From Sinimarinibacterium arenosum (GTDB lineage Bacteria > Pseudomonadota > Gammaproteobacteria > Nevskiales > Nevskiaceae), in the NCBI RefSeq assembly GCF_005047655.1, contig NZ_SUKF01000012.1, positions 1 to 59,208 on the forward strand: a DNA stretch of 59,208 bases, in the 5' to 3' direction. The position numbers were made by a program, and so were the translations under genes. Below are positions 1-59,208 of the stretch, piece after piece (the stretch's first letter is position 1; every line of letters starts with the position of its first letter). The notes beneath the pieces are model-generated. The model was not told the DNA's origin and did not search any database. It saw only the letters and a program-made list of their open reading frames with translations.

Positions 1-95
1 TCATCAGCGACTGGATCCAGTTCTACAACCATCGGCGCCCTCACCAGGCGCTGAAGATGAAAACACCCGCTGAAGCATTTGCTTTAGCGGCATGA
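1..95 (+). CDS. IS3-family transposase (OrfB, integrase core), C-terminal fragment
   Basis: Partial gene; only the last 30 codons are present (reading frame starts at base 3, TGA at 93-95). The peptide contains WIQFYNHRRPHQALKMKTPAEAF, the conserved end of the DDE integrase core: the FYN..RPHQAL block followed by TPAE. In this family the protein joins strands at the IS ends together with a frameshifted OrfA. The catalytic residues lie upstream of the window. The stop codon sits just inside the presumed terminal inverted repeat, as usual for IS3 elements. Confidence 0.85.
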   Translation, partial: ISDWIQFYNHRRPHQALKMKTPAEAFALAA

Positions 96-123
96 CCTGT
101 GCAGGTTTCGGTGGGTCATTACA
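1..123 (+). mobile_element. Right end of an IS3-family insertion sequence
   Basis: The window opens inside an insertion sequence. Codons from base 3 give a typical IS3-family OrfB C-terminus that stops at 93-95. About 28 bases later the sequence ends GGGTCATTACA (113-123). Read from the other strand this is 5'-TGTAATGACCC, matching the TG...CA ends of IS3-family elements, so the element probably ends at 123. The rest of the element lies outside the window, so its group and target duplication cannot be determined. Confidence 0.7.
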
Positions 124-750
124 GTCGATGACTGGCTCGCACGCGAGATCGAACGACTGGAGCAAGGGACGCTGCGCCCGAGCGGCTGGCATCGGCTCTG
201 GCACATCCCAGACAACGAAATCTATCGCGCCTGCCAGACGCCGGACGGCGCGCCGGCCATCTGCTGCCATACCCACGGTGACGTCGGCATCATTCAGCAC
301 GACGTCGACTTTCCCTTTGGCCCCAACACGCGGATCGACTGGCGCTGGATCGTCGAGACCCTGCCCTCGACCATTCGGGAGGACGCGGTGCTCAGTCACG
401 ACTATCTGAGCATCGCCATCGAGTTCGATACCGGCAAGGACCTCACCTACTACTGGAGCAGTACGCTACCGGTGGAGACCGGTTACATCTGCCCGCTGCC
501 GGCCTGGAAGGACAAGGAATATCACGTCGTCGTCCGCAGCGGCTCCGACGGACTCGGTGAGTGGCAATCCGAATCCCGCAACCTCTACACCGACCATCAG
601 CAGCACATGGCGCGCTGCATGGACGGCTCGCCCCAGCGCATCGTGCGCATCTGGCTGATCGCCAACAGCGTGTTTCAGCGGGGCACTGGCGATTGCAGCT
701 ATGCCGGGATTCGGCTCAGTGACGGCGAGAGTTCGCTGTCAGTGCTGTAG
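124..750 (+). pseudogene. DUF3047 family protein, 5' end removed by IS insertion
   Basis: One open frame (first clear codon after the IS at 124) runs about 208 codons to TAG at 748-750. No plausible start codon occurs near its beginning; the first in-frame GTG is at 388. Blocks typical of DUF3047 proteins are visible: RIDWRWIVETLP, then a DYLSIAIEF strand, then RSGSDGLGEWQSESRNLY, then PQRIVRIWLI and CSYAGIRL. Family members are usually secreted or periplasmic beta-rich proteins of unknown function of about 220-270 residues, so the signal peptide and early N-terminus are missing. The join to the IS right end at 123/124 makes inactivation by transposition the simplest reading. The family call is from motif pattern only. 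Confidence 0.65.
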
Positions 751-786
751 CCACGTCACTCCACTACTGGGATGCAGAGCGCACAG

Positions 787-1275
787 TTAGGCAACCCAGC
801 CAGATTGCAGCAAAGTCAGCAAGTTGTCGGATAGCTCCAAGTTAGTTTCTCGCCGGAGCAAGGAAAGCTTGTTGTAGTCATCAATGGCGCTGCTTATTAA
901 ATGGCCTGCCTCTTCCTTTAAGTTCGCATCAAAGAGTAGATCCTGTGATGGTTTTACTTTTTCTCTATCCCCCGCATGCTTGAGAGAGTTGTATACCAAA
1001 CGATAAAAACCAATTGAACGGCCAATTTCCCTTCCTCGTTTCTTGGGAGGGAGATTGGTTACGTCAAGCCCTCTGAGTCTTGCAGCCATTTCGGCCAATT
1101 GAACGTGAGACGATTTAATCTTCTGCTCTTCCAGAAGGGGGGCAACAATGCCTATAACCGCGCCGGCTAAAAGAATACTTTTTGCGAATTCACCATCAGT
1201 TTCTCCGGAGCGGTAAGTTTTTTCGGCATCAACAAGCAACTCGCCCGCAAGCAGAATTTTGTTATGAGTTTTCAC
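787..1275 (-). CDS. Hypothetical protein, AT-richer than surroundings
   Basis: A 162-residue protein starting at GTG (1273-1275) with a strong GGAGGT ribosome-binding site a few bases upstream. It appears soluble and largely helical. The block FYRLVYNSLKHAG resembles the NALKHAG-type segments of HEPN-like and other helical bundle proteins, but the R...H spacing does not fit a catalytic HEPN motif, so no function is proposed. Base composition is clearly lower in GC than almost everything else in the window, and codons such as TTA, AAA and ATA are common, which suggests acquisition from elsewhere. It is isolated between the DUF3047 remnant and a small hypothetical gene, next to an IS end. Confidence 0.7.
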   Translation of the reverse strand: MKTHNKILLAGELLVDAEKTYRSGETDGEFAKSILLAGAVIGIVAPLLEEQKIKSSHVQLAEMAARLRGLDVTNLPPKKRGREIGRSIGFYRLVYNSLKHAGDREKVKPSQDLLFDANLKEEAGHLISSAIDDYNKLSLLRRETNLELSDNLLTLLQSGWVA

Positions 1276-1546
1276 GACACCTCCAACCTTTCTTAATTGG
1301 ATTCACCATAGCCAGAGAGGGTGCATCAGAGGCAATTAGAAAACTATCAGACCGTTCGGGAAGCTGGGTAGCGGCGAACGTTCGACTAATGCTAGTAAAT
1401 ATCGCTGCATTCTGACGCACGACAACGCCTTCGAACCACTTCATTCAGTAACGAAGAAAGCCCAACGGCATGAGCCGTTGGGCTTATTGGTGACACCAAG
1501 GACACTTACCTAAGTGACGCAGCTTCCGGCACCGTCTGCTGGCCGC
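1276..1546. other. Gene-free spacer with a hairpin
   Basis: This stretch is moderately AT-rich. It carries the strong hairpin annotated separately at 1459-1486 and a weaker TTGGTG/CACCAA inverted repeat at about 1488-1500. A short minus-strand frame at 1262-1444 has no ribosome-binding site and no recognisable content, so I do not call it. Confidence 0.5.
1459..1486 (-). terminator. Intrinsic terminator after the 1547-1879 gene
   Basis: A 12-base stem (AAGCCCAACGGC / GCCGTTGGGCTT) closes a 4-base loop ATGA at 1471-1474. On the minus strand the stem is followed by a T-rich TTTCTTCGTT run, as expected for a rho-independent terminator of the minus-strand gene that ends at 1547. Confidence 0.65.
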
Positions 1547-1879
1547 TCAGTCCAGTCCGGCCAGAATCTGGCTCATGCGCTTGCCGGTCGCGGATTTCTT
1601 CAGCGCGTGCACGATCGCATCGCGCAGCACGTCTTCCGAGAACTTCGGTTCCGCAAGATCGGTTGGGCATGACAGGGGGCCAACGAAGGTGGTCCAGTCG
1701 TCGCCGACCCACCAGTCACAGAACGCGGGATCGGCGTCGTCATCCAGCGGTTTTGCCACAAACCGCTGGGTCTTCTCGTCGAACGAGACGTCCTCATTGA
1801 TGCCGGTGACGACGTAACGCACCACCGCATCGGCGTAGACGTTGCAGAATGACTCGTGAACGCTTCTTTCAATTTTCAT
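1547..1879 (-). CDS. Hypothetical protein
   Basis: A 110-residue acidic soluble protein starting at ATG 1877-1879. It begins MKIERSVHESFCNVYADAVVRYV and ends with a basic helix (HALKKSATGKRMSQILAGLD). I do not recognise the family. The coding frame is supported by third-position GC bias and by the terminator hairpin about 60 bases downstream. It is transcribed toward the hypothetical gene at 787-1275 but separated from it by about 270 bases, so it is probably a single-gene unit. Confidence 0.55.
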   Translation of the reverse strand: MKIERSVHESFCNVYADAVVRYVVTGINEDVSFDEKTQRFVAKPLDDDADPAFCDWWVGDDWTTFVGPLSCPTDLAEPKFSEDVLRDAIVHALKKSATGKRMSQILAGLD

Positions 1880-1925
1880 GGCGGGATTTTACCGCTGAAT
1901 GATCCGGACCGATGCGAAATCGAAA

Positions 1926-1955
1926 AGGCCCGGACGACGCACGCCGTCCGGGCCT
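1926..1955 (-). terminator. Intrinsic terminator of the prp operon
   Basis: An 11-base perfect stem (AGGCCCGGACG at 1926-1936 and CGTCCGGGCCT at 1945-1955) with an 8-base loop. On the minus strand it is followed directly by TTTTCGATTTC. It lies 30 bases beyond the prpF stop codon, so it most likely ends the prpB-prpC-acnD-prpF transcript. Confidence 0.85.
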
Positions 1956-1985
1956 GGGCAACATCGGCCATAAGCGCCCAAATGC

Positions 1986-3167
1986 CTAGAACGCATCCCC
2001 CGGCACGTGCACCCAGCCGCTCATCAGCACACGGGCGCTGCGGGACATGATGGCTTTCTTGACGACCCACTCGCCGTTGACCCGCTCGGCCTGCGCGCCG
2101 ACACGCAGGGTGCCGGAGGGATGGCCGAAGCGCACGGCTTCACGATCACCGCCACCCGCCGCCAGATTCACCAGCGTGCCGGGAATCGCCGCGGCGGTGC
2201 CGATGGCGACGGCGGCGGTGCCCATCATGGCGTGATGCAGCTTGCCCATGGACAGCGCGCGGACGCAGAGGTCGATCTCGCCCGCGTCCACCGTCTTGCC
2301 GGATGAGCTGGTGTAGGTCTTGGCCGGCGCGACGAAGGCGACCTTGGGCGTGTGCTGGCGCTTGGCGGCCTCGCCCACGTCCTTTATCAGGCCCATCTTC
2401 ACGGCGCCATACGCACGCACGGTCTCGAACATGGCCAGCGCCTTGGGATCGCCGTTGATGGCTTCCCGCAGCTCGGTTCCGGTGTAGCCGATGGCGTCGG
2501 CGTCGACGAAGATGGTCGGGATACCGGCATTGATCATCGTGGCCTTGAACGTGCCGACGCCGGGCACCTCCAGATCGTCCACCAGGTTGCCGGTCGGGAA
2601 CATGGAACCGCCGGCGTCATCCGCCGGATCGACAAACTCGACCTGGATTTCGGCGGCCGGAAAGGTCACACCGTCCAGCTCGAAGTCGCCGGTTTCCTGC
2701 ACCTGCCCATTCGTCATCGGCACATGGGCGATGATGGTCTTGCCGATGTTGGCCTGCCAGATGCGCACGGTGCAGAGGCCGTCCTTCGGCACACGTGCCG
2801 GGTCGATCAGGCCGTTGGTGATCGCGAACGGGCCGACCGCGGCGGACAGGTTGCCGCAGTTGCCGGACCAGTCGACGAAGGCCTTGTCGATGCCGACCTG
2901 ACCGAACAGGTAGTCGACGTCGTGATCCGGCTGGCTGCTCTTCGACAGGATCACGGTCTTGGACGTGGACGAGGTCGCGCCGCCCATGCCGTCGATATGC
3001 GCACCGTAGGGATCAGGGCTGCCGACGACGCGCAGCAGCAGTTTGTCGCGCGCCTCACCCGGCACCTGACAGGCTTCCGGCAGGTCCGTCAGCTTGAAAA
3101 AGGTTCCTTTGCTGGTGCCGCCGCGCATGTAGGTGGCGGGAACTTTGATCTGTGGTGCTTGAGCCAT
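1986..3167 (-). CDS. prpF: 2-methylaconitate cis-trans isomerase PrpF
   Basis: PrpF isomerises the 2-methylaconitate made by AcnD so that aconitase B can complete methylisocitrate formation in the cytosolic methylcitrate cycle. The 393-residue product has MRGGTSKG (about 14-21), STSKTV with Lys70, and SGNCGN with Cys104. The Lys-to-Cys spacing equals that reported for catalytic Lys73/Cys107 of the Shewanella enzyme. I chose the ATG at 3165-3167 because GAGGA lies 7 bases upstream; the longer open frame to 3239 only reads through a palindromic repeat (VIPAFAGMT-like peptide). It is last in the prp operon but separated from acnD by about 510 bases holding a GIY-YIG gene and REP-like repeats. 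Confidence 0.93.
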   Translation of the reverse strand: MAQAPQIKVPATYMRGGTSKGTFFKLTDLPEACQVPGEARDKLLLRVVGSPDPYGAHIDGMGGATSSTSKTVILSKSSQPDHDVDYLFGQVGIDKAFVDWSGNCGNLSAAVGPFAITNGLIDPARVPKDGLCTVRIWQANIGKTIIAHVPMTNGQVQETGDFELDGVTFPAAEIQVEFVDPADDAGGSMFPTGNLVDDLEVPGVGTFKATMINAGIPTIFVDADAIGYTGTELREAINGDPKALAMFETVRAYGAVKMGLIKDVGEAAKRQHTPKVAFVAPAKTYTSSSGKTVDAGEIDLCVRALSMGKLHHAMMGTAAVAIGTAAAIPGTLVNLAAGGGDREAVRFGHPSGTLRVGAQAERVNGEWVVKKAIMSRSARVLMSGWVHVPGDAF

Positions 3168-3203
3168 GGGGAGTTCCTCAGTCGGCTTCAATATGTAAAT
3201 GCC

Positions 3204-3285
3204 CGTCATTCCCGCGCATGCGGGAATCCAGTGACGCACTCAATCCCGCCGCGGTCCTGGATGCCCGTCTTTCGCAGGCATGACG
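3204..3285. repeat. REP-like inverted pair (REPIN-like) upstream of prpF
   Basis: Two copies of a palindromic repeat face each other. Copy A (3204-3231) reads CGTCATTCCCGC...GCGGGAATCCAG. Copy B (3257-3285) is a diverged copy in the opposite orientation, CTGGATGCCCG...CAGGCATGACG. They are 25 bases apart, so the RNA could fold into two hairpins or one long one. Such GTCATTCCCGC/GCGGGAATCCAG repeats are a common class of extragenic palindromes in proteobacteria. In the prp transcript they precede the prpF ribosome-binding site by about 25 bases and could slow decay or reduce read-through. Confidence 0.85.
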
Positions 3286-3335
3286 ATTCAAAAATCCTTG
3301 TTGCTGCTGCGGCGCGGGTGAAGGCGATTCTCCAG

Positions 3336-3623
3336 TCAACGGCAAACGTCTTCATACAAATCCTTCCACTGCGGATTCTGCGCCTCGATCAATTTCAGCT
3401 TCCAGGCTCGATTCCATTTCTTGATCTGCTTCTCGCGCGCAATCGCGGCAGCCGGGTCGTCAGTCTGCTCAAACCAGACGAGCTGGTGGACGTTGAATCG
3501 CTTGGTGAATCCGTCCACCGCGCCCGTCTTGTGTTCCCAAACGCGCCGGATGAGATCGTTCGTCATGCCTACATACAGTGTGCCGTTTCGACGGCTCGCC
3601 AGCAGGTAGACGTAGTAGCTCAT
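3336..3623 (-). CDS. Small GIY-YIG nuclease family protein (UPF0213-like)
   Basis: A 95-residue stand-alone GIY-YIG domain. YYVYLLASRRNGTLYVG (3-19) carries the paired YVY and YVG strands. NDLIRRVWEHK (22-32) contains the catalytic-type Arg and the His/Lys helix, and the later REKQIKKWNRAWKLKLIE block with its Glu is typical of the family. Proteins of this size are widespread; most have no proven substrate, and some related small GIY-YIG proteins cleave DNA. The gene lies on the same strand as the prp operon between acnD and prpF, with a REP-like repeat 14 bases upstream and an inverted pair downstream. No good ribosome-binding site is visible before the ATG at 3621-3623. The setting suggests a small mobile or repeat-associated unit rather than a prp gene. 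Confidence 0.88.
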   Translation of the reverse strand: MSYYVYLLASRRNGTLYVGMTNDLIRRVWEHKTGAVDGFTKRFNVHQLVWFEQTDDPAAAIAREKQIKKWNRAWKLKLIEAQNPQWKDLYEDVCR

Positions 3624-3637
3624 CCGGCGCGGTGTTT

Positions 3638-3664
3638 CTGGATTCCCGCTTTCGCGGGAATGAC
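3638..3664. repeat. REP-like palindrome between acnD and the GIY-YIG gene
   Basis: CTGGATTCCCGC...GCGGGAATGAC with a near-perfect 10-base stem. This is the least diverged of the three copies in the window and has the same orientation as copy B (3257-3285). It begins 14 bases before the GIY-YIG start codon (minus strand) and lies 13 bases after the acnD stop codon. Confidence 0.85.
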
Positions 3665-3677
3665 CCGGTACAAGGGA

Positions 3678-6284
3678 CTACGCCGCCTTGCTGGACTCCA
3701 GGAAGTCCTGGGCGAATCGCTGCAGCACACCACCGGCGTCGTACACCGAAACCTCTTCGGCGGTATCCAGACGGCAGGTCACCGGCACTTCGGCCGTCTC
3801 ACCGTTCTTGCGGTGAATGACCAGCGTCAGGTCGGCACGCGGGGTGCGCTCGCCGACGACGTCATAGGTCTCGGTACCGTCAATGCCCAAGGTCTTGCGT
3901 GTGGTGCCCGGCTTGAACTCCAGCGGCAGCACGCCCATGCCGATCAGGTTGGTGCGGTGAATGCGCTCGAAGCCTTCGGCAACGATCACTTCCACACCCG
4001 CCAGACGCACGCCCTTCGCCGCCCAGTCACGCGACGAGCCCTGGCCGTAGTCGGCACCGGCGATGATGATCAGCGGCTGCTTGCGGTCCATGTAGGTTTC
4101 GATGGCTTCCCACATGCGCATGACGGTGCCGTCCGGCTCGACGCGCGCCAGCGAACCCTGCTTGACCTGACCGTCCACCACCGCCATCTCGTTGACGAGC
4201 TTGGGATTGGCGAAGGTCGCACGCTGCGCGGTCAGATGATCGCCGCGATGGGTGGCGTAGGAATTGAAGTCCTCTTCCGGCAATCCCATCTTGTGCAGGT
4301 ATTCACCGGCGGCGCTGTCCATCAGGATCGCGTTGGACGGCGACAGGTGATCGGTCGTGATGTTGTCCGGCAGCACCGCCAGCGGGCGCAGACCCTTGAG
4401 CGTGCGCTCGCCGGCCAGCGCGCCTTCCCAGTACGGCGGACGGCGGATGTAGGTGCTCATCTCGCGCCAGTCGTACAGCGGGCTGACCTGGTCCTCGACG
4501 ACCTTGAAGTTGAACATCGGGTCGTAGACCGAGCGGAACTGTTCCGGCTTCACGCACTTGGCGACGATGGCGTCAATCTCTTCGTCGCTCGGCCACAGAT
4601 CCTTCAAAGTGACGGGCTTGCCGTCCTTGTCGGTGCCCAGCACGTCCTGCTCGATATCGAAACGGATGGTGCCGGCGATAGCGTAGGCCACCACCAGCGG
4701 CGGCGAGGCCAGGAAGGCCTGCTTGGCGTATGGATGGATGCGGCCGTCGAAGTTGCGGTTGCCGGACAGCACCGCCGTCGAGTACAGATCGCGGTCGATG
4801 ATTTCCTGCTGGATCTTCGGGTCCAGCGCACCGGACATGCCGTTGCAGGTAGTGCAGGCAAACGCGACGATGCCGAAGCCGAGTGCTTCCAGATCACCCA
4901 GCAAACCGGCTTCCTTCAGATACAGCTCAACCGTCTTGGATCCGGGCGCCAGTGACGACTTGACCCAGGGCTTGCGTGTCAGACCCTTGGCGACGGCGTT
5001 GCGCGCCAGGATGCCGGCGGCGACGACGTTGCGCGGGTTGGAGGTGTTGGTGCAGCTGGTGATGGCGGCGATGATCACAGCACCGTCCGGCATCAGGCCC
5101 TGCTCTTCTTCCTTCAGCGCCTTGTCGAGGTCCACTGCGAGCCCGCGCTCATGCAGTGCGGTGGTCGGAAGACGCTTGTGCGGGTTGGACGGGCCGGCCA
5201 TGTTGCGCACGACCGTGGACAGATCGAACTTCAGCACGCGCTCGTACTGCGCGGTTCTCAGCGCATCGCCCCAGAAGCCGGCGGCCTTGGCGTAGGTCTC
5301 GACCAGCTTGACCTGCTCGTCCGTGCGGCCGGTGAGCTTCAGATAGTCGATGGTCTGTTCGTCGATGTAGAACAGCGCGGCCGTGGCGCCGTACTCCGGG
5401 CACATGTTGGAAATCGTCGCGCGATCGCCGATCGACAGGGTCGAGGCACCTTCGCCGTAGAACTCCAGATACGCGCCGACGACTTTTTCCTTGCGCAGGA
5501 ATTCGGTCATGGCGAGCACGATGTCGGTGCAGGTGATGCCGGGCTGGCGCTTGCCGGTCAGCTCTACGCCGATGATGTCCGGCAGACGCATCCACGATGC
5601 GCGGCCAAGCATGACGTTCTCGGCTTCCAGACCGCCGACGCCGACGGCGATGACACCGAGGGCGTCAACGTGCGGCGTGTGGCTGTCGGTGCCGACACAG
5701 GTATCCGGGAATGCGACGCCGTCCTGCACGTAAACCACCGGAGACATTTTCTCCAGGTTGATCTGATGCATGATGCCGTTGCCCGGCGGTACCACGTCGA
5801 CGTTCTTGAACGCCTTCTTGGTCCAGTTGATGAAGTGGAAGCGGTCATCGTTGCGGCGGTCTTCGACGGCGCGGTTCTTGGCGAACGCATCCTTCTCAAA
5901 ACCGGCGTATTCGACGGCCAGCGAGTGGTCGACGATCAGCTGCGTCGGCACCACCGGATTGACCAGCGCCGGGTCGCCGCCCATGTCGGCGATCGCATCG
6001 CGCAGGCCGGCAAGGTCGACCAGTGCAGTCTGACCGAGGATGTCGTGGCAGACCACGCGCACCGGGAACCACGGGAAGTCCAGATCGCGCTTGCGCTCGA
6101 TCAGCTGACCCAGATAGTCGTTGATCTTCGCCGGCTCGGCCTTGCGGACGAGGTTTTCGGCATGCACGCGCGCGGTGTACGGCAGCGTGTCCCAGGCGCC
6201 TGGCTTGATCGCGTCGACGGCGGCACGCGCGTCGAAGTAATCCAGCTGGGTGCCCGGCAGGGATTTGCGGTAATTCGTGTTCAT
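3678..6284 (-). CDS. acnD: Fe/S-dependent 2-methylisocitrate dehydratase AcnD
   Basis: An aconitase-type [4Fe-4S] hydro-lyase that dehydrates 2-methylcitrate to 2-methylaconitate and replaces PrpD. The product is 868 residues, the usual AcnD length. It has the aconitase domains in order, with cluster cysteines at 411 (SCTNTS), 477 and 480 (CTTCNG) and the swivel-domain motif GADYGQGSSRDWAAKG near the C-terminus. It starts MNTNYRKSLPGTQLDYFDAR, as AcnD proteins do, which separates it from AcnA. The ATG at 6282-6284 has GAG 8 bases upstream; the 18-codon extension to 6338 does not look coding. Gene context (prpB, prpC, prpF, prpR) supports AcnD. It is followed by the REP/GIY-YIG insertion. Confidence 0.95.
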   Translation of the reverse strand: MNTNYRKSLPGTQLDYFDARAAVDAIKPGAWDTLPYTARVHAENLVRKAEPAKINDYLGQLIERKRDLDFPWFPVRVVCHDILGQTALVDLAGLRDAIADMGGDPALVNPVVPTQLIVDHSLAVEYAGFEKDAFAKNRAVEDRRNDDRFHFINWTKKAFKNVDVVPPGNGIMHQINLEKMSPVVYVQDGVAFPDTCVGTDSHTPHVDALGVIAVGVGGLEAENVMLGRASWMRLPDIIGVELTGKRQPGITCTDIVLAMTEFLRKEKVVGAYLEFYGEGASTLSIGDRATISNMCPEYGATAALFYIDEQTIDYLKLTGRTDEQVKLVETYAKAAGFWGDALRTAQYERVLKFDLSTVVRNMAGPSNPHKRLPTTALHERGLAVDLDKALKEEEQGLMPDGAVIIAAITSCTNTSNPRNVVAAGILARNAVAKGLTRKPWVKSSLAPGSKTVELYLKEAGLLGDLEALGFGIVAFACTTCNGMSGALDPKIQQEIIDRDLYSTAVLSGNRNFDGRIHPYAKQAFLASPPLVVAYAIAGTIRFDIEQDVLGTDKDGKPVTLKDLWPSDEEIDAIVAKCVKPEQFRSVYDPMFNFKVVEDQVSPLYDWREMSTYIRRPPYWEGALAGERTLKGLRPLAVLPDNITTDHLSPSNAILMDSAAGEYLHKMGLPEEDFNSYATHRGDHLTAQRATFANPKLVNEMAVVDGQVKQGSLARVEPDGTVMRMWEAIETYMDRKQPLIIIAGADYGQGSSRDWAAKGVRLAGVEVIVAEGFERIHRTNLIGMGVLPLEFKPGTTRKTLGIDGTETYDVVGERTPRADLTLVIHRKNGETAEVPVTCRLDTAEEVSVYDAGGVLQRFAQDFLESSKAA

Positions 6285-6354
6285 GGCTGTGACTCGATGG
6301 CGATGGGCGGCGGCGCGTGGCGCGGCTCTTTCAGGCACTTCATTACGCTAGGAT

Positions 6355-6374
6355 CCCCGCGCTGACGCGCGGGG
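6355..6374. repeat. Strong hairpin in the prpC-acnD spacer
   Basis: A perfect 8-base GC-only stem, CCCCGCGC / GCGCGGGG, closes a 4-base loop in the 112-base gap between prpC and acnD. No U-run follows on the minus strand, so it is more likely an RNA-processing, stabilising or attenuating element within the operon than a full terminator. Confidence 0.6.
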
Positions 6375-6396
6375 GCCCTCCACGCTATTCAGCGCC

Positions 6397-7551
6397 TTAC
6401 TTGCGATCCTTCAGCGGCACGAACTTCTGGTCTTCCGGACCGACGTAGTTTGCGCTCGGACGGATGATCTTGCCGTCGATGCGCTGCTCGATCACGTGCG
6501 CGCTCCAGCCGGCGGTGCGGGCGATCACGAACAGCGGCGTGAACATCGCGGTCGGCACGCCCATCATGTGGTAGCTGACGGCGCTGAACCAGTCGAGGTT
6601 CGGGAACATTTTCTTGATGTCCCACATCACCGTTTCGAGACGCTCGGCGATGTCGTACATCTTGGGGTTCTTGGCCTCGTCGGACAGCTGCTTGGCCACG
6701 CCCTTGATCACCTTGTTGCGCGGATCGGACACGGTGTAGACCGGGTGCCCGAAGCCGATGATGACTTCCTTGCGCTCGACGCGTGCCTTGATGTCGGCTT
6801 CGGCTTCATCCGGGGTGTCGTAGCGCTTCTGGATCTCGAACGCGACTTCGTTGGCGCCACCGTGCTTGGGACCGCGCAGCGCGCCGATGCCGCCGGCGAT
6901 GCAGGAGTACATGTCCGAACCCGTCCCGGCGATCACGCGGCTGGTGAAGGTCGAGGCGTTGAACTCGTGCTCTGCGTAGAGGATCAGCGAGGTGTGCATC
7001 GCACGCTCCCACGACTTGCTCGGCTTCTCGCCGTGCAGCAGGTGCAGGAAGTGGCCCCCGATCGAATCGTCGTCGGTCTCGACGTCGATGATCTTGCCGT
7101 TGAAGGCGTAGTGGTACCAGTACAGCAGCATCGAACCCAGCGACGCCATCAGGCGGTCGGCGATGTCGCGCGCGCCCGGATGGTTGTGGTCGTCCTTCTC
7201 CGGTAGTACGCAGCCCAGCGCGGAAACGCCGGTGCGCATGACGTCCATCGGATGGCTGTTGGCCGGCAGCTCTTCGAGCACCGACTTCACTGCGGCCGGC
7301 AGGCCGCGCAGCGCCTTGAGCTTGGCCTTGTACGCGGCCAGTTCCGCCTTGGTCGGCAGCTTGCCGTGCACCAGCAGATGCGCGATCTCTTCGAACTCGC
7401 AGGTCTCGGCGACGTCGAGGATGTCGTAGCCGCGGTAGTGCAGGTCGTTGCCGCTGCGGCCGACGGTGCACAGCGCGGTGTTGCCCGCGGCGGTGCCGGA
7501 CAGGGCGACGGACTTCTTCGGCTTGAAGGTCGGGGTGGTGTTCTCGGACAT
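6397..7551 (-). CDS. prpC: 2-methylcitrate synthase PrpC
   Basis: Condenses propionyl-CoA with oxaloacetate to form 2-methylcitrate in the cytosol. The 384-residue protein is a compact type II citrate synthase fold. The catalytic triad is visible as His in GPKHGGANE, His in GFGHPVYTV and Asp in PNLDWFSA. It starts [31 protein letters not shown], the usual methylcitrate synthase N-terminus, and GYDILD follows. It is the second gene of the prp operon, 64 bases after prpB. Distinction from a housekeeping citrate synthase rests on the operon and on the short length. Confidence 0.95.
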
Positions 7552-7615
7552 CTCGAACTCTCCTGATTGGCAGCTTTTTCAGCCAGCTTTGATGAAACGT
7601 ATTGGGGGGCGTTGC

Positions 7616-8497
7616 TTACTTCTTCGACGCAAACAGGGCATCGAGCTTCTGCTCGAACGCGTGATAGCCGATGCGGTCGTACAGCTCGGCGCGCGTCTGC
7701 ATCATGTCGATCACGTCCTTCTGGTGACCGTTCTGGCGGATCGAGGTGTACACCGCCTCGGCCGCCTTGTTCGCGGCGCGGAACGCCGACAGCGGATACA
7801 GCTGGATGGCGACGCCGACCGAGGCCAGCTCGTCACGCGTGAACAGCGGCGTGGCGCCGAATTCGGTGATGTTGGCCAGCACCGGCACCTTCACCGCGTC
7901 GACAAACTTCTGGTACGTCGGCAGATCGTAGGCCGCCTCAGCAAAGATGCCGTCGGCGCCGGCTTCGACACAGGCGATCGAGCGCTCGATCGCGGCGTCC
8001 ACGCCTTCGGCCTGGATCGCATCGGTGCGCGCGATGATGAAGAAATCCTTGTCGGTCTTGGCATCGGCCGCGGCCTTCACGCGATCGACCATCTCGCCCT
8101 GGGTCACGATCTCCTTGCCGGGACGATGACCGCAGCGCTTGGCGCCGACCTGGTCCTCGATGTGGCAGGCAGCGGCGCCGGCCTTGATCAGGCTCTTGAT
8201 CGTGCGCTCGATGTTGAACGCGCTCGGACCGAAGCCGGTGTCGATGTCGACCAGCAGCGGCAGGTCGCAGACGTCGGTGATGCGGCGCACGTCGACCAGT
8301 ACGTCGTCCATCGTGTTGATGCCGAGATCCGGCAGACCCAGGCTGCCGGCGGCAACCCCACCGCCCGACAGGTAGATCGCCTTGAACCCGGCGTGCTTGG
8401 CGAGCAACGCGTGGTTGGCATTGATGGCACCGATCACCTGCAGGGGTTTTTCGGCGGCAAGGGCTGCGCGGAAACGCGCACCGGCGGAAGACGTCAT
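7616..8497 (-). CDS. prpB: 2-methylisocitrate lyase PrpB
   Basis: Cleaves 2-methylisocitrate to pyruvate and succinate, the last step of the methylcitrate cycle. The 293-residue protein is close to Enterobacteriaceae PrpB along its length: [16 protein letters not shown] (44-59), Mg-site region [10 protein letters not shown], and the active-site loop KRCGH (120-124) with the catalytic Cys122. I chose ATG 8495-8497 because TGAGGAG lies about 8 bases upstream; the 9-codon longer version from 8524 lacks one. It is first in the operon, with a roughly 70-base leader behind a sigma-54 promoter. Confidence 0.95.
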
Positions 8498-8579
8498 CAG
8501 CGACTCCTCATTGAGCGGGTCCATCGGTCACGCAGCGGCGGCGCGATGGGCTCGTCGGGTGGATGTGGGGCACTACTAC

Positions 8580-8594
8580 TCAAGGGGCGTGCCA
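8580..8594 (-). promoter_or_regulatory. Sigma-54 (-24/-12) promoter of prpB
   Basis: Read on the minus strand this is TGGCACGCCCCTTGA. It matches the RpoN consensus TGGCACG-N4-TTGC in every fixed position but the last (A for C), with correct spacing between the GG and the -12 element. The start point would fall near 8569, about 70 bases before the prpB ATG. It agrees with the sigma-54 activator PrpR encoded divergently. Confidence 0.82.
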
Positions 8595-8688
8595 CTTTCA
8601 GGTGACGCAGGCATTCTTGCTACTGGATTGAAATTGCAAAGGAATTTTCTAACAGCTGAGACACAGCGGTATTTTCGGAGCGTTCAGA

Positions 8689-8736
8689 TGTTTCATTTTA
8701 CTGTTTCGTGAAACATATGAAACGCGAAATGAAACA
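8689..8736. promoter_or_regulatory. PrpR-type upstream activating sites
   Basis: A cluster of related half-sites: TGTTTCAT (8689-8696), the palindrome TGTTTC-GT-GAAACA (8702-8715), ATGAAAC (8717-8723) and ATGAAACA (8729-8736). They lie 95-155 bases upstream of the prpB -24/-12 element, the expected position for an enhancer bound by a sigma-54 activator. They also overlap the region just before the prpR start, so autoregulation is likely. Assignment to PrpR is inferred from position and symmetry. Confidence 0.72.
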
Positions 8737-8738
8737 TA

Positions 8739-10352
<1,614 letters not shown>

Positions 10353-10640
10353 GCGACCGCCCGGCCGGCCGGAATGCCGCGGAACGCTCGAACATGAAAG
10401 TCGGACGACCGGCCCTATGGGCATGCATTGCAGCGGCGTAAAGTGCCGCCCCATGAAGTCGACCCAGCGTGCCCTCACGCACACCCCGCGCTACCCGGGC
10501 AGCGCTATGATCCGCGGCGCTCCACCGGAGCTGCCATTCGGCCGCCATTCAGCTGCACCCGCCAAGCTGTACCGCTGCACGCGTTTCCGCACACCTGACT
10601 ACAAGATTTGCTGGGCTTCGCATCCAGAAAACACCTTCAC
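10353..10640. other. Spacer between prpR and the membrane/ATP-grasp operon
   Basis: A gene-free stretch of 288 bases. No convincing terminator for prpR and no clear sigma-70 promoter were found by eye. Several frames are open across it only because of high GC. The promoter of the downstream run presumably lies here. Confidence 0.4.
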
Positions 10641-11096
10641 GTGACGTCCCCCGATCAACATTCGTTTTCCGCACGCCTGCGCTGGCTGATGGGCAGCCCG
10701 ATCGGCGCCGCGCTGGGCGCGCTGGTGTACGGCGTCTGGGCGGTCTACGCCAACCGTGACGCTGGCATGACGCTGGCACTGCGCGCGGGAACCGTGCACT
10801 GGTTGACCAGCGCGCTGCTGACCTACTTCGGCGCGGCGTCGATGCGCGTGGTATTCGACACCGTGGCCGCAACCTTCACCGGAACCGCGCGATTGATCGC
10901 AACCTGCATCGGCGGGCTGGCCTTTACCTATGTGACGCTGATCGGCGTGCATCTGATCAATGGTTCGCCGCACATTCTGCTGACGCTTGCGCCCGGCCTC
11001 ATTCCGACGCTGCTGTTCTGCATCACCTATGCCGCATTGCTGCAGCGCGGCGCACCGGTTCCGGCCGAGGCCGGAACCCTGACCGGAAGTTTCTAA
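10641..11096 (+). CDS. Uncharacterised four-helix inner-membrane protein
   Basis: A 151-residue protein with about four hydrophobic helices: roughly 14-32 (PIGAALGALVYGVWAVYA), 45-65, 75-98 (LIATCIGGLAFTYVTLIGVHLI) and 105-125. I do not recognise the family. The likely start is GTG 10641, just before a hydrophilic N-terminus; the frame is open upstream to a TTG at 10608. The stop overlaps the next ATG by one base (TAATG), so the two are translationally coupled. As first gene of the run, it may anchor the products of the following genes at the membrane. Confidence 0.7.
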   Translation: MTSPDQHSFSARLRWLMGSPIGAALGALVYGVWAVYANRDAGMTLALRAGTVHWLTSALLTYFGAASMRVVFDTVAATFTGTARLIATCIGGLAFTYVTLIGVHLINGSPHILLTLAPGLIPTLLFCITYAALLQRGAPVPAEAGTLTGSF

Positions 11097-11611
11097 TGCA
11101 TCACCGCAGTCAATTCCTGCGTCTGCTGGATTTCAGCCAGCGCATCCTTGAGCAGGGCATCTCGCTGATCGATTTGGCGCGGACGCACGCCGACATCGCT
11201 TTCGACAGTTTCATCGGTCCGCATCTGCGGCATGTGATCGAGCATTACGAAACCTTCGTGCAGCAGGCCGGCGGCCGCACCATCGACTACGACGCACGCC
11301 TGCGAGACCGCGATGTCGAGCGCGATCCGGCGTTGGCGCGCGCGCGCCTGCAGGCGCTGAGTGCCGCAATTGCGCAGCTGGAAGAATCGCAGCTGTCCAA
11401 CCCGGTCGCGATCCATCTGCTTGGCGGTATGGCCGGCGACGAACACTTCGTGACGTTTTCAACGGTCGAGCGCGAACTGATGTTTCTCGCCAGCCATGCG
11501 ATTCATCACTACGCCCAGCTGAAACTGCATCTGCACGCCCACGGCATCGAACTGGACCCGGACTTCGGCAAGGCGCCGTCGACGATCCATCACGAGCACC
11601 AGACGCACTGA
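11096..11611 (+). CDS. DinB/YfiT-like four-helix-bundle protein
   Basis: A 171-residue protein with the His pattern of the DinB-like putative metalloenzyme fold: HLRHVIEHYETF near 43-54, and ERELMFLASHAIHHYAQLKLHLHAHG in the last third, with several candidate metal-binding His. Members of this fold include thiol-dependent S-transferases and many proteins of unknown role; it is unrelated to DNA polymerase IV. It is translationally coupled on both sides (TAATG with the previous gene, TGATG with the ATP-grasp gene). A second DinB-fold gene of different sequence occurs at 13203 in the same run. Confidence 0.72.
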   Translation: MHHRSQFLRLLDFSQRILEQGISLIDLARTHADIAFDSFIGPHLRHVIEHYETFVQQAGGRTIDYDARLRDRDVERDPALARARLQALSAAIAQLEESQLSNPVAIHLLGGMAGDEHFVTFSTVERELMFLASHAIHHYAQLKLHLHAHGIELDPDFGKAPSTIHHEHQTH

Positions 11612-12717
11612 TGTCCACGCGCCCGCAAACCCTGCCCTGGCAGACCTCGACTTCAGCGGCGCTGCCGCTGCTGACGCGATGGTCGATCAGTCTGGCGCGC
11701 GCACGACGCTGGGAGTTCTGGCCGGCGTGGCTGTTCTACATTCCGATCATCGGCTGGATCCTGCTGCTGGGCCTGCGCTTCCGCAGCCCGACCCTGTTCA
11801 CCGCCGCCAACCCGGCGATGGATGCCGGCGGCGTAGTCGGCGAACGCAAGCATGAAGTGCTGGAACCGCTGCAACGCAACGCACCGGATCTGGTGGCCAC
11901 GTTCACGCTGATCCGTGGCGGCGATGCCGCAGCGCGCGTCGACGCGGCGCTGGCACATGCAGAAATTACCGGCTTCCCGATCGTGCTGAAACCGGATGTC
12001 GGTCAGCGCGGTCGCGGTGTCTTCATCGCGCACGACACGCATGCCGTGCGCGAATATCTGCAGCGGTTCGACGGCGACGTGCTGGCGCAGCGCTACGTCG
12101 AGGGCGAGGAGTTCGGCGTGTTTGTCGCACGCGCACCCGGCGAAGCCCAGGCCCGCATCCTGTCGATCGTGCACAAGACGTTTCCCGCCGTGACCGGCGA
12201 CGGCCAGCGCAGCCTCGGCGCACTGATCCTCGCCGAAGCCCGGGCGCGCCTGATCGCGCCGCTGCTGTGGACGCGCTGGGCACAGCGACTGGATCAGATC
12301 CCCGCCGCCGGCGAGCGCGTGCAGCTGGTCGACATCGGCGCCCACTGCCGCGGCGCGCTGTTCCTGGATGCGCGCCACTGTGCGACCCCGGCATTGATTC
12401 AGACGATGACGCGGCTGACCGATGCCGTACCGGGCTACTGCTTCGGCCGCATCGATATGCGCTGCCCCAGCCCGGACGCGCTCGCGCGCGGCGAAGCGCT
12501 GCAGGCGATCGAACTCAACGGCGTGACTGCGGAGAGCGCGCACATCTATCACCCGGATACGCCGCTGCGTGAAGGCTATGCGGCGATGCTGCGGCAATGG
12601 CGCATCGCCTTCGAGATCGGCCGCACCAACCGTGCGCGGGGCGCGACCGTGGTCGGCCCGTTCGGCCTGCTGACGCGCTTCCGTGACGACCTCAAGCGTT
12701 CGGATCACTGGTTCTGA
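11611..12717 (+). CDS. Membrane-associated ATP-grasp carboxylate-amine ligase-like protein
   Basis: A 368-residue protein. An N-terminal amphipathic stretch and one hydrophobic helix (WEFWPAWLFYIPIIGWILLLGL, about 31-52) precede an ATP-grasp fold. FPIVLKPDVGQRGRGVF carries the ATP-binding lysine and glycine-rich loop, VLAQRYVEGEEFGVFVA the adenine-binding edge, and IELNGVTAES the Mg-binding acidic/Asn end. ATP-grasp enzymes activate a carboxylate as acyl phosphate for attack by an amine or thiol. The substrate here is unknown; pipelines often label such proteins D-Ala-D-Ala ligase without basis. Tight coupling to the DinB-like gene and a downstream acyltransferase-GNAT fusion suggests a membrane lipid or acyl-peptide substrate (inference). 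Confidence 0.75.
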   Translation: MSTRPQTLPWQTSTSAALPLLTRWSISLARARRWEFWPAWLFYIPIIGWILLLGLRFRSPTLFTAANPAMDAGGVVGERKHEVLEPLQRNAPDLVATFTLIRGGDAAARVDAALAHAEITGFPIVLKPDVGQRGRGVFIAHDTHAVREYLQRFDGDVLAQRYVEGEEFGVFVARAPGEAQARILSIVHKTFPAVTGDGQRSLGALILAEARARLIAPLLWTRWAQRLDQIPAAGERVQLVDIGAHCRGALFLDARHCATPALIQTMTRLTDAVPGYCFGRIDMRCPSPDALARGEALQAIELNGVTAESAHIYHPDTPLREGYAAMLRQWRIAFEIGRTNRARGATVVGPFGLLTRFRDDLKRSDHWF

Positions 12718-12741
12718 TCCGCGCCACCGACGGAGAACGAC

Positions 12742-13206
12742 ATGTCCCGCAATCCCTCATCCCTCCTTGCCCGCTCGCTGCTGGGCATGATCGTCGGCCT
12801 GTGGTCGCTGAGCGCACTGGCGCTGGACCCGATCAACACCGGCCTGTTCGGCAACACCGCGATCAAGGGCTACGACCCGGTCGCGTATCACACCGATCAC
12901 AAGCCGGTGAAAGGCAGCAAGGACTACAGCTTCGAGTGGATGGGCGCCAACTGGCTGTTCGCCTCGCAGCAGCACCTGGATCTGTTCAAGGCGGACCCCG
13001 AGCGCTACGCGCCGCAGTACGGCGGCTACTGCGCCTACGCGGTGTCGCAGAACGGCACGGCCGGCATTGACCCCGAATCGTTCACGGTCATCGGCAACAA
13101 GCTGTATCTGAACTACGACAAGGACATCCAGAAGAAGTGGGAAGCCAACCGCGACGGCTACATCCGTGACGCCGATCGCCTGTGGCCGGAGGTTCTCAAG
13201 CAATGA
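12742..13206 (+). CDS. Exported YHS-domain protein
   Basis: A 154-residue protein with an N-terminal signal peptide (LLARSLLGMIVGLWSLSALA, cleavage near residue 28). A YHS-type region follows: IKGYDPVAYHTDHKPVKGSKDYSFEW..ANWLFASQQHLDLFKADPERYAPQYGGYCAYA. YHS domains are small, often metal-associated modules; in this exported form the function is unknown. It starts 24 bases after the ATP-grasp gene, and its TGA overlaps the ATG of the following DinB gene (ATGA), so it is part of the same operon. The protein would act in the periplasm. Confidence 0.85.
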   Translation: MSRNPSSLLARSLLGMIVGLWSLSALALDPINTGLFGNTAIKGYDPVAYHTDHKPVKGSKDYSFEWMGANWLFASQQHLDLFKADPERYAPQYGGYCAYAVSQNGTAGIDPESFTVIGNKLYLNYDKDIQKKWEANRDGYIRDADRLWPEVLKQ

Positions 13207-13745
13207 GCCTGCGCGCCCAAATCCAGCTGATGGCGTCGTACAACGCCTGGATGAACGAAAAGGTCTACGCGGCCGCGGCGACCTTGACTCCGGAGCAGCT
13301 GGCACAGGATCGCGGTGCATTCTTCGGTTCGATTCTGGGCACACTGAATCACCTGATCGTTGCCGACACCATCTGGCTGCAGCGCTTTGCCCGGCATCCC
13401 GCACAGTTCACCGCGCTTGAGTCCGTGCGTGAACTGCCGTCACCGCGCGCGCTGAACGAGACTGTCTTTGCGGATCTGCCGTCGCTGACACAGCGCCGCG
13501 CGTTGCTCGACAGCACGATCCAGGCCTTGGCCTCCGAGTTGAGCGAAGCGGATCTGAATCAGACGCTGCACTACCACAGCACTCGCGGAGTACCGGGCGC
13601 CAAGCCATTCGGCCCGCTGCTGATGCACTTCTTCAATCACCAGACCCATCATCGCGGACAGGTCACGACCTTGCTGTCACAGGCTGGAATCGACGTCGGC
13701 GTCACCGATCTGCTGATGCTGATTCCTGATCCGCCGCTCGACTGA
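13203..13745 (+). CDS. DinB family protein
   Basis: A 180-residue canonical DinB-family protein. The metal-site histidines are visible as LNHLIVADTIWLQRF (about 46-60) and LLMHFFNHQTHHRGQV (about 139-154), the NHQTHHRGQ signature of the family. Starting at ATG 13203 gives the normal family N-terminus (LRAQIQLMASYNAWMNEKVYAAAATL) and a 4-base overlap with the YHS gene. Members bind a divalent metal, and some transfer bacillithiol, mycothiol or other thiols. It is the second DinB-fold gene in the run, suggesting that thiol- or metal-dependent chemistry is part of this pathway. Confidence 0.9.
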   Translation: MSLRAQIQLMASYNAWMNEKVYAAAATLTPEQLAQDRGAFFGSILGTLNHLIVADTIWLQRFARHPAQFTALESVRELPSPRALNETVFADLPSLTQRRALLDSTIQALASELSEADLNQTLHYHSTRGVPGAKPFGPLLMHFFNHQTHHRGQVTTLLSQAGIDVGVTDLLMLIPDPPLD

Positions 13746-13774
13746 TTTCTTTGCATCCATCTCGGGGGAGAACC

Positions 13775-14272
13775 ATGCAAGGCTACAAACGATTTGGGCA
13801 TGTGGCGCTGGCGCTATACATCGCCTTCGTCTTCATCCAGTCGCTGTTCTTCAAGTTCACCGGCTCGCCGGAAACCATCTACATCTTCGAGAGCAAGCTC
13901 GACCCGTGGGCAGCATCGCTGGGCTTTCCCGGCCTGTTCGCACCCGGCGGCCTGTTCTCGGCCCAGGTCGTCGGCAGCGCCGAACTGCTGGCTTCGGTCG
14001 TGCTGCTCGCCGGCACCTTCGTCGCGCGCTGGCGCGTGCTGCAGGGTCTCGGCGCACTGCTCGGTCTCGGCGTCATTTCGGGCGCGATCTTCTTCCATCT
14101 GTTCACGCCGCTGGGCGTGGCCGTTATCAATACCGACGGCAGCAGCGACGGCGGCCAGCTGTTCATCATGGCCTGCGGTGTCTGGATCGCCTGCGCGATC
14201 CTGATCTGGAAACGACGGGCAGTGCTGCTGGGCCTGATCGGCCGGAACCCTGCGGTGCAGGGCGCGATCTGA
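13775..14272 (+). CDS. DoxX-like inner-membrane protein
   Basis: A 165-residue protein with four predicted transmembrane helices: about 7-24 (HVALALYIAFVFIQSLFF), 60-82 (VVGSAELLASVVLLAGTFV), 88-108 and 128-148. Its length and the F/K-rich first loop followed by AELL/LLAG resemble DoxX/DoxD-like membrane proteins, although the match is loose. The ATG at 13775 has a strong GGGGGAG site 5 bases upstream. It is 29 bases after the DinB gene and 21 bases before the acyltransferase gene. Relatives are sometimes linked to thiol oxidation or membrane redox balance, but no function is claimed here. Confidence 0.7.
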   Translation: MQGYKRFGHVALALYIAFVFIQSLFFKFTGSPETIYIFESKLDPWAASLGFPGLFAPGGLFSAQVVGSAELLASVVLLAGTFVARWRVLQGLGALLGLGVISGAIFFHLFTPLGVAVINTDGSSDGGQLFIMACGVWIACAILIWKRRAVLLGLIGRNPAVQGAI

Positions 14273-14293
14273 GCGCCAGCTCCGGGAAGGGCC

Positions 14294-16024
14294 ATGAACA
14301 CGCACCCACATCGCAGTACCGAGTCACCGGTCATCGGCCTGCCACGGCGGCCTGGCCGCGCCTGGCTGTCCGCCGCCGCCGACCGCGCACTGGGGCTGGA
14401 CACGCTGGAGCGCCTGTACCGCCGGCGACCGGCGTCGCTGGACCCGCAGGAGTTCGTGCGCTACGCACTGGAGAGCCTGCACATCGCGCGGGGCATCGAC
14501 GCCGGCAGCATCGAATCGATCCCGCAAACCGGGGCCACCATCGTCGTGGCCAACCATCCCTACGGCGCCGCCGAAGGCATGGTGCTGGCGGAACTGCTGA
14601 TGCAACGCCGCCCGGACGTACGCCTGCTCGCGAATGAACTGCTGCAGCGCTTGCCGGAACTGGCGCCGATCATCACGCCGATCGACGTGTTCCGCAGCGG
14701 TGTGAACACCCAGGGCCTGCGCGCCGCGCTGCGCCATCTGCACGACGGCGGGGTGCTGCTGGTGTTTCCCGCCGGCGAGGTCAGCCGCCTCGATCTGAAA
14801 CGCCGCGCCATCGTCGATCCGCCGTGGTCGGACACGGTGGCGACGCTGGCACGCCGCACGCGGGCCGCCGTGGTGCCGATCTTCGTCGACGGCCGCGCCA
14901 GCACCACCGCGATCACCGCTGGGCTCGTGCATAGCCGCCTGCGCACGGCACTGCTGGCACGCGAGCTGATCCGCCTGCGCGGCATGCGCATCGGCCTGCG
15001 CATCGGCGAAGCGCTGAACCCGAACGAACTCGAAGCGATTCCCAAGGCGCAGCAGACTGACTACCTGCGCCTGATCACCTACGCACTCGGCGCCCGCGAT
15101 AGCTCGGTGTCGACCCCGCGCAGCGTGCAGCCGCTGGCGCCGGCCGTTGCCGCCCGTGCATTGGCCGCGGACGTGGAGCGCCTGCCGGCGCAGCGACACC
15201 TGCTCGACGCCGGAGAGTTCTCGGTCTACCTCGCGCCCAGTGACGAGCTGCCGAACGTCCTGCCGGAAATCGGGCGACTGCGCGAACTGAGCTTTCGCGC
15301 GCTCAACGAAGGCTCGGGTCTGCCGCGTGACCTCGATACCTACGATGACCACTATCAGCACCTGTTCGTCTGGCATCGCCAGCAGCAGGCGATCGTCGGC
15401 GCATACCGTTTTGGCTTCTCACAAACCATCCTGCCGCAGGCGGGCCCTGCGGGGTTCTATACCCACAGCCTGTTCGACTACGACCGCCGCCTGTTCGCAC
15501 AGCTCGGCCCCAGCATCGAGCTGGGTCGCTCGTTCGTGGCACCGGAATGGCAACGCAGCTTCCAGCCGTTGCGCCTGCTGTGGAGCGGTATCGATCGCGT
15601 GCTGCGACGGCATCCGGATATCCGCTGGCTGTTCGGCCCGGTCAGCATCAGCCCCAGCTACACGCCGACCGGCCGCGCGCTGATCGCCGAAACCCTGCGT
15701 CTGCATCACTCGCTGCCAGCCTTCGGCGCATTGATCAAACCCCGCACCCCGCCGCAGCGTCGCGACATCGAAGCGCTGCGTCAGGTCACCAGCGCACTCG
15801 CCGACCCCAAGCTGCTGTCGCGTCTGGTTTCACGTATCGAACACGGCCCCGGCCTGCCGATATTGCTGCGGCAATACCTTGACCTGAACGGCCGCTTCGC
15901 CGGTTTCAACGTCGATCAGGCCTTCGGCGGCACACTCGATGGTCTGGTCTTCGTCGAAGTCGCCGGCATTCCGGAGAAAGTGCGCAGCCGTCTGGTCATT
16001 GCCGAGAGCGCTCCGGCCGACTGA
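14294..16024 (+). CDS. Bifunctional acyltransferase: PlsC-like domain plus GNAT (hemolysin/OlsF-type) domain
   Basis: A 576-residue fusion. The N-terminal half (about 60-270) is a glycerol-phosphate-acyltransferase-like domain with VANHPYGAAEG (His88) and FPAGEVS (158-164). The spacing is His-X5-Glu rather than the usual His-X4-Asp. The C-terminal half (about 300-500) resembles the Acetyltransf_5 family: LRELSFRALNEGSG..RDLDTYDDHYQHLFVW, GAYRFG, ELGRSFVAPEWQ. The same domain order occurs in OlsF, a bifunctional enzyme that makes ornithine lipid by N- and then O-acylation, so synthesis of an acylated amino-acid lipid is a reasonable hypothesis. Its presence after an ATP-grasp ligase in one operon strengthens a lipid role. 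Confidence 0.82.
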   Translation: MNTHPHRSTESPVIGLPRRPGRAWLSAAADRALGLDTLERLYRRRPASLDPQEFVRYALESLHIARGIDAGSIESIPQTGATIVVANHPYGAAEGMVLAELLMQRRPDVRLLANELLQRLPELAPIITPIDVFRSGVNTQGLRAALRHLHDGGVLLVFPAGEVSRLDLKRRAIVDPPWSDTVATLARRTRAAVVPIFVDGRASTTAITAGLVHSRLRTALLARELIRLRGMRIGLRIGEALNPNELEAIPKAQQTDYLRLITYALGARDSSVSTPRSVQPLAPAVAARALAADVERLPAQRHLLDAGEFSVYLAPSDELPNVLPEIGRLRELSFRALNEGSGLPRDLDTYDDHYQHLFVWHRQQQAIVGAYRFGFSQTILPQAGPAGFYTHSLFDYDRRLFAQLGPSIELGRSFVAPEWQRSFQPLRLLWSGIDRVLRRHPDIRWLFGPVSISPSYTPTGRALIAETLRLHHSLPAFGALIKPRTPPQRRDIEALRQVTSALADPKLLSRLVSRIEHGPGLPILLRQYLDLNGRFAGFNVDQAFGGTLDGLVFVEVAGIPEKVRSRLVIAESAPAD

Positions 16025-16175
16025 TCTGTACCGGCGAGTGCGTGACGGACGCCTGCACTCCTTGCGCTCCGCAGTACGCAATACCGCTCTGTTGTCGCCC
16101 CTGATCGATCAGCGTATCGTCGTTTTCGCCGCTGCGGCTGCCCCGCTGGGGCTGAATGAAACAGGGAGGATCTCC

Positions 16176-17510
16176 ATGCTGGTGATCATTCATGGCTGGA
16201 GCGATACGCACAGCTCGTTTCGTACACTGGGTCGACGGCTGGTTTCCGAAGGCATCGCCGACGATGTCGCGCACGTACGCCTGGGCGACTACATCTCGCT
16301 GGACGACGCCGTCACCTTCAACGATATTGCCCATGCGCTGAACGCCGCCTGGGCACGTGCGTCGCTGCCCACCCAGCCACGCAGTGTCGACGTCGTCGTG
16401 CATAGCACCGGCGGTCTGGTGATCCGGCACTGGATGACCGAGTTCTTCAAACCCTCGACCAATCCGATCCGGCGGCTGCTGATGCTTGCGCCAGCCAATT
16501 TCGGCTCACCGCTGGCGCACAAGGGGCGGTCATTTGCCGGTCGTATCATCAAGGGCTTCAAGTCCGACAAACCGTTCCAGACCGGCACGCACATCCTGAA
16601 GGGACTCGAGCTGGCCAGTCCGTATTCCTGGGAGCTGGCGCAGCGCGACCGTTTTTCCAGCGACGTCTGGTACGGCCCCGGACGCGTGCTATGCACGGTG
16701 CTGGTCGGAACATCGGGCTATAGCGGCATCTCGGCAGCAGCCAACGAAGCGGGCACCGACGGCACCGTGCGGGTGTCGACCGCGAATCTCGACCCGCTTC
16801 TGCTGCGCCTGGATTTCGCGGCAAATCCAGAGACGCCAACGCGCAAGCTTCAAGCCGCCAATGGTGCGATCGCATTCGCTCGCGTTCCGCACGAGAATCA
16901 CAGCACCATTGCGCTGAAAGAGAACGGCCCGAAGAACGACGTCACGATGGACTTCATCCGGCGCGCGCTGCAGATCACCGATGCGCAGTTCCCGCAACTG
17001 ATCGCGGATCTGGACGCACATTCACAGAAGGCACGAGAACAAGGCGCAGACAAGCCGTTCACGCAGGGCTACCAGAACACCGTGGTGCGCTTGTCCGACA
17101 ACTACGGCGCCTTCGTCAAAGACTTTTTCCTGGAGGTGTTCAGCACCAGGCCGGGCACCGACAAGGTCGACGATGCCCTCACGCGCAAGATCCAGGAGGA
17201 CGTGCTGACCAAGGTGCATGCGTATGGCGACAACTCGGCCTATCGCAGTCTGCTGTTCAACACCACGGTGCTGCTGGAAGCCGTCACGCGTCAGCGTCGT
17301 TCGCTGAGTCTCAGCGTCACCGCAGAACCCGACATCCGCCTCACCCGCAGCGCGGGCTACCGGACTTTCGGCTACAACGACATCGGCAATGCTGATCTCA
17401 CGGTGTCGCACCAGCGCAGTCTTTTTGTGCCGGATCGCACGGTGCTGATCGATCTGGTGATCCGGCGCGAACAAATGCCCGAAGTATTCGAGATGCGGCC
17501 GTTGAAGTAA
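16176..17510 (+). CDS. Alpha/beta hydrolase (lipase-like) with C-terminal extension
   Basis: A 444-residue protein that begins directly with the first strand, MLVIIHGWSDTHSSF. A lipase-type nucleophile elbow HSTGG (Ser77) follows, and GTDGTVRVSTANLDP and HENHST (about 249) provide candidate acid and His residues. The pattern resembles PGAP1/triacylglycerol-lipase-like enzymes. The last 150 residues form an extra, mostly beta domain of unknown role. The start ATG at 16176 has GGGAGGA 6 bases upstream; the frame stays open to 15939 inside the previous gene but without a start signal. A 151-base gap separates it from the acyltransferase gene, so it may be co-transcribed or have its own promoter. 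No signal peptide is seen. Confidence 0.8.
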   Translation: MLVIIHGWSDTHSSFRTLGRRLVSEGIADDVAHVRLGDYISLDDAVTFNDIAHALNAAWARASLPTQPRSVDVVVHSTGGLVIRHWMTEFFKPSTNPIRRLLMLAPANFGSPLAHKGRSFAGRIIKGFKSDKPFQTGTHILKGLELASPYSWELAQRDRFSSDVWYGPGRVLCTVLVGTSGYSGISAAANEAGTDGTVRVSTANLDPLLLRLDFAANPETPTRKLQAANGAIAFARVPHENHSTIALKENGPKNDVTMDFIRRALQITDAQFPQLIADLDAHSQKAREQGADKPFTQGYQNTVVRLSDNYGAFVKDFFLEVFSTRPGTDKVDDALTRKIQEDVLTKVHAYGDNSAYRSLLFNTTVLLEAVTRQRRSLSLSVTAEPDIRLTRSAGYRTFGYNDIGNADLTVSHQRSLFVPDRTVLIDLVIRREQMPEVFEMRPLK

Positions 17511-17549
17511 GCATGCACGCGGCTCAACGAACCGCACTGCGACCAGCGA

Positions 17550-17924
17550 TCATTGAGACGGTACGTGGCTGGTCGTGACATCGGCCAGAACCTTGCTGGC
17601 AGTGCCCAGCACCTGGGTGCGCACGACGCTCACGCTGCGTCCCTTCTTGACGAACCGCGCGACCGCGCGCAGTGACCCCTCGCGCTGATTGCCGACGAGG
17701 TTGGCATTGAGATTGATTGCCAGCGGGAATCCCTTCATGCCTTCGGTCGCCTGATCCTTGCCGAGCGCCAGCATCGTCGCGGCAACGTCGGCGAACCAAA
17801 GCATCGCACCGGCGTGCACTGTCCCGAACGGATTCCGGATGCCGTCCGTCACCGGCATCTCGGCCACGACCTCGTCGTCGCTGCGCTCGATGATGGTGAA
17901 TTCAATCGTGCCCTGCACTTTCAT
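17550..17924 (-). CDS. PaaI-type hotdog thioesterase
   Basis: A 124-residue hotdog-fold protein with NPFGTVHAGAMLWFADVAATML (about 31-52), the helix-and-His pattern of PaaI/YigI-type acyl-CoA thioesterases. It hydrolyses an unidentified acyl-CoA in the cytosol. ATG 17922-17924 has AGGAG upstream. It is divergent from the MarR gene at 17999, so the operator at 17977-17990 lies between the two starts and may control both. A second thioesterase of a different subtype is encoded at 18557. Confidence 0.85.
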   Translation of the reverse strand: MKVQGTIEFTIIERSDDEVVAEMPVTDGIRNPFGTVHAGAMLWFADVAATMLALGKDQATEGMKGFPLAINLNANLVGNQREGSLRAVARFVKKGRSVSVVRTQVLGTASKVLADVTTSHVPSQ

Positions 17925-17976
17925 GACCGCTCCTGGGTGGTTCCGGCGGCGACGCGCCGGGTCTTGCAATTCTGAA

Positions 17977-17990
17977 TGTGTAGATACACA
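17977..17990. promoter_or_regulatory. MarR-type operator 1
   Basis: Inverted repeat TGTGTA-GA-TACACA between the divergent thioesterase and MarR genes. A near copy occurs at 18527-18540 in front of the next transcription unit. Symmetry, length and placement fit a MarR dimer site; binding is inferred. Confidence 0.7.
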
Positions 17991-17998
17991 CTTTGCAA

Positions 17999-18475
17999 AT
18001 GAGTCCATCGTCGACATCGCTGCGGGACCAGGTCCTGGCCATGGGCAGCAGCTGCTATGCGCTGCAGGCGCGCCGCACTGCCAACCAGCTGGCACGCACT
18101 TACAACCGTGCGCTGGCGCACCTGAATATCGAGGTTGCGCAGTTCTCGACGCTGTGCGTGATCGCGGCCGAAAAGGCGCTGTCGGTCAGCGACATGGCGG
18201 CACACCTCGGCATTGAGCGCTCGACGCTGGTGCGCAATCTGAAAATCCTTGAGCGCGATGAACTGATCCGGCAGTCCGGACGCGAGGGCCGCCGAATCCA
18301 GTATCAGATCACCGCCAAGGGTTCACGCTTGTTGAACAGGGCACTACCGGTCTGGCATCAGCTTCAGAACGAACTCGGCACGGCGATGGGCGGCGTCAAC
18401 GGCGAACCGCACCGGGCACTGCGCGCACTCCGCGACGCGGCCCGGCATGCCACTGCCGCTGCGTCTGAAGACTGA
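17999..18475 (+). CDS. MarR family transcriptional regulator
   Basis: A 158-residue winged-helix regulator. The recognition region is LSVSDMAAHLGIERSTLVRNLKILERDELIRQSGREGRRIQYQITAKG (about 62-108), the standard MarR helix-turn-helix and wing with the Asp/Arg tip. MarR proteins usually repress neighbouring genes and release DNA on binding small aromatic or acyl-CoA ligands. Flanking thioesterases and a thiolase suggest an acyl-CoA ligand (inference). ATG 17999 follows the operator by 8 bases, consistent with autorepression. The next gene has its own copy of the operator. Confidence 0.9.
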   Translation: MSPSSTSLRDQVLAMGSSCYALQARRTANQLARTYNRALAHLNIEVAQFSTLCVIAAEKALSVSDMAAHLGIERSTLVRNLKILERDELIRQSGREGRRIQYQITAKGSRLLNRALPVWHQLQNELGTAMGGVNGEPHRALRALRDAARHATAAASED

Positions 18476-18526
18476 AACCCACCCTAAAGGCGATTGATTT
18501 ACACGACCCAATTTTTCATTCTCAAC

Positions 18527-18540
18527 TGTGTATCTACAAC
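18527..18540. promoter_or_regulatory. MarR-type operator 2
   Basis: TGTGTATCTACAAC, sharing 12 of 14 positions with the reverse complement of operator 1 (17977-17990). It lies 17 bases before the 18557 start codon and next to the AAAGGAG ribosome-binding site, so repressor bound here would block transcription of the thioesterase-thiolase unit. Confidence 0.7.
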
Positions 18541-18556
18541 ATAAAGGAGTCGCGCG

Positions 18557-19069
18557 ATGAACGATATGAGCCACGGCAATCCCCCTGCCCCGAAAACCGG
18601 CATCGTCGACCCGGCGATTGCCACCAGCATGTCCGGCCTGGCCTTCATGCATAAGCTGATGAATGAAGAACTCCCGGCACCACCGTTCTCGTTGACCGCC
18701 GATGTCTGGCCGGTTGAAGTCGAGGACGGCCGCGTGGTGTTCGAGGGGCGGCCGTCGGAGCGCTTCTACAATCCGATGGGCACGATCCACGGTGGCTGGC
18801 TGTCGACCCTGCTCGACTCGGCAATGGGTTGCGCCATCCACTCGCATCTGCCGCCGGGGGCCGGCTACACCACGGTCGAGATGAAGGTGAACTTTGTCCG
18901 GCCCGCATTTGCGCACACCGGCCCGCTGCGCTGCGAGGCGAGCCTGATGCATTACGGCGGACGCATCGCCACCTCGGAGGGCCGCATCATTGACGGCAAG
19001 GGCCGGCTGATCGCGCACGGCACCGAAACCTGCATGCTGCTGGACACGACGCGCGCTGCGCACGCCTAG
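18557..19069 (+). CDS. PaaI family acyl-CoA thioesterase
   Basis: A 170-residue hotdog thioesterase. NPMGTIHGGWLSTLLDSAMGCAIHSHLP (about 74-101) is the classical PaaI active-site block (H/GGW...D), followed by TTVEMKVNFVRPAF. It likely hydrolyses medium-chain or aromatic acyl-CoA. A strong AAAGGAG site sits 7 bases before the ATG. It is followed after 33 bases by a thiolase gene, probably co-transcribed, and controlled from the MarR-type operator just upstream. Confidence 0.9.
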   Translation: MNDMSHGNPPAPKTGIVDPAIATSMSGLAFMHKLMNEELPAPPFSLTADVWPVEVEDGRVVFEGRPSERFYNPMGTIHGGWLSTLLDSAMGCAIHSHLPPGAGYTTVEMKVNFVRPAFAHTGPLRCEASLMHYGGRIATSEGRIIDGKGRLIAHGTETCMLLDTTRAAHA

Positions 19070-19102
19070 TTCGTTTGCGCTGACATTTCACTGGAGCATC
19101 CC

Positions 19103-20260
19103 ATGATCGACGCTGTCATTGCCGGCTATGTCCGCACCCCGTTTCACTTCGCGCGCAAGGGCCGACTCGTCGGCGTGCGCCCCGACGACCTTGCCGCCAT
19201 CGCGATCCGCGCGCTGGTCGATCGCGCCGACATCGATCCGGCACTGATCGAGGATGTGCTGCTCGGCTGCGCCTACCCCGAGGCCGAACAGGGCAGCAAC
19301 ATCGCGCGACTGGCCACGCTGCTCGCCGGACTCCCCCAGTCTGTTGGCGGCGCGACGATGAACCGCTTCTGCGGATCGTCGATGACCGCCATCCACACCG
19401 CCGCGGGACAGATCGCGCTTGGCGCCGGCGAGGCATTCATCTGCGGCGGCGTGGAATCAATGACGCGCGTGCCGCAGGGTGGATTCAATCACTCGCCGAA
19501 TCCACGCTTCAGGACGCGCGATGGCGGCGACGCCGAGATCATGACTGAGGCGTACATCCCGATGGGCGAGACTGCCGAGAACGTCGCCGAGCGCTACCAG
19601 GTGGCGCGCGCGGATCAGGAGCAGCTGGCATTCGAGTCGCAGCAGAAGGCGGCCGCCGCACAAGCCTCTGGAAAGCTGAAGGACGAGATCGTCGCAGTGC
19701 CCACGGCGGACGGTCTGGTCGATGTCGACGGTTGTCTGCGTCCGCAGACGACGCTGGATGGACTCGCCGCGCTCAAGCCCGCGTTTCGCCCGGACGGCAC
19801 GGTGACGGCGGGCACGGCCTCTCCACTGACCGACGGCGCCTCGGCGGTGCTGGTGTGTTCATCCGCGTTCGCAGCGCGTCATCGTCTGCCGGTGCTGGCG
19901 CGGATCAAGTCACTTGCGGTGGCCGGCTGCGAGCCGGAGATCATGGGCATCGGCCCGGCGCCGGCAACGCGCAAGGCGCTGGCGCGCGCGGGGCTAACGA
20001 TCGATGACATCGACATCGTCGAGATCAACGAAGCTTTCGGCAGTCAGGCCGTAGCCTGCCTGCGCGAGCTGGAGATCCCACGACACAAGGTCAATCTCGA
20101 CGGTGGCGCGATTGCGATCGGCCATCCGCTCGGCGCCACCGGTGCGCGCATCACCGGCAAGGCCGCGCAATTGCTGAAGCGTGAAGGCAAGCGCTACGCG
20201 CTGGCGACGCAATGCATCGGCGGCGGCCAGGGTGTGGCAACGATTCTCGAAGCGGTCTGA
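19103..20260 (+). CDS. Thiolase family protein (acetyl-CoA acyltransferase)
   Basis: A 385-residue complete thiolase. The acylated cysteine is Cys90 in NRFCGSSMTAIH. The C-terminal catalytic loops are VEINEAFGSQA, GGAIAIGHPLGATGAR (His) and ATQCIGGGQGVA (second Cys). It performs reversible thiolytic cleavage of 3-ketoacyl-CoA, and its length and sequence resemble FadA/FadI-type degradative enzymes. Its place after a thioesterase under a MarR-type site suggests catabolism of a specific acyl-CoA rather than general beta-oxidation. No FadB partner is in the window. Confidence 0.93.
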   Translation: MIDAVIAGYVRTPFHFARKGRLVGVRPDDLAAIAIRALVDRADIDPALIEDVLLGCAYPEAEQGSNIARLATLLAGLPQSVGGATMNRFCGSSMTAIHTAAGQIALGAGEAFICGGVESMTRVPQGGFNHSPNPRFRTRDGGDAEIMTEAYIPMGETAENVAERYQVARADQEQLAFESQQKAAAAQASGKLKDEIVAVPTADGLVDVDGCLRPQTTLDGLAALKPAFRPDGTVTAGTASPLTDGASAVLVCSSAFAARHRLPVLARIKSLAVAGCEPEIMGIGPAPATRKALARAGLTIDDIDIVEINEAFGSQAVACLRELEIPRHKVNLDGGAIAIGHPLGATGARITGKAAQLLKREGKRYALATQCIGGGQGVATILEAV

Positions 20261-20310
20261 ACCGGCGACGCCGGCAACCCTTGCAAGCAACTCACCCGCG
20301 CATCTCGGGA

Positions 20311-20329
20311 CGCCCCGCAACACGGGGCG
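20311..20329. terminator. Bidirectional terminator hairpin between thiolase and AraC genes
   Basis: CGCCCCG / CGGGGCG stem (7 bases) with loop CAACA, in the 90-base gap between convergent genes. There is no strong T-run on either side, so its efficiency is uncertain. Confidence 0.5.
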
Positions 20330-20350
20330 CTTCAAGATGCCGCACAGTCC

Positions 20351-21415
20351 TCAGTGCATGCGTGCAAGGCCGGCGCGGTACACACGCGGCGTCTCGCCGG
20401 TCCAGCGCTTGAAGGCGCGGCGGAATTCCCGCCCGTCGCTGTACCCCAGCTCCGCGGCGACCGTGGCGACGCTGACGCGCGCATCCATGAGGAGCTGCTG
20501 GGCGCGTTCCGCACGCAGCTGGTCGTGCAGCTCGCGAAAGCTCATGCCTTCCGCGGACAGACGCCGGCGCAGAGTGCGCTCGGTCATGTGCAGCGCCGCG
20601 GCCGCCGCCGTGGCGCTGGGCTGCTGGCCCAGACGCGCGCGCAACCAGCGTTCCAGCGACACCAGCATCTCGCTGGCGCTGCGCACGGATTCGGCCTGCG
20701 CCCGACAGACGCGCAGTGCCTCGGTCAAGGTCACCGGGTTGTAGGTCGGCAGCTCCTGATCGAGCAGCCGGGCACGAATCCACAGGCGGTTCTCGCCGGC
20801 CGAGAAACGCAGCGGGCAACCGAACTGCGCTTCATACGCGGCCCGATAGCGCGGTTCCGGATAACTCAGTTCCAGCAGCAGCAACTGATGCCTGGGGCCC
20901 AGCATCGCACGACTGACGTTGGCCACACTGGCAAAGGCTTCCTCGCACAGGAACGGCAGCAGCTCGGGTTCCGGGAAGCGCTCGCGCGCAACCAGCGCGA
21001 TCTCGTCGCCGCGGGGCTGCAGCTCGATGTCGAGCAGGCTGCCGGAGATCTGGTGGTATTCCATCCCGGTCCGCACAGCATCGCCGAAGGTGCGGCAGGA
21101 CAACATCGCAAATCCGAGCATCCCGAACGACGACAGGGACTCGCGCCCGCCCAGCGCCAGACCGACGCCGACATCGCCGAACTCCCGCACGGCGCGCCGG
21201 ATGATCGTCATCGCCTGTCGGTAGGACACGTGCTGGCCCGGCTCGTGACTCTGCGCCACGCTCAGACCGGTGCCGGCAAACCAGACTTCCGGATCCACGC
21301 CCTGCGCCTGACCGTAGTCCGCCAGCATTGCCAGCAGAATCGTCGGGATCACCGCCGCGCGATAGCGCTGGATGTCGATACGACGCATCAGGGTGTCGGC
21401 GTTGCGCTGGGCCAT
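20351..21415 (-). CDS. AraC family regulator (Arabinose_bd type)
   Basis: A 354-residue regulator. The N-terminal 200 residues match the Arabinose_bd domain pattern (LADYGQAQGVDPEVWFAGTGLS, FGDVGVGLALGGRESLSSFGMLGFAMLSC). The C-terminal 100 residues are a double helix-turn-helix ending SVATVAAELGYSDGREFRRAFKRWTGETPRVYR. ATGs at 21415 and 21424 are both plausible; the frame is open further to 21598 but that overlaps the divergent gene. It is divergent from the flavin monooxygenase gene at 21522 with a 106-base gap, and is therefore its likely activator. Confidence 0.9.
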   Translation of the reverse strand: MAQRNADTLMRRIDIQRYRAAVIPTILLAMLADYGQAQGVDPEVWFAGTGLSVAQSHEPGQHVSYRQAMTIIRRAVREFGDVGVGLALGGRESLSSFGMLGFAMLSCRTFGDAVRTGMEYHQISGSLLDIELQPRGDEIALVARERFPEPELLPFLCEEAFASVANVSRAMLGPRHQLLLLELSYPEPRYRAAYEAQFGCPLRFSAGENRLWIRARLLDQELPTYNPVTLTEALRVCRAQAESVRSASEMLVSLERWLRARLGQQPSATAAAAALHMTERTLRRRLSAEGMSFRELHDQLRAERAQQLLMDARVSVATVAAELGYSDGREFRRAFKRWTGETPRVYRAGLARMH

Positions 21416-21521
21416 GGGCCTCATGTTGTCCGTTTTGCCCCCCATCTTGCCGCAGTCGCCCTCCCCGTGCGAGCCCGGCTTTGCCAGCATAGGGCTCCCG
21501 TGACTTCGATCGAGGCTTTTC

Positions 21522-22961
21522 ATGTCCGCTGACAGCGCCGCTGTTGCATCCAATCCGCCGTCGCAGTCCACCGTCGACCGCAGCGATCTGGTCTGCATCG
21601 TCGGCGCCGGACCGGCCGGCCTGTCGATCGCGCGCGCGCTGAAGCGCCTGCATATTCCCTATGAGCAGTTCGAGCGCCACAGCGACGTCGGCGGCATCTG
21701 GGACCCGAGCAATCCCGGCAGCCCGATGTACCAGTCCGCGCACTTCATCTCCTCGCGCAACACGTCGGGCTTCTATGACTTCCCAATGCCGCGCGAGTAT
21801 CCGGACTACCCGTCCAACCGCCAGATTCTCGATTACTCGCGCCGCTTCGCACGTACATTCGGCCTGTATGACGCGATCCAGTTCAACACCGCGATCGAGC
21901 ACGTCGAGCAGCAGGGCGACGCCTGGCTGGTCACGCTCGGAGGGGGCGAGACGCGGCGCTATCGCGCGCTGGTCTGCGCCACCGGCGTCAACTGGAGCCC
22001 GCGCCTGCCGCGCCATCCCGGCGACTTCAATGGCGAGATCCGCCATTCGGTCAGCTACTTCTCGCCGGACGAGTTCCGCGGCAAACGCGTCCTGATCATC
22101 GGCGCCGGCAACTCCGGCGCGGACATTGCCTGCGACGCCGCCGCCCATGCCGACGCCGCATTCATCAGCCTGCGTCGCGGCTATCACTTCATTCCCAAGC
22201 ACATCTTCGGCGTGCCGGCCGACGAGTTCGGTGAAAAGGGACCGCAGATGCCGATGTGGCTGGAGCGTCCGCTGTTCACCGCGCTGCTGAAGATGGTCGT
22301 CGGCGACGTCACCCGCTGGGGCCTGCCCAAACCGGATCACAAGCTGTTCGAGTCACATCCACTGCTGAACACGCAGCTGCTGCACTACCTGCAGCACGGC
22401 GACATCCAGGCCAAGGGCGAGGTCGAGCGCTACGACGGCGACGATGTGGTGTTCAAGGACGGCTCGCGGGAAAGGATCGATCTGGTGCTGTACGCCACCG
22501 GCTATGACATGAAGATCCCCTACGTGCCCGAGGACTACTTCGACTGGGCCGGTGGCCGCCCGCAGATGTACCTGACCGCGTTCAACCGCAAGCACCACAA
22601 CCTGTTCGGGCTCGGCTACCTGGAAATCAACAGCAGCGCCTACACGCTGTTCGACCGCATCTCGCACATGGTCGCGCACTACCTCGACGACCAGCGCCGC
22701 AATCCGCAACGCGCGGCCGCGTTCGACCAGCTGATCCGCGACGATCACCCGGTCCTGTCCGGTCCGCTGAAGATGGTCGACTCCGACCGGCACAAGGGCT
22801 ATCTCGACGCCGCCACCTACAAACGCCACATCGAGAAACTGCGCCAGAAGATGGGGTGGCCGGAGCTGAAGCCCGGCTTCTACGATGCGATCCAGGTCAG
22901 CACCGGTGACGCGCCCGCCGCCACCGCACCTGCGAGCCCGATCGGAGAGAAAGCGGCATGA
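21522..22961 (+). CDS. Flavin-containing monooxygenase (FMO type)
   Basis: A 479-residue NAD(P)H/FAD enzyme. The FAD Rossmann motif is VGAGPAGLSIA (31-41). The FMO fingerprint FNGEIRHSVSY (F-x-G-x3-H-x3-Y) is near residue 170. The NADPH Rossmann motif is IIGAGNSGADIA near 194-205, and ATGYD comes late in the chain. FMO-type enzymes oxygenate a heteroatom or a ketone carbon through a C4a-hydroperoxyflavin; the exact substrate is unknown. The Y in the fingerprint separates it from the Baeyer-Villiger enzyme at 30691. It overlaps the following SDR gene by 4 bases (ATGA), so the pair is translationally coupled. Confidence 0.9.
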   Translation: MSADSAAVASNPPSQSTVDRSDLVCIVGAGPAGLSIARALKRLHIPYEQFERHSDVGGIWDPSNPGSPMYQSAHFISSRNTSGFYDFPMPREYPDYPSNRQILDYSRRFARTFGLYDAIQFNTAIEHVEQQGDAWLVTLGGGETRRYRALVCATGVNWSPRLPRHPGDFNGEIRHSVSYFSPDEFRGKRVLIIGAGNSGADIACDAAAHADAAFISLRRGYHFIPKHIFGVPADEFGEKGPQMPMWLERPLFTALLKMVVGDVTRWGLPKPDHKLFESHPLLNTQLLHYLQHGDIQAKGEVERYDGDDVVFKDGSRERIDLVLYATGYDMKIPYVPEDYFDWAGGRPQMYLTAFNRKHHNLFGLGYLEINSSAYTLFDRISHMVAHYLDDQRRNPQRAAAFDQLIRDDHPVLSGPLKMVDSDRHKGYLDAATYKRHIEKLRQKMGWPELKPGFYDAIQVSTGDAPAATAPASPIGEKAA

Positions 22962-23797
22962 GCCAGACCCGCACCCCACCGGTGGCCGTCGTCACCGGCG
23001 CCGCCGGCGCCATCGGCACGGAAATCTGCCAGCGCCTGCAGGCCCGCGGCTACGCCATCGTTGCCGCCGACCTCAGCGAGGCCGGCCTCGCAGCCCTGCA
23101 GGGCAAACTGGCGCAGCCGCTGAGCTGCGTGGCTGGCGATCTGTCCGATCCGCAGACCGCGGAGCGCATCCGCAGCACGCTGGATACGCGGCATGGCCGC
23201 TGCGACGTGCTGATCAATAACGCCGGCATGGTCATCACCGATCCGTTCGAGACGATGACGACCGCGCGGGTGCGCCGCGAGGTGGACGTCAACCTACTGG
23301 CGCCGATGCTGCTGACGCACGCGCTGTTTCCGTTGCTGCAGGCAGCGCGCGGTCAGGTCATCAGCGTGGTCTCGCTGGGCTCGATGCTGCCGCTGGCCGA
23401 AAGCCCCGGTTACGCCGCGTCCAAGTTCGGACTGCGCGGCTTCATGCTGAGTCTGGCGCTGCGCACACCCAGAAATGGCGTGCGCATCAGCACCGTCAAT
23501 CCGGCCGGCGTCAACACGCCGATGCTGCATTACGAAGCGCGTACCGGGGGCTCGCCACTGAATTTCCTCGGTACGCCACTGGAACCCGAACAGGTCGCCG
23601 AACGCGTGATCAAGCAGCTGCACAAGCCGAAGATCGAGAACGATATCTCCGCATCCGACGGCTGGCTGATCCGCATCGCAATGCTGTTCCCCAACTTCTA
23701 CGCCAAGGTGCTGCCGTTGCTGGTGTCGATGGGTGAGAAGGGGCGACTCAAGTTTCTGCAGAAGCATGGGCTGACGCAGGAGAAGCCTTCCTCCTGA
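22958..23797 (+). CDS. Short-chain dehydrogenase/reductase (SDR)
   Basis: A 279-residue classical SDR: NAD(P) motif TGAAGAIG (14-21), NNAG (about 87-90), catalytic Ser in SLGSM and YAASK (about 152-156). It oxidises a secondary alcohol or reduces a ketone. Coupled with the upstream FMO, it could supply the ketone that the monooxygenase oxygenates or process its product (inference). About 60 C-terminal residues beyond the core include a hydrophobic helix (IRIAMLFPNFYAKVLPLLV) that may contact the membrane. Confidence 0.92.
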   Translation: MSQTRTPPVAVVTGAAGAIGTEICQRLQARGYAIVAADLSEAGLAALQGKLAQPLSCVAGDLSDPQTAERIRSTLDTRHGRCDVLINNAGMVITDPFETMTTARVRREVDVNLLAPMLLTHALFPLLQAARGQVISVVSLGSMLPLAESPGYAASKFGLRGFMLSLALRTPRNGVRISTVNPAGVNTPMLHYEARTGGSPLNFLGTPLEPEQVAERVIKQLHKPKIENDISASDGWLIRIAMLFPNFYAKVLPLLVSMGEKGRLKFLQKHGLTQEKPSS

Positions 23798-23829
23798 GTC
23801 ATTCAGTTACCCGAACGATCGCATTGAAA

Positions 23830-24075
23830 TCATTGTTCGCAATGTCCGAGGTCGCCGGATTCCGGAGTCCGCTTGGCGCCCCGATGGTTCATGTTCCTGA
23901 ACTCGGCCTCGAGATTCTCCAGAATCTCGGCAGTTGCCAAGCGGCGCTGACGCTCGTCTACCAGTATCGCCGCCCAAGGCGCATTCAGAACAAAAAGCCA
24001 GATCAGCAAATCAGGCGAAGGGGGCAACCAATACATCAGCGCAATGACCCCAACCCCATAAAGCAGAGCGAGCAT
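23830..24075 (-). CDS. Small membrane protein of unknown function
   Basis: An 81-residue product with two hydrophobic helices (LALLYGVGVIALMYWL at 2-17 and LLIWLFVLNAPWAAILV at 23-39) and a charged C-terminal tail. GAGG lies close before the ATG (24073-24075). A short plus-strand frame overlaps it but has no membrane or domain content. No family is recognised; the call rests on the membrane pattern and start signal. Confidence 0.45.
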   Translation of the reverse strand: MLALLYGVGVIALMYWLPPSPDLLIWLFVLNAPWAAILVDERQRRLATAEILENLEAEFRNMNHRGAKRTPESGDLGHCEQ

Positions 24076-24100
24076 GCCTCAGTGGGCATCGGAAAACGAC

Positions 24101-24116
24101 CTGTCCATTCGGACAG
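24101..24116. terminator. Possible terminator hairpin
   Basis: CTGTCC-ATTC-GGACAG, a 6-base perfect stem with a 4-base loop, followed on the minus strand by GTCGTTTTCC. It sits about 95 bases beyond the DUF3228 stop codon. Weak, but placed correctly to end that transcript before the small membrane-protein gene. Confidence 0.4.
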
Positions 24117-24210
24117 CTATTGAACCGCTGCCGTCAGATCCATTCCGGATAGATCGCCCCGGCTGGTCGTCACCCCATGTGATGGCGTAACGACGATCCC
24201 TGGAACAAGA

Positions 24211-24780
24211 TCACTCCCGCCAGTTCGCATGCGCCTGCCAGAACGCGACACTGCGCCGATAGGCGTCGCGATCCAGCGGCACGCCGGAGCCGCCTTCCTC
24301 AACGCCCAACGCGTTGCGCAGCATCGTGATCGGCGCCATTGGGATTTCCTCCGGCTCGGCGGTGGCCATACAGCCGACGATGCCCCAGTCGGCGTCGATC
24401 GGCGAGCCTTCTTTGGCCAGCTGTTCGCGACTGTAGAGAATCACGATCAGATAGCTCGCGCGTGGGGGGCTGATGCCCTCGAACCAACGCACCAGCACGG
24501 GCAGCTCCCTGTCGTTTCGGGCCTCGTAAGCGGAGCGCAGCAAATGCTGGTTCTCTGGCGTGATCGGCGCGGTCACGCAGCGCGTCAAGGTCCAGTTGGC
24601 ATGCACATGCAACTTGCAGAACGGCGCGTAGCCGTCGAGCACCTTCAGCGGTGGATGCCCATTGAGGTACTGCTCGAATGCTTCCGGCGTGATGCCATCA
24701 ATGGCGTTGCGGCGACCGGAACGCGGGAACAGGCGAGTGCGGGCAAACGGGGTCAGGACGATGGACACGATGCAGATCAA
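24211..24780 (-). CDS. DUF3228 family protein
   Basis: A protein of up to 189 residues with the highly conserved DUF3228 blocks: DGYAPFCKLHVHANWT, ITPENQHLLRSAYEAR, LPVLVRWFEGI, LIVILYSREQL, DWGIVGCMATAEPEEIPMAPITMLRNALGVEEGGSGVPLDR and SVAFWQAHANWR. Function is unknown; homologues occur in bacteria and some eukaryotes as stand-alone cytosolic proteins. The first codon is uncertain: the longest frame uses TTG at 24780, and GTG at 24768 is an alternative. It is followed on the same strand only by the uncertain small membrane-protein gene. Confidence 0.85.
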   Translation of the reverse strand: MICIVSIVLTPFARTRLFPRSGRRNAIDGITPEAFEQYLNGHPPLKVLDGYAPFCKLHVHANWTLTRCVTAPITPENQHLLRSAYEARNDRELPVLVRWFEGISPPRASYLIVILYSREQLAKEGSPIDADWGIVGCMATAEPEEIPMAPITMLRNALGVEEGGSGVPLDRDAYRRSVAFWQAHANWRE

Positions 24781-24872
24781 TTGGGGCGGTGGCGCAACAA
24801 TAATGGATCGTCATCCGGGCGTCAGTGTCCGGCCCGCCACTGCCGCGATACACGCCTTGCGGCTGCCAGACC

Positions 24873-26246
24873 TCAGGCGGCGACCACGCGATCGCGACCA
24901 TCCTGCTTGGCGCGGTAGAGCCGAAGGTCTGCAGCTCTCATCAATGTTGCTATCGAATCGCCGTCGGGTCCCAGGCAGGCCACACCGATACTGACACTGA
25001 CGTCGATGGGCATGCCTTCAGCGCTCGAAGGGTGCATTTCACGCGCAGCTTCGACCAGCCGCTGGGCCACCGCAGTGGCTTCCTCGATTCCGGTATTCGG
25101 CATGAGCACCGCAAACTCTTCACCACCGATACGCCCAAAGATATCGACGGTGCGCAAATGAACAATGGACATCTCTACAAAACGCTGCAGCACAATGTCA
25201 CCGGCATCATGTCCATGGCGATCATTGATCTCCTTGAAGTGATCCAGATCGAGCACCATCAGTGACAGTGGCGCATGCGTGCGTTTTGCGCGCTCCAGCT
25301 CATACTCGGCACGCTCCATGAACTCGCGTCGGTTGACTGCGCCAGTGAGCGAGTCGGTACGCGCCAGCACTTCCAGTCGAGCATTGGCCATTTTCAACTG
25401 ATTGGCTGTCAGCTCAGCGCTGGCTTTTGCCGCGCGCAGATACTCCATCAGTTGTTCCTGACTGAATACCCCGGAAAACGAGCCCGTGGTATGAAATGCC
25501 TGAAGCACGCCATAGCCGAGCATGAGGAAGCCTGCCGCAAACACCGCGTGGGCGTACCACCACAGGTGCGTCCACGGCGATGCATACACAAAGGTAACCG
25601 ACGATGTCGCAAACCCGACCAGTGCGAATGCATACAGTCGCATCAGCGGCGAATGTCTGGGACGCAGCAGCAGCATGATGAGCGCAGTTGCGGTGGCCGC
25701 AAGCGCGGAGTATTCAAGCACCAGACGCAGTATCGGCATCTTGTCCGCATGCCGTGTCGAAGCCCATGCCAGCATCAGATCAATCAACAGAAAGACAGCA
25801 GCGGATTTCCACCAGCGCAGACGGTCATCCTTGTGGTCAACCGCGGCCGGCTGGTCATAGCCGATCAATCCGCGCAGCAACAGCACTGACATCACCAGCC
25901 GGGATGCCGGCCCATAGATCAGAAACAAGGCCGTGTGATCATGCGACAGGCGCGTGAAGACGCCGTGCGGGGCATACACCAGTGTCTCGCCGATCAGCGC
26001 TAACGCCAGCCATCCGACAAACACCTCGCCGCTCGATCGGTAACAGCGCACCGCCACATAGGCAACGAAGGCACTGCAGAGCAGCGACACCGTGATGGCA
26101 ACCTCGTGTACCGCGTGATTCCTGAACAGCAGCCCTCCGGAGCCGACAGCTCGAAGGTAGTACGCGCCGACAGCAGGAACCAGCGCGGCAGAGAACAGAA
26201 GCACGCGCTGGAATCCCCTTACGAATTTAACTGCGCTTACGGTCAT
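24873..26246 (-). CDS. Membrane-bound diguanylate cyclase (GGDEF)
   Basis: A 457-residue protein. Seven or eight transmembrane helices occupy about 8-250 (MASE-type integral sensor, family uncertain). A short helical linker (RAAKASAELTANQLKMANARLEVLARTDSLTGAVNRREF) leads to the GGDEF domain (about 295-455). The active-site motif is intact as GGEEF, and an RxxD inhibitory site (RTVD) lies exactly five residues before it, so product inhibition is expected. It synthesises cyclic di-GMP at the inner membrane in response to an unidentified signal. It stands alone; its 5' leader contains a hairpin (26283-26301). Confidence 0.93.
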   Translation of the reverse strand: MTVSAVKFVRGFQRVLLFSAALVPAVGAYYLRAVGSGGLLFRNHAVHEVAITVSLLCSAFVAYVAVRCYRSSGEVFVGWLALALIGETLVYAPHGVFTRLSHDHTALFLIYGPASRLVMSVLLLRGLIGYDQPAAVDHKDDRLRWWKSAAVFLLIDLMLAWASTRHADKMPILRLVLEYSALAATATALIMLLLRPRHSPLMRLYAFALVGFATSSVTFVYASPWTHLWWYAHAVFAAGFLMLGYGVLQAFHTTGSFSGVFSQEQLMEYLRAAKASAELTANQLKMANARLEVLARTDSLTGAVNRREFMERAEYELERAKRTHAPLSLMVLDLDHFKEINDRHGHDAGDIVLQRFVEMSIVHLRTVDIFGRIGGEEFAVLMPNTGIEEATAVAQRLVEAAREMHPSSAEGMPIDVSVSIGVACLGPDGDSIATLMRAADLRLYRAKQDGRDRVVAA

Positions 26247-26282
26247 GAAAGCATCATCGAAAGGCCGCAGACGGATTTCCGA

Positions 26283-26301
26283 GCCTTACTCACAGTAAGG
26301 C
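26283..26301 (-). promoter_or_regulatory. Hairpin in the 5' leader of the diguanylate cyclase gene
   Basis: GCCTTACT / AGTAAGGC, a perfect 8-base stem with a 3-base loop, 37 bases before the start codon. It could be a leader regulatory structure. I could not match it to a known riboswitch consensus. Confidence 0.35.
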
Positions 26302-26539
26302 CCCCGCCGGAAGCGTCGAGGAGACGGGCGAGCAGCGGTGGGAACAGGCAAACCAACGGCAACTGCCAAGTGCGCCCGGGATAAATTATCGACACGCACC
26401 CCGGGGCCTGCCCGATCCCTCCGGCACCACAATACCACGGTAATTCCGCCGGTCGGAGTGTTTCGAGTCTCGATGCGGTTCAGCCGGTCGCACCGGTGCC
26501 AGCACGTGACGAACGAGCGCCGCACGGGACACGAACTCT

Positions 26540-26545
26540 TACAAT
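26540..26545 (+). promoter_or_regulatory. Possible -10 element for the ABC transporter genes
   Basis: TACAAT, 36 bases before the GTG start codon of the ATPase gene. No good -35 hexamer was found at the usual spacing, so this is tentative. Confidence 0.35.
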
Positions 26546-26580
26546 AGCTGCCCCTTTACCGCGAACCTGGATGCGCCGAC

Positions 26581-27504
26581 GTGCAGCCGATCATCTCCGT
26601 CCAAGCTCTGAACAAGGTCTATGCATCCGGATTTCAGGCGTTGAAGAACATCGACCTGGATATCCGCCGCGGTGAAATCTTCGCGCTGCTGGGGCCGAAT
26701 GGTGCCGGCAAAACCACGCTGATCAGCGTGATCTGCGGCATCGTCAATCCCAGCAGCGGCACGGTACTGGCCAACGGCCACAACGTCGTCACCGAGTTCC
26801 GCGCCGCACGCAGCGCGATCGGTCTGGTGCCGCAGGAAATCTCGACCGACGCGTTCGAAACGGTGTGGGCAACGGTTAACTTCAGCCGCGGCCTGTTCGG
26901 CAAGCCGCGCGATCACGCCTATGTCGAGAAGGTGCTGCGCGACCTGTCACTGTGGGACAAGCGCAACTCCAAGATCCTGACCCTGTCCGGCGGCATGAAG
27001 CGCCGCGTAATGATCGCCAAGGCGCTGTCGCACGAACCGACGATCCTGTTTCTTGACGAGCCCACGGCCGGCGTCGACGTCGAGTTGCGCCGTGACATGT
27101 GGGAAATGGTGCGTGGCCTGCGCGAGCGCGGCGTGACGATCATCCTGACCACGCATTACATCGAGGAAGCCGAGGAGATGGCCGATCGCATCGGCGTCAT
27201 CAACAAGGGCGAGATCGTGCTGGTCGATGAGAAGAACGCGCTGATGGAAAAACTCGGCAAGAAGCAGCTGACCCTGCAGCTGCAGAAGCCGCTGGAGCAG
27301 ATCCCCGCCGAGCTGGCCGGCCATCCGCTGGAACTGTCCGCCGACGGCCTGACCCTGACCTACACCTTCGATGCGCAGTCGGAGCAGACCGGCATCGCGC
27401 CGCTGCTGCGTCAACTCAATACGCACGACATCGACTTCAAGAGCCTGCAGTCCAGCGAGAGCTCGCTGGAAGACATCTTCGTCAGCCTCGTGCATTCCGA
27501 GTGA
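26581..27504 (+). CDS. ABC transporter ATP-binding protein (YadG-like)
   Basis: A 307-residue ABC ATPase starting at GTG. Walker A is GPNGAGKT (about 38-45), the Q-loop is at VPQEIS, the signature is LSGGMKRR (about 139-146), Walker B is [12 protein letters not shown] and the switch His is in [11 protein letters not shown]. The C-terminal 80 residues are the extension common in ABC-2 exporters. It pairs with the permease that starts 5 bases after its stop. Together they form an ABC-2-type exporter resembling E. coli YadG/YadH, whose substrate is not established. Confidence 0.93.
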
Positions 27505-27508
27505 GCCC

Positions 27509-28276
27509 ATGTCTCTGAACATTCATGCCATCCGCGCGATCTATCATTTCGAGATGGCGCGCGCGTTCCGCACGCTGATGCAGAGCATCGCCTCGCCGGT
27601 GCTGTCGACCTCGCTGTACTTCGTCGTGTTCGGCGCCGCGATCGGCTCGCGCATGGGCGAGATTGACGGCGTCAGCTATGGCGCCTTCATCATTCCCGGG
27701 TTGATCATGCTGTCGCTGCTGTCCGAGAGCATTTCCAACGCCTCGTTCGGCATCTACTTTCCGAAGTTCGCCGGCACCATCTACGAAGTGCTGTCGGCGC
27801 CGGTGTCGGCGGTCGAGGTGGTGATCGGTTATGTCGGCGCCGCGGCGAGCAAATCAATCCTGCTCGGGGTGCTGATCCTGGCCACCGCGCGTCTGTTCGT
27901 CGACTATCACATCGAGCATCCGATCTGGATGCTCGCGTTCCTGGTACTGACCGCGGTCACGTTCAGCCTGTTCGGCTTCATCATCGGCATCTGGGCCGAC
28001 GGCTTCGAGAAGCTGCAGATCATCCCGCTGATGGTGATCACGCCGCTGACTTTTCTTGGCGGCAGCTTCTACTCGATCGCCATGCTGCCGCCGATATGGC
28101 AGAAGATCGCACTGGCCAATCCGGTGGTGTATCTGATCAGCGGCTTCCGCTGGAGCTTCTACGGCGTATCCGACGTCAGCGTTGGCATCAGCCTCGGCAT
28201 GATCATGCTGTTCCTGGCGATCTGTCTGGGCATCGTCTGGTGGATCTTCCGCAGCGGCTACCGCCTGCGCGCCTGA
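27509..28276 (+). CDS. ABC-2 type transporter permease (YadH-like)
   Basis: A 255-residue integral membrane protein with six predicted helices and the ABC-2 signature region ([30 protein letters not shown]). The ATG at 27509 lies 4 bases after the ATPase gene's TGA and gives the standard N-terminus ([38 protein letters not shown]). The longer frame upstream lies within the ATPase gene. It forms the membrane half of the exporter. The transcript probably ends at the hairpin at 28284-28310. Confidence 0.93.
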
Positions 28277-28283
28277 ATCGAGA

Positions 28284-28310
28284 GCGCCGCAGCCCTGAGG
28301 ACTGCGGCGC
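28284..28310. terminator. Bidirectional terminator hairpin between permease and cysK
   Basis: GCGCCGCAG / CTGCGGCGC, a 9-base perfect stem with a 9-base loop, in the 60-base gap between two convergent genes. No T-run follows on either strand. Confidence 0.6.
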
Positions 28311-28336
28311 CGTGTGCACCCCGGATCAATCTCGAA

Positions 28337-29383
28337 CTAGCTGAATCGATACCCCGGCGTCGAGGCGGAAATCGCCAGTTCCGCATCGTTCATCTCCGGT
28401 GCGATGTCCGCGAACAGCGGGGTGCTCAGATAACGCTCGCCGGTATCCGGCAGCATGCACAGGATCGTTGAACCGGGCGCAGCACTGGCCGCCACCTGCA
28501 GGGCACCGGCAAAAGTCGCGCCTGAACTGATGCCGACGAAGATGCCTTCCTTCTGCGCCAGCTCGCGACTCCAGCGCATTGCATCCGGATTGGCGATGGT
28601 CACGATGCGATCGATCACGCCACTCTCGACGGCGTCCTGGGTGATCTTGGGCACGAAGTCCGGACTCCAGCCCTGCATCGGGTGCGGCTTCCACGCCGGA
28701 TGCGTCGCCGCCGGCGAGCCGTCGGCATTGCGTTGCTGCGCCTGCCCGCCGGTCAGCATCGCGGCTTCAGCCGGTTCGGCGACGACGATCTTGGTGTCCG
28801 GACGCTCCTTGGCCAGGACGCGCGCAACCCCGCGCAGCGTGCCGCCGGTACCAAAGCCGGTGACCCAGTAGTCGAGCCGCTTGCCGGCAAAGGCCTCAAC
28901 GATCTCGCGCGCGGTGGTGCGCGAATGCATGTCCGGATTGGATTCGTTCTCGAACTGGCGTGTCATGAACCAGCCATGCGCCTCGGCCAGCTCCTTGGCC
29001 TTGTTGACCATGCCGGTGCCCTTCTCTGCTGCCGGCGTCAGCACCACCTTGGCGCCGAGAAAGCGCATCAGGCGCCGACGCTCGACGCTGAAGGTTTCGG
29101 CCATCGTCACCACCAGCGGATAGCCTTTCTGCGCGCAGACCATGGCCAGGCCGATGCCGGTATTGCCGCTGGTGGCCTCGACCACGGTCATGCCGGGCTT
29201 CAGGGCACCACTCTTCTCGGCGTCCTCGATCGCGCCCAGCGCGAGCCGGTCCTTGACCGAGCCCAGCGGATTGAACGCTTCGACCTTGACGAACAGGTCG
29301 ACGCCTTCCGGTGCCAGCCGATTGATGCGAACAACCGGCGTGTTGCCGATGGTCTGGAGAATGTTGTCGTAGATGCGCGCCAT
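28337..29383 (-). CDS. cysK: Cysteine synthase (O-acetylserine sulfhydrylase)
   Basis: A PLP enzyme that makes L-cysteine from O-acetylserine and sulfide. The 348-residue chain has the PLP lysine in NPLGSVKDRLALG (about 38-50), the substrate loop EATSGNTGIGLAM, and the phosphate-binding glycine loop GTGGTLRGVARVL. It is about 30 residues longer than E. coli CysK; the extra residues are near NADGSPAATHPAWKPHPMQGW and at the C-terminus, as in many proteobacterial homologues. ATG 29381-29383 begins MARIYDNILQTIGNTPVVRINR; the longer frame to 29458 has no start signal. It is a single gene convergent with the ABC exporter. Confidence 0.92.
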   Translation of the reverse strand: MARIYDNILQTIGNTPVVRINRLAPEGVDLFVKVEAFNPLGSVKDRLALGAIEDAEKSGALKPGMTVVEATSGNTGIGLAMVCAQKGYPLVVTMAETFSVERRRLMRFLGAKVVLTPAAEKGTGMVNKAKELAEAHGWFMTRQFENESNPDMHSRTTAREIVEAFAGKRLDYWVTGFGTGGTLRGVARVLAKERPDTKIVVAEPAEAAMLTGGQAQQRNADGSPAATHPAWKPHPMQGWSPDFVPKITQDAVESGVIDRIVTIANPDAMRWSRELAQKEGIFVGISSGATFAGALQVAASAAPGSTILCMLPDTGERYLSTPLFADIAPEMNDAELAISASTPGYRFS

Positions 29384-29506
29384 GGTTCTGTCTCCGTGTT
29401 CCTGCGGACGAGGGCGGCAGCATAACGCCGCTTTCACGCTCACTGACACCCGGCGCACACAAATGGAATGTCCTTATGCTGCAGCGCCACGCCGCGCCCT
29501 GCCGGC

Positions 29507-30526
29507 CTAACGCTCCGGCGTGCCGCGTGAATTGCGGTAGGCCATCGGCGTGGTGGCCGACCAGCGCTGAAAGGCATGGATGAATGCGGCCGGCTCCGAG
29601 TAGCCCAGACGCTCGGCAATGGTTTCGACGTTCAGATCGGTCGTGCGCAGCAGATCGCGCGCCTTGGCGTAGCGCACGCCGCCGAGCAGATCGCGAAAGC
29701 TTTCGCCCTCTTCGCCGAGCCGCCGGCGCATCGCACGTTCGGACAGGCCGAAGAATCGAGCCACCTCGGCGGCATCGGGGAAGCGCTCGTTGAACAGCTC
29801 CAGATAGCGCCCCACCTGCTGCCCCAGACCCTCGAGCTCGCTCTGATAACTCTGCAGCTGCTGATCACATTGCCGACGGTAGACCGCGTGCGCCACCGGG
29901 TCGGCCGTTGGAAAGCGGATGTCGAGCAGTTCATTGCGCACCCAGAATCGGGCCTGATCGCGCCCGAACCGCACCGTGCAGCCGTAGTGCGCTTCATACA
30001 CGCCCACGTCATCCGGGCGCGCATATGGAATATCCACACGATCGGGACGAATCCCTGTGCCCAGGGTGGCCTGCAGATCGTTGATCAGCTTGAAGGTGCC
30101 GGACATCTCGGTGTCGACCCGGAACCGCAGTACCCGAGGGTCCAGCGGCGGCGGCGCCAGACTCAGGGTGCTGTCCTGCTCGCCACGCTGATAGCTCAAG
30201 GTGCAGTACAGATAGGTCAGCGCCTGATAGCGGATGCCTTCCTCGATCGCATGCAGGGTGTCATTGCAGGTCATCAGCAGCATCGTCAGCGGGCCATAGC
30301 CGGCGAAGCCCATGAAGCGCCCGACATGCAGCCCGGCGGCCGGATCACGCAAGTGCTCGGCCACTTCGGTATACAGCCGCAGCTCCTGGGTGCGATCGAT
30401 CCGCGCATTGGGATCGAGTGCCTCCAGATCGATACCGTGCCGCGCCAGTACCGGCACCGGGTCCTCGCCGAGCTTTTGCAGCCCCTGCATCGTGTACATC
30501 AAACCCAGGATCGATCGGCTGGTCAT
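29507..30526 (-). CDS. AraC family regulator (Arabinose_bd type)
   Basis: A 339-residue regulator with the same architecture as the one at 20351: an N-terminal ligand-type domain (LMYTMQGLQKLGEDPVPVLARHGIDLEAL...) and a C-terminal double helix-turn-helix (NVETIAERLGYSEPAAFIHAFQRWSATTPMAYR). ATG 30524-30526 has GGAG close upstream; a GTG four codons earlier is possible. It is divergent from the Baeyer-Villiger monooxygenase gene at 30691 across a 164-base gap that contains an inverted repeat (30602-30619), so it probably activates that gene. Confidence 0.92.
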   Translation of the reverse strand: MTSRSILGLMYTMQGLQKLGEDPVPVLARHGIDLEALDPNARIDRTQELRLYTEVAEHLRDPAAGLHVGRFMGFAGYGPLTMLLMTCNDTLHAIEEGIRYQALTYLYCTLSYQRGEQDSTLSLAPPPLDPRVLRFRVDTEMSGTFKLINDLQATLGTGIRPDRVDIPYARPDDVGVYEAHYGCTVRFGRDQARFWVRNELLDIRFPTADPVAHAVYRRQCDQQLQSYQSELEGLGQQVGRYLELFNERFPDAAEVARFFGLSERAMRRRLGEEGESFRDLLGGVRYAKARDLLRTTDLNVETIAERLGYSEPAAFIHAFQRWSATTPMAYRNSRGTPER

Positions 30527-30601
30527 GGTCTCCACCACAGCACTGCAGGCGGCTCTGCGGCCGGTATACGGTCAAAACTATCAATTGCCGCGCAGCGCGG
30601 A

Positions 30602-30619
30602 CATTGAGCGGGGTCAATG
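30602..30619. promoter_or_regulatory. Inverted repeat in the AraC-BVMO intergenic region
   Basis: CATTGA-N6-TCAATG, perfect 6-base arms about 76 bases upstream of the AraC start and 72 bases upstream of the BVMO start. It is a candidate regulator site, although AraC proteins more often use direct repeats. Confidence 0.4.
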
Positions 30620-30690
30620 CCGCGCCTAGATTCACCAGCACACGCTGCGGTCCTTGCGTGATACCAAAACATGGATTGGAGGATGTACTG

Positions 30691-32238
30691 ATGGCAGCTG
30701 ACGGCAGCACTGCGCTCCCCACCCTGCACACCGACGTCGCAATCGTCGGTGCGGGTTTCGGCGGGCTCTGCATGGGCATCAAACTGCTCGAAGCAGGCAA
30801 GACCGACTTCGTCATTCTGGAAAAGGCCGACGAGGTTGGCGGCACCTGGCGTGACAACTCGTATCCCGGCGCCGCCTGCGACGTGCAGTCGCACATGTAC
30901 TCGTATTCATTCGCGCCCAAGGCTGACTGGAGCATGCGCTATCCGGGCTGGCGCGAGATCCAGGACTACATCCTCGACGTCACCGACCGCTACAAGCTAC
31001 GGCCTTACATCCGCTTCGGCATGGCGGTGACCGGCGCCGAGTTCCTGCAGGACGAGGGGCGCTGGCGCCTGTCGACCAGCACCGGGCAGACCATCATCGC
31101 GCGTCACTGGGTGCTCGCGTCCGGCCCGCTGCATGTGCCGCAGATTCCGAAGATCCCCGGCATGGAACGCTTCAAGGGCAAGATGTTCCACTCCGCGCAG
31201 TGGGACCACAGCTACGACGTCACCGGCAAGAACGTGGTTTCAATCGGCACCGGCGGCAGCGCGATCCAGTACGTCCCTGAGATCGCGCCGAAAGTGAAGC
31301 AGCTCACCGTGTTCCAGCGCACACCGGCCTGGGTCATCCCGCGGGATACGCGGGCCTATCCGGAGCTGGCCAAGAAACTGTTCGGACGCTTTGACTGGCT
31401 GCGCAAGCTGCATCGTGCACGCCTGTACTGGAGCAACGAATCCCGCGTCTGGCCAATCTTCAATCCGCCGCTGGCGCGCGCGCTGCAGAAACTGGTGCTG
31501 CTGTTCCTGAAGAAGCAGGTGCACGACCCTGAAGTCCGTCGCAAGCTGACGCCGAACTACACGATCGGCTGCAAGCGTGTGCTGATCTCCAACGTCTATT
31601 ACCCGACGTTCAATCGCAAGAACGTGGAACTGGTGACCGACGGCATCCGCGAGATCCGCGAGCACAGCATCGTCACGCAGGATGGCGTGGAACGCCCGGC
31701 CGATTGCATCGTCCTGGGCACTGGCTTCGTCGTCGACCCGCGCATCTACATGAAGGACTTCAAGCTGACCGGACGCGATGGCCACACGCTGGGCGAAGAC
31801 TGGAAGCGTGCGCCGGAGGCCTACATGGGCGTGACCGTCAACGGCTATCCGAACATGTTCCAGCTGGTCGGTCCGAACACCGCGCTGGGCCACAACTCGA
31901 TCATCTTCATGATCGAAGCGCAGGTCCGTTACATCCTCGACTGCATGGCGCAGCTCGACCAGCGTGGCGCCAGCTATGTCGACGTCAAGCCCGAAGTGCA
32001 GCGCGCGTTCAACGACAAGGTCCAGGCCAACCTCAAGCACGGCGTCTGGAGCACCGGCTGCCAGAGCTGGTACCAGACCGCGGACGGCGTCAACTTCACG
32101 ATCTGGCCGTGGTCGACCTGGCGCTACTGGCTGCAGACACGCCACGTCAAACCGGAAGACTACGAGTGGGTCATGCCTACCGCGAGCCCGGCCGCCAAGG
32201 CACGCAAGACCGCGAAACGGACTGCAGCGAAAGCCTGA
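30691..32238 (+). CDS. Baeyer-Villiger-type flavin monooxygenase
   Basis: A 515-residue FAD/NADPH enzyme. The first Rossmann motif is VGAGFGGLCMG (19-29). The Baeyer-Villiger fingerprint FKGKMFHSAQWDH (F-x-G-x3-H-x3-W-D) is near residue 159, the second Rossmann motif is SIGTGGSAIQ, and GTGF comes late in the chain. Such enzymes convert ketones to esters or lactones. ATG 30691 follows GGAGGA by 7 bases; the upstream frame lies inside the regulator region. The C-terminus is Lys/Ala-rich (AKARKTAKRTAAKA). Probably regulated by the divergent AraC protein. Substrate unknown; cyclic or steroid-like ketones are possible. Confidence 0.93.
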   Translation: MAADGSTALPTLHTDVAIVGAGFGGLCMGIKLLEAGKTDFVILEKADEVGGTWRDNSYPGAACDVQSHMYSYSFAPKADWSMRYPGWREIQDYILDVTDRYKLRPYIRFGMAVTGAEFLQDEGRWRLSTSTGQTIIARHWVLASGPLHVPQIPKIPGMERFKGKMFHSAQWDHSYDVTGKNVVSIGTGGSAIQYVPEIAPKVKQLTVFQRTPAWVIPRDTRAYPELAKKLFGRFDWLRKLHRARLYWSNESRVWPIFNPPLARALQKLVLLFLKKQVHDPEVRRKLTPNYTIGCKRVLISNVYYPTFNRKNVELVTDGIREIREHSIVTQDGVERPADCIVLGTGFVVDPRIYMKDFKLTGRDGHTLGEDWKRAPEAYMGVTVNGYPNMFQLVGPNTALGHNSIIFMIEAQVRYILDCMAQLDQRGASYVDVKPEVQRAFNDKVQANLKHGVWSTGCQSWYQTADGVNFTIWPWSTWRYWLQTRHVKPEDYEWVMPTASPAAKARKTAKRTAAKA

Positions 32239-32252
32239 AAGCACTCCGCTGC

Positions 32253-32282
32253 ACAGGCTGGGGCTTTTTCGCCCCAGCCTGT
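32253..32282. terminator. Strong hairpin terminator between BVMO and arsS
   Basis: ACAGGCTGGGGC / GCCCCAGCCTGT, a 12-base perfect stem with loop TTTTTC, between two convergent genes. The loop is T-rich (A-rich on the minus strand); no T-run follows the stem. Confidence 0.7.
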
Positions 32283-32295
32283 CGCGGCGCCCTCT

Positions 32296-33300
32296 TCAGG
32301 CGGTGGCGCCCCCACAGGAGGAGCCGGCGCCCGCCGTGCAGCCGAAGCAGTGATCTTCAAAGCGGATGCGGCGTTGCATCAGCGCGTCGTAGTCGAATTC
32401 GAAGATCGTTGAACGCGGCCGCACCGTCATGCCCAGCTGCTGATTGAAGTCACAGTCGAACAGCGCGCCGGTGTGATCGACGCTGATCAGGTTGCGGCAC
32501 ATCACGCCGGACGCAGCGGCCGGATTGAATGCGGCCAGCAGCTTGTCCATGTACGCCGCGTACTGTCCGCTCTTCTGCAAATGCAGCTTGAAGCGGTGAA
32601 TCGGCATGTTGGTGATCGTGAACAGACCGTTGAAGTGCAGGCCGAATTCCTGCTGCAGATGCTTCTTATATTCCGCTTCGAGTTCGGACTGCGCCGCCGG
32701 CAGGTATGGACCCACCGGGTTGTAGACCAGATTGAAGATCAGCCCGCTACCGTCGATGCCATACCCCACCGCATTCAGCCGCTGCATCGCTTCGATGCTC
32801 TTCTTGAACACGCCGCCGCCGCGCTGCGCATCGGTGAAGTACTGCTGGTAGTACGGCAGCGAGGAAATCACCTCGACCTTGTGTTGCGCGAAGAATGCGG
32901 GCAGATGATCCATCGCGCGCTTGCTGACCGGATGGCCGTCCAGTTGCACGGTCAGGTTGTGACGCACCATCACGTGCCGGCCCAAGGCGGTTGCCTGCGC
33001 CACCAGGAATTCAAAATCCGGATGCAGCTCAGGGGCACCGCCGGTGATATCCAGCGCCCCGATCTGCGGATGCGCTTCGAGCACACGCAGGCACTGCTCG
33101 ATGGTCTCGCGCGTCATCGCCTCGGTCCGCGCCGGCGACGCATCAACGTGACAATGCCGGCACGCCTGATTGCATAGCTTGGTGACGTTGAGCTGGAGGA
33201 TGTCGATCGACTGCGGCGTCAGATTGAGTCCGGCCGTCTCCAGCGCTGCATCAAAGTCATAAGCGCGGATCGTGGCGTTACCGTCGGCAGGTGCGTTCAT
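32296..33300 (-). CDS. arsS: Arsenosugar biosynthesis radical SAM protein ArsS
   Basis: A 334-residue radical SAM enzyme. The [4Fe-4S] site is CNQACRHC (Cys43, 47, 50), followed by TGGAPELHPDFEFLV. The C-terminal half has FDCDFNQQLGM and a Cys cluster near the end (HCFGCTAGAGSSCGG), the layout of ArsS-type proteins. ArsS attaches the adenosyl-derived ribose to methylated arsenic on the way to arsenosugars. ATG 33298-33300 is 8 bases after the arsM stop, so the genes are co-transcribed. The association with arsM, PiT and the AhpD-like gene supports this over other rSAM/SPASM functions. Confidence 0.9.
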   Translation of the reverse strand: MNAPADGNATIRAYDFDAALETAGLNLTPQSIDILQLNVTKLCNQACRHCHVDASPARTEAMTRETIEQCLRVLEAHPQIGALDITGGAPELHPDFEFLVAQATALGRHVMVRHNLTVQLDGHPVSKRAMDHLPAFFAQHKVEVISSLPYYQQYFTDAQRGGGVFKKSIEAMQRLNAVGYGIDGSGLIFNLVYNPVGPYLPAAQSELEAEYKKHLQQEFGLHFNGLFTITNMPIHRFKLHLQKSGQYAAYMDKLLAAFNPAAASGVMCRNLISVDHTGALFDCDFNQQLGMTVRPRSTIFEFDYDALMQRRIRFEDHCFGCTAGAGSSCGGATA

Positions 33301-33307
33301 CGTGATC

Positions 33308-34363
33308 TCAGCAGCAGGCGCCAGCCGGCTTGTCGCCACGGTCCAGCGCCGGGGGCGCGCAATCGAACAGACCGAAATGCGTCGCCTGGTTGCCGTCAAT
33401 CTGGAAATGCGCGCCGTAGCGCGTCGCGGTCAGCATGTCGGCGGTATTGCCGCAGACCAGCATCGGCCGCCCGGTCTCCAGCCGATGATGGTCGTCCAGC
33501 TCGAAGACGTGCGGATGATCGGGAATCGTGCCGAGATAGCGTGCGACCTGACCGTAGTCCTCGCAGCGGTCTTCCAGCGCCAACTTGAATGCCCGCACCG
33601 TCAGCGAACGGAACTGGATATTGCCGAGCTTCTCGGCGATCTGCGGATTCAGCACGGCAATCGGCGCACTGCCGCAGGTGCGCACGTCCAGACAGCCGAC
33701 CTGCGCCATCAAGCGACGAAAGTCCTCGACATACATCGCTCCGCCCAGGCATTCGCCCAGCAATACCGGATCGCGCGTCAACGGCACTGGCACGCGGCGA
33801 TCGGAAAACACATCGGAGAAATACAGCTCGCCGCCGGGCTTGAGCACACGGAAGATCTCGCGGAAGACCTGCGGCTTGTCCGGCGACAGGTTGAGCACGC
33901 AGTTCGAGACGACCACATCGACGCTGTTGTCAGCAATGCCGGCACCCGCCAGATCCTCGATAAAACCGTGGCGGAAGTCGACGTTGGCATAGCCGAACTT
34001 GTCCGCGTGCCATCCCAGATGGCGGCGTGCGACCGCCAGCTGCGCCTCGGTCATGTCGACACCGATCACGCGCCCCTCGGCACCGACCAGGCGCGACATC
34101 AGATAGGCGTCGCGCCCGCTGCCGCAGCCGAGGTCGAGCACGGTGGCGCCCGCCAGCGCTGGCGGGATCGGCGAGCCGCAGCCGTAGAAGCGATCCTTGA
34201 CCTCGTCATGGATGTCCGCGAGCAGGCGCGACAGATGCCGCGGCATCGCCTCAGCGGTGCAACACGCGCTGGTCTGCAGATCTGCGGTGGATTTCAGCAC
34301 CTCCCCGTAATAGTCACGGACCTTGGCGGTGACATCGGCGGCGGCAGATTGATCGTCGTCCAT
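33308..34363 (-). CDS. arsM: Arsenite S-adenosylmethionine methyltransferase ArsM
   Basis: A 351-residue class I methyltransferase. SAM motif I is DLGCGSGRDAY (77-87). As(III)-binding cysteines appear at 62 (FYGCGSP), 155 (SNCVLNL) and 205 (GECLGG); the 155-to-205 spacing equals that of Cys174/Cys224 in algal ArsM. Vicinal cysteines at 34-35 and at the C-terminus (AGACC) may aid arsenic binding. It methylates arsenite stepwise in the cytosol and supplies ArsS. AGGA lies 8 bases before the ATG, and the upstream pit stop codon overlaps this site. The 100-residue extension after the core is usual for the long bacterial ArsM class. Confidence 0.9.
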   Translation of the reverse strand: MDDDQSAAADVTAKVRDYYGEVLKSTADLQTSACCTAEAMPRHLSRLLADIHDEVKDRFYGCGSPIPPALAGATVLDLGCGSGRDAYLMSRLVGAEGRVIGVDMTEAQLAVARRHLGWHADKFGYANVDFRHGFIEDLAGAGIADNSVDVVVSNCVLNLSPDKPQVFREIFRVLKPGGELYFSDVFSDRRVPVPLTRDPVLLGECLGGAMYVEDFRRLMAQVGCLDVRTCGSAPIAVLNPQIAEKLGNIQFRSLTVRAFKLALEDRCEDYGQVARYLGTIPDHPHVFELDDHHRLETGRPMLVCGNTADMLTATRYGAHFQIDGNQATHFGLFDCAPPALDRGDKPAGACC

Positions 34364-34373
34364 CTATTTTTTC

Positions 34374-35474
34374 CTAACTGAAGTTCAGACTCAGGCGCAT
34401 GAACAGCATACCCAGCAGCGCGGCCATCGGCAGCGTGATGATCCACGCCATGACGATGCCGGAAATCGTGCGCCAGCGCGCCTGCCCGGTCACAGCGCCG
34501 ATGCCGAACAAGGCTCCACAGGACACATGCGTGGTCGACAGCGGCAACCCCAGCGGCGACGCCGCCAGCACCAGGGCACTGGTCACGAGATTGGCCGACA
34601 GGCCCTGCCCCGGATTCATCGCGGTGATTTTCTGCGACATCGTCGCCGCCACACGCCGCGCGCCGAGCAGGCCACCTGCGGCGATGACAACACCGATGAC
34701 TGGAAACGCTGCGTTCAAGGGCATGAACGGCGCCACCAGCAGGGTCACCGCGACGATCTTCGGCGTGTCATTGAGACCGCGGGCAAAGCTGACCACGCCT
34801 GCGGACAGATAGTGCAGCCCATCGATCAGTCGCTGCGCCGGCATGCCCATCACGTGGCCGGCGTACTGCTGTCGGCATTCGGCTTGATCGGCAACGCTGA
34901 CGCGCAGCTGGCTGGTTGCCGTGCCGTCAACCTGCGGCACCCAGACGTCGCCGACGCACACACAGGTCTGGCTGCTCACACCCATCGCCGTGCGTAAGGC
35001 GCGCAAGGCCGGGTACAGCACCACGGCGGCAACTACGGCAAGCACCGGCCCTACCGCCAGCGGCAGAAAGATCGAGCGGCCGGCGCGCGCCCAGTCGATC
35101 ACCGAGTCCGGCGCCGCGAACGCGGCCCCGAGCAGACCACCCGCCAGCGCATGCGTGGTCGAAATCGGCAAGCCGAAGCGCGTCGCCAGCAAGACCGTCG
35201 CGGCGCAGGCCGCACACACCGCCAGCGGGTAGCCCACCATCTGCAAGGTTTGCGCGCTGACAAATTGCTTGCCGCTGAAGGTCGCGAGCAGCTGCGTTGA
35301 CGCCAGCACTGCAACCAGCGAGCCCAGCAGGGTCATGCCGGTGGCCCAGTTCAGGGCCTTGCGATAGTCCGACACGCCGCTGCCGAACAGGGTGGCGACA
35401 CCCTTGAAGTTGTCATTGGCACCGTTGGCGTAAGCCAGCATGAACACGCAAAGCAAGGCGATCGCAACGGCCAT
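34374..35474 (-). CDS. PiT family inorganic phosphate (arsenate) transporter
   Basis: A 366-residue polytopic membrane protein (about ten helices) with the two inverted PiT signature repeats, [11 protein letters not shown] near the N-terminus and [12 protein letters not shown] in the second half. [16 protein letters not shown] and [15 protein letters not shown] are the paired half-repeats. PiT carriers import phosphate with protons or Na, and also arsenate. ATG 35472-35474 begins with the first helix; a GTG at 35525 would add an unlikely basic leader. Only 10 bases separate it from arsM. It may bring in arsenate as substrate or balance phosphate during arsenic stress (inference). Confidence 0.9.
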
Positions 35475-35609
35475 GGCGAACAGACTCCGGCGGATCAGTG
35501 GGCGACCGCACGCTGCGGCACGCACGGGATGATACGGGGCACCGTATCCATCCGATGCACTTTCAGTCCGGCATTTGTGTTCGATCGTACACAGACGGCG
35601 GATTCCGGC

Positions 35610-35945
35610 TCACATCACCAGCTTGTCCAGGTGATTGTTCATCTGCACCGCATGCACCATCGTGATTCCGGCTTTCATGGCCGCCGCCACGTGCACGGCT
35701 TCGGTCATCTGCTCCGGATTGGCCCCGGCTTCCAGACACGCCGTGGTGTAAGCGTCGATGCAGTACGGGCACCGCTCGGAATGCGCCACCGCCAGCGCGA
35801 TCAACGACTTTTCGCGCTTGGTCAGCGCGCCGTCCGTGCCGGTAACAGCGCCGTAGTACTTGAAGAACTGGTCGGCCAGGGACTTGGCGTGGCGGCCGAT
35901 ATCCCCGAATTTCTTCAGATCGTCGGACTCGAAATAGTGGCTCAT
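35610..35945 (-). CDS. Arsenosugar-associated AhpD-like (CMD family) protein
   Basis: A 111-residue carboxymuconolactone decarboxylase/AhpD-type protein with the redox motif CPYC (Cys59, Cys62) in [27 protein letters not shown], including the Glu and His residues of the AhpD active site. It closely resembles the AhpD-like subfamily found next to arsenosugar genes (start [32 protein letters not shown]). A thiol-disulfide or peroxidase-like role is likely; the exact reaction is unproven. It is the first gene of the minus-strand arsenic run, 135 bases before the PiT gene, and divergent from rimO. Confidence 0.88.
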
Positions 35946-36035
35946 CGGGCGCTCCAGGGTGGGGGTCAGGCGTCATTGCCGGTTGAGGCAAACGCTACAC
36001 TATGCGCCCTCCACCGCACAGCATCCGCCAGCCCT

Positions 36036-37403
36036 ATGGCCGCCGAGCCCACCGCCAGCACCCAGCCGCCCAAGTCCGCAGAACCGCCCAAAGTCGGCTT
36101 CGTCTCGCTGGGCTGCCCCAAGGCCCTGGTCGACTCCGAGCGCATCCTCACGCAGCTGCGCGCCGAAGGCTACGAAACCGTGCCCAGCTACGACGAAGCC
36201 AATGTCGTCGTGGTCAACACCTGCGGCTTCATCGACGCCGCGGTCGAGGAATCGCTGGATGCGATCGGCGAGGCGATGGCTGAGAACGGCAAGGTCATCG
36301 TCACCGGCTGCCTGGGCACCGGCCCCAAGAGCCATATCGTGCGCGAGAAGTTTCCCGATCTGCTGTCGATCAGCGGACCGCAGGACTTCACCAGCGTGAT
36401 GAATGCGGTGCATCTGGCGGCGCCACCGGCGCACGATCCGTTCCTGGACCTGCTGCCGCCCCAGGGCGTCAAACTGACGCCGCGACACTATGCCTATCTG
36501 AAGATTTCCGAAGGCTGCAATCACCATTGCAGCTTCTGCATCATTCCGTCGATGCGCGGCAAGCTGCGCTCGCGCCCGGTCGGAGAGGTCCTGCTCGAAG
36601 CCGAGAAGCTGGTCAAGGCCGGCGTGCAGGAACTGCTGGTGATCTCGCAGGACACCTCGGCCTACGGCGCCGATCTGCGCTATGCCAAGAGCCAGTGGCG
36701 CGATCGCGAATACGAAACCCGGATGCTCGACCTGTGCCGCGGTCTCGGCGAGCTCGGCGCCTGGGTCCGCCTGCACTACGTCTACCCGTACCCGCACGTT
36801 GACCAGGTGATTCCGCTGATGGCCGAAGGCAAGGTGCTGCCGTACCTCGATATCCCGTTCCAGCACGCCTCCCCCAGCGTACTCAAGGCGATGAAGCGCC
36901 CTGCAGCGGCAGAGAACACGCTGGAACGGCTGGCCGCGTGGCGTGCGATCTGCCCGGACCTGACCGTGCGCAGTACCTTCATCGTCGGCTTCCCGGGGGA
37001 AACCGAACAGGACTTCGAACTGCTGCTGGACTGGCTCGAACAGGCACAGCTCGACCGCGTGGGCTGCTTCAAGTACTCGCCGGTTGAAGGCGCCGACGCC
37101 AATGCCCTGCCCGGCGCGGTACCGGAAGAGGTCAAGGAAGAACGCCACCAGCGCTTCATGGAAAAGCAGGCGGAGATCAGCTACGCCAAGCTGCAGCGCA
37201 AGATCGGTCAGACCATCGAAGTGCTGGTCGACGAGATCGACGAAGACGGCGTGATCGCACGCTCCTGGGCCGATGCGCCGGAGATCGACGGCCGCGTGTA
37301 TGTCGAAGGGATTGCCAGACCGCTGCCGGGACAGCGCATCCGGGTCGAAGTGACCGACGCTGACGACTACGACCTTTTCGCAAAGCTCGCAGCCGGCGCA
37401 TGA
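36036..37403 (+). CDS. rimO: Ribosomal protein S12 methylthiotransferase RimO
   Basis: A 455-residue radical SAM methylthiotransferase acting on Asp88 (E. coli numbering) of ribosomal protein S12. The UPF0004 cluster cysteines are at 27 ([12 protein letters not shown]), 63 (NTCGF) and 92 (GCLG). The radical SAM cluster is CNHHCSFC (161, 165, 168), and the C-terminal TRAM domain ends [18 protein letters not shown] 36036 gives the normal family length; the long open frame upstream runs antisense to the AhpD-like gene and is not coding. The stop overlaps the truD start by 4 bases, so both are co-translated. Confidence 0.95.
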
Positions 37404-38407
37404 GCACACTGCCCTATGCCTACGGCGGCCCCCCGCTGCAGGCGAGCCTGCGCAGCACGCCGGAAGACTTCATCGTCGATGAATTGCAGAGCATTGCGCC
37501 CGATGGCGACGGCGATCATGCCTGGCTGCTGGTGCGCAAACGCGGCGCCAACACCGACTGGGTTGCCAAGGAGCTGGCGCGCTTCGCCGGCGTCAATCCG
37601 GTAGACGTCGGCTACGCCGGACTCAAGGACCGCGACGCTGTGACCACGCAGGTGTTCACCGTGCATCTGCCAGGACGCCCGGATCCCGACTGGTCGGCTT
37701 TCCCGCACGAAGGCGTCGAAGTACTGGAACAGCATCGCCATCGGCGCAAGCTCAAGCGCGGCGCACTGCTGGGCAATCGCTTCACCCTGCATCTGCGCAA
37801 CGTTCAGGGCGACACGGCCGCGGCCGAACAGCGCCTGCAGGCCATCGCCACACGCGGCGTACCCAACTACTTCGGCGATCAGCGCTTCGGTCTGGGCGGC
37901 GCCAATGTCGCGCGTGCCGAAGCGATGTTTGCCGGCAAGCGCGTCGATCGCAACACGCGCTCGATGCTGCTGTCGGCCGTGCGCTCGCAGCTGTTCAATC
38001 TGGTGCTGGCTGAACGCGTGCGGCAGCACAACTGGGACCAGGCGCTGGACGGCGAAGTCTGGTCGCTTTCGGGCTCACGCTCGTGGTTCGGGCCTGAGGC
38101 TTATTCGGAAGCGCTGGCCGAGCGCCTCGCCAGCGGCGACATTCATCCCTCGGGCCCGCTGTGGGGCCGCGGCAGCCTGCCGACGACCGGCGTGGCACTC
38201 GAACTGGAGCAGCACGCACTGCAGGAATGCGACGCGCTGAAGTCAGGCCTGGAACGCGCCGGCCTCGATCAGGACCGCCGCGCGCTGCGGCTGTTTTCGC
38301 AGAATCTGCAATGGCAATGGCCGGAGCCTGACGTGCTGAAGGTGCAATTCCAGCTTCCGCCTGGAACCTACGCCACGGTGCTGATGCGCGAGCTGGCCGC
38401 CGGTTAG
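37400..38407 (+). CDS. truD: tRNA pseudouridine(13) synthase TruD
   Basis: A 335-residue TruD-family pseudouridine synthase that modifies U13 of tRNA-Glu. The catalytic Asp is in [10 protein letters not shown] (Asp77; compare Asp80 of E. coli), and the second family block is [16 protein letters not shown]. The C-terminus ([20 protein letters not shown]) is typical and complete. It is coupled to rimO by an ATGA overlap, giving a two-gene translation-modification unit. Its stop codon overlaps by 4 bases the convergent small membrane-protein gene. Confidence 0.95.
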
Positions 38408-38634
38408 CCGGACGTGAAGGCGCCGAGATACCGCAGGAACTCGAATACGGCGAAGACCATCAGCAGAACGCCACCGAGAAGAAACGGCACGCGATTGCTC
38501 TTGATCCACTGATAGAACTCGTCGTGGCCGCTCTTGTCCTTGAAGACGCCGGCGTCGACCAGAATGATGTACACGCCGATCAGAAACGGCAGGGCCGCAT
38601 AGACCAACGCGCCGATCAGATGATTCTCATGCAT
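38404..38634 (-). CDS. Small two-helix membrane protein
   Basis: A 76-residue protein with two predicted transmembrane helices (about 6-27, LIGALVYAALPFLIGVYIILVD, and 49-70, FLLGGVLLMVFAVFEFLRYL) joined by a charged loop (FKDKSGHDEFYQWIKSNRVP). Family not recognised. The start is ATG 38632-38634; the frame to 38685 adds a leader without a better signal. The gene overlaps the end of truD tail to tail. Confidence 0.7.
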   Translation of the reverse strand: MHENHLIGALVYAALPFLIGVYIILVDAGVFKDKSGHDEFYQWIKSNRVPFLLGGVLLMVFAVFEFLRYLGAFTSG

Positions 38635-38886
38635 GGCGATCCTCAATGGGGACGGACCGGATGTGGTGCGCCAACAGGGCGGCACCGCGCCCGATCGCCT
38701 GCTTTGTCACACGATCGGTTGCGGCACGCCACCTTCTTGTCCTGAAGCTTACGCCTTCCGCACGCCACCGCGGCAGCCGCCCCGCGGTTGCAGATGACCG
38801 CTGGAACGGCCAGTGGCGGCTGCGAATGACGGCTGCGAAACCGGGCGACAGAGCGGCCCCAGTCCGCCACGCATAACACGGCGCCC

Positions 38887-40338
38887 TCATCGATTCGAAG
38901 ATGGACCCGCCGCGGCAGCATCGGCCGCGTTCCAGCCGCCGCCCAGCACTTTGTACACCGTCACCAGATTGGTCTGACGCGCGAGCTGCGCACTGATCAG
39001 ACTCTGCCGCGCGCTATAAAGCGTGCGCTGCGCGTCCAGCAAATTCAGATAACTGTCCACGCCCTTGCGATAGCGCGCCTCGGACAGCGCGTAGCTCTGC
39101 GTCGTGGCGTCGACCAGGGCCTGCCGCGCCGCCAGCTGTTCGTCCACGGTCGCACGCAGCGCCAGAGCGTCGGCCACTTCCTTGAACGCGGTCTGAAGGG
39201 TCTTGTCGTACTGCGCCAGCGTGATTTCGCGCTCGGTATGGGCGACATCCAGATTGGCCTGGTTGGCCCCGCCGGCAAAGATCGGCACGCTGATCTGCGG
39301 TACAAACGACCAGGCGCCACTGCCGCTGTCGAACAGGCCCGATAACGTGGTGCTGGCCGTGCCGGCCGATGCGGTCAGACTGATCCGCGGAAAGAACGCC
39401 GCACGCGCCGCACCGATGTTTGCATTGGCCGCGATCAGCTGATGCTCGGCTGCCAGGACGTCAGGACGCTGTTGCAGCACCGATGACGAAACTCCGGCGG
39501 GCAGCTCATCCAGCACGGCCAGGGTTTCAACCGACGCATCCGGCAGCAGCGCTTCCGGCACCGGCGCACCGGCCAGCAACTGCAGCGCATTGCGATCCTG
39601 CGCAACCTGACTGCGATAGCTGGCGACGTCCGCACGCGCAGACTCCACGCTGCTGCGCGCCTGCGCGAGATCCAGCGCGGACGCCACGCCCAGTGCATGC
39701 CGTCGCTGTGTCAGCGCATAGGTCTTTTCGCGACTGGCGTAGGTGTCCGCAGCCAATTGCAGCCGCGTCTGATCCGCACCCAGTTGCAACCAGGCACCTG
39801 CGACTTCGGCAATCAGGCTGATCTGCGCGCTGCGCTGTGTCTCGGTCTGTGCGAGATAACTCTGCAGGGCCTGATTCTTCAGGCTGCGCACGCGTCCGAA
39901 CAGATCCAGCTCCCAGGCGGTGACACCCAGATCCACGCTGTACTGGCGCGAGATCGTCTCCACCCCGCTCTGCGACACCGTCGCCGGCGTCTTCTGTGCG
40001 ACTTCTTCTGCGCTCGCCGAGACGCTCGGCAGCAGATCAGCGCGCTGGATACGGTATTGCGCCCGCGCGCGCTCGATGTTCAGCGTGGCAACCCGCAGGT
40101 CGCGGTTCTGTTGCAGGGCCAGCGCGACAAGGTCACGCAGACGTGCGTCCTGCAGGAAGCGCTGCCAGCCGATGTCAGCAATGGCGGAAGCCTCCGTCGC
40201 CGCAGCGTCGTCCATCTGCGGCCAGACCGCCGGCACCGCTGGCGCCGGACGCTGATAGTGCGGCGCCATGCTGACGCAGCCACTCAACACGCCACTCGCA
40301 ACTGCCGTCACTGCCATGAGGGCAAACGAACGCTTCAT
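38887..40338 (-). CDS. Outer-membrane factor of an RND efflux system (OprM/AdeK-like lipoprotein)
   Basis: A 483-residue TolC-family channel with a lipoprotein signal ([16 protein letters not shown]; lipidated Cys21). Two repeated outer-membrane-efflux domains are visible, with motifs such as [39 protein letters not shown] and [27 protein letters not shown], and a second-half counterpart [25 protein letters not shown]. It forms the outer-membrane exit duct for the adjacent pump. It overlaps the RND gene by 4 bases and is last in the operon. Confidence 0.94.
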
Positions 40339-43300
40339 CGCGGCACCTCCGACGTCGACGTTGAGGCTGTGTCGCCCGGCAGCTTGGCCTTGAACACGCG
40401 GCGCACCATCACGAAGAACACGGGAATGAAGAACAAACCGAGCACGGTGGCACTGAGCATGCCGCCGAGCACGCCCGTGCCGATCGCGTTCTGGCTGCCG
40501 GACCCGGCGCCGCTGGCAATCGCCAACGGCAATACGCCCAGCATGAACGCCAGCGAGGTCATCAGAATCGGGCGCAGACGCAAACGCACCGCTCTCATCG
40601 TGGCCTCAATCAACGGCACTCCGCGTTGTTCCATCTCGGACTTGGCGAATTCGACGATCAGAATCGCGTTCTTGGCGGAGAGCCCGATGGTCGTCAGCAG
40701 GCCCACCTGAAAGTAGACGTCGTTGGACAGTCCGCGCAGGCCCGCCGCAGCCAGCGCGCCGATCACACCGAGCGGCACCACCAGCATCACCGCAAACGGA
40801 ACCGACCAGCTCTCATACAATGCGGCCAGACACAGGAACACGATCAGGATCGACAGCGCATACAGTGCCGGGGCCTGTGAACCGGACAGGCGTTCCTGAT
40901 ACGACAGGCCGGTCCACTGATAGCTGATGCCCGGCGGCATCTGCTGCATGATCTGCTCCACCGCCGCCATCGCTTCTCCCGAACTCACACCGGGCGCTGG
41001 CGCACCCAGGATTTCGATCGACGACTGTCCGTTATACCGTTCCAGCTTGGGCGAACCGTAGGTCCAGTACGAAGTCGAGAACGCGCTTAGAGGCACCATC
41101 GCACCGGCGTTGTTGCGCACGTGAAATCGTTTGATGTCGTCCGGCAGCATGCGTGCCGGCGCATCGGCCTGCATGTAGACGCGCTTCACGCGGGTCCCGT
41201 CGATGAAATCGTTGACATAGGTCCCGCCCAGCAGGGTCGACAGCGTCGTGTTGACGTCACCCATCGCCACACCCAGCGCACCGGCCTGATCGGCATCGAC
41301 ATCGATCTTGAACTGCGGCGTGTCGTCCATGCCGTTGGGCCGCACCGCGACCAGCTCGGGGCGCTGCTGTGCCAGACCCAGGAACTGGTTGCGCGCCTGA
41401 ACCAGCACTTCATGGCCGACGCCGCCGAGATCCTGCATCTGCACATCGAAGCCGGACGAAGTGCCGAGCGCGCGAATTGGTGGCGGCGCAATCACGAAGA
41501 TGCTGGCGTCGCGCACCAGCTGCGACAGCGCGCGGTTGGCTTTCTGCGCGATCGCCTGTGCGGTCTGATCGTTGCCCGGACGCAGCGACCAGTCGCGCAG
41601 ATGCACGAAGCCCATGCCGGCATTCTGGCCCTGGCCGCTGAAGCTGAAACCGGCAACGGTGAAGATCGACTTCACCGGTTCCTGCGCCAGGAAGTATTTC
41701 TGCACCTCACGCATCGCCTGCTGGGTACGCTGCTGTGTCGCACCTGGCGGCAGCTGCGCCATCACCATCAGCGTGCCCTGATCCTCATCCGGCAGGAACG
41801 CCGTCGGCATGCGCAGGAACAGGAACACCATCACCCCGCCCAGTGCCAGATAGATCAGCATCATGCGCATGCTCTTCTGCAGCAGCGTGCCGACGATGCC
41901 CTGATAGCGTCCGGCGCCACGCTCGAACCAGCGGTTGAACGCGCCGAAGAATCCACCGTTGCCGTGATCCGGCTTTGGCGGCTTGAGAATCGTCGCGCAC
42001 AAAGCCGGAGACAATGTCAGTGCCACCAGCACCGACAGTGCCATCGCCGAAACGATGGTGATCGAGAACTGACGGTAGATCGCCCCGGTCGATCCGCCGA
42101 AGAACGCCATCGGCACGAACACGGCGGACAGCACCGTGGCGATGCCGATCAGCGCGCCGGTGATCTGATCCATCGAGCGTCGCGTCGCCTCCAGCGGCGA
42201 CAGTCCTTCTTCGTGCATGATGCGTTCGACGTTTTCGACCACGACGATCGCGTCATCGACCAACAGGCCGATCGCCAGCACGGTGGCGAACATCGTCAGC
42301 GTATTGATCGAGAAACCAAGCGCGGACAGCACCGCGAACGTTCCCAGCAACACCACCGGCACCGCGATCGCGGGAACAAACGTCGCGCGCAGGTTGCCGA
42401 GAAACAGGTACATCACCAGGAAGACCAGGAACACCGCCTCGATCAGCGTCTTGACCACCTCTTCGATCGAAAGGCGTACGAACGGCGTACTGTCGTACGG
42501 AACCACCACTTCGACACCCGGCGGGAACAGCGCCGACAGTTCGTTGAGTCGCTGCTTGACCGCGTCGGCAGTCTTCAAGGCATTGGCGCCGGTCGCCAGA
42601 TAGATCCCAAGGCCCGCCGCCGGCTTGCCTGAAAACTGGGCGATGACCGAATAGCTCTGCGACCCCAGTTCGACGCGCGCGACATCGCGCAGACGCACGG
42701 CCGAACCGTCCGGATTGGCGCGGATCACGATGTTGCGAAATTCCTCCGCGGTGCGCAGCCGTGTCTGCGCGGTGATCGTGGCATTGAGCTGCTGGCCCTC
42801 GACCGCCGGCAGGCCGCCGAGTTCTCCAGCGGACACTTGGGCGTTCTGCGCTTCAACCGCCGCTGAAATATCGCTGACCGCCAGCGCGTAGCTCGTCATC
42901 TTGTCGGGGTCGAGCCAGATCCGCATCGCCGCCTGCGAGCCAAGCAATCGCGTGTTGCCGACGCCATCGACGCGGCTGATCGGATCGAGCACCGAACTGG
43001 CGATGTAGTCGCCCAGATCGTTGTTGCTCATGCTGCCGTCGGTCGAGACCAGACCGACCACCATCAGGAAGCCCGACGCGGACTTGGTGACCTGGATGCC
43101 CTGTCGCTGCACTGCCTGGGGCAGCAATGGCGTTGCCAGCTGCAGCTTGTTCTGCACCTGCACCTGGGCGATATCGGGATCGATGCTCGCGTCAAAGGTC
43201 AGCGTGATCGATGCGCTGCCCGAGGCGCTGCTGCTGGACGACATGTACAGCAGGCCATCGAGCCCGTTCATGTTCTGCTCGACCACCTGCGTGACCGCGT

Positions 43301-43475
43301 CCTCGACGGTCTCGGCCGAAGCACCCGGATACGTCGCGTTGATCTGCACCGTGGGTGGCGCAATCGTCGGGTACTGCTCGATCGGCAGACTGCGGATCGA
43401 CAGCACACCGGCCAGCATGATGACGATCGCGATGACCCAGGCAAAAATCGGTCGATCGATAAAGAAACGCGCCAT
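40335..43475 (-). CDS. RND multidrug efflux pump (HAE1, AcrB-like)
   Basis: A 1046-residue inner-membrane transporter with the standard HAE1 start [23 protein letters not shown] and twelve helices around two large periplasmic loops. The paired acidic residues of the proton relay are in TM4 ([19 protein letters not shown]). Periplasmic blocks typical of AcrB/MexB are present ([50 protein letters not shown]). It exports hydrophobic drugs or solvents using proton motive force with the adaptor and outer-membrane factor encoded on either side. It is 11 bases after the adaptor gene. Confidence 0.96.
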
Positions 43476-43486
43476 GGCGGTGGCCC

Positions 43487-44665
43487 CTATGGAGTCGGCG
43501 TTACGGCCGTGGCGGCATCACCGCCCACGGGCTGCGGCTGCACCGCAGCGCCGACGCGCGCTTTCTGCAGTCCTTCGACGATCACCCGGTCTCCAGGCTT
43601 GAGACCGGAGGTGACGATCCACTCGTCGCCGACTGCAGACGCCGTTTCGATCACACGCTGCTCGACGGTGTTGTCGTCCTTCACCACCAGCGCAATCGCT
43701 TCGCCGCGCGCGTTGTGCGTGACGCCCTTCTGCGGCACACGCAGACCCTCGCGATCAACGCCTTGAGTGACCACCGCGCGTACATACATGCCGGGCAGCA
43801 GCAGGCTATCGGGGTTCGGGAATACGGCGCGCAGGCGCACCGTACCGGTACCTTCGTCCACGGCGACGCCGGTGAATGACAGCTTGCCGACATGCTCGTA
43901 GCTGCCGCCATCCTCAAGGCGCAGATGCACCTTGATCGTATCCGTGCTCTCACGCTGGACCTGCCCGCTGGCGATACGCCGCCGCAGCGCCAGCACTTCG
44001 GCACTGGACTGGGTGATGTCGACGTAGATCGGATCCAGCTGACGCACGGTCGTCAGCGCATCGGCCTGATTCGCCGTGACCAGGGCGCCCGGCGTCACGA
44101 TCGAGGTCGCGACCTGCCCATCGATCGGCGCAGTGATGCGGGTGTAGTTCAGATTGATGCGCGCCGTCTGCAATGCTGCCTTGGCTGCCGCAACCTCGGC
44201 ATCGGCCTGCAGCACCGCCGCCTGTGCATCGTCGTTTTCCTGCTTCGAGACTGCGTCGATCTGCGCCAGCTCGGCATAACGCTGCGCCTGCAGCTTCAGG
44301 GTCGCCTGACTCGCCTGCGCCTTGGCCAGCGCAGCGCTGGCGCTGTCGAACGCGGCGCGATACGGCGCAGCATCGATCTGATACAGCACCTGCCCGGCCT
44401 TGACCTCGGCGCCTTCATCGAACAGCCGCTTCTGCACGATGCCGGTGATCTGCGGACGCACCTCGGCGACCATGAACGCGGTGGTGCGCCCGGACAACTC
44501 GGCAGTCATCGTCACCGGCTGCGCCGCCAGAGTCACGATACCGACAGCGGGGGCCGGCGGCGGAGCAGCGGTCTGCTCGGATTTGCCGCCGCAGGCGCTC
44601 AAAACGCCGGCCAGCAGCACCGACACCAGAAACCGCATCTCAGACTTGGGGGGAAGAGTCTGCAT
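43487..44665 (-). CDS. RND efflux periplasmic adaptor (membrane fusion protein)
   Basis: A 392-residue lipoprotein adaptor (lipobox LSAC, Cys25). It has a lipoyl-like/barrel-sandwich half ([37 protein letters not shown]), a long alpha-helical hairpin (about 100-165), the returning half ([25 protein letters not shown]), a beta-barrel and a membrane-proximal domain ([17 protein letters not shown]). It links pump and outer-membrane channel. It is the first gene of the efflux operon. The ATG at 44665 has GAGAA upstream, and the repressor operator (44743-44764) lies about 80 bases before it. Confidence 0.95.
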
Positions 44666-44742
44666 GGGAAGTTCTCTTTCGGACCAACAGGAAGTGCGCG
44701 CTCACGATCATTCCGGCAAGCGTGCAAGCGTCCGACAATTTG

Positions 44743-44764
44743 TTAGAATGAACGTTCATTCTAA
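44743..44764. promoter_or_regulatory. TetR-type operator between efflux operon and regulator
   Basis: A perfect 22-base palindrome with 11-base arms (TTAGAATGAAC and its complement), core GAACGTTC. On the plus strand it lies between a possible -35 (TTGTTA, 44740-44745) and a -10-like AT-rich block (44762-44768) for the regulator gene. A repressor dimer bound here could block both divergent promoters. Confidence 0.8.
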
Positions 44765-44823
44765 TTATTGATCGATTCGAAAACAAGGCAGGACATTCGG
44801 ATCGGCATACGGTGAGGACCGAC

Positions 44824-45489
44824 ATGGCAAACCCGAATCCCAGCCCGCGCGGGCGCCGGTTCAGCGAACCGGCGCAGGTGGACGCGCGCCGTGCGCAGGT
44901 GCTGGAGGCTGCCGCCGAATGCTTCCGGCAGGCCGGTTTTCACGGTGCCAGCATGGCCGCGATCTCCAAGGCCGCCGGCATGAGCGCCGGACACATCTAT
45001 CACTACTTTGAAAACAAGGAAGCGATCATCGCCGCGCTGGTCGAGCGCGACAGCGAAGAACTGCATGACGTGCTCAACAGCTTTCGCGCGCAATCCGATT
45101 TTCTGCAGGCGATGATCGACGGCGTCGATGCCGGCCTGGCCCGCGCTGGGCGTGCCGAGCGCGCCGCACTGAAAATGGAAATCCTCGCCGAAGCCGGCCG
45201 CAACCCCAAGATTGCCGCCCTGCTGCAGGATGCCGATCGCGAAGCGCTGTCCGGATTCTGCTCGTCGCTGCAGGCAGCCTGTGCCACGCGCAGCAACGTC
45301 AGCGACTGCGACCTGGAAGCCAAGGTGATCACCGTCGGCGCGCTGTTCAACGGCTTCGCCACCCGTGCCGTGTTCAGCCCGCCGAAGCAATGCGATGCTC
45401 TGGCGCGCGCGATGCGTCGTGCGATCACGGCGATCCTCACCGGCGACGACGCGCCGGCAGCGGGATCAGCCGAGCATCAGACTCCATAG
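44824..45489 (+). CDS. TetR family repressor of the RND efflux operon
   Basis: A 221-residue TetR protein. The DNA-binding domain is ARRAQVLEAAAECFRQAGFHGASMAAISKAAGMSAGHIYHYFENKEAIIAALV (about 21-72). The C-terminal ligand/dimer domain resembles AcrR/MexR-like TetR regulators (MEILAEAGRNPKIAALLQ). ATG 44824 is preferred over a GTG four codons earlier. It is divergent from the adaptor gene with a perfect palindrome between them, so local repression is likely. Its last 24 bases overlap the convergent AEC carrier gene. Confidence 0.93.
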   Translation: MANPNPSPRGRRFSEPAQVDARRAQVLEAAAECFRQAGFHGASMAAISKAAGMSAGHIYHYFENKEAIIAALVERDSEELHDVLNSFRAQSDFLQAMIDGVDAGLARAGRAERAALKMEILAEAGRNPKIAALLQDADREALSGFCSSLQAACATRSNVSDCDLEAKVITVGALFNGFATRAVFSPPKQCDALARAMRRAITAILTGDDAPAAGSAEHQTP

Positions 45490-46371
45490 CGGCACCGTCA
45501 CGACCGACAGCAGGATGCCGGCGCCCAGAATGGTGTTGGCCAATGGCGGATCGAGATTGTGCTGATCCGCCAGAATCGCCGCCGAGATCATCGGCGCCAT
45601 CGCCGTCTGCATCACGCCGATCGTCAGCGTCAGTCCGCCGACGCCGGTTGCCCATCCCAGCAGCAAGGCCAGCAGCGGCGCCACCAGCAATTTCCAGCTC
45701 AAGCCCAGCAACAGCGGCTGCATCTGCCCGCCGCCGAGATGCAGCTTGAACCGCAGGCCGACCGAGAACAGCGCCAGCGGCGTCAGCGTCGCGCCCAGGC
45801 GCTGCAGAATCTCGTCGATCTGCGACGGCCAGCCGCCGAGCATGCCGACGATCACGCCGGTGACCAGGGCGAGGAACGCCGGGAACAGCAGCACGCGCCG
45901 CGCAATGTCCTTCGGGTGCGGCGTGGCGCCGGAGTAGATCGACGACACCAGGACGCCGCCGACCGCCAGCGCGATGAAGCAGCCGACCTGATCGGCGATC
46001 ACGCCCAGCGCCAGACCCTCGCGTCCGCGCAGCGCTTCGAGCAGCGGGTAGCCCATGAACGAGGTATTGCCGAGGCCGCAGACCAGAATCACGGCACCGA
46101 TGCGTGCGCGGCTCCAGCCCAGTCGTCTGCCCAGCGGGTCGAAAATCAGCAGCGCGCCGATCATCACCATGTACTGGGTGACGACCAGGAACCAGAACTG
46201 CCATTCGAAGTGCAGGCGCGGAATCAGCTCCAGCACCAGCGCCGGCAACGCGATATTGATCACCCACCAGTTGAGCCCCTGTGCCAGTCCCAGCGGCGGG
46301 TGCGCGAAGCGGGCGATCAACACGCCAAGCGCCAGACACACCAGCAGAAGAAACAGCGCAGTCACGGACAA
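45466..46371 (-). CDS. AEC (auxin efflux carrier) family transporter
   Basis: A 301-residue membrane protein with ten predicted helices arranged as two five-helix repeats. Family features include the NTSFMGYPLLEALRGREGLALGVIADQVG crossover region and QTAMAPMISAAILADQHNLDP with its Ala-Pro break. AEC carriers export organic acids or similar anions. It is single; the start ATG (46369-46371) begins directly with the first helix. The tail-to-tail overlap with the TetR gene is 24 bases. Confidence 0.93.
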   Translation of the reverse strand: MSVTALFLLLVCLALGVLIARFAHPPLGLAQGLNWWVINIALPALVLELIPRLHFEWQFWFLVVTQYMVMIGALLIFDPLGRRLGWSRARIGAVILVCGLGNTSFMGYPLLEALRGREGLALGVIADQVGCFIALAVGGVLVSSIYSGATPHPKDIARRVLLFPAFLALVTGVIVGMLGGWPSQIDEILQRLGATLTPLALFSVGLRFKLHLGGGQMQPLLLGLSWKLLVAPLLALLLGWATGVGGLTLTIGVMQTAMAPMISAAILADQHNLDPPLANTILGAGILLSVVTVPLWSLMLG

Positions 46372-46497
46372 TCCGGCTCGGCAGCAATCAAGGGACGATC
46401 AGGGGGCGCCATTAAAGGGATTTCGCGCAATACGGGCAAGTGCCGATTGAACCGGAGGCCGTCGGCATCCGCCATGCGGCCTTGGTCGAATGCAGTG

Positions 46498-47220
46498 TCA
46501 GCACTGGCCTTCGACCTCATCGGCCACTGCGTCCATCAGCGGCGCCCAGCCGCGATTCGCCACCGGACTGGCCGGCGACGGATGCGGCGCGGTGAAGATC
46601 GGCACCTGCTGATCCGCCAGCACCCGCCCCAGGCAGTCATAGGCAAACCGTCCGATACCGATCGCCGCAGCCGGTTGCAGCACCTCGACCGAGCGCCGCA
46701 GTGCGGTATCGCAGTGCGCGTACAGTGCCTCACGTTCAGCCTTCGGCAGTTTGTCCGGGGTGAAATTGCGGCCACTGGCTTCCATGAACACCAGCGGGCA
46801 GTAGTTCACGACGAAATAGCGTGCGAAGAAGGCATCGGCGCTGCCGAAGCGGTCGCGTGCCCAGCCCCACAGGCGCTTGCCGCTGACCTCGCTGCGCGTG
46901 CAATCAAAGCCCTGCACCGGCCGCTTCGGGTGTTCATTCGCCGGCTTGGCGATCGGCACATCGATCCCGATCCAGTCGCGCACCATCGCAACCTCGCCAA
47001 ACGGCACGCCGACCTGCGCCATGCCGAACGGACCCGGATTCATGCCCAGCAGGATGATGCGTCCCTTGGCCGCGCCATAGCGGCGCAGATATTCGGCCTG
47101 CGCGGCCCAGGCATAGCGCAGGGGGTTGTAGACATGCGTCACCGGCGGACTGAACGACAGCGCGTCGACCGCGTCCGCAAGGTCCAGGGTCACGCTGTTC
47201 AATGTCGCGGGCGCACTCAT
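46498..47220 (-). CDS. SMUG1-type uracil-DNA glycosylase
   Basis: A 240-residue glycosylase of the uracil-DNA glycosylase superfamily, closest by motif to SMUG1. LLGMNPGPFGMAQVGVPFGEV (58-78) contains Asn61 at the position of the SMUG1 catalytic Asn, and APHPSPASP near 211-219 carries the C-terminal His (His213). It would remove uracil or 5-hydroxymethyluracil from DNA in base-excision repair. SMUG1 is best known from animals and occurs in a limited set of bacteria. It is a stand-alone gene with its own start (ATG 47218-47220), divergent from the esterase gene. Confidence 0.92.
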   Translation of the reverse strand: MSAPATLNSVTLDLADAVDALSFSPPVTHVYNPLRYAWAAQAEYLRRYGAAKGRIILLGMNPGPFGMAQVGVPFGEVAMVRDWIGIDVPIAKPANEHPKRPVQGFDCTRSEVSGKRLWGWARDRFGSADAFFARYFVVNYCPLVFMEASGRNFTPDKLPKAEREALYAHCDTALRRSVEVLQPAAAIGIGRFAYDCLGRVLADQQVPIFTAPHPSPASPVANRGWAPLMDAVADEVEGQC

Positions 47221-47365
47221 TCATTCAGTCCGGTTGGCAGCAAGGAAGTCCGTGCGCATCCCAAACACCGAAGCGCGCGTATCAGCAGCAGACACATTCA
47301 TACGGATTGCGCTGTGCTGCACAGCGCAGGCGCAATTATCGGGCGACTTCGCAGGAGAGTCATTG

Positions 47366-48199
47366 ATGCTTCGGATTTTGTGGATTCCATTGATCGCCGC
47401 ATTGAGCGCCTGCGCTGGCACTGACACGCTCCGCTATCGCACCACGCCGGCCTTGGCCTACGTCGACGACGGCTCGGCCAAACAGGTGGGCGATCTCTAT
47501 GTGCCCGAAGGCGCAGGTCCGTTCCCTGCGGTCCTCGTCGTCCACGGCGGCGGCTGGATTCGCGGCGAACGCGCCGACATGAACAAGTTCGCCAGGCGCC
47601 TGGCCGAGGGTGGCTACGCGGCCTACAACATCGGCTACCGCCTTGCGCCCGACGATCGCTTTCCGGCGCAGCTGGACGACCTGCGCACCGCGCTGCGCTG
47701 GCTGCACGCCCATGCCGAGGAGAACCGCATCGATCCGGATCGCATCGCGGTCATGGGCTACTCAGCCGGTGCGCATCTGGCGCTGATGCTGGGACTGGAC
47801 CCGGGCACCGATACCCCGCGCGTGCGTGCGGTGGTCGCCGGCGCCGGTCCGACCGATCTGCGCGTCTATCCCGACAGTCCGTTCATCAAGGCGCTGATCG
47901 GCGGCACACCGGATCAGTTCGCTGCCGAATATGCCACCGCCTCGCCGATCACCTATGTGACGCCCGATGATCCCCCGGTGATGCTGTATCACGGCAAGCT
48001 CGATGGCCTGGTGGAAGTCGAGCAGTCGCTGCGACTGCACCAGGCGCTGATCGATGCCGGCGTGCGCAGCGAACTGGCGACACCGCCGCTGTCCGGGCAC
48101 ATCACCACCTTTCTGTTCGACGGCGACACCTTCGCGCAGGCGCTGCAGTTCCTCGCCGAAACCACCGCGCCACGTCAGGCCGTCTCAGCCATCCGCTAG
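47366..48199 (+). CDS. Lipoprotein alpha/beta hydrolase (HSL-like esterase)
   Basis: A 277-residue protein with a lipobox (ALSAC, Cys16). It has the oxyanion motif HGGGW (60-64), nucleophile GYSAG (Ser133), an acid in YHGKLDGLVE and a catalytic His in SGHIT, the layout of hormone-sensitive-lipase-type carboxylesterases. It likely acts at the inner or outer membrane in the periplasm. GCAGGAGAG lies 6-14 bases before ATG 47366; the frame is open to 47234 but without a signal. The stop overlaps the convergent FAD-dehydrogenase gene by 4 bases. Confidence 0.88.
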   Translation: MLRILWIPLIAALSACAGTDTLRYRTTPALAYVDDGSAKQVGDLYVPEGAGPFPAVLVVHGGGWIRGERADMNKFARRLAEGGYAAYNIGYRLAPDDRFPAQLDDLRTALRWLHAHAEENRIDPDRIAVMGYSAGAHLALMLGLDPGTDTPRVRAVVAGAGPTDLRVYPDSPFIKALIGGTPDQFAAEYATASPITYVTPDDPPVMLYHGKLDGLVEVEQSLRLHQALIDAGVRSELATPPLSGHITTFLFDGDTFAQALQFLAETTAPRQAVSAIR

Positions 48200-49644
48200 G
48201 CCAGCACCGCGCCCGGATTGAGAATGCCGCGCGGGTCGAGCGCCAGCTTGATCTGACGCATCGCCTGCACCGCGACCGGCGACTTGTAGTGCGCCAGCTC
48301 CGTGGTCTTCAGGCGGCCGATGCCGTGCTCGGCGGAGAACGAGCCGTGCAACGCCACAACGATGTCGTGCACAACGCGATTGCAGCGTTCCCATTCGGCG
48401 AGAAACGCCGGCGTTTCAGCACCGAACGGCTGCGACACATTGAAGTGGATGTTGCCGTCGCCTAGATGCCCGAACGGACACACGCGCGCACCGGGCAACA
48501 GTGCTTCGACCGCCGGAATGGCGCGGCGTAGAAATTCCGGGACAGACGACACCGGCACCGAGACATCGTGCTTGATGCTGCCGCCCTCATGCTTCTGTGC
48601 TTCGGGAATGCTTTCGCGCAGCCGCCACAGCGCGGCCGCCTGTGTCTGCGACTCCGCAATCACGGCGTCGCTGATCTCGCCAGCATCCAGGGCCTCTTCC
48701 AGCACCGCATCGAACAGTGGCCGCAGTTCGCCGACGCGGCGCCCACCACTGAGTTCGAGCAGCACCACCCATGGCGGCGCCGGATCGAACGGCGCACGAC
48801 AGTCCGGAATATGCCGCGCGGCAAACCCCACGCTCGTCGCCGACATCAGCTCGCAGGCACTGACGCGCCCATCGCTGGCGTCCTGCATGCGTCCGAGCAC
48901 CGCCAGCGCCTGCTCGACGTTTTCCACGGCGACCAGCGCGGTCTGCACATCGCCCGGCTGCGGAAACAGCCGCAGCACCGCCGCAGTGATGATGCCAAGC
49001 GTGCCTTCGGAGCCGATGAACAGGTCGCGCAGGTCGTAGCCAGTGTTGTCCTTCTTCAGCGACGACAATCCGTCCCAGACGTCGCCGTTGGCCAGCACCA
49101 CCTCCAGCCCCAACGCCAGGTCACGCGCGATGCCGTAGCGCAGCGCATTGGTACCGCCGGCATTGGTCGCCAGATTGCCGCCGATCTGGCAGCTGCCCTC
49201 GGCCGCCAGGCTCAACGGAAACAACAGGCCCTCATCGCTGGCCGTCTGCTGGATCTCGGCCAGGATGCAGCCGGCCTCGACTGTGATCGTGCGGTTGACC
49301 GGATCGAGAGCGCGCAGCTGGCGCATGCGGCGCAGACTCAGAATGATCTGGTCGCCCGTCGCAACCGCGCCGCCACACAGACCGGTATTGCCGCCCTGCG
49401 GTACGACGCCGATGCCGGCGTCATTGCATAGCGCCAGCACCTGCGAAACTTCCGCCGTATTCGCCGGACAGACCACGGCCGCAGCCGCACCGCGATACAA
49501 GCCGCGCTGCTCATCCAGATACGGTGCCATCGCTCCCGCGTCGTCGATCCAGCCTGCGTCACCGACGCACTCGCGAATCTTCTCGAGCGCGGCACCGATA
49601 CCACCCGTGAATGAAGGACTCTGCAAGAGGGCGATCCTCAGCAA
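48196..49644 (-). CDS. FAD-binding oxidoreductase (D-2-hydroxyglutarate/D-lactate dehydrogenase-like)
   Basis: A 482-residue flavoprotein of the FAD-linked oxidase C family (GlcD-like). The FAD-binding loop PQGGNTGLCGGAVATGDQIILSL (about 83-105) and GGNLATNAGGTNALRYG are in the PP-loop domain. The C-terminal cap has FGHLGDGNIHFNV and HGSFSAEHGIGRLK with metal-ligand histidines and the substrate-binding Arg/Lys region. It oxidises a D-2-hydroxyacid and passes electrons to a quinone, cytochrome or ETF. The subtype is closest to D-2-hydroxyglutarate dehydrogenase by motif. A few N-terminal codons may be excess; the family usually starts near IGAALEKIRECVG. Confidence 0.9.
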   Translation of the reverse strand: MLRIALLQSPSFTGGIGAALEKIRECVGDAGWIDDAGAMAPYLDEQRGLYRGAAAAVVCPANTAEVSQVLALCNDAGIGVVPQGGNTGLCGGAVATGDQIILSLRRMRQLRALDPVNRTITVEAGCILAEIQQTASDEGLLFPLSLAAEGSCQIGGNLATNAGGTNALRYGIARDLALGLEVVLANGDVWDGLSSLKKDNTGYDLRDLFIGSEGTLGIITAAVLRLFPQPGDVQTALVAVENVEQALAVLGRMQDASDGRVSACELMSATSVGFAARHIPDCRAPFDPAPPWVVLLELSGGRRVGELRPLFDAVLEEALDAGEISDAVIAESQTQAAALWRLRESIPEAQKHEGGSIKHDVSVPVSSVPEFLRRAIPAVEALLPGARVCPFGHLGDGNIHFNVSQPFGAETPAFLAEWERCNRVVHDIVVALHGSFSAEHGIGRLKTTELAHYKSPVAVQAMRQIKLALDPRGILNPGAVLA

Positions 49645-49749
49645 TCAAGCAATTGAGGTAATGGGCGCCGGCTGCCGAGAGCGCGGCAAGGCACCAGCAT
49701 GGACCAAGGGGCACTGAAGCACTCCTGCGCAGTGACGGCTATCGCGTAG

Positions 49750-50664
49750 CTAGGCACTGCCACCGATCCGTTCCCGAAACCAACGGCGAAAAGAGCCTGG
49801 CCCCACACCATGCACCCGCTTGAACGCCTTGCGGAAAGCGGCTTCGGTCTCGTAACCGACACGCTCAGCCGCTGTGGCTACCGAGATATGTGGATCCCGC
49901 AGTAACAGCTCGGCCTGCGTCATTCGCCAGCGAGTCAGGTATTCGATTGGTGTGGTTCCGACAACGTCCGAAAATCGCTGCGTGAAACTCGCGCGTGACA
50001 TACCCGCAGTCTGGGCCAGGGTTTCCAGCGTCCACGCCGCAGCGGAATCACGGTGCATCGCTCCCAGCGCCTTGCGTAGGCGCAGATCGGCAAGCGCTGC
50101 GAGCACCCCCCGCTGATCGCCACAGTGCTTGATGTACTCGCGCACAACCATCACGAAGAGCGTATCAGCGAGTTTGTCCAGCACGGTCCGAGTGCCGACA
50201 CCCTCCGTGCTGGCTTCCTCAAGCAGCAGCTGACCAATGATTTCCAAATGTCGTCCCGCGTCCTCGCGACGGACGACAATCACTTCCGGCAATGCGTCGA
50301 GGACCGGATTCTTGTCCCCGGCCGCAAATTCAAAGTAGCCACAGATCAATGTCGTGAACGGACCGTCGCCGTCCATGACCATGAGGTTCTCATCCCCGTG
50401 CAGTTCGGGCGAGCCAGTGAGCATGTGCCATGCATCATGCGGAAAGACCACCAGATCCCCACCCTCCAAAGTCACCGCATCGCGGGTCCCGCGCATATGC
50501 AACCAGCACTGCCCGCGTCCAACCAGATGAAACGCGGCGCGTTTATTTCCGGAGGAACCGTACTGCCAGATTCCACAGAATTGCGGATGACCATAGACCC
50601 CGGCGTGAAGCTGGTAGGCATTCAGAACCGAGGACAGCAAGTCATCTTCTGGACTCTCAGACAT
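49750..50664 (-). CDS. AraC family regulator with N-terminal cupin
   Basis: A 304-residue regulator. The N-terminal half is a cupin (YQLHAGVYGHPQFCGIWQYG, AAFHLVGRGQCWL, GGDLVVFPHDAWHML), matching the cupin_6/CuRAR type. The C-terminal half is the AraC double helix-turn-helix (WTLETLAQTAGMSRASFTQRFSDVVGTTPIEYL...SVATAAERVGYETEAAFRKAFKRVHGVGPGSFRR). ATG 50662-50664 has AGGAGA about 10 bases upstream. Target genes are not obvious; it is divergent from the DUF547 gene across 190 bases. Confidence 0.9.
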   Translation of the reverse strand: MSESPEDDLLSSVLNAYQLHAGVYGHPQFCGIWQYGSSGNKRAAFHLVGRGQCWLHMRGTRDAVTLEGGDLVVFPHDAWHMLTGSPELHGDENLMVMDGDGPFTTLICGYFEFAAGDKNPVLDALPEVIVVRREDAGRHLEIIGQLLLEEASTEGVGTRTVLDKLADTLFVMVVREYIKHCGDQRGVLAALADLRLRKALGAMHRDSAAAWTLETLAQTAGMSRASFTQRFSDVVGTTPIEYLTRWRMTQAELLLRDPHISVATAAERVGYETEAAFRKAFKRVHGVGPGSFRRWFRERIGGSA

Positions 50665-50854
50665 AAAACACAGTCTCCTGCCCGCCCGATCTCCCTCAGA
50701 CGGAAGCCTATTATCACCTCTCTGAGACTGAACGGATGCGCAGCCCCGGATAGGCGCACCGCTCCAACGCGACCTGAAGTGGCACAGCCACCGCCGTGCA
50801 CACACTGCTCGAATTCAATTGAGTCCGCAGCGAGAGTTCAATGAGGCTGAACGC

Positions 50855-51658
50855 ATGAAAGCGAGGATGAGAACCCTGATGATGACGATGGCACTCTCGG
50901 CAAGCTGCGCAGCGTCGGCATTCGATCATGCCTACAGCGAATACGGTGAGCTGTTATCAGGCCACACGCACTGGGTCGCGGACGGCCATGCCAGTGCAGT
51001 CGACTACGCCGGACTCAAGCGCGATCACTCCCGGCTGCAGCACGCCTTGGCGACGTTCTCGCAGGTCACGCAGCCGGAGTTCGAGCAGTGGCCACGCGCG
51101 CAGCAAGAGGCGTTTCTGATCAATGCGTACAACGGCTTCACACTCGATCTGATCCTGAGCAAGTACCCAGCTCTCGAATCGATCCGGGATCTGAGTTCTC
51201 TATTTCGCTCACCCTGGAAGTTGACGTTCTTCAAGCTGCTCGGCGAGACACGCAGCCTGGACTGGATCGAGCACGGCGTACTGCGGCCCCGCTATCAGGA
51301 TCCACGCGTGCACTTTGCGGTGAACTGCGCATCAATTGGCTGCCCGGCCTTGCGGCCTGAGCCCTATATTGCTGTCTCGCTGGACGATCAGCTAGACGAC
51401 CAGTTGCGGCGCTTTCTGTCGGACCGAACTCGCAATCGCTACAACGCAGCTGACAACACCTTGTATCTCTCGCAGATCTTTGACTGGTACGGCGACGACT
51501 TCGCGCGCGATGGACGTACGCTGCCGCAATGGCTTTCAGGGCACGCCGCGATGCTCACCGACAACAAATCCGATCGCAATCTCGTGCGTGCAGGCACATT
51601 CCGGATCGAACACCTGTCCTACAACTGGACGCTGAATGACGCACACTCCAGCCACTGA
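50855..51658 (+). CDS. DUF547 family secreted protein
   Basis: A 267-residue protein with a signal peptide (MRTLMMTMALSASCAASA, cleavage near residue 22). The DUF547 core includes WVADGHASAVDYAGLKRD, AFLINAYNGFTLDLILSKYP, VHFAVNCASIGCPALRPEPY and FLSDRTRNRY..DNTLYLSQIFDWYGDDF. The Cys and His residues of the NCASIGCP block suggest a thiol-protease-like fold, but function is unknown. ATG 50855 has GAGG at the right distance. Followed after 84 bases by the small NrtS-like gene. Confidence 0.9.
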   Translation: MKARMRTLMMTMALSASCAASAFDHAYSEYGELLSGHTHWVADGHASAVDYAGLKRDHSRLQHALATFSQVTQPEFEQWPRAQQEAFLINAYNGFTLDLILSKYPALESIRDLSSLFRSPWKLTFFKLLGETRSLDWIEHGVLRPRYQDPRVHFAVNCASIGCPALRPEPYIAVSLDDQLDDQLRRFLSDRTRNRYNAADNTLYLSQIFDWYGDDFARDGRTLPQWLSGHAAMLTDNKSDRNLVRAGTFRIEHLSYNWTLNDAHSSH

Positions 51659-51742
51659 TCCGTGATACGCATCACTGCGACCGCACATGAAGACCTCCCC
51701 CACGATCCGGCGCCTCCGCGCCGCGCACAGGAAAGTCCGCCG

Positions 51743-51973
51743 ATGACCACGTCTGCGCGACTGAAAACCGTGATGTCGCCCACGCATCTACGCCGCACAG
51801 GCACCATCAGCCTGGTTGTCGGCACCTGGCTGACCGCATTCAATCAGGGCGACGCACTGCTGAGCAGCGGATTGAGCAGCATGCTGGGTCTCAAGATATT
51901 CCTGAATTACCTGACGCCGTTTGTCGTGGCCAATCTCGGCTTGCTGTCGCACCACAGCGGATCGCCACAGTAA
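51743..51973 (+). CDS. NrtS-like small nitrate/nitrite transporter
   Basis: A 76-residue protein with two hydrophobic helices. TISLVVGTWLTAFNQGDALLSSGLSSMLGLKIFLNYLTPFVVANLGLLS resembles NrtS, the very small nitrate/nitrite transporter of some cyanobacteria and proteobacteria: the VVGT..NL.NQGDAL motif and the NYLTPF.V segment. AGGAAAG lies 9-15 bases before the ATG. No nitrate assimilation genes are in the window, so its role here is open. Confidence 0.75.
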   Translation: MTTSARLKTVMSPTHLRRTGTISLVVGTWLTAFNQGDALLSSGLSSMLGLKIFLNYLTPFVVANLGLLSHHSGSPQ

Positions 51974-52003
51974 CCGCCTGCCATGCAGCAAAATGATTGG
52001 GCG

Positions 52004-53182
52004 TCAGACGACCTCGCCCGCCGCGCGCCCGGATGCCCAGGCCCACTGGAAGTTGAAGCCGCCGAGATGGCCAGTGACATCGACCACCTCGCCGACGAAG
52101 TACAGGCCTTTCTGCAGGCGCGACTCCATCGTCTTTGACGACAGACCGTCCGTATCGACACCGCCCAGAGTCACCTCCGCAGTGCGGTAGCCCTCAGTAC
52201 CACTGGCGATGACCGGCCAGCACTGCAGCTGCTCCGCAATGCCGCGCAGCGCAGGCGGCGGGATCTGCCGCATCGGCCGGTTCTCGAACCAGACCTCACA
52301 CAGTCGCTGTGCAAAGCGCTTGGGCAGCAGCTCACCAAGCACGGTCTTCAGCTCCGCATCCGGCCGCGCCTGCTGCAGGGCTTCCAGCCGCGCCTGCGCG
52401 TCCTCGCCCGGCAAAAGGTCGAGGGTCAGCTCAGCCCCCGGTTGCCAGTACGAGGAAATCTGCAGGATGGCCGGACCGCTCAGGCCGCGATGCGTGATCA
52501 GCATGAAGTTGCGGAACTCGGCGTCGCCGCAACGCGCGATCACCGGCAGCGAAACGCCGGAAAGATCCGCGTAGTGCTGCTGATGGATGCCGCTCAGGGT
52601 CAACGGTACCAAACCGGCCCGGGTCGCGACGATCTCATGCCCGAACTGCCGGGCCAGCGCATAGCCGAACCCGGTCGCGCCCATGCTCGGGATCGACAGC
52701 CCACCGGTTGCCACCACCAATGAAGCGGCGCGGCACCGACCCATTGCCGTGTCGACCACGAAGCAGCCATCGCGAAACTCGACACGCTCGACCGTGCAAT
52801 TGACATCAATCCGCACACCCGCTTCTGCGCACTCATCCAGCAACATGCGCACGATCAGCTTGGACGACTCATCGCAGAAAAGTTGCCCCAGCTCCTTCTC
52901 ATGCCAGGCGATGTGGTGACGTTCGACCATCTCCAGAAACTGCGCCGGCTGGAACCGCGCCAGGGCCGATTTGCAGAAGTGCGGGTTCTGCGACAGGAAG
53001 CTGTCCGGCGTCGTATGAATGTTGGTGAAATTGCAGCGTCCGCCACCGGACATCAGGATCTTCTTGCCGACGCGGTTGGCATGTTCGATCACACGCACGC
53101 TGCGCCCGCGCCGACCCGCGGTCAGCGCACACATCAGACCCGCAGCGCCGCCGCCGATGACAACAACGTCGACATCGGTCAT
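52004..53182 (-). CDS. HI0933 (BaiN/YhiN) family NAD(P)/FAD-dependent oxidoreductase
   Basis: A 392-residue flavoprotein with the N-terminal FAD motif VVIGGGAAGLMCALTAG (6-22), the HI0933 signature GKKILMSGGGRCNFTN (about 40-55), VVATGGLSIPSMGATGFGY, and a C-terminal FAD contact (TLGGVDTDGLSSKTMES..LYFVGEVVDVTGHLGGFNFQWAWASG). Members include bile-acid 7-alpha-dehydroxylation-linked reductases; most are uncharacterised. ATG 53180-53182 gives the usual N-terminus; the 20-codon extension upstream has no better signal. Confidence 0.9.
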   Translation of the reverse strand: MTDVDVVVIGGGAAGLMCALTAGRRGRSVRVIEHANRVGKKILMSGGGRCNFTNIHTTPDSFLSQNPHFCKSALARFQPAQFLEMVERHHIAWHEKELGQLFCDESSKLIVRMLLDECAEAGVRIDVNCTVERVEFRDGCFVVDTAMGRCRAASLVVATGGLSIPSMGATGFGYALARQFGHEIVATRAGLVPLTLSGIHQQHYADLSGVSLPVIARCGDAEFRNFMLITHRGLSGPAILQISSYWQPGAELTLDLLPGEDAQARLEALQQARPDAELKTVLGELLPKRFAQRLCEVWFENRPMRQIPPPALRGIAEQLQCWPVIASGTEGYRTAEVTLGGVDTDGLSSKTMESRLQKGLYFVGEVVDVTGHLGGFNFQWAWASGRAAGEVV

Positions 53183-53369
53183 GCGCGCTGCCGATGTCGA
53201 TTCAAGCTGCGTTTGTTCTACCGAACCTGCCTCATCCAACACTCAAGACCCCGGTTGTAAGAATGGACCTACTGCACCGCGCTGCTTGGGAGATCAGCGC
53301 TGAAAACCATTGAATCATTCCGGAAACACCACGCAGGCAGGCACCCTGGAGCTGACGTCGTCTGTCTTG

Positions 53370-54182
53370 TCACGTCGTCCGCAGCGGCCCAGGCTGCGCC
53401 GCGCGCCAGACCTTGTAGCCCACAATGACCAGCGCGATTTCGAAGATTTCGACCGCTGCGTGCGCGACCGGGATCGGTGCCAGATAGAACATTCCGAACA
53501 TCAGCGGCCACTGCGCAACAAACAGGATCGCGACGACGCTGCGCATGTAGAACTTCTGTGCAGCCGCAACAATCAGCACCTCAAACACGAACAGCTTGAT
53601 GCAGAAGTTGAGCCCGGCCTGTGCCTGCAGCCCCGTCAATACATCATCGAGTCCGTTCGCGCCCCAGTTGTAGTGCGTCCAGTACGCGAGCTGCGGAAAA
53701 TACAGCAGCGCGAAGCCCACCAGCAGATAGGCACAGCCCAGACGCTCCGAGCGATTGCCGTTGCTGAAATAGGCCGACACCCGCGCGGGGAACGCGCGCA
53801 AGGCCTCACCCCATGGACCGAACATCCTGATACACCACGCCGCGTGCACGATGCGCAGGCTGACAAGGCCACACCGCAGCGCGGTCAACGCCAGAACATC
53901 GCCATCGAGGCCCTTGAACGCCAGCGCCGCGACCAACACCAGAAACGAAACACCGCTGCTGAGCCGGAACAGGTTGAACCAGCGCCGCTCGGCCTTCGGC
54001 AGGAACAGCGCACCGAGATCGGTAATCGCAACAAAGCTGATGTAGTGCGCAACCAGCATCTGCCCATGGTCATGGTAGTCACGCCAGAACAGACTCAGAT
54101 ACAGCAGCGTATCGAGCAGCAGCATGTGCACGAACACACGCTGCGGCATGGGTTCCGACACTGGCACGCGGCGGGCGGTCAA
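53370..54182 (-). CDS. Uncharacterised polytopic membrane protein
   Basis: A 270-residue integral membrane protein with six or seven hydrophobic helices, for example LLDTLLYLSLFW, VSFLVLVAALAF, LGCAYLLVGFALLYFPQLAYW and LIVAAAQKFYMRSVVAILFVAQWPLMFGMFYL. It contains several His in the N-terminal part (DYHDHGQMLVAHYISF) that might bind metal or haem. No family recognised. It starts 4 bases after the stop of the haloalkane-dehalogenase-like gene, so both are one operon and probably share a function. Confidence 0.75.
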   Translation of the reverse strand: MTARRVPVSEPMPQRVFVHMLLLDTLLYLSLFWRDYHDHGQMLVAHYISFVAITDLGALFLPKAERRWFNLFRLSSGVSFLVLVAALAFKGLDGDVLALTALRCGLVSLRIVHAAWCIRMFGPWGEALRAFPARVSAYFSNGNRSERLGCAYLLVGFALLYFPQLAYWTHYNWGANGLDDVLTGLQAQAGLNFCIKLFVFEVLIVAAAQKFYMRSVVAILFVAQWPLMFGMFYLAPIPVAHAAVEIFEIALVIVGYKVWRAAQPGPLRTT

Positions 54183-54186
54183 AGAC

Positions 54187-55248
54187 TCAGCTCCTTTCGT
54201 GCATCGCCAGAATTGACGCCGCCATCTCGGCGCCTTTGTATTCCTCGATGAAGTGCCCGATTCCTGGAAAGCGGTGCGTATTGTCCGTCATCTGCGGCAG
54301 CGCCTTGTGCCATTGCGCAATCACCGAGTCCTTGCCGCAGGCATCCCACTGCCCGAAATAACCACATACCGGAATATTCCGGCCCGAGGGTCCCCAGCAC
54401 TGGCTGATGTTGCCCTGAATCCGCAGGTAGAACGCATGATTGTCCTGCGCGCCATGGCGTGCATCCTCATAGCGATAGCCGTATCCCCAGACCGGTGTCT
54501 GGCGCACGTTGCGCTTGGAACTTCGAGCATTGGCAGGACTCCGCAGCATCTGCGAGAAGACGTACTCCGGACCGTCCTGAGCAATGCTGCGGCTTGCATG
54601 CTTGCCCAGCCATTTCGTGATCGATGCCAGAAACGGCGCCGTGCCCTGCGGATGCGCATGGCAGACCACGGCCGCCGCCACTCCACCCCAGAGCGCATCC
54701 GGAATCAGGCTCGCCGTCAGATACCAGGGCAGCCACGGGAACGGGTAATTCGTGTAGGTGTAACCGTCCGACGGCATCGGGAACACCGTCGTGTTCATCA
54801 CCAACAACGCGCCCACCCGCTCAGGCTCCTGAATCAGGGCACCAATGCCGATCGGCCCACCCCAGTCATGCGTCACCAGCGTGACGTTCTGCAGGTCCAG
54901 ATGGCGCACCAGCTGCAACACGTTTGCCGCGTGGTGAAAGTCCACCATTTCAAAATCCGCCTGATCGGAAAGCCCCAGGCCGATGTGATCCATCGCCACG
55001 ATGCGCAGCGGCTCACCGGACGCGATCAGGGCATCGCGGATCTTGCGATAGGTATACGAGCATTCCGGATTGCCGTGGACAAACAGAACGGTGCGCTGTG
55101 GCGTATCGCCGGCAGAGGTTGCGTAGTCGTAATAGAACAGTGTCTTGCCCGCGTCCAGTCCCTCGGGAATCGTGAACCAGCGCTCGCTGCCGGGTGGGCA
55201 GTAGTCGGCCGGCGGATGCTGTAGTGGCGAATTGCTGATGACGTGCAT
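54187..55248 (-). CDS. Alpha/beta hydrolase, haloalkane dehalogenase-like
   Basis: A 353-residue alpha/beta hydrolase. HGNPECSYTYRKI (59-71) resembles the HGNPTSSYLWR oxyanion motif of haloalkane dehalogenases. The nucleophile elbow THDWGGPIGIG contains Asp128, as in dehalogenases and epoxide hydrolases rather than lipases. FPGIGHFIEEYKG provides the catalytic His near the C-terminus. It is longer than typical DhaA-type enzymes, with an enlarged cap (about 175-260). Real substrate unknown; related proteins act on esters, epoxides or haloalkanes. It is first in a two-gene unit with the membrane protein at 53370. Confidence 0.88.
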   Translation of the reverse strand: MHVISNSPLQHPPADYCPPGSERWFTIPEGLDAGKTLFYYDYATSAGDTPQRTVLFVHGNPECSYTYRKIRDALIASGEPLRIVAMDHIGLGLSDQADFEMVDFHHAANVLQLVRHLDLQNVTLVTHDWGGPIGIGALIQEPERVGALLVMNTTVFPMPSDGYTYTNYPFPWLPWYLTASLIPDALWGGVAAAVVCHAHPQGTAPFLASITKWLGKHASRSIAQDGPEYVFSQMLRSPANARSSKRNVRQTPVWGYGYRYEDARHGAQDNHAFYLRIQGNISQCWGPSGRNIPVCGYFGQWDACGKDSVIAQWHKALPQMTDNTHRFPGIGHFIEEYKGAEMAASILAMHERS

Positions 55249-55747
55249 GACTTGAGGATGTCCTGTTGACCCGCCACATGCGGGGATCGATGAGCGTAAC
55301 GCTGGTACCGAATGATGCGCAGCCCAATCACAAGCTCGCGATATTCAACCTTTGCGAAGCAGCATAGAGTGCACGAATGCTGCGACGCCGGCTTGCCGAG
55401 GTGCGGCTTCCGCCAAAGAAATCTTTCAGATGACATCGAGACGCGTGAATTCCACGAACCGCAGGTTCGCGGTCCCATGCCGATGTCGATCACATCATTG
55501 GTGATCCTCCCAAGGGAAATGACAGAGCTGCGGGTTGAATCGAGCCACCCTCGTCAAGCGAGCGTCGCGCCTTCCTGCGACGAAGCAGCCCGCTCATCAT
55601 CAGTCACAACTCACTCAGCCAGTCAGGCTCTGTGCCCTGGCGAACAGACCCCCCGGCGGGAACGCCGCACCATACCTGAGGCCCTTCGGCATTGCCGGCA
55701 TCCGGGCATCTGTCCCCGCGCCCCATTCCTTTGCAGGAGAGACTCCC
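55249..55747. other. 500-base regulatory spacer upstream of the PRC-barrel operon
   Basis: No convincing gene; open frames here lack start signals and domain content. It contains an inverted repeat CGAACC-GCA-GGTTCG (55455-55469). It must hold the promoters of the divergent hydrolase and PRC-LemA-M48-baeRF operons. I could not place a confident -35/-10 pair by eye. Confidence 0.5.
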
Positions 55748-56548
55748 ATGTTGCGCAGCATGAAAGAGCTGGAAGGCTATGACATCGGCGCTACCGACGG
55801 CGACATTGGCAAGCTCAAGGATTTCTATTTCGACGACGCCTCTTGGGTGGTTCGCTATCTGATTGTCGATACCGGTTCCTGGCTGTCGAGCCGAAAAGTG
55901 TTGATCTCGCCGTTTTCCATCGACCAGACCGACGGTTCGTATAAAAAACTGTGGGTCAAGATCACCAAGGAACAAGTCAAAGACAGCCCGGATATCGACA
56001 CCGACAAACCGGTGTCGCGGCAGCACGAGGAAACCTATCTCAAGTACTACGGCTACCCACTGTATTGGACTGGCACGGGTCTTTGGGGTGACGGCATAGA
56101 TCCACGCATGGCGGTGCGGGGCTTTCCGGTGGCGGGGCCGTCGCCGGAAGTCCAAGCTGAAATGCATCGAGTCCTGGCAGAAGCCGATGCGGCGGGGCAC
56201 CGCGATGACGATCCCCATCTGCGCAGCTGCACGGCGATGGTCGGGTACAAGGTCCACGCCAACGATGGCGAGATCGGTCATGTCGAAGGCGCATTGATCG
56301 ACGACGAGACTTGGTCCCTGCGTTACCTGATCGTGAATACCAGCAACTGGTGGCTCGGTCACTCGGTGCTGATCGCGCCACAGTGGATCACCGGCATGAG
56401 CTGGACTGGCGCCACCGTGTCGGTAGACCTGAGCCGGGAAGCGATCAAGCACGCGCCGCCATACGACCCGTCGAAAGCATTGCTGCGGCAGCAGGAAGTC
56501 GACATCTACAAGTACCACGGCCGCAGCGGCTACTGGCCGATGCCCTGA
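55748..56548 (+). CDS. Tandem PRC-barrel domain protein
   Basis: A 266-residue soluble protein made of two PRC-barrel repeats. The first (about 1-90) contains MKELEGYDIGATDGDIGKLKDFYFDDASWVVRYLIVDTGSWLSSRKVLISPFS. The second (about 152-245) repeats the pattern as MVGYKVHANDGEIGHVEGALIDDETWSLRYLIVNTSNWWLGHSVLIAPQWI. PRC barrels bind RNA or protein partners, for example in RimM and photosynthetic reaction centre H subunits; the double-barrel form occurs in stress-related proteins of unknown mechanism. ATG 55748 has AGGAGAG upstream. It is the first gene of an operon with LemA, an M48 protease and a baeRF gene. Confidence 0.9.
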   Translation: MLRSMKELEGYDIGATDGDIGKLKDFYFDDASWVVRYLIVDTGSWLSSRKVLISPFSIDQTDGSYKKLWVKITKEQVKDSPDIDTDKPVSRQHEETYLKYYGYPLYWTGTGLWGDGIDPRMAVRGFPVAGPSPEVQAEMHRVLAEADAAGHRDDDPHLRSCTAMVGYKVHANDGEIGHVEGALIDDETWSLRYLIVNTSNWWLGHSVLIAPQWITGMSWTGATVSVDLSREAIKHAPPYDPSKALLRQQEVDIYKYHGRSGYWPMP

Positions 56549-56586
56549 GCGTCATCGCGCCCTCATCAATCAAACCGGACCTTTTT

Positions 56587-57189
56587 ATGACTTCCTCCCC
56601 GATCATCATCCTTGTGCTTCTGGGCCTGCTGTTGCTGGCTGTCATCTTTGTCATCGAGCTGTACAACAAGCTGGTCAAGCTGCGCAATCGATTCAAGAAC
56701 GCGTATGCGCAGATCGACGTGCAGCTCAAGCGGCGCTACGACCTGATTCCGAATCTGGTCGAGACAGCGAAAGCCTATCTGTCGCACGAACGCGGCACGC
56801 TCGAAGCGGTGGTGGCAGCGCGCAACACGGCGGCATCGGCCAGCGTCGGCGCTGCGGCCACACCGGGCGATCCATCGGCGATGAAGAAGCTGGGCGGCGC
56901 CGAAAGCCTGCTCGGGGGCAGCCTGGGTCGTTTGTTCGCGCTGTCGGAGGCTTATCCCGACCTCAAGGCCAACACCACCATGCTGAGCCTGTCGGAAGAA
57001 CTCGCTTCAACCGAGAACAAGGTCGGGTTTTCGCGGCAGGCCTACAACGACGCGGTGATGCTCTACAACACGCAGCGCGAGGTCTTCCCGAGCAGTCTGA
57101 TCACCTCCGCTTTCAATTTCGCAGCCGCCGAGCTGTTCGTCATCGAGCAGGCCGAACAACGCGAGCCGCAAAAGGTCTCGTTCGCTTGA
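56587..57189 (+). CDS. LemA family protein
   Basis: A 200-residue LemA protein: one N-terminal transmembrane helix (PIIILVLLGLLLLAVIFVIELYN, about 5-27), then the helical bundle with the family signature FKNAYAQIDVQLKRRYDLIPNLVETAKAYLSHER. The C-terminal YNTQREVFPSSLITSAFNFAAAELF matches the FP..L.A..F.....F block. LemA proteins reside in the inner membrane with the bundle in the cytoplasm or periplasm; function is unclear. They are often encoded next to M48 proteases or TPM proteins, as here (26 bases before the HtpX-like gene). It starts 38 bases after the PRC-barrel gene. Confidence 0.93.
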   Translation: MTSSPIIILVLLGLLLLAVIFVIELYNKLVKLRNRFKNAYAQIDVQLKRRYDLIPNLVETAKAYLSHERGTLEAVVAARNTAASASVGAAATPGDPSAMKKLGGAESLLGGSLGRLFALSEAYPDLKANTTMLSLSEELASTENKVGFSRQAYNDAVMLYNTQREVFPSSLITSAFNFAAAELFVIEQAEQREPQKVSFA

Positions 57190-57215
57190 AGCAAATCCCA
57201 ATGATGACCTGAACG

Positions 57216-58268
57216 ATGGATTTCTTCGCACATCAGGCCCAGGCCCGGCAGCACACGACGGTGCTGGTGGTGTATTTCGTCATCGCCATCGTCTGCATCA
57301 TCGCGTCGGTCTACATCGCCAGCGCGATGATTTTCCACGCCACGCAGACGCAAGCCCCTGCCGGCGCCGTATGGACCGGCTTCGTCCTATGGGATCCGCA
57401 ACTGTTTCTGTATGTCGTCATCGGCACGCTCAGCGTGGTGCTCGCGGGCGGCCTCTACAAGACATTGGCCCTGTCCAAAGGCGGAAGTGCCGTGGCCGAA
57501 GCGCTGGGCGGTCGCCTGCTCGACATCGACAGCGTCAATCCCGACGAACGAAAGCTGCGCAATGTCGTCGAGGAAATGGCCATCGCTGCGGGGGTTCCGA
57601 TGCCGAAGATCTACGTGCTCGACAACGATGCCGGCATCAATGCCTTCGCCGCTGGCCACGCGCCGCAGGATGCCGCCATCGGCATCACCGGTGGCGGCAT
57701 GCGTCTGCTGGACCGCGATGAACTACAAGGTGTCATCGGTCACGAGTTCAGTCATCTGCTCAACGGCGACATGCGGATCAACATCCGCATCATGGGCGTG
57801 CTGTTCGGCATCGTCTGCCTGGCCGTGATCGGGCGGCTGCTGCTGTATTCACGCGGTGGCGGCGGCCGTGGACGTAATCCGATGATGTTCATTGGGCTGG
57901 CTCTGATCGTGATCGGCGCACTCGGCATCTTCTTTGGCCGTCTCATCCAGGCGGCGTTGAGTCGACAACGCGAGCTCCTCGCCGACGCGTCCGCCGTGCA
58001 GTTCACACGCAATCCGGCCGGGCTCTCGCGTGCCTTGCAGAAAATCGGCCGCGTGGGCTCGCAGATCGGGTCCGTGCATGCCGCAGAAGCTAACCACATG
58101 TTTTTTGAAAACGGACTGAGCAAGCCCTTCATCGGCTGGATGGCGACTCACCCACCGCTGGAACAACGCATACGCGCCATCGATCCGTCGTGGACGGGCA
58201 CGTTCGACGACACCGGCGCGACCAACAACAGTGATCCCAGCATGAAACCGAACCAGGAACCCCTATGA
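57216..58268 (+). CDS. HtpX-like M48 family membrane metalloprotease
   Basis: A 350-residue zinc metalloprotease with two N-terminal hydrophobic helices (about 15-38 and 64-85), the active-site motif HEFSH (176-180) and two further helices (about 192-210 and 225-250). The third zinc ligand is the Glu in SRQRELLADASAVQFTRNP. The C-terminal THPPLEQRIRAID is typical of the family. It probably degrades or processes membrane proteins during envelope stress, as HtpX does. The adjacent LemA gene is a common partner. Its stop overlaps the next start by 4 bases (ATGA). Confidence 0.93.
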   Translation: MDFFAHQAQARQHTTVLVVYFVIAIVCIIASVYIASAMIFHATQTQAPAGAVWTGFVLWDPQLFLYVVIGTLSVVLAGGLYKTLALSKGGSAVAEALGGRLLDIDSVNPDERKLRNVVEEMAIAAGVPMPKIYVLDNDAGINAFAAGHAPQDAAIGITGGGMRLLDRDELQGVIGHEFSHLLNGDMRINIRIMGVLFGIVCLAVIGRLLLYSRGGGGRGRNPMMFIGLALIVIGALGIFFGRLIQAALSRQRELLADASAVQFTRNPAGLSRALQKIGRVGSQIGSVHAAEANHMFFENGLSKPFIGWMATHPPLEQRIRAIDPSWTGTFDDTGATNNSDPSMKPNQEPL

Positions 58269-59122
58269 AAACCATACTGACCCTCGAATCACTCGCAGAG
58301 CTGACGGCGGCTCACGCACCGCCTTGCCTGTCGCTGTATCAGGCCACGCATCGCTCCAGCCCCAACAATCAGCAGGACCCCATCCGCTTTCGAAATCTGC
58401 TCAAAGAGCTGGAGGCCTCGCTGCGACAACAACACCCGGCGGCCGAGATGCAAGCGCTTCTCGCACCGTTCGAAGCCCTGGGTGAGGATCAGGACTTCTG
58501 GAACCACACGCTGGACGGATTGGCCGTGCTCGGCACTGCAGACTTCTTCCGCGTGTTCTGCCTGCAACGCTCCGTGCCGGAACTCGCCATCGTTGCCGAC
58601 AGCTTCCACACCAAACCACTGCGCCGCTTCCTGCAGTCAGTGGACCGCTACCAGGTGCTCGGACTGAGCCGCGGCAGGTTCCAGGTCTTTGAAGGCGACC
58701 GTAATACGCTTGACGAGATTCTGCCGACCGCGGGCGCTGCGCGAACCGTCGCCGAAGTCCTCGGCGAGAAGCAGAGCGAGGCCAGCCAGACCAGCTTTTC
58801 ACATGCAGGCGGCGGTGCCAACGCCGGGATTCATCACGGTCAGGGCGGCAAAAGCGATAGCGTCGACGTTGAAACCGATCGGTTCTTTCGCAGCGTCGAT
58901 CGCATGATGCTGGAACAGTATTCCAAACCCTCCGGCCTGCCCTTGATTCTGGCGGCGCTGCCAGAGCATCACCACCGGTTTCGCCAGATCAGCCACAACC
59001 CGTTTCTGCTCGAAGGCGGATTGAATGTGAACCCCGAAGGCATGGGCGTCGCCGAACTGGCCGAGCGTCTCTGGGAAGTCGTGGTTGAAAGATCCTCGTT
59101 CCTTCGAGTCACTCAGAAGTAG
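58265..59122 (+). CDS. baeRF-type (bacterial archaeo-eukaryotic release factor-like) protein, probably C-terminally truncated
   Basis: A 285-residue protein with the start CLSLYQATHRSSPNNQQDPIRFRNLLKELE and the RFQVFEGDRN block characteristic of baeRF families, homologues of eRF1/Pelota proposed to act in ribosome rescue. A glycine/His loop with HGQGG (191-195) precedes DVETDRFFRSVD. The chain then runs through LILAALPEHHHRFRQISHNPFLLEGGLNVNPEGMGVAELAERLWEVV and stops. Relatives continue for about another 90-100 residues (C-terminal eL30e-like domain), which would lie beyond the IS boundary near 59086. The last dozen residues are therefore probably IS-derived. It is coupled to the M48 gene by a 4-base overlap. 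Family call from pattern. Confidence 0.72.
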   Translation: MKTILTLESLAELTAAHAPPCLSLYQATHRSSPNNQQDPIRFRNLLKELEASLRQQHPAAEMQALLAPFEALGEDQDFWNHTLDGLAVLGTADFFRVFCLQRSVPELAIVADSFHTKPLRRFLQSVDRYQVLGLSRGRFQVFEGDRNTLDEILPTAGAARTVAEVLGEKQSEASQTSFSHAGGGANAGIHHGQGGKSDSVDVETDRFFRSVDRMMLEQYSKPSGLPLILAALPEHHHRFRQISHNPFLLEGGLNVNPEGMGVAELAERLWEVVVERSSFLRVTQK

Positions 59123-59208
59123 AGGTTGTAGGTGATTGTGCCATTGCGAATCGGACGGGCGACAGGCCGCCGAGACTGCGATGGGGACGGTGGTGGTTGT
59201 AGCGATGG
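59086..59208 (-). mobile_element. End of a second IS3-type insertion sequence
   Basis: The window ends inside another IS. Minus-strand codons encode a transposase C-terminus that stops at 59109-59111. A possible IS terminus starts with TG at 59086-59087, but the exact boundary is uncertain. The element is different from the IS at the left end of the window. It overlaps the end of the baeRF gene. Confidence 0.6.
59109..59208 (-). CDS. IS3-type transposase (integrase core), C-terminal fragment
   Basis: Partial; only the last 32 codons are in the window. The peptide HRYNHHRPHRSLGGLSPVRFA is the conserved end of the IS3-type DDE integrase (YN..RPH.SLGGL.P..F), followed by a short tail to TGA. 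The stop codon overlaps the final codons of the baeRF gene on the other strand. The start and catalytic residues lie outside the window. Confidence 0.82.
   Translation of the reverse strand, partial: HRYNHHRPHRSLGGLSPVRFAMAQSPTTSTSE

Follow-up and report, generated by a model that had tools for sequence, protein, structure and literature searches.

What is a small nuclease gene, bracketed by palindromes, doing between two genes of the methylcitrate operon? The window (the whole stretch of 59,208 nucleotides that was analysed) has a gap of 510 bp (3168–3677) between acnD, which ends at 3678, and prpF, whose ATG lies at 3167, both on the minus strand. As a sequence-only reading of this DNA had described, the gap holds a 95-aa GIY-YIG nuclease gene, co-oriented with the operon and preceded at a distance of 14 nt by a palindrome, P1 (3664–3638), which reads GTCATTCCCGCGAAAGCGGGAATCCAG on the gene strand. 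In the operon direction the order is acnD stop, P1, 14 nt, GIY-YIG gene, P2, P3 and prpF ATG (Table 1). That reading had counted three copies of the palindrome, with an inverted pair after the gene. P1 and the inverted P3 bear this out: their arms are 93% complementary over 27 nt, each forms an 8-bp stem with a 4-nt loop, and both fold as single-stranded DNA with a z of about −4. (Allowing up to three mismatches, the window has two matches to the motif, and 100 shuffles have none.) P2, on the other hand, is degenerate, and its hairpin is not distinguishable from shuffles by single-stranded DNA folding (z −0.84).

Table 1. Features of the acnD–prpF region, in window coordinates
Feature	Coordinates	Strand	Basis
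GIY-YIG nuclease gene, 95 aa, sole gene of the unit	3336..3623	-	PF01541 57.7 bits; AlphaFold2 pLDDT 93.8
P1, CGTC-type palindrome (tag GTC, 8-bp stem, GAAA loop, CCAG tail)	3638..3664	-	arm complementarity, shuffles, folding
P2, degenerate palindrome, oriented like P1, 3' of the gene	3257..3284	-	folds no better than shuffles
P3, inverted palindrome pairing with P1, downstream unit end	3205..3231	+	arm complementarity, shuffles, folding
Whole proposed unit, palindrome to palindrome	3204..3665	-	layout as in units of relatives
acnD, upstream neighbour, host operon, outside the unit	3678..6338	-	TIGR02333 1781 bits
prpF, downstream neighbour, host operon, outside the unit	1986..3167	-	TIGR02334 765 bits

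In the genome as a whole (4.54 Mb, 24 contigs) the motif occurs three times at up to three mismatches (reversed control, 0), and two of the three copies lie at this gene; with only three copies genome-wide, the repeat is not an abundant resident REP here. The longest prpF frame (1986–3239) opens inside P3 and would add a palindrome-encoded peptide, MRHWIPACAGMTG; the ATG at 3167 is likely the true start. The assumption that acnD and prpF are normally adjacent needs qualifying: relatives do not always have them close together, the gap being as short as a few bases or as long as about 1.2 kb, and some relatives have another gene in it. In three congeners (G054, G057 and G058; loci L129, L145 and L132) it is filled by a conserved SRPBCC-like gene, named by eye, that is absent from the window. 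Hydrocarboniphaga (L007, G079) has a 76–77% identical GIY-YIG protein in the same acnD–prpF gap, so inheritance is possible at the window's site. The site of the unit is not special to methylcitrate operons.

The protein belongs to the GIY-YIG superfamily. PF01541 is its only Pfam family match at E ≤ 0.001, scoring above the curated cut-off of 22.6 bits (Table 1). Over 98 sequences, Y17, R27, F39, L48, E64, R72 and K75 are fully invariant, and Y6 and H31 (0.99 each) and N83 (0.98) nearly so, which fits an active GIY-YIG nuclease; the conserved residues presumably have the catalytic roles assigned to them in this superfamily. The AlphaFold2 model is confident, and the best Foldseek match is UPF0213 (1zg2, E 4.6e-4), the sole one below 0.001, followed by the branched-DNA nuclease Slx1-Slx4 (E 0.015), with I-TevI and UvrC domains only at E 0.6 and above. 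A sequence search of the PDB gave 1zg2 and four repeat-protein matches, 1zg2 alone being meaningful. A preference for folded DNA would suit the recognition of hairpins. Phage records contained no match to the protein at E ≤ 1e-10.

Do the palindromes accompany the gene elsewhere? A GTDB genome scan with the protein as query, blind to palindromes, gave 374 relatives. The best 80 of these were used; they come mostly from metagenome bins, with titles naming Proteobacteria, Candidatus Roizmanbacteria, Chlorobi, Omnitrophota, Chloroflexi, Planctomycetes, a cyanobacterium and an archaeal bin. At these 80 loci the core motif, searched without its tag, is found 136 times no more than 300 bp from the gene, or 1.97 per kb, versus 72 times in the other 969 kb of these loci, or 0.074 per kb. 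A generic finder, which asked for a hairpin of at least 7 pairs between TC and CC, was applied to 106 non-duplicate loci (the best 80, the one in the window, and 25 taken from genomes related to that of the window) and gave 4.90 versus 0.197 per kb, about 25-fold; a palindrome lay within 200 bp of the gene at 88 of the 106 loci, on both sides at 63, and none was found by this finder at the other 18. The sequence-only reading had staked its proposal on just such an enrichment near homologous GIY-YIG genes, and on this point the proposal stands. (A hairpin search with arms of at least 10 found almost none, because the stems are only 8–9 bp.)

Such placement is not typical of genes at these loci. 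Among the 80, a palindrome lies within 200 bp at 70, on both sides at 51 and head-to-head at 36, versus 76, 8 and 2, respectively, of 725 other ORFs of at least 80 aa in the same loci; generic intergenic placement is therefore disfavoured. Nor does just any GIY-YIG gene have palindromes, since distant paralogues, including the two others of the window's own genome, had one within 300 bp in 0 of 18 cases. At the same distance, palindromes were found at 88 of 106 close GIY-YIG loci (18 of 26 in the set from relatives), and at 3/26 loci of Y1 transposases, 3/27 of DUF559 genes and 2/27 of prpF. These control figures leave out loci cut by contig ends (4/30 Y1, 3/30 DUF559 and one distant GIY-YIG locus) and 3/30 prpF loci: the window's own, the unit-bearing one of G079 and one cut short.

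The association extends to other collections. The gene was present in 31 plasmid records, and palindromes lay within 300 bp in 11 of the 13 records read. Several Rhizobiaceae have 9-bp-stem palindromes, such as TCATCCTCGGGCTTGACCCGAGGATCC at both unit ends, and in a record labelled N. gonorrhoeae there are dRS3-type copies on both sides, the nearest of which are not head-to-head. The Planktothrix and Novosphingobium records had no palindrome by the generic finder. In the Planktothrix plasmid copy (L287 1800–2510) there are GTCATTCTGAG-type flanking repeats that the finder missed, perhaps another class of palindrome. In Azospirillum lipoferum (L281 1989–2282) the gene separates sufB from sufC within the suf operon and has one palindrome pair upstream and another downstream. 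A Bradyrhizobium-centred set had the gene in 81 of 100 genomes, with 1–6 matches each; among 30 of its loci, palindromes, many of type GTCATGGCCGGGCTTGTCCCGGCCATCC, lay within 200 bp in 21 and on both sides in 14, of which 13 were head-to-head. Two GIY-YIG matches of equal score lie about 250 bp apart in one contig (G182:C710:169-435 and 687-953), possibly as a tandem copy.

The palindromes have a preferred layout around the gene. The nearest upstream copy is in plus orientation in 63/80 cases (opposite in 17) and the nearest downstream copy in minus orientation in 55/71 (opposite in 16), so that 46 of 63 two-sided units are (+,−). Palindrome sequence differs from unit to unit, yet an identical string is found at both ends of 23/63 units versus 3.5 in shuffled pairings (maximum 11 in 10,000), and a matched inverted repeat (score at least 15) between the 200-bp flanks, that is, terminal inverted repeats, is present in 67/105. 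On quick maximum-likelihood trees of these short proteins, the CCGGC-type palindromes, present in 10 units from four family groups, require one change (in 500 shuffles, a mean of 9.6 and a minimum of 6), and the length class, an 8-bp stem with a 4-nt loop versus a 9-bp stem with a 5-nt loop, two changes over 105 rows (in 300 shuffles, a mean of 21 and a minimum of 17). The first stem letter (A/G) did not cluster on the protein tree (4 changes for 4 rows). In type and length class, then, the palindromes accord with the protein tree, gene and palindromes diverging together.

To what kind of repeat do these palindromes belong? CGTC-tagged REPs were catalogued in 2013, apparently without a dedicated transposase (Di Nocera, De Gregorio and Rocco, PMC3733652). 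Neisserial dRS3 and rickettsial RPE-4/6 belong to them, and S. meliloti, A. lipoferum, Neisseriae and Bradyrhizobium are among their hosts (PMC3733652); the GIY-YIG gene was found here in all four. Of 149 loci, 29 had no palindrome within 200 bp, leaving 120 nearest palindromes for comparison. The tag is CGTC, TGTC or CCTC in 113 of these, the TC being preset by the finder; 114 fall, by total length, into the 8-bp stem/4-nt loop or 9-bp stem/5-nt loop class; the first pair is A-T in 108; and 117 have a CCA tail, of which the finder itself required the CC. Dispersed head-to-head pairs were seen in 18 pairs, chosen as pairs, of G079, G062, G091 and G111, the window's own genome having its three copies only. 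By tag, stem and loop, first pair and tail the palindromes of the unit fit among the CGTC-tagged REPs.

Do the units move? If so, DNA homology between two of them might start and stop in or just past the palindromes, and this unit-limited pattern was found in six pairs. L013 and L014, on two contigs of one genome, are 86% identical over 349 nt; the others are L009/L014 (86%), L012/L024 (88%), L014/L039 (85%), L065/L072 (85%) and L061/L082 (87%, with only 38 nt of downstream flank for comparison). On re-checking, the flanks of the six pairs show no further homology beyond fragments of palindrome type and, in L013/L014, 63 nt that match at the contig ends. (L042/L059 and L037/L059 were set aside as unit-limited pairs, having flanking homology in common; flanks are shared, and orthologous or partly so, in L026/L101/L102, L056/L060 and L042/L059.) One genome, G160, holds three copies that are 99% identical over about 344–378 bp, on three contigs with flanks that cannot be aligned, and with a 30-nt end found only in these three. 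In all three the N-terminal third of the gene is missing, and therefore their own enzyme cannot have moved them alone.

A further sign comes from the genus g3, in which one site, found in 16 of 18 genomes, has unit and palindromes in five and neither gene nor palindromes in eight with both flanks aligned; three are not judgeable. The junctions of filled and empty sites have diverged, and no target-site duplication was seen by eye, either there, where no junction is clean, or in 28 unit flanks. Lastly, about 1.8 kb from a unit, L024 (3485–3569) has both unit ends and their gene-side spacers fused without the gene, with identities to the unit ends of L012 of 95% (44 nt) and 93% (43 nt); this reads clearly as a gene-less derivative of the unit. 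Most of the 29 fused-end candidates match in the palindrome alone and are uninformative, L035 being a weaker case. Taken together, the unit-limited homology, the filled and empty sites, the 99%-identical copies and the gene-less derivative indicate mobility in the genomes compared.

At the level of whole genomes the picture is more mixed. Among 117 relatives, 30 carry a close gene (cut at about 80 bits), and with counts that include the unit's own copies, carriers have a median of 18 palindromes versus 0 for non-carriers. At least three are present in 24/30 carriers versus 13/87 non-carriers (Fisher 1.6e-10), leaving six carriers with fewer; within the same family only, the figures are 19/23 versus 11/35 (p 1.6e-4). 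Whole-genome counts covered 50 of the genomes that supplied the 80 loci, and 47 of these have one copy or more; the five palindromes of Leptolyngbya PCC 6406 all lie at the gene, within 600 bp. The proposed partnership would suffer if the repeat were as common in genomes lacking the gene; it is commoner with the gene overall, but the difference is not significant in genus g3 (median 38 versus 0.5, p 0.13). Similarly, in the Bradyrhizobium-centred set at least five copies of one palindrome class are found in 65/81 carriers versus 8/19 non-carriers (p 0.003), but no contrast is left once the set is divided into near and far relatives (the first 60 genomes and the remaining 40). In the window's genus the two carriers hold 3 and 0 palindromes and non-carriers up to 37, and palindrome-rich genomes lacking the gene include G060 (37), G101 (74) and G113 (32). 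G174, G190 and G247 have 174, 52 and 52 CGTC palindromes of the 9/5 class and no GIY-YIG match at E ≤ 1e-10, which could reflect gene loss or another mobiliser.

The explanation that best accounts for these data, with a probability of roughly 0.6, is that the unit represents a minimal kind of mobile element, in which inverted CGTC-tagged REP palindromes enclose a small GIY-YIG nuclease gene and the enzyme acts as mobiliser. The sequence-only reading had likened the locus to the RAYT–REP relationship, and that likeness has gained from the enrichment by homologous genes, its absence at distant paralogues, the matched ends, the co-inheritance and the signs of mobility. We propose the GIY-YIG enzyme as the missing partner of the CGTC REPs, an unrelated protein in a RAYT-like role. 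The enzyme would recognise the hairpins of its own palindromes, as single strand or cruciform, and would cut them at the CGTC tag or next to it; the unit, and palindrome pairs without the gene, would then copy or insert elsewhere with the assistance of host replication or repair, comparable to RAYT/TnpA-REP on GTAG REPs. In the window, such a unit would have entered the acnD–prpF gap or been inherited there. Comparison of the loci demonstrates co-occurrence of gene and palindromes, head-to-head preference, co-divergence, homology stopping at the palindromes and joint presence or absence at one site, and from these we infer that the GIY-YIG protein itself mobilises the palindromes, cleavage and transposition included. 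The explanation is weakened by the 18 of 106 loci with no detected palindrome, the nearest copies in the opposite orientation, the gene-less palindrome-rich genomes, the carriers with fewer than three palindromes, the lack of significance in genus g3 and the loss of the correlation on stratifying the Bradyrhizobium-centred set, as well as by the missing target-site duplication and the truncated gene of the G160 copies.

The main rival is homing into existing palindromes. GIY-YIG domains drive the homing of introns and free-standing genes, and a parasite of this type could cut CGTC palindromes, or the spacer of a pair, and have its gene copied into the break by recombination between palindromes that spread otherwise. 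This would suit the gene-less palindrome-rich genomes, the likeness of the unit to a palindrome pair whose spacer has taken up a gene, and the known targeting of REPs by insertion sequences (PMC1525189). It is nevertheless unlikely, given that the palindromes lie at the gene in the window's genome (2/3) and in Leptolyngbya PCC 6406 (5/5), that the eight empty sites with both flanks aligned lack palindromes, that the gene-side spacers are short and common to different units, and that the gene-less pair of L024 retains both of them. Could the GIY-YIG gene instead be a passenger, riding between palindromes moved by another enzyme, such as a RAYT? Y1 transposases are present in many of the same genomes, but Y1 genes have other inverted repeats, these palindromes being at only 3/26 Y1 loci, and the number of palindromes shows no dependence on whether a genome has a Y1 gene (72 do, not counting weak matches; p 0.42). 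The best Y1 match of the window's own genome has an E of 2.4e-4, Di Nocera et al. report no RAYT flanked by CGTC units (PMC3733652), and palindrome class tracks the GIY-YIG tree. A RAYT as driver is thus disfavoured (Y1 was searched in 117 relatives, and the flanks of 26 of 30 loci were used), and the passenger explanation is improbable. Less probable still, and very much so, is that the palindromes are merely useful to the host, as terminators or mRNA-stabilising hairpins of the nuclease gene with no role in movement. The hairpins of P1 and P3 are stable, and REPs have RNA roles (PMC3733652), but such a function would not call for conserved unpaired ends (tags in 113/120, CCA tails in 117/120), for dispersal of the same palindromes as gene-less inverted pairs, or for an upstream hairpin as regular as the downstream one.

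Is the GIY-YIG unit the only one of its kind? At 20/27 loci of DUF559 (PF04480) genes in the relatives, an CCCTCTCC/GGAGAGGG motif lies no more than 300 bp from the gene (9.3 versus 0.31 per kb); these genes are bracketed by CCCTCTCCC..GGGAGAGGG palindromes (L177–L206; L131 2680–3170), on both sides in 16/27. The same motif is found at 0/26 Y1, 0/26 close GIY-YIG, 1/18 distant GIY-YIG and 7/27 prpF loci; three DUF559 genes occupy the acnD–prpF gaps of G062, G078 and G103, which may explain part of the prpF figure. Like the GIY-YIG unit, this is a nuclease gene with palindrome brackets of its own, of a different nuclease family and with a different palindrome, and palindrome-borne orphan nucleases may form a wider class. 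At somewhat less than even odds, the GIY-YIG lineages would serve the entire CGTC REP superfamily as its autonomous partners, every lineage recognising the hairpin of its own palindrome class and spreading the gene-less pairs of that class, with DUF559/CCCTCTCCC as a second, unrelated instance of a general class. If this broader reading is true, GIY-YIG chemistry, with no transposase, powers phylum-crossing minimal mobile DNA. If the enzyme is the mobiliser at all, palindrome mobilisation arose at least twice, by unrelated chemistry, and a unit of about 360–460 bp crosses phylum boundaries. A matched nuclease–palindrome pair makes the question of a transposase for the CGTC REPs, which include dRS3, RPE-4/6 and rhizobial repeats, directly testable.

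How does the unit compare with known systems? Free-standing GIY-YIG homing endonuclease genes are selfish nuclease genes in intergenic sites. The unit differs from them in having no long DNA-recognition domain and in its palindrome brackets, and although filled and empty sites exist, the units sit in many unrelated flanks. With classical insertion sequences it shares terminal inverted repeats; the target-site duplication was not seen. The UPF0213 proteins (PDB 1zg2, 1ywl) also consist of one small GIY-YIG domain and include the nearest solved structure, but their identity is 26–28% and they are not known to lie near palindromes; the distant paralogues here had none (0/18). Slx1-Slx4, the second-best fold match, acts on branched DNA, but is eukaryotic, Slx4-dependent and non-mobile. 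No report of a GIY-YIG/REP partnership was found among the open-access matches listed, and GIY-YIG is not mentioned in RepRanger (PMC12306157) or the HUH survey (PMC6006769).

With the CGTC REPs the palindromes share the tag, the 8- or 9-bp stem, the 4- or 5-nt loop, the A-T first pair, the CCA tail and, in the 18 pairs chosen as such, the head-to-head arrangement; the difference is that the 2013 study found no associated enzyme (PMC3733652), whereas here the repeats bracket a GIY-YIG gene. The REPtrons and REPINs formed by RAYT (TnpA-REP) and GTAG REPs likewise have a small enzyme gene between inverted palindromes that are also dispersed as inverted pairs, and a palindrome class co-inherited with the enzyme (PMC3116915, PMC8266576). 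They rely, however, on an HUH Y1 transposase and a GTAG tag, whereas the Pfam match and the fold matches of the present protein are all GIY-YIG, the tag is of the CGTC type and the spread between phyla is wide. Of the systems compared, RAYT/GTAG REPtrons are the closest working parallel, yet the enzyme is unrelated, so the unit is not a RAYT.
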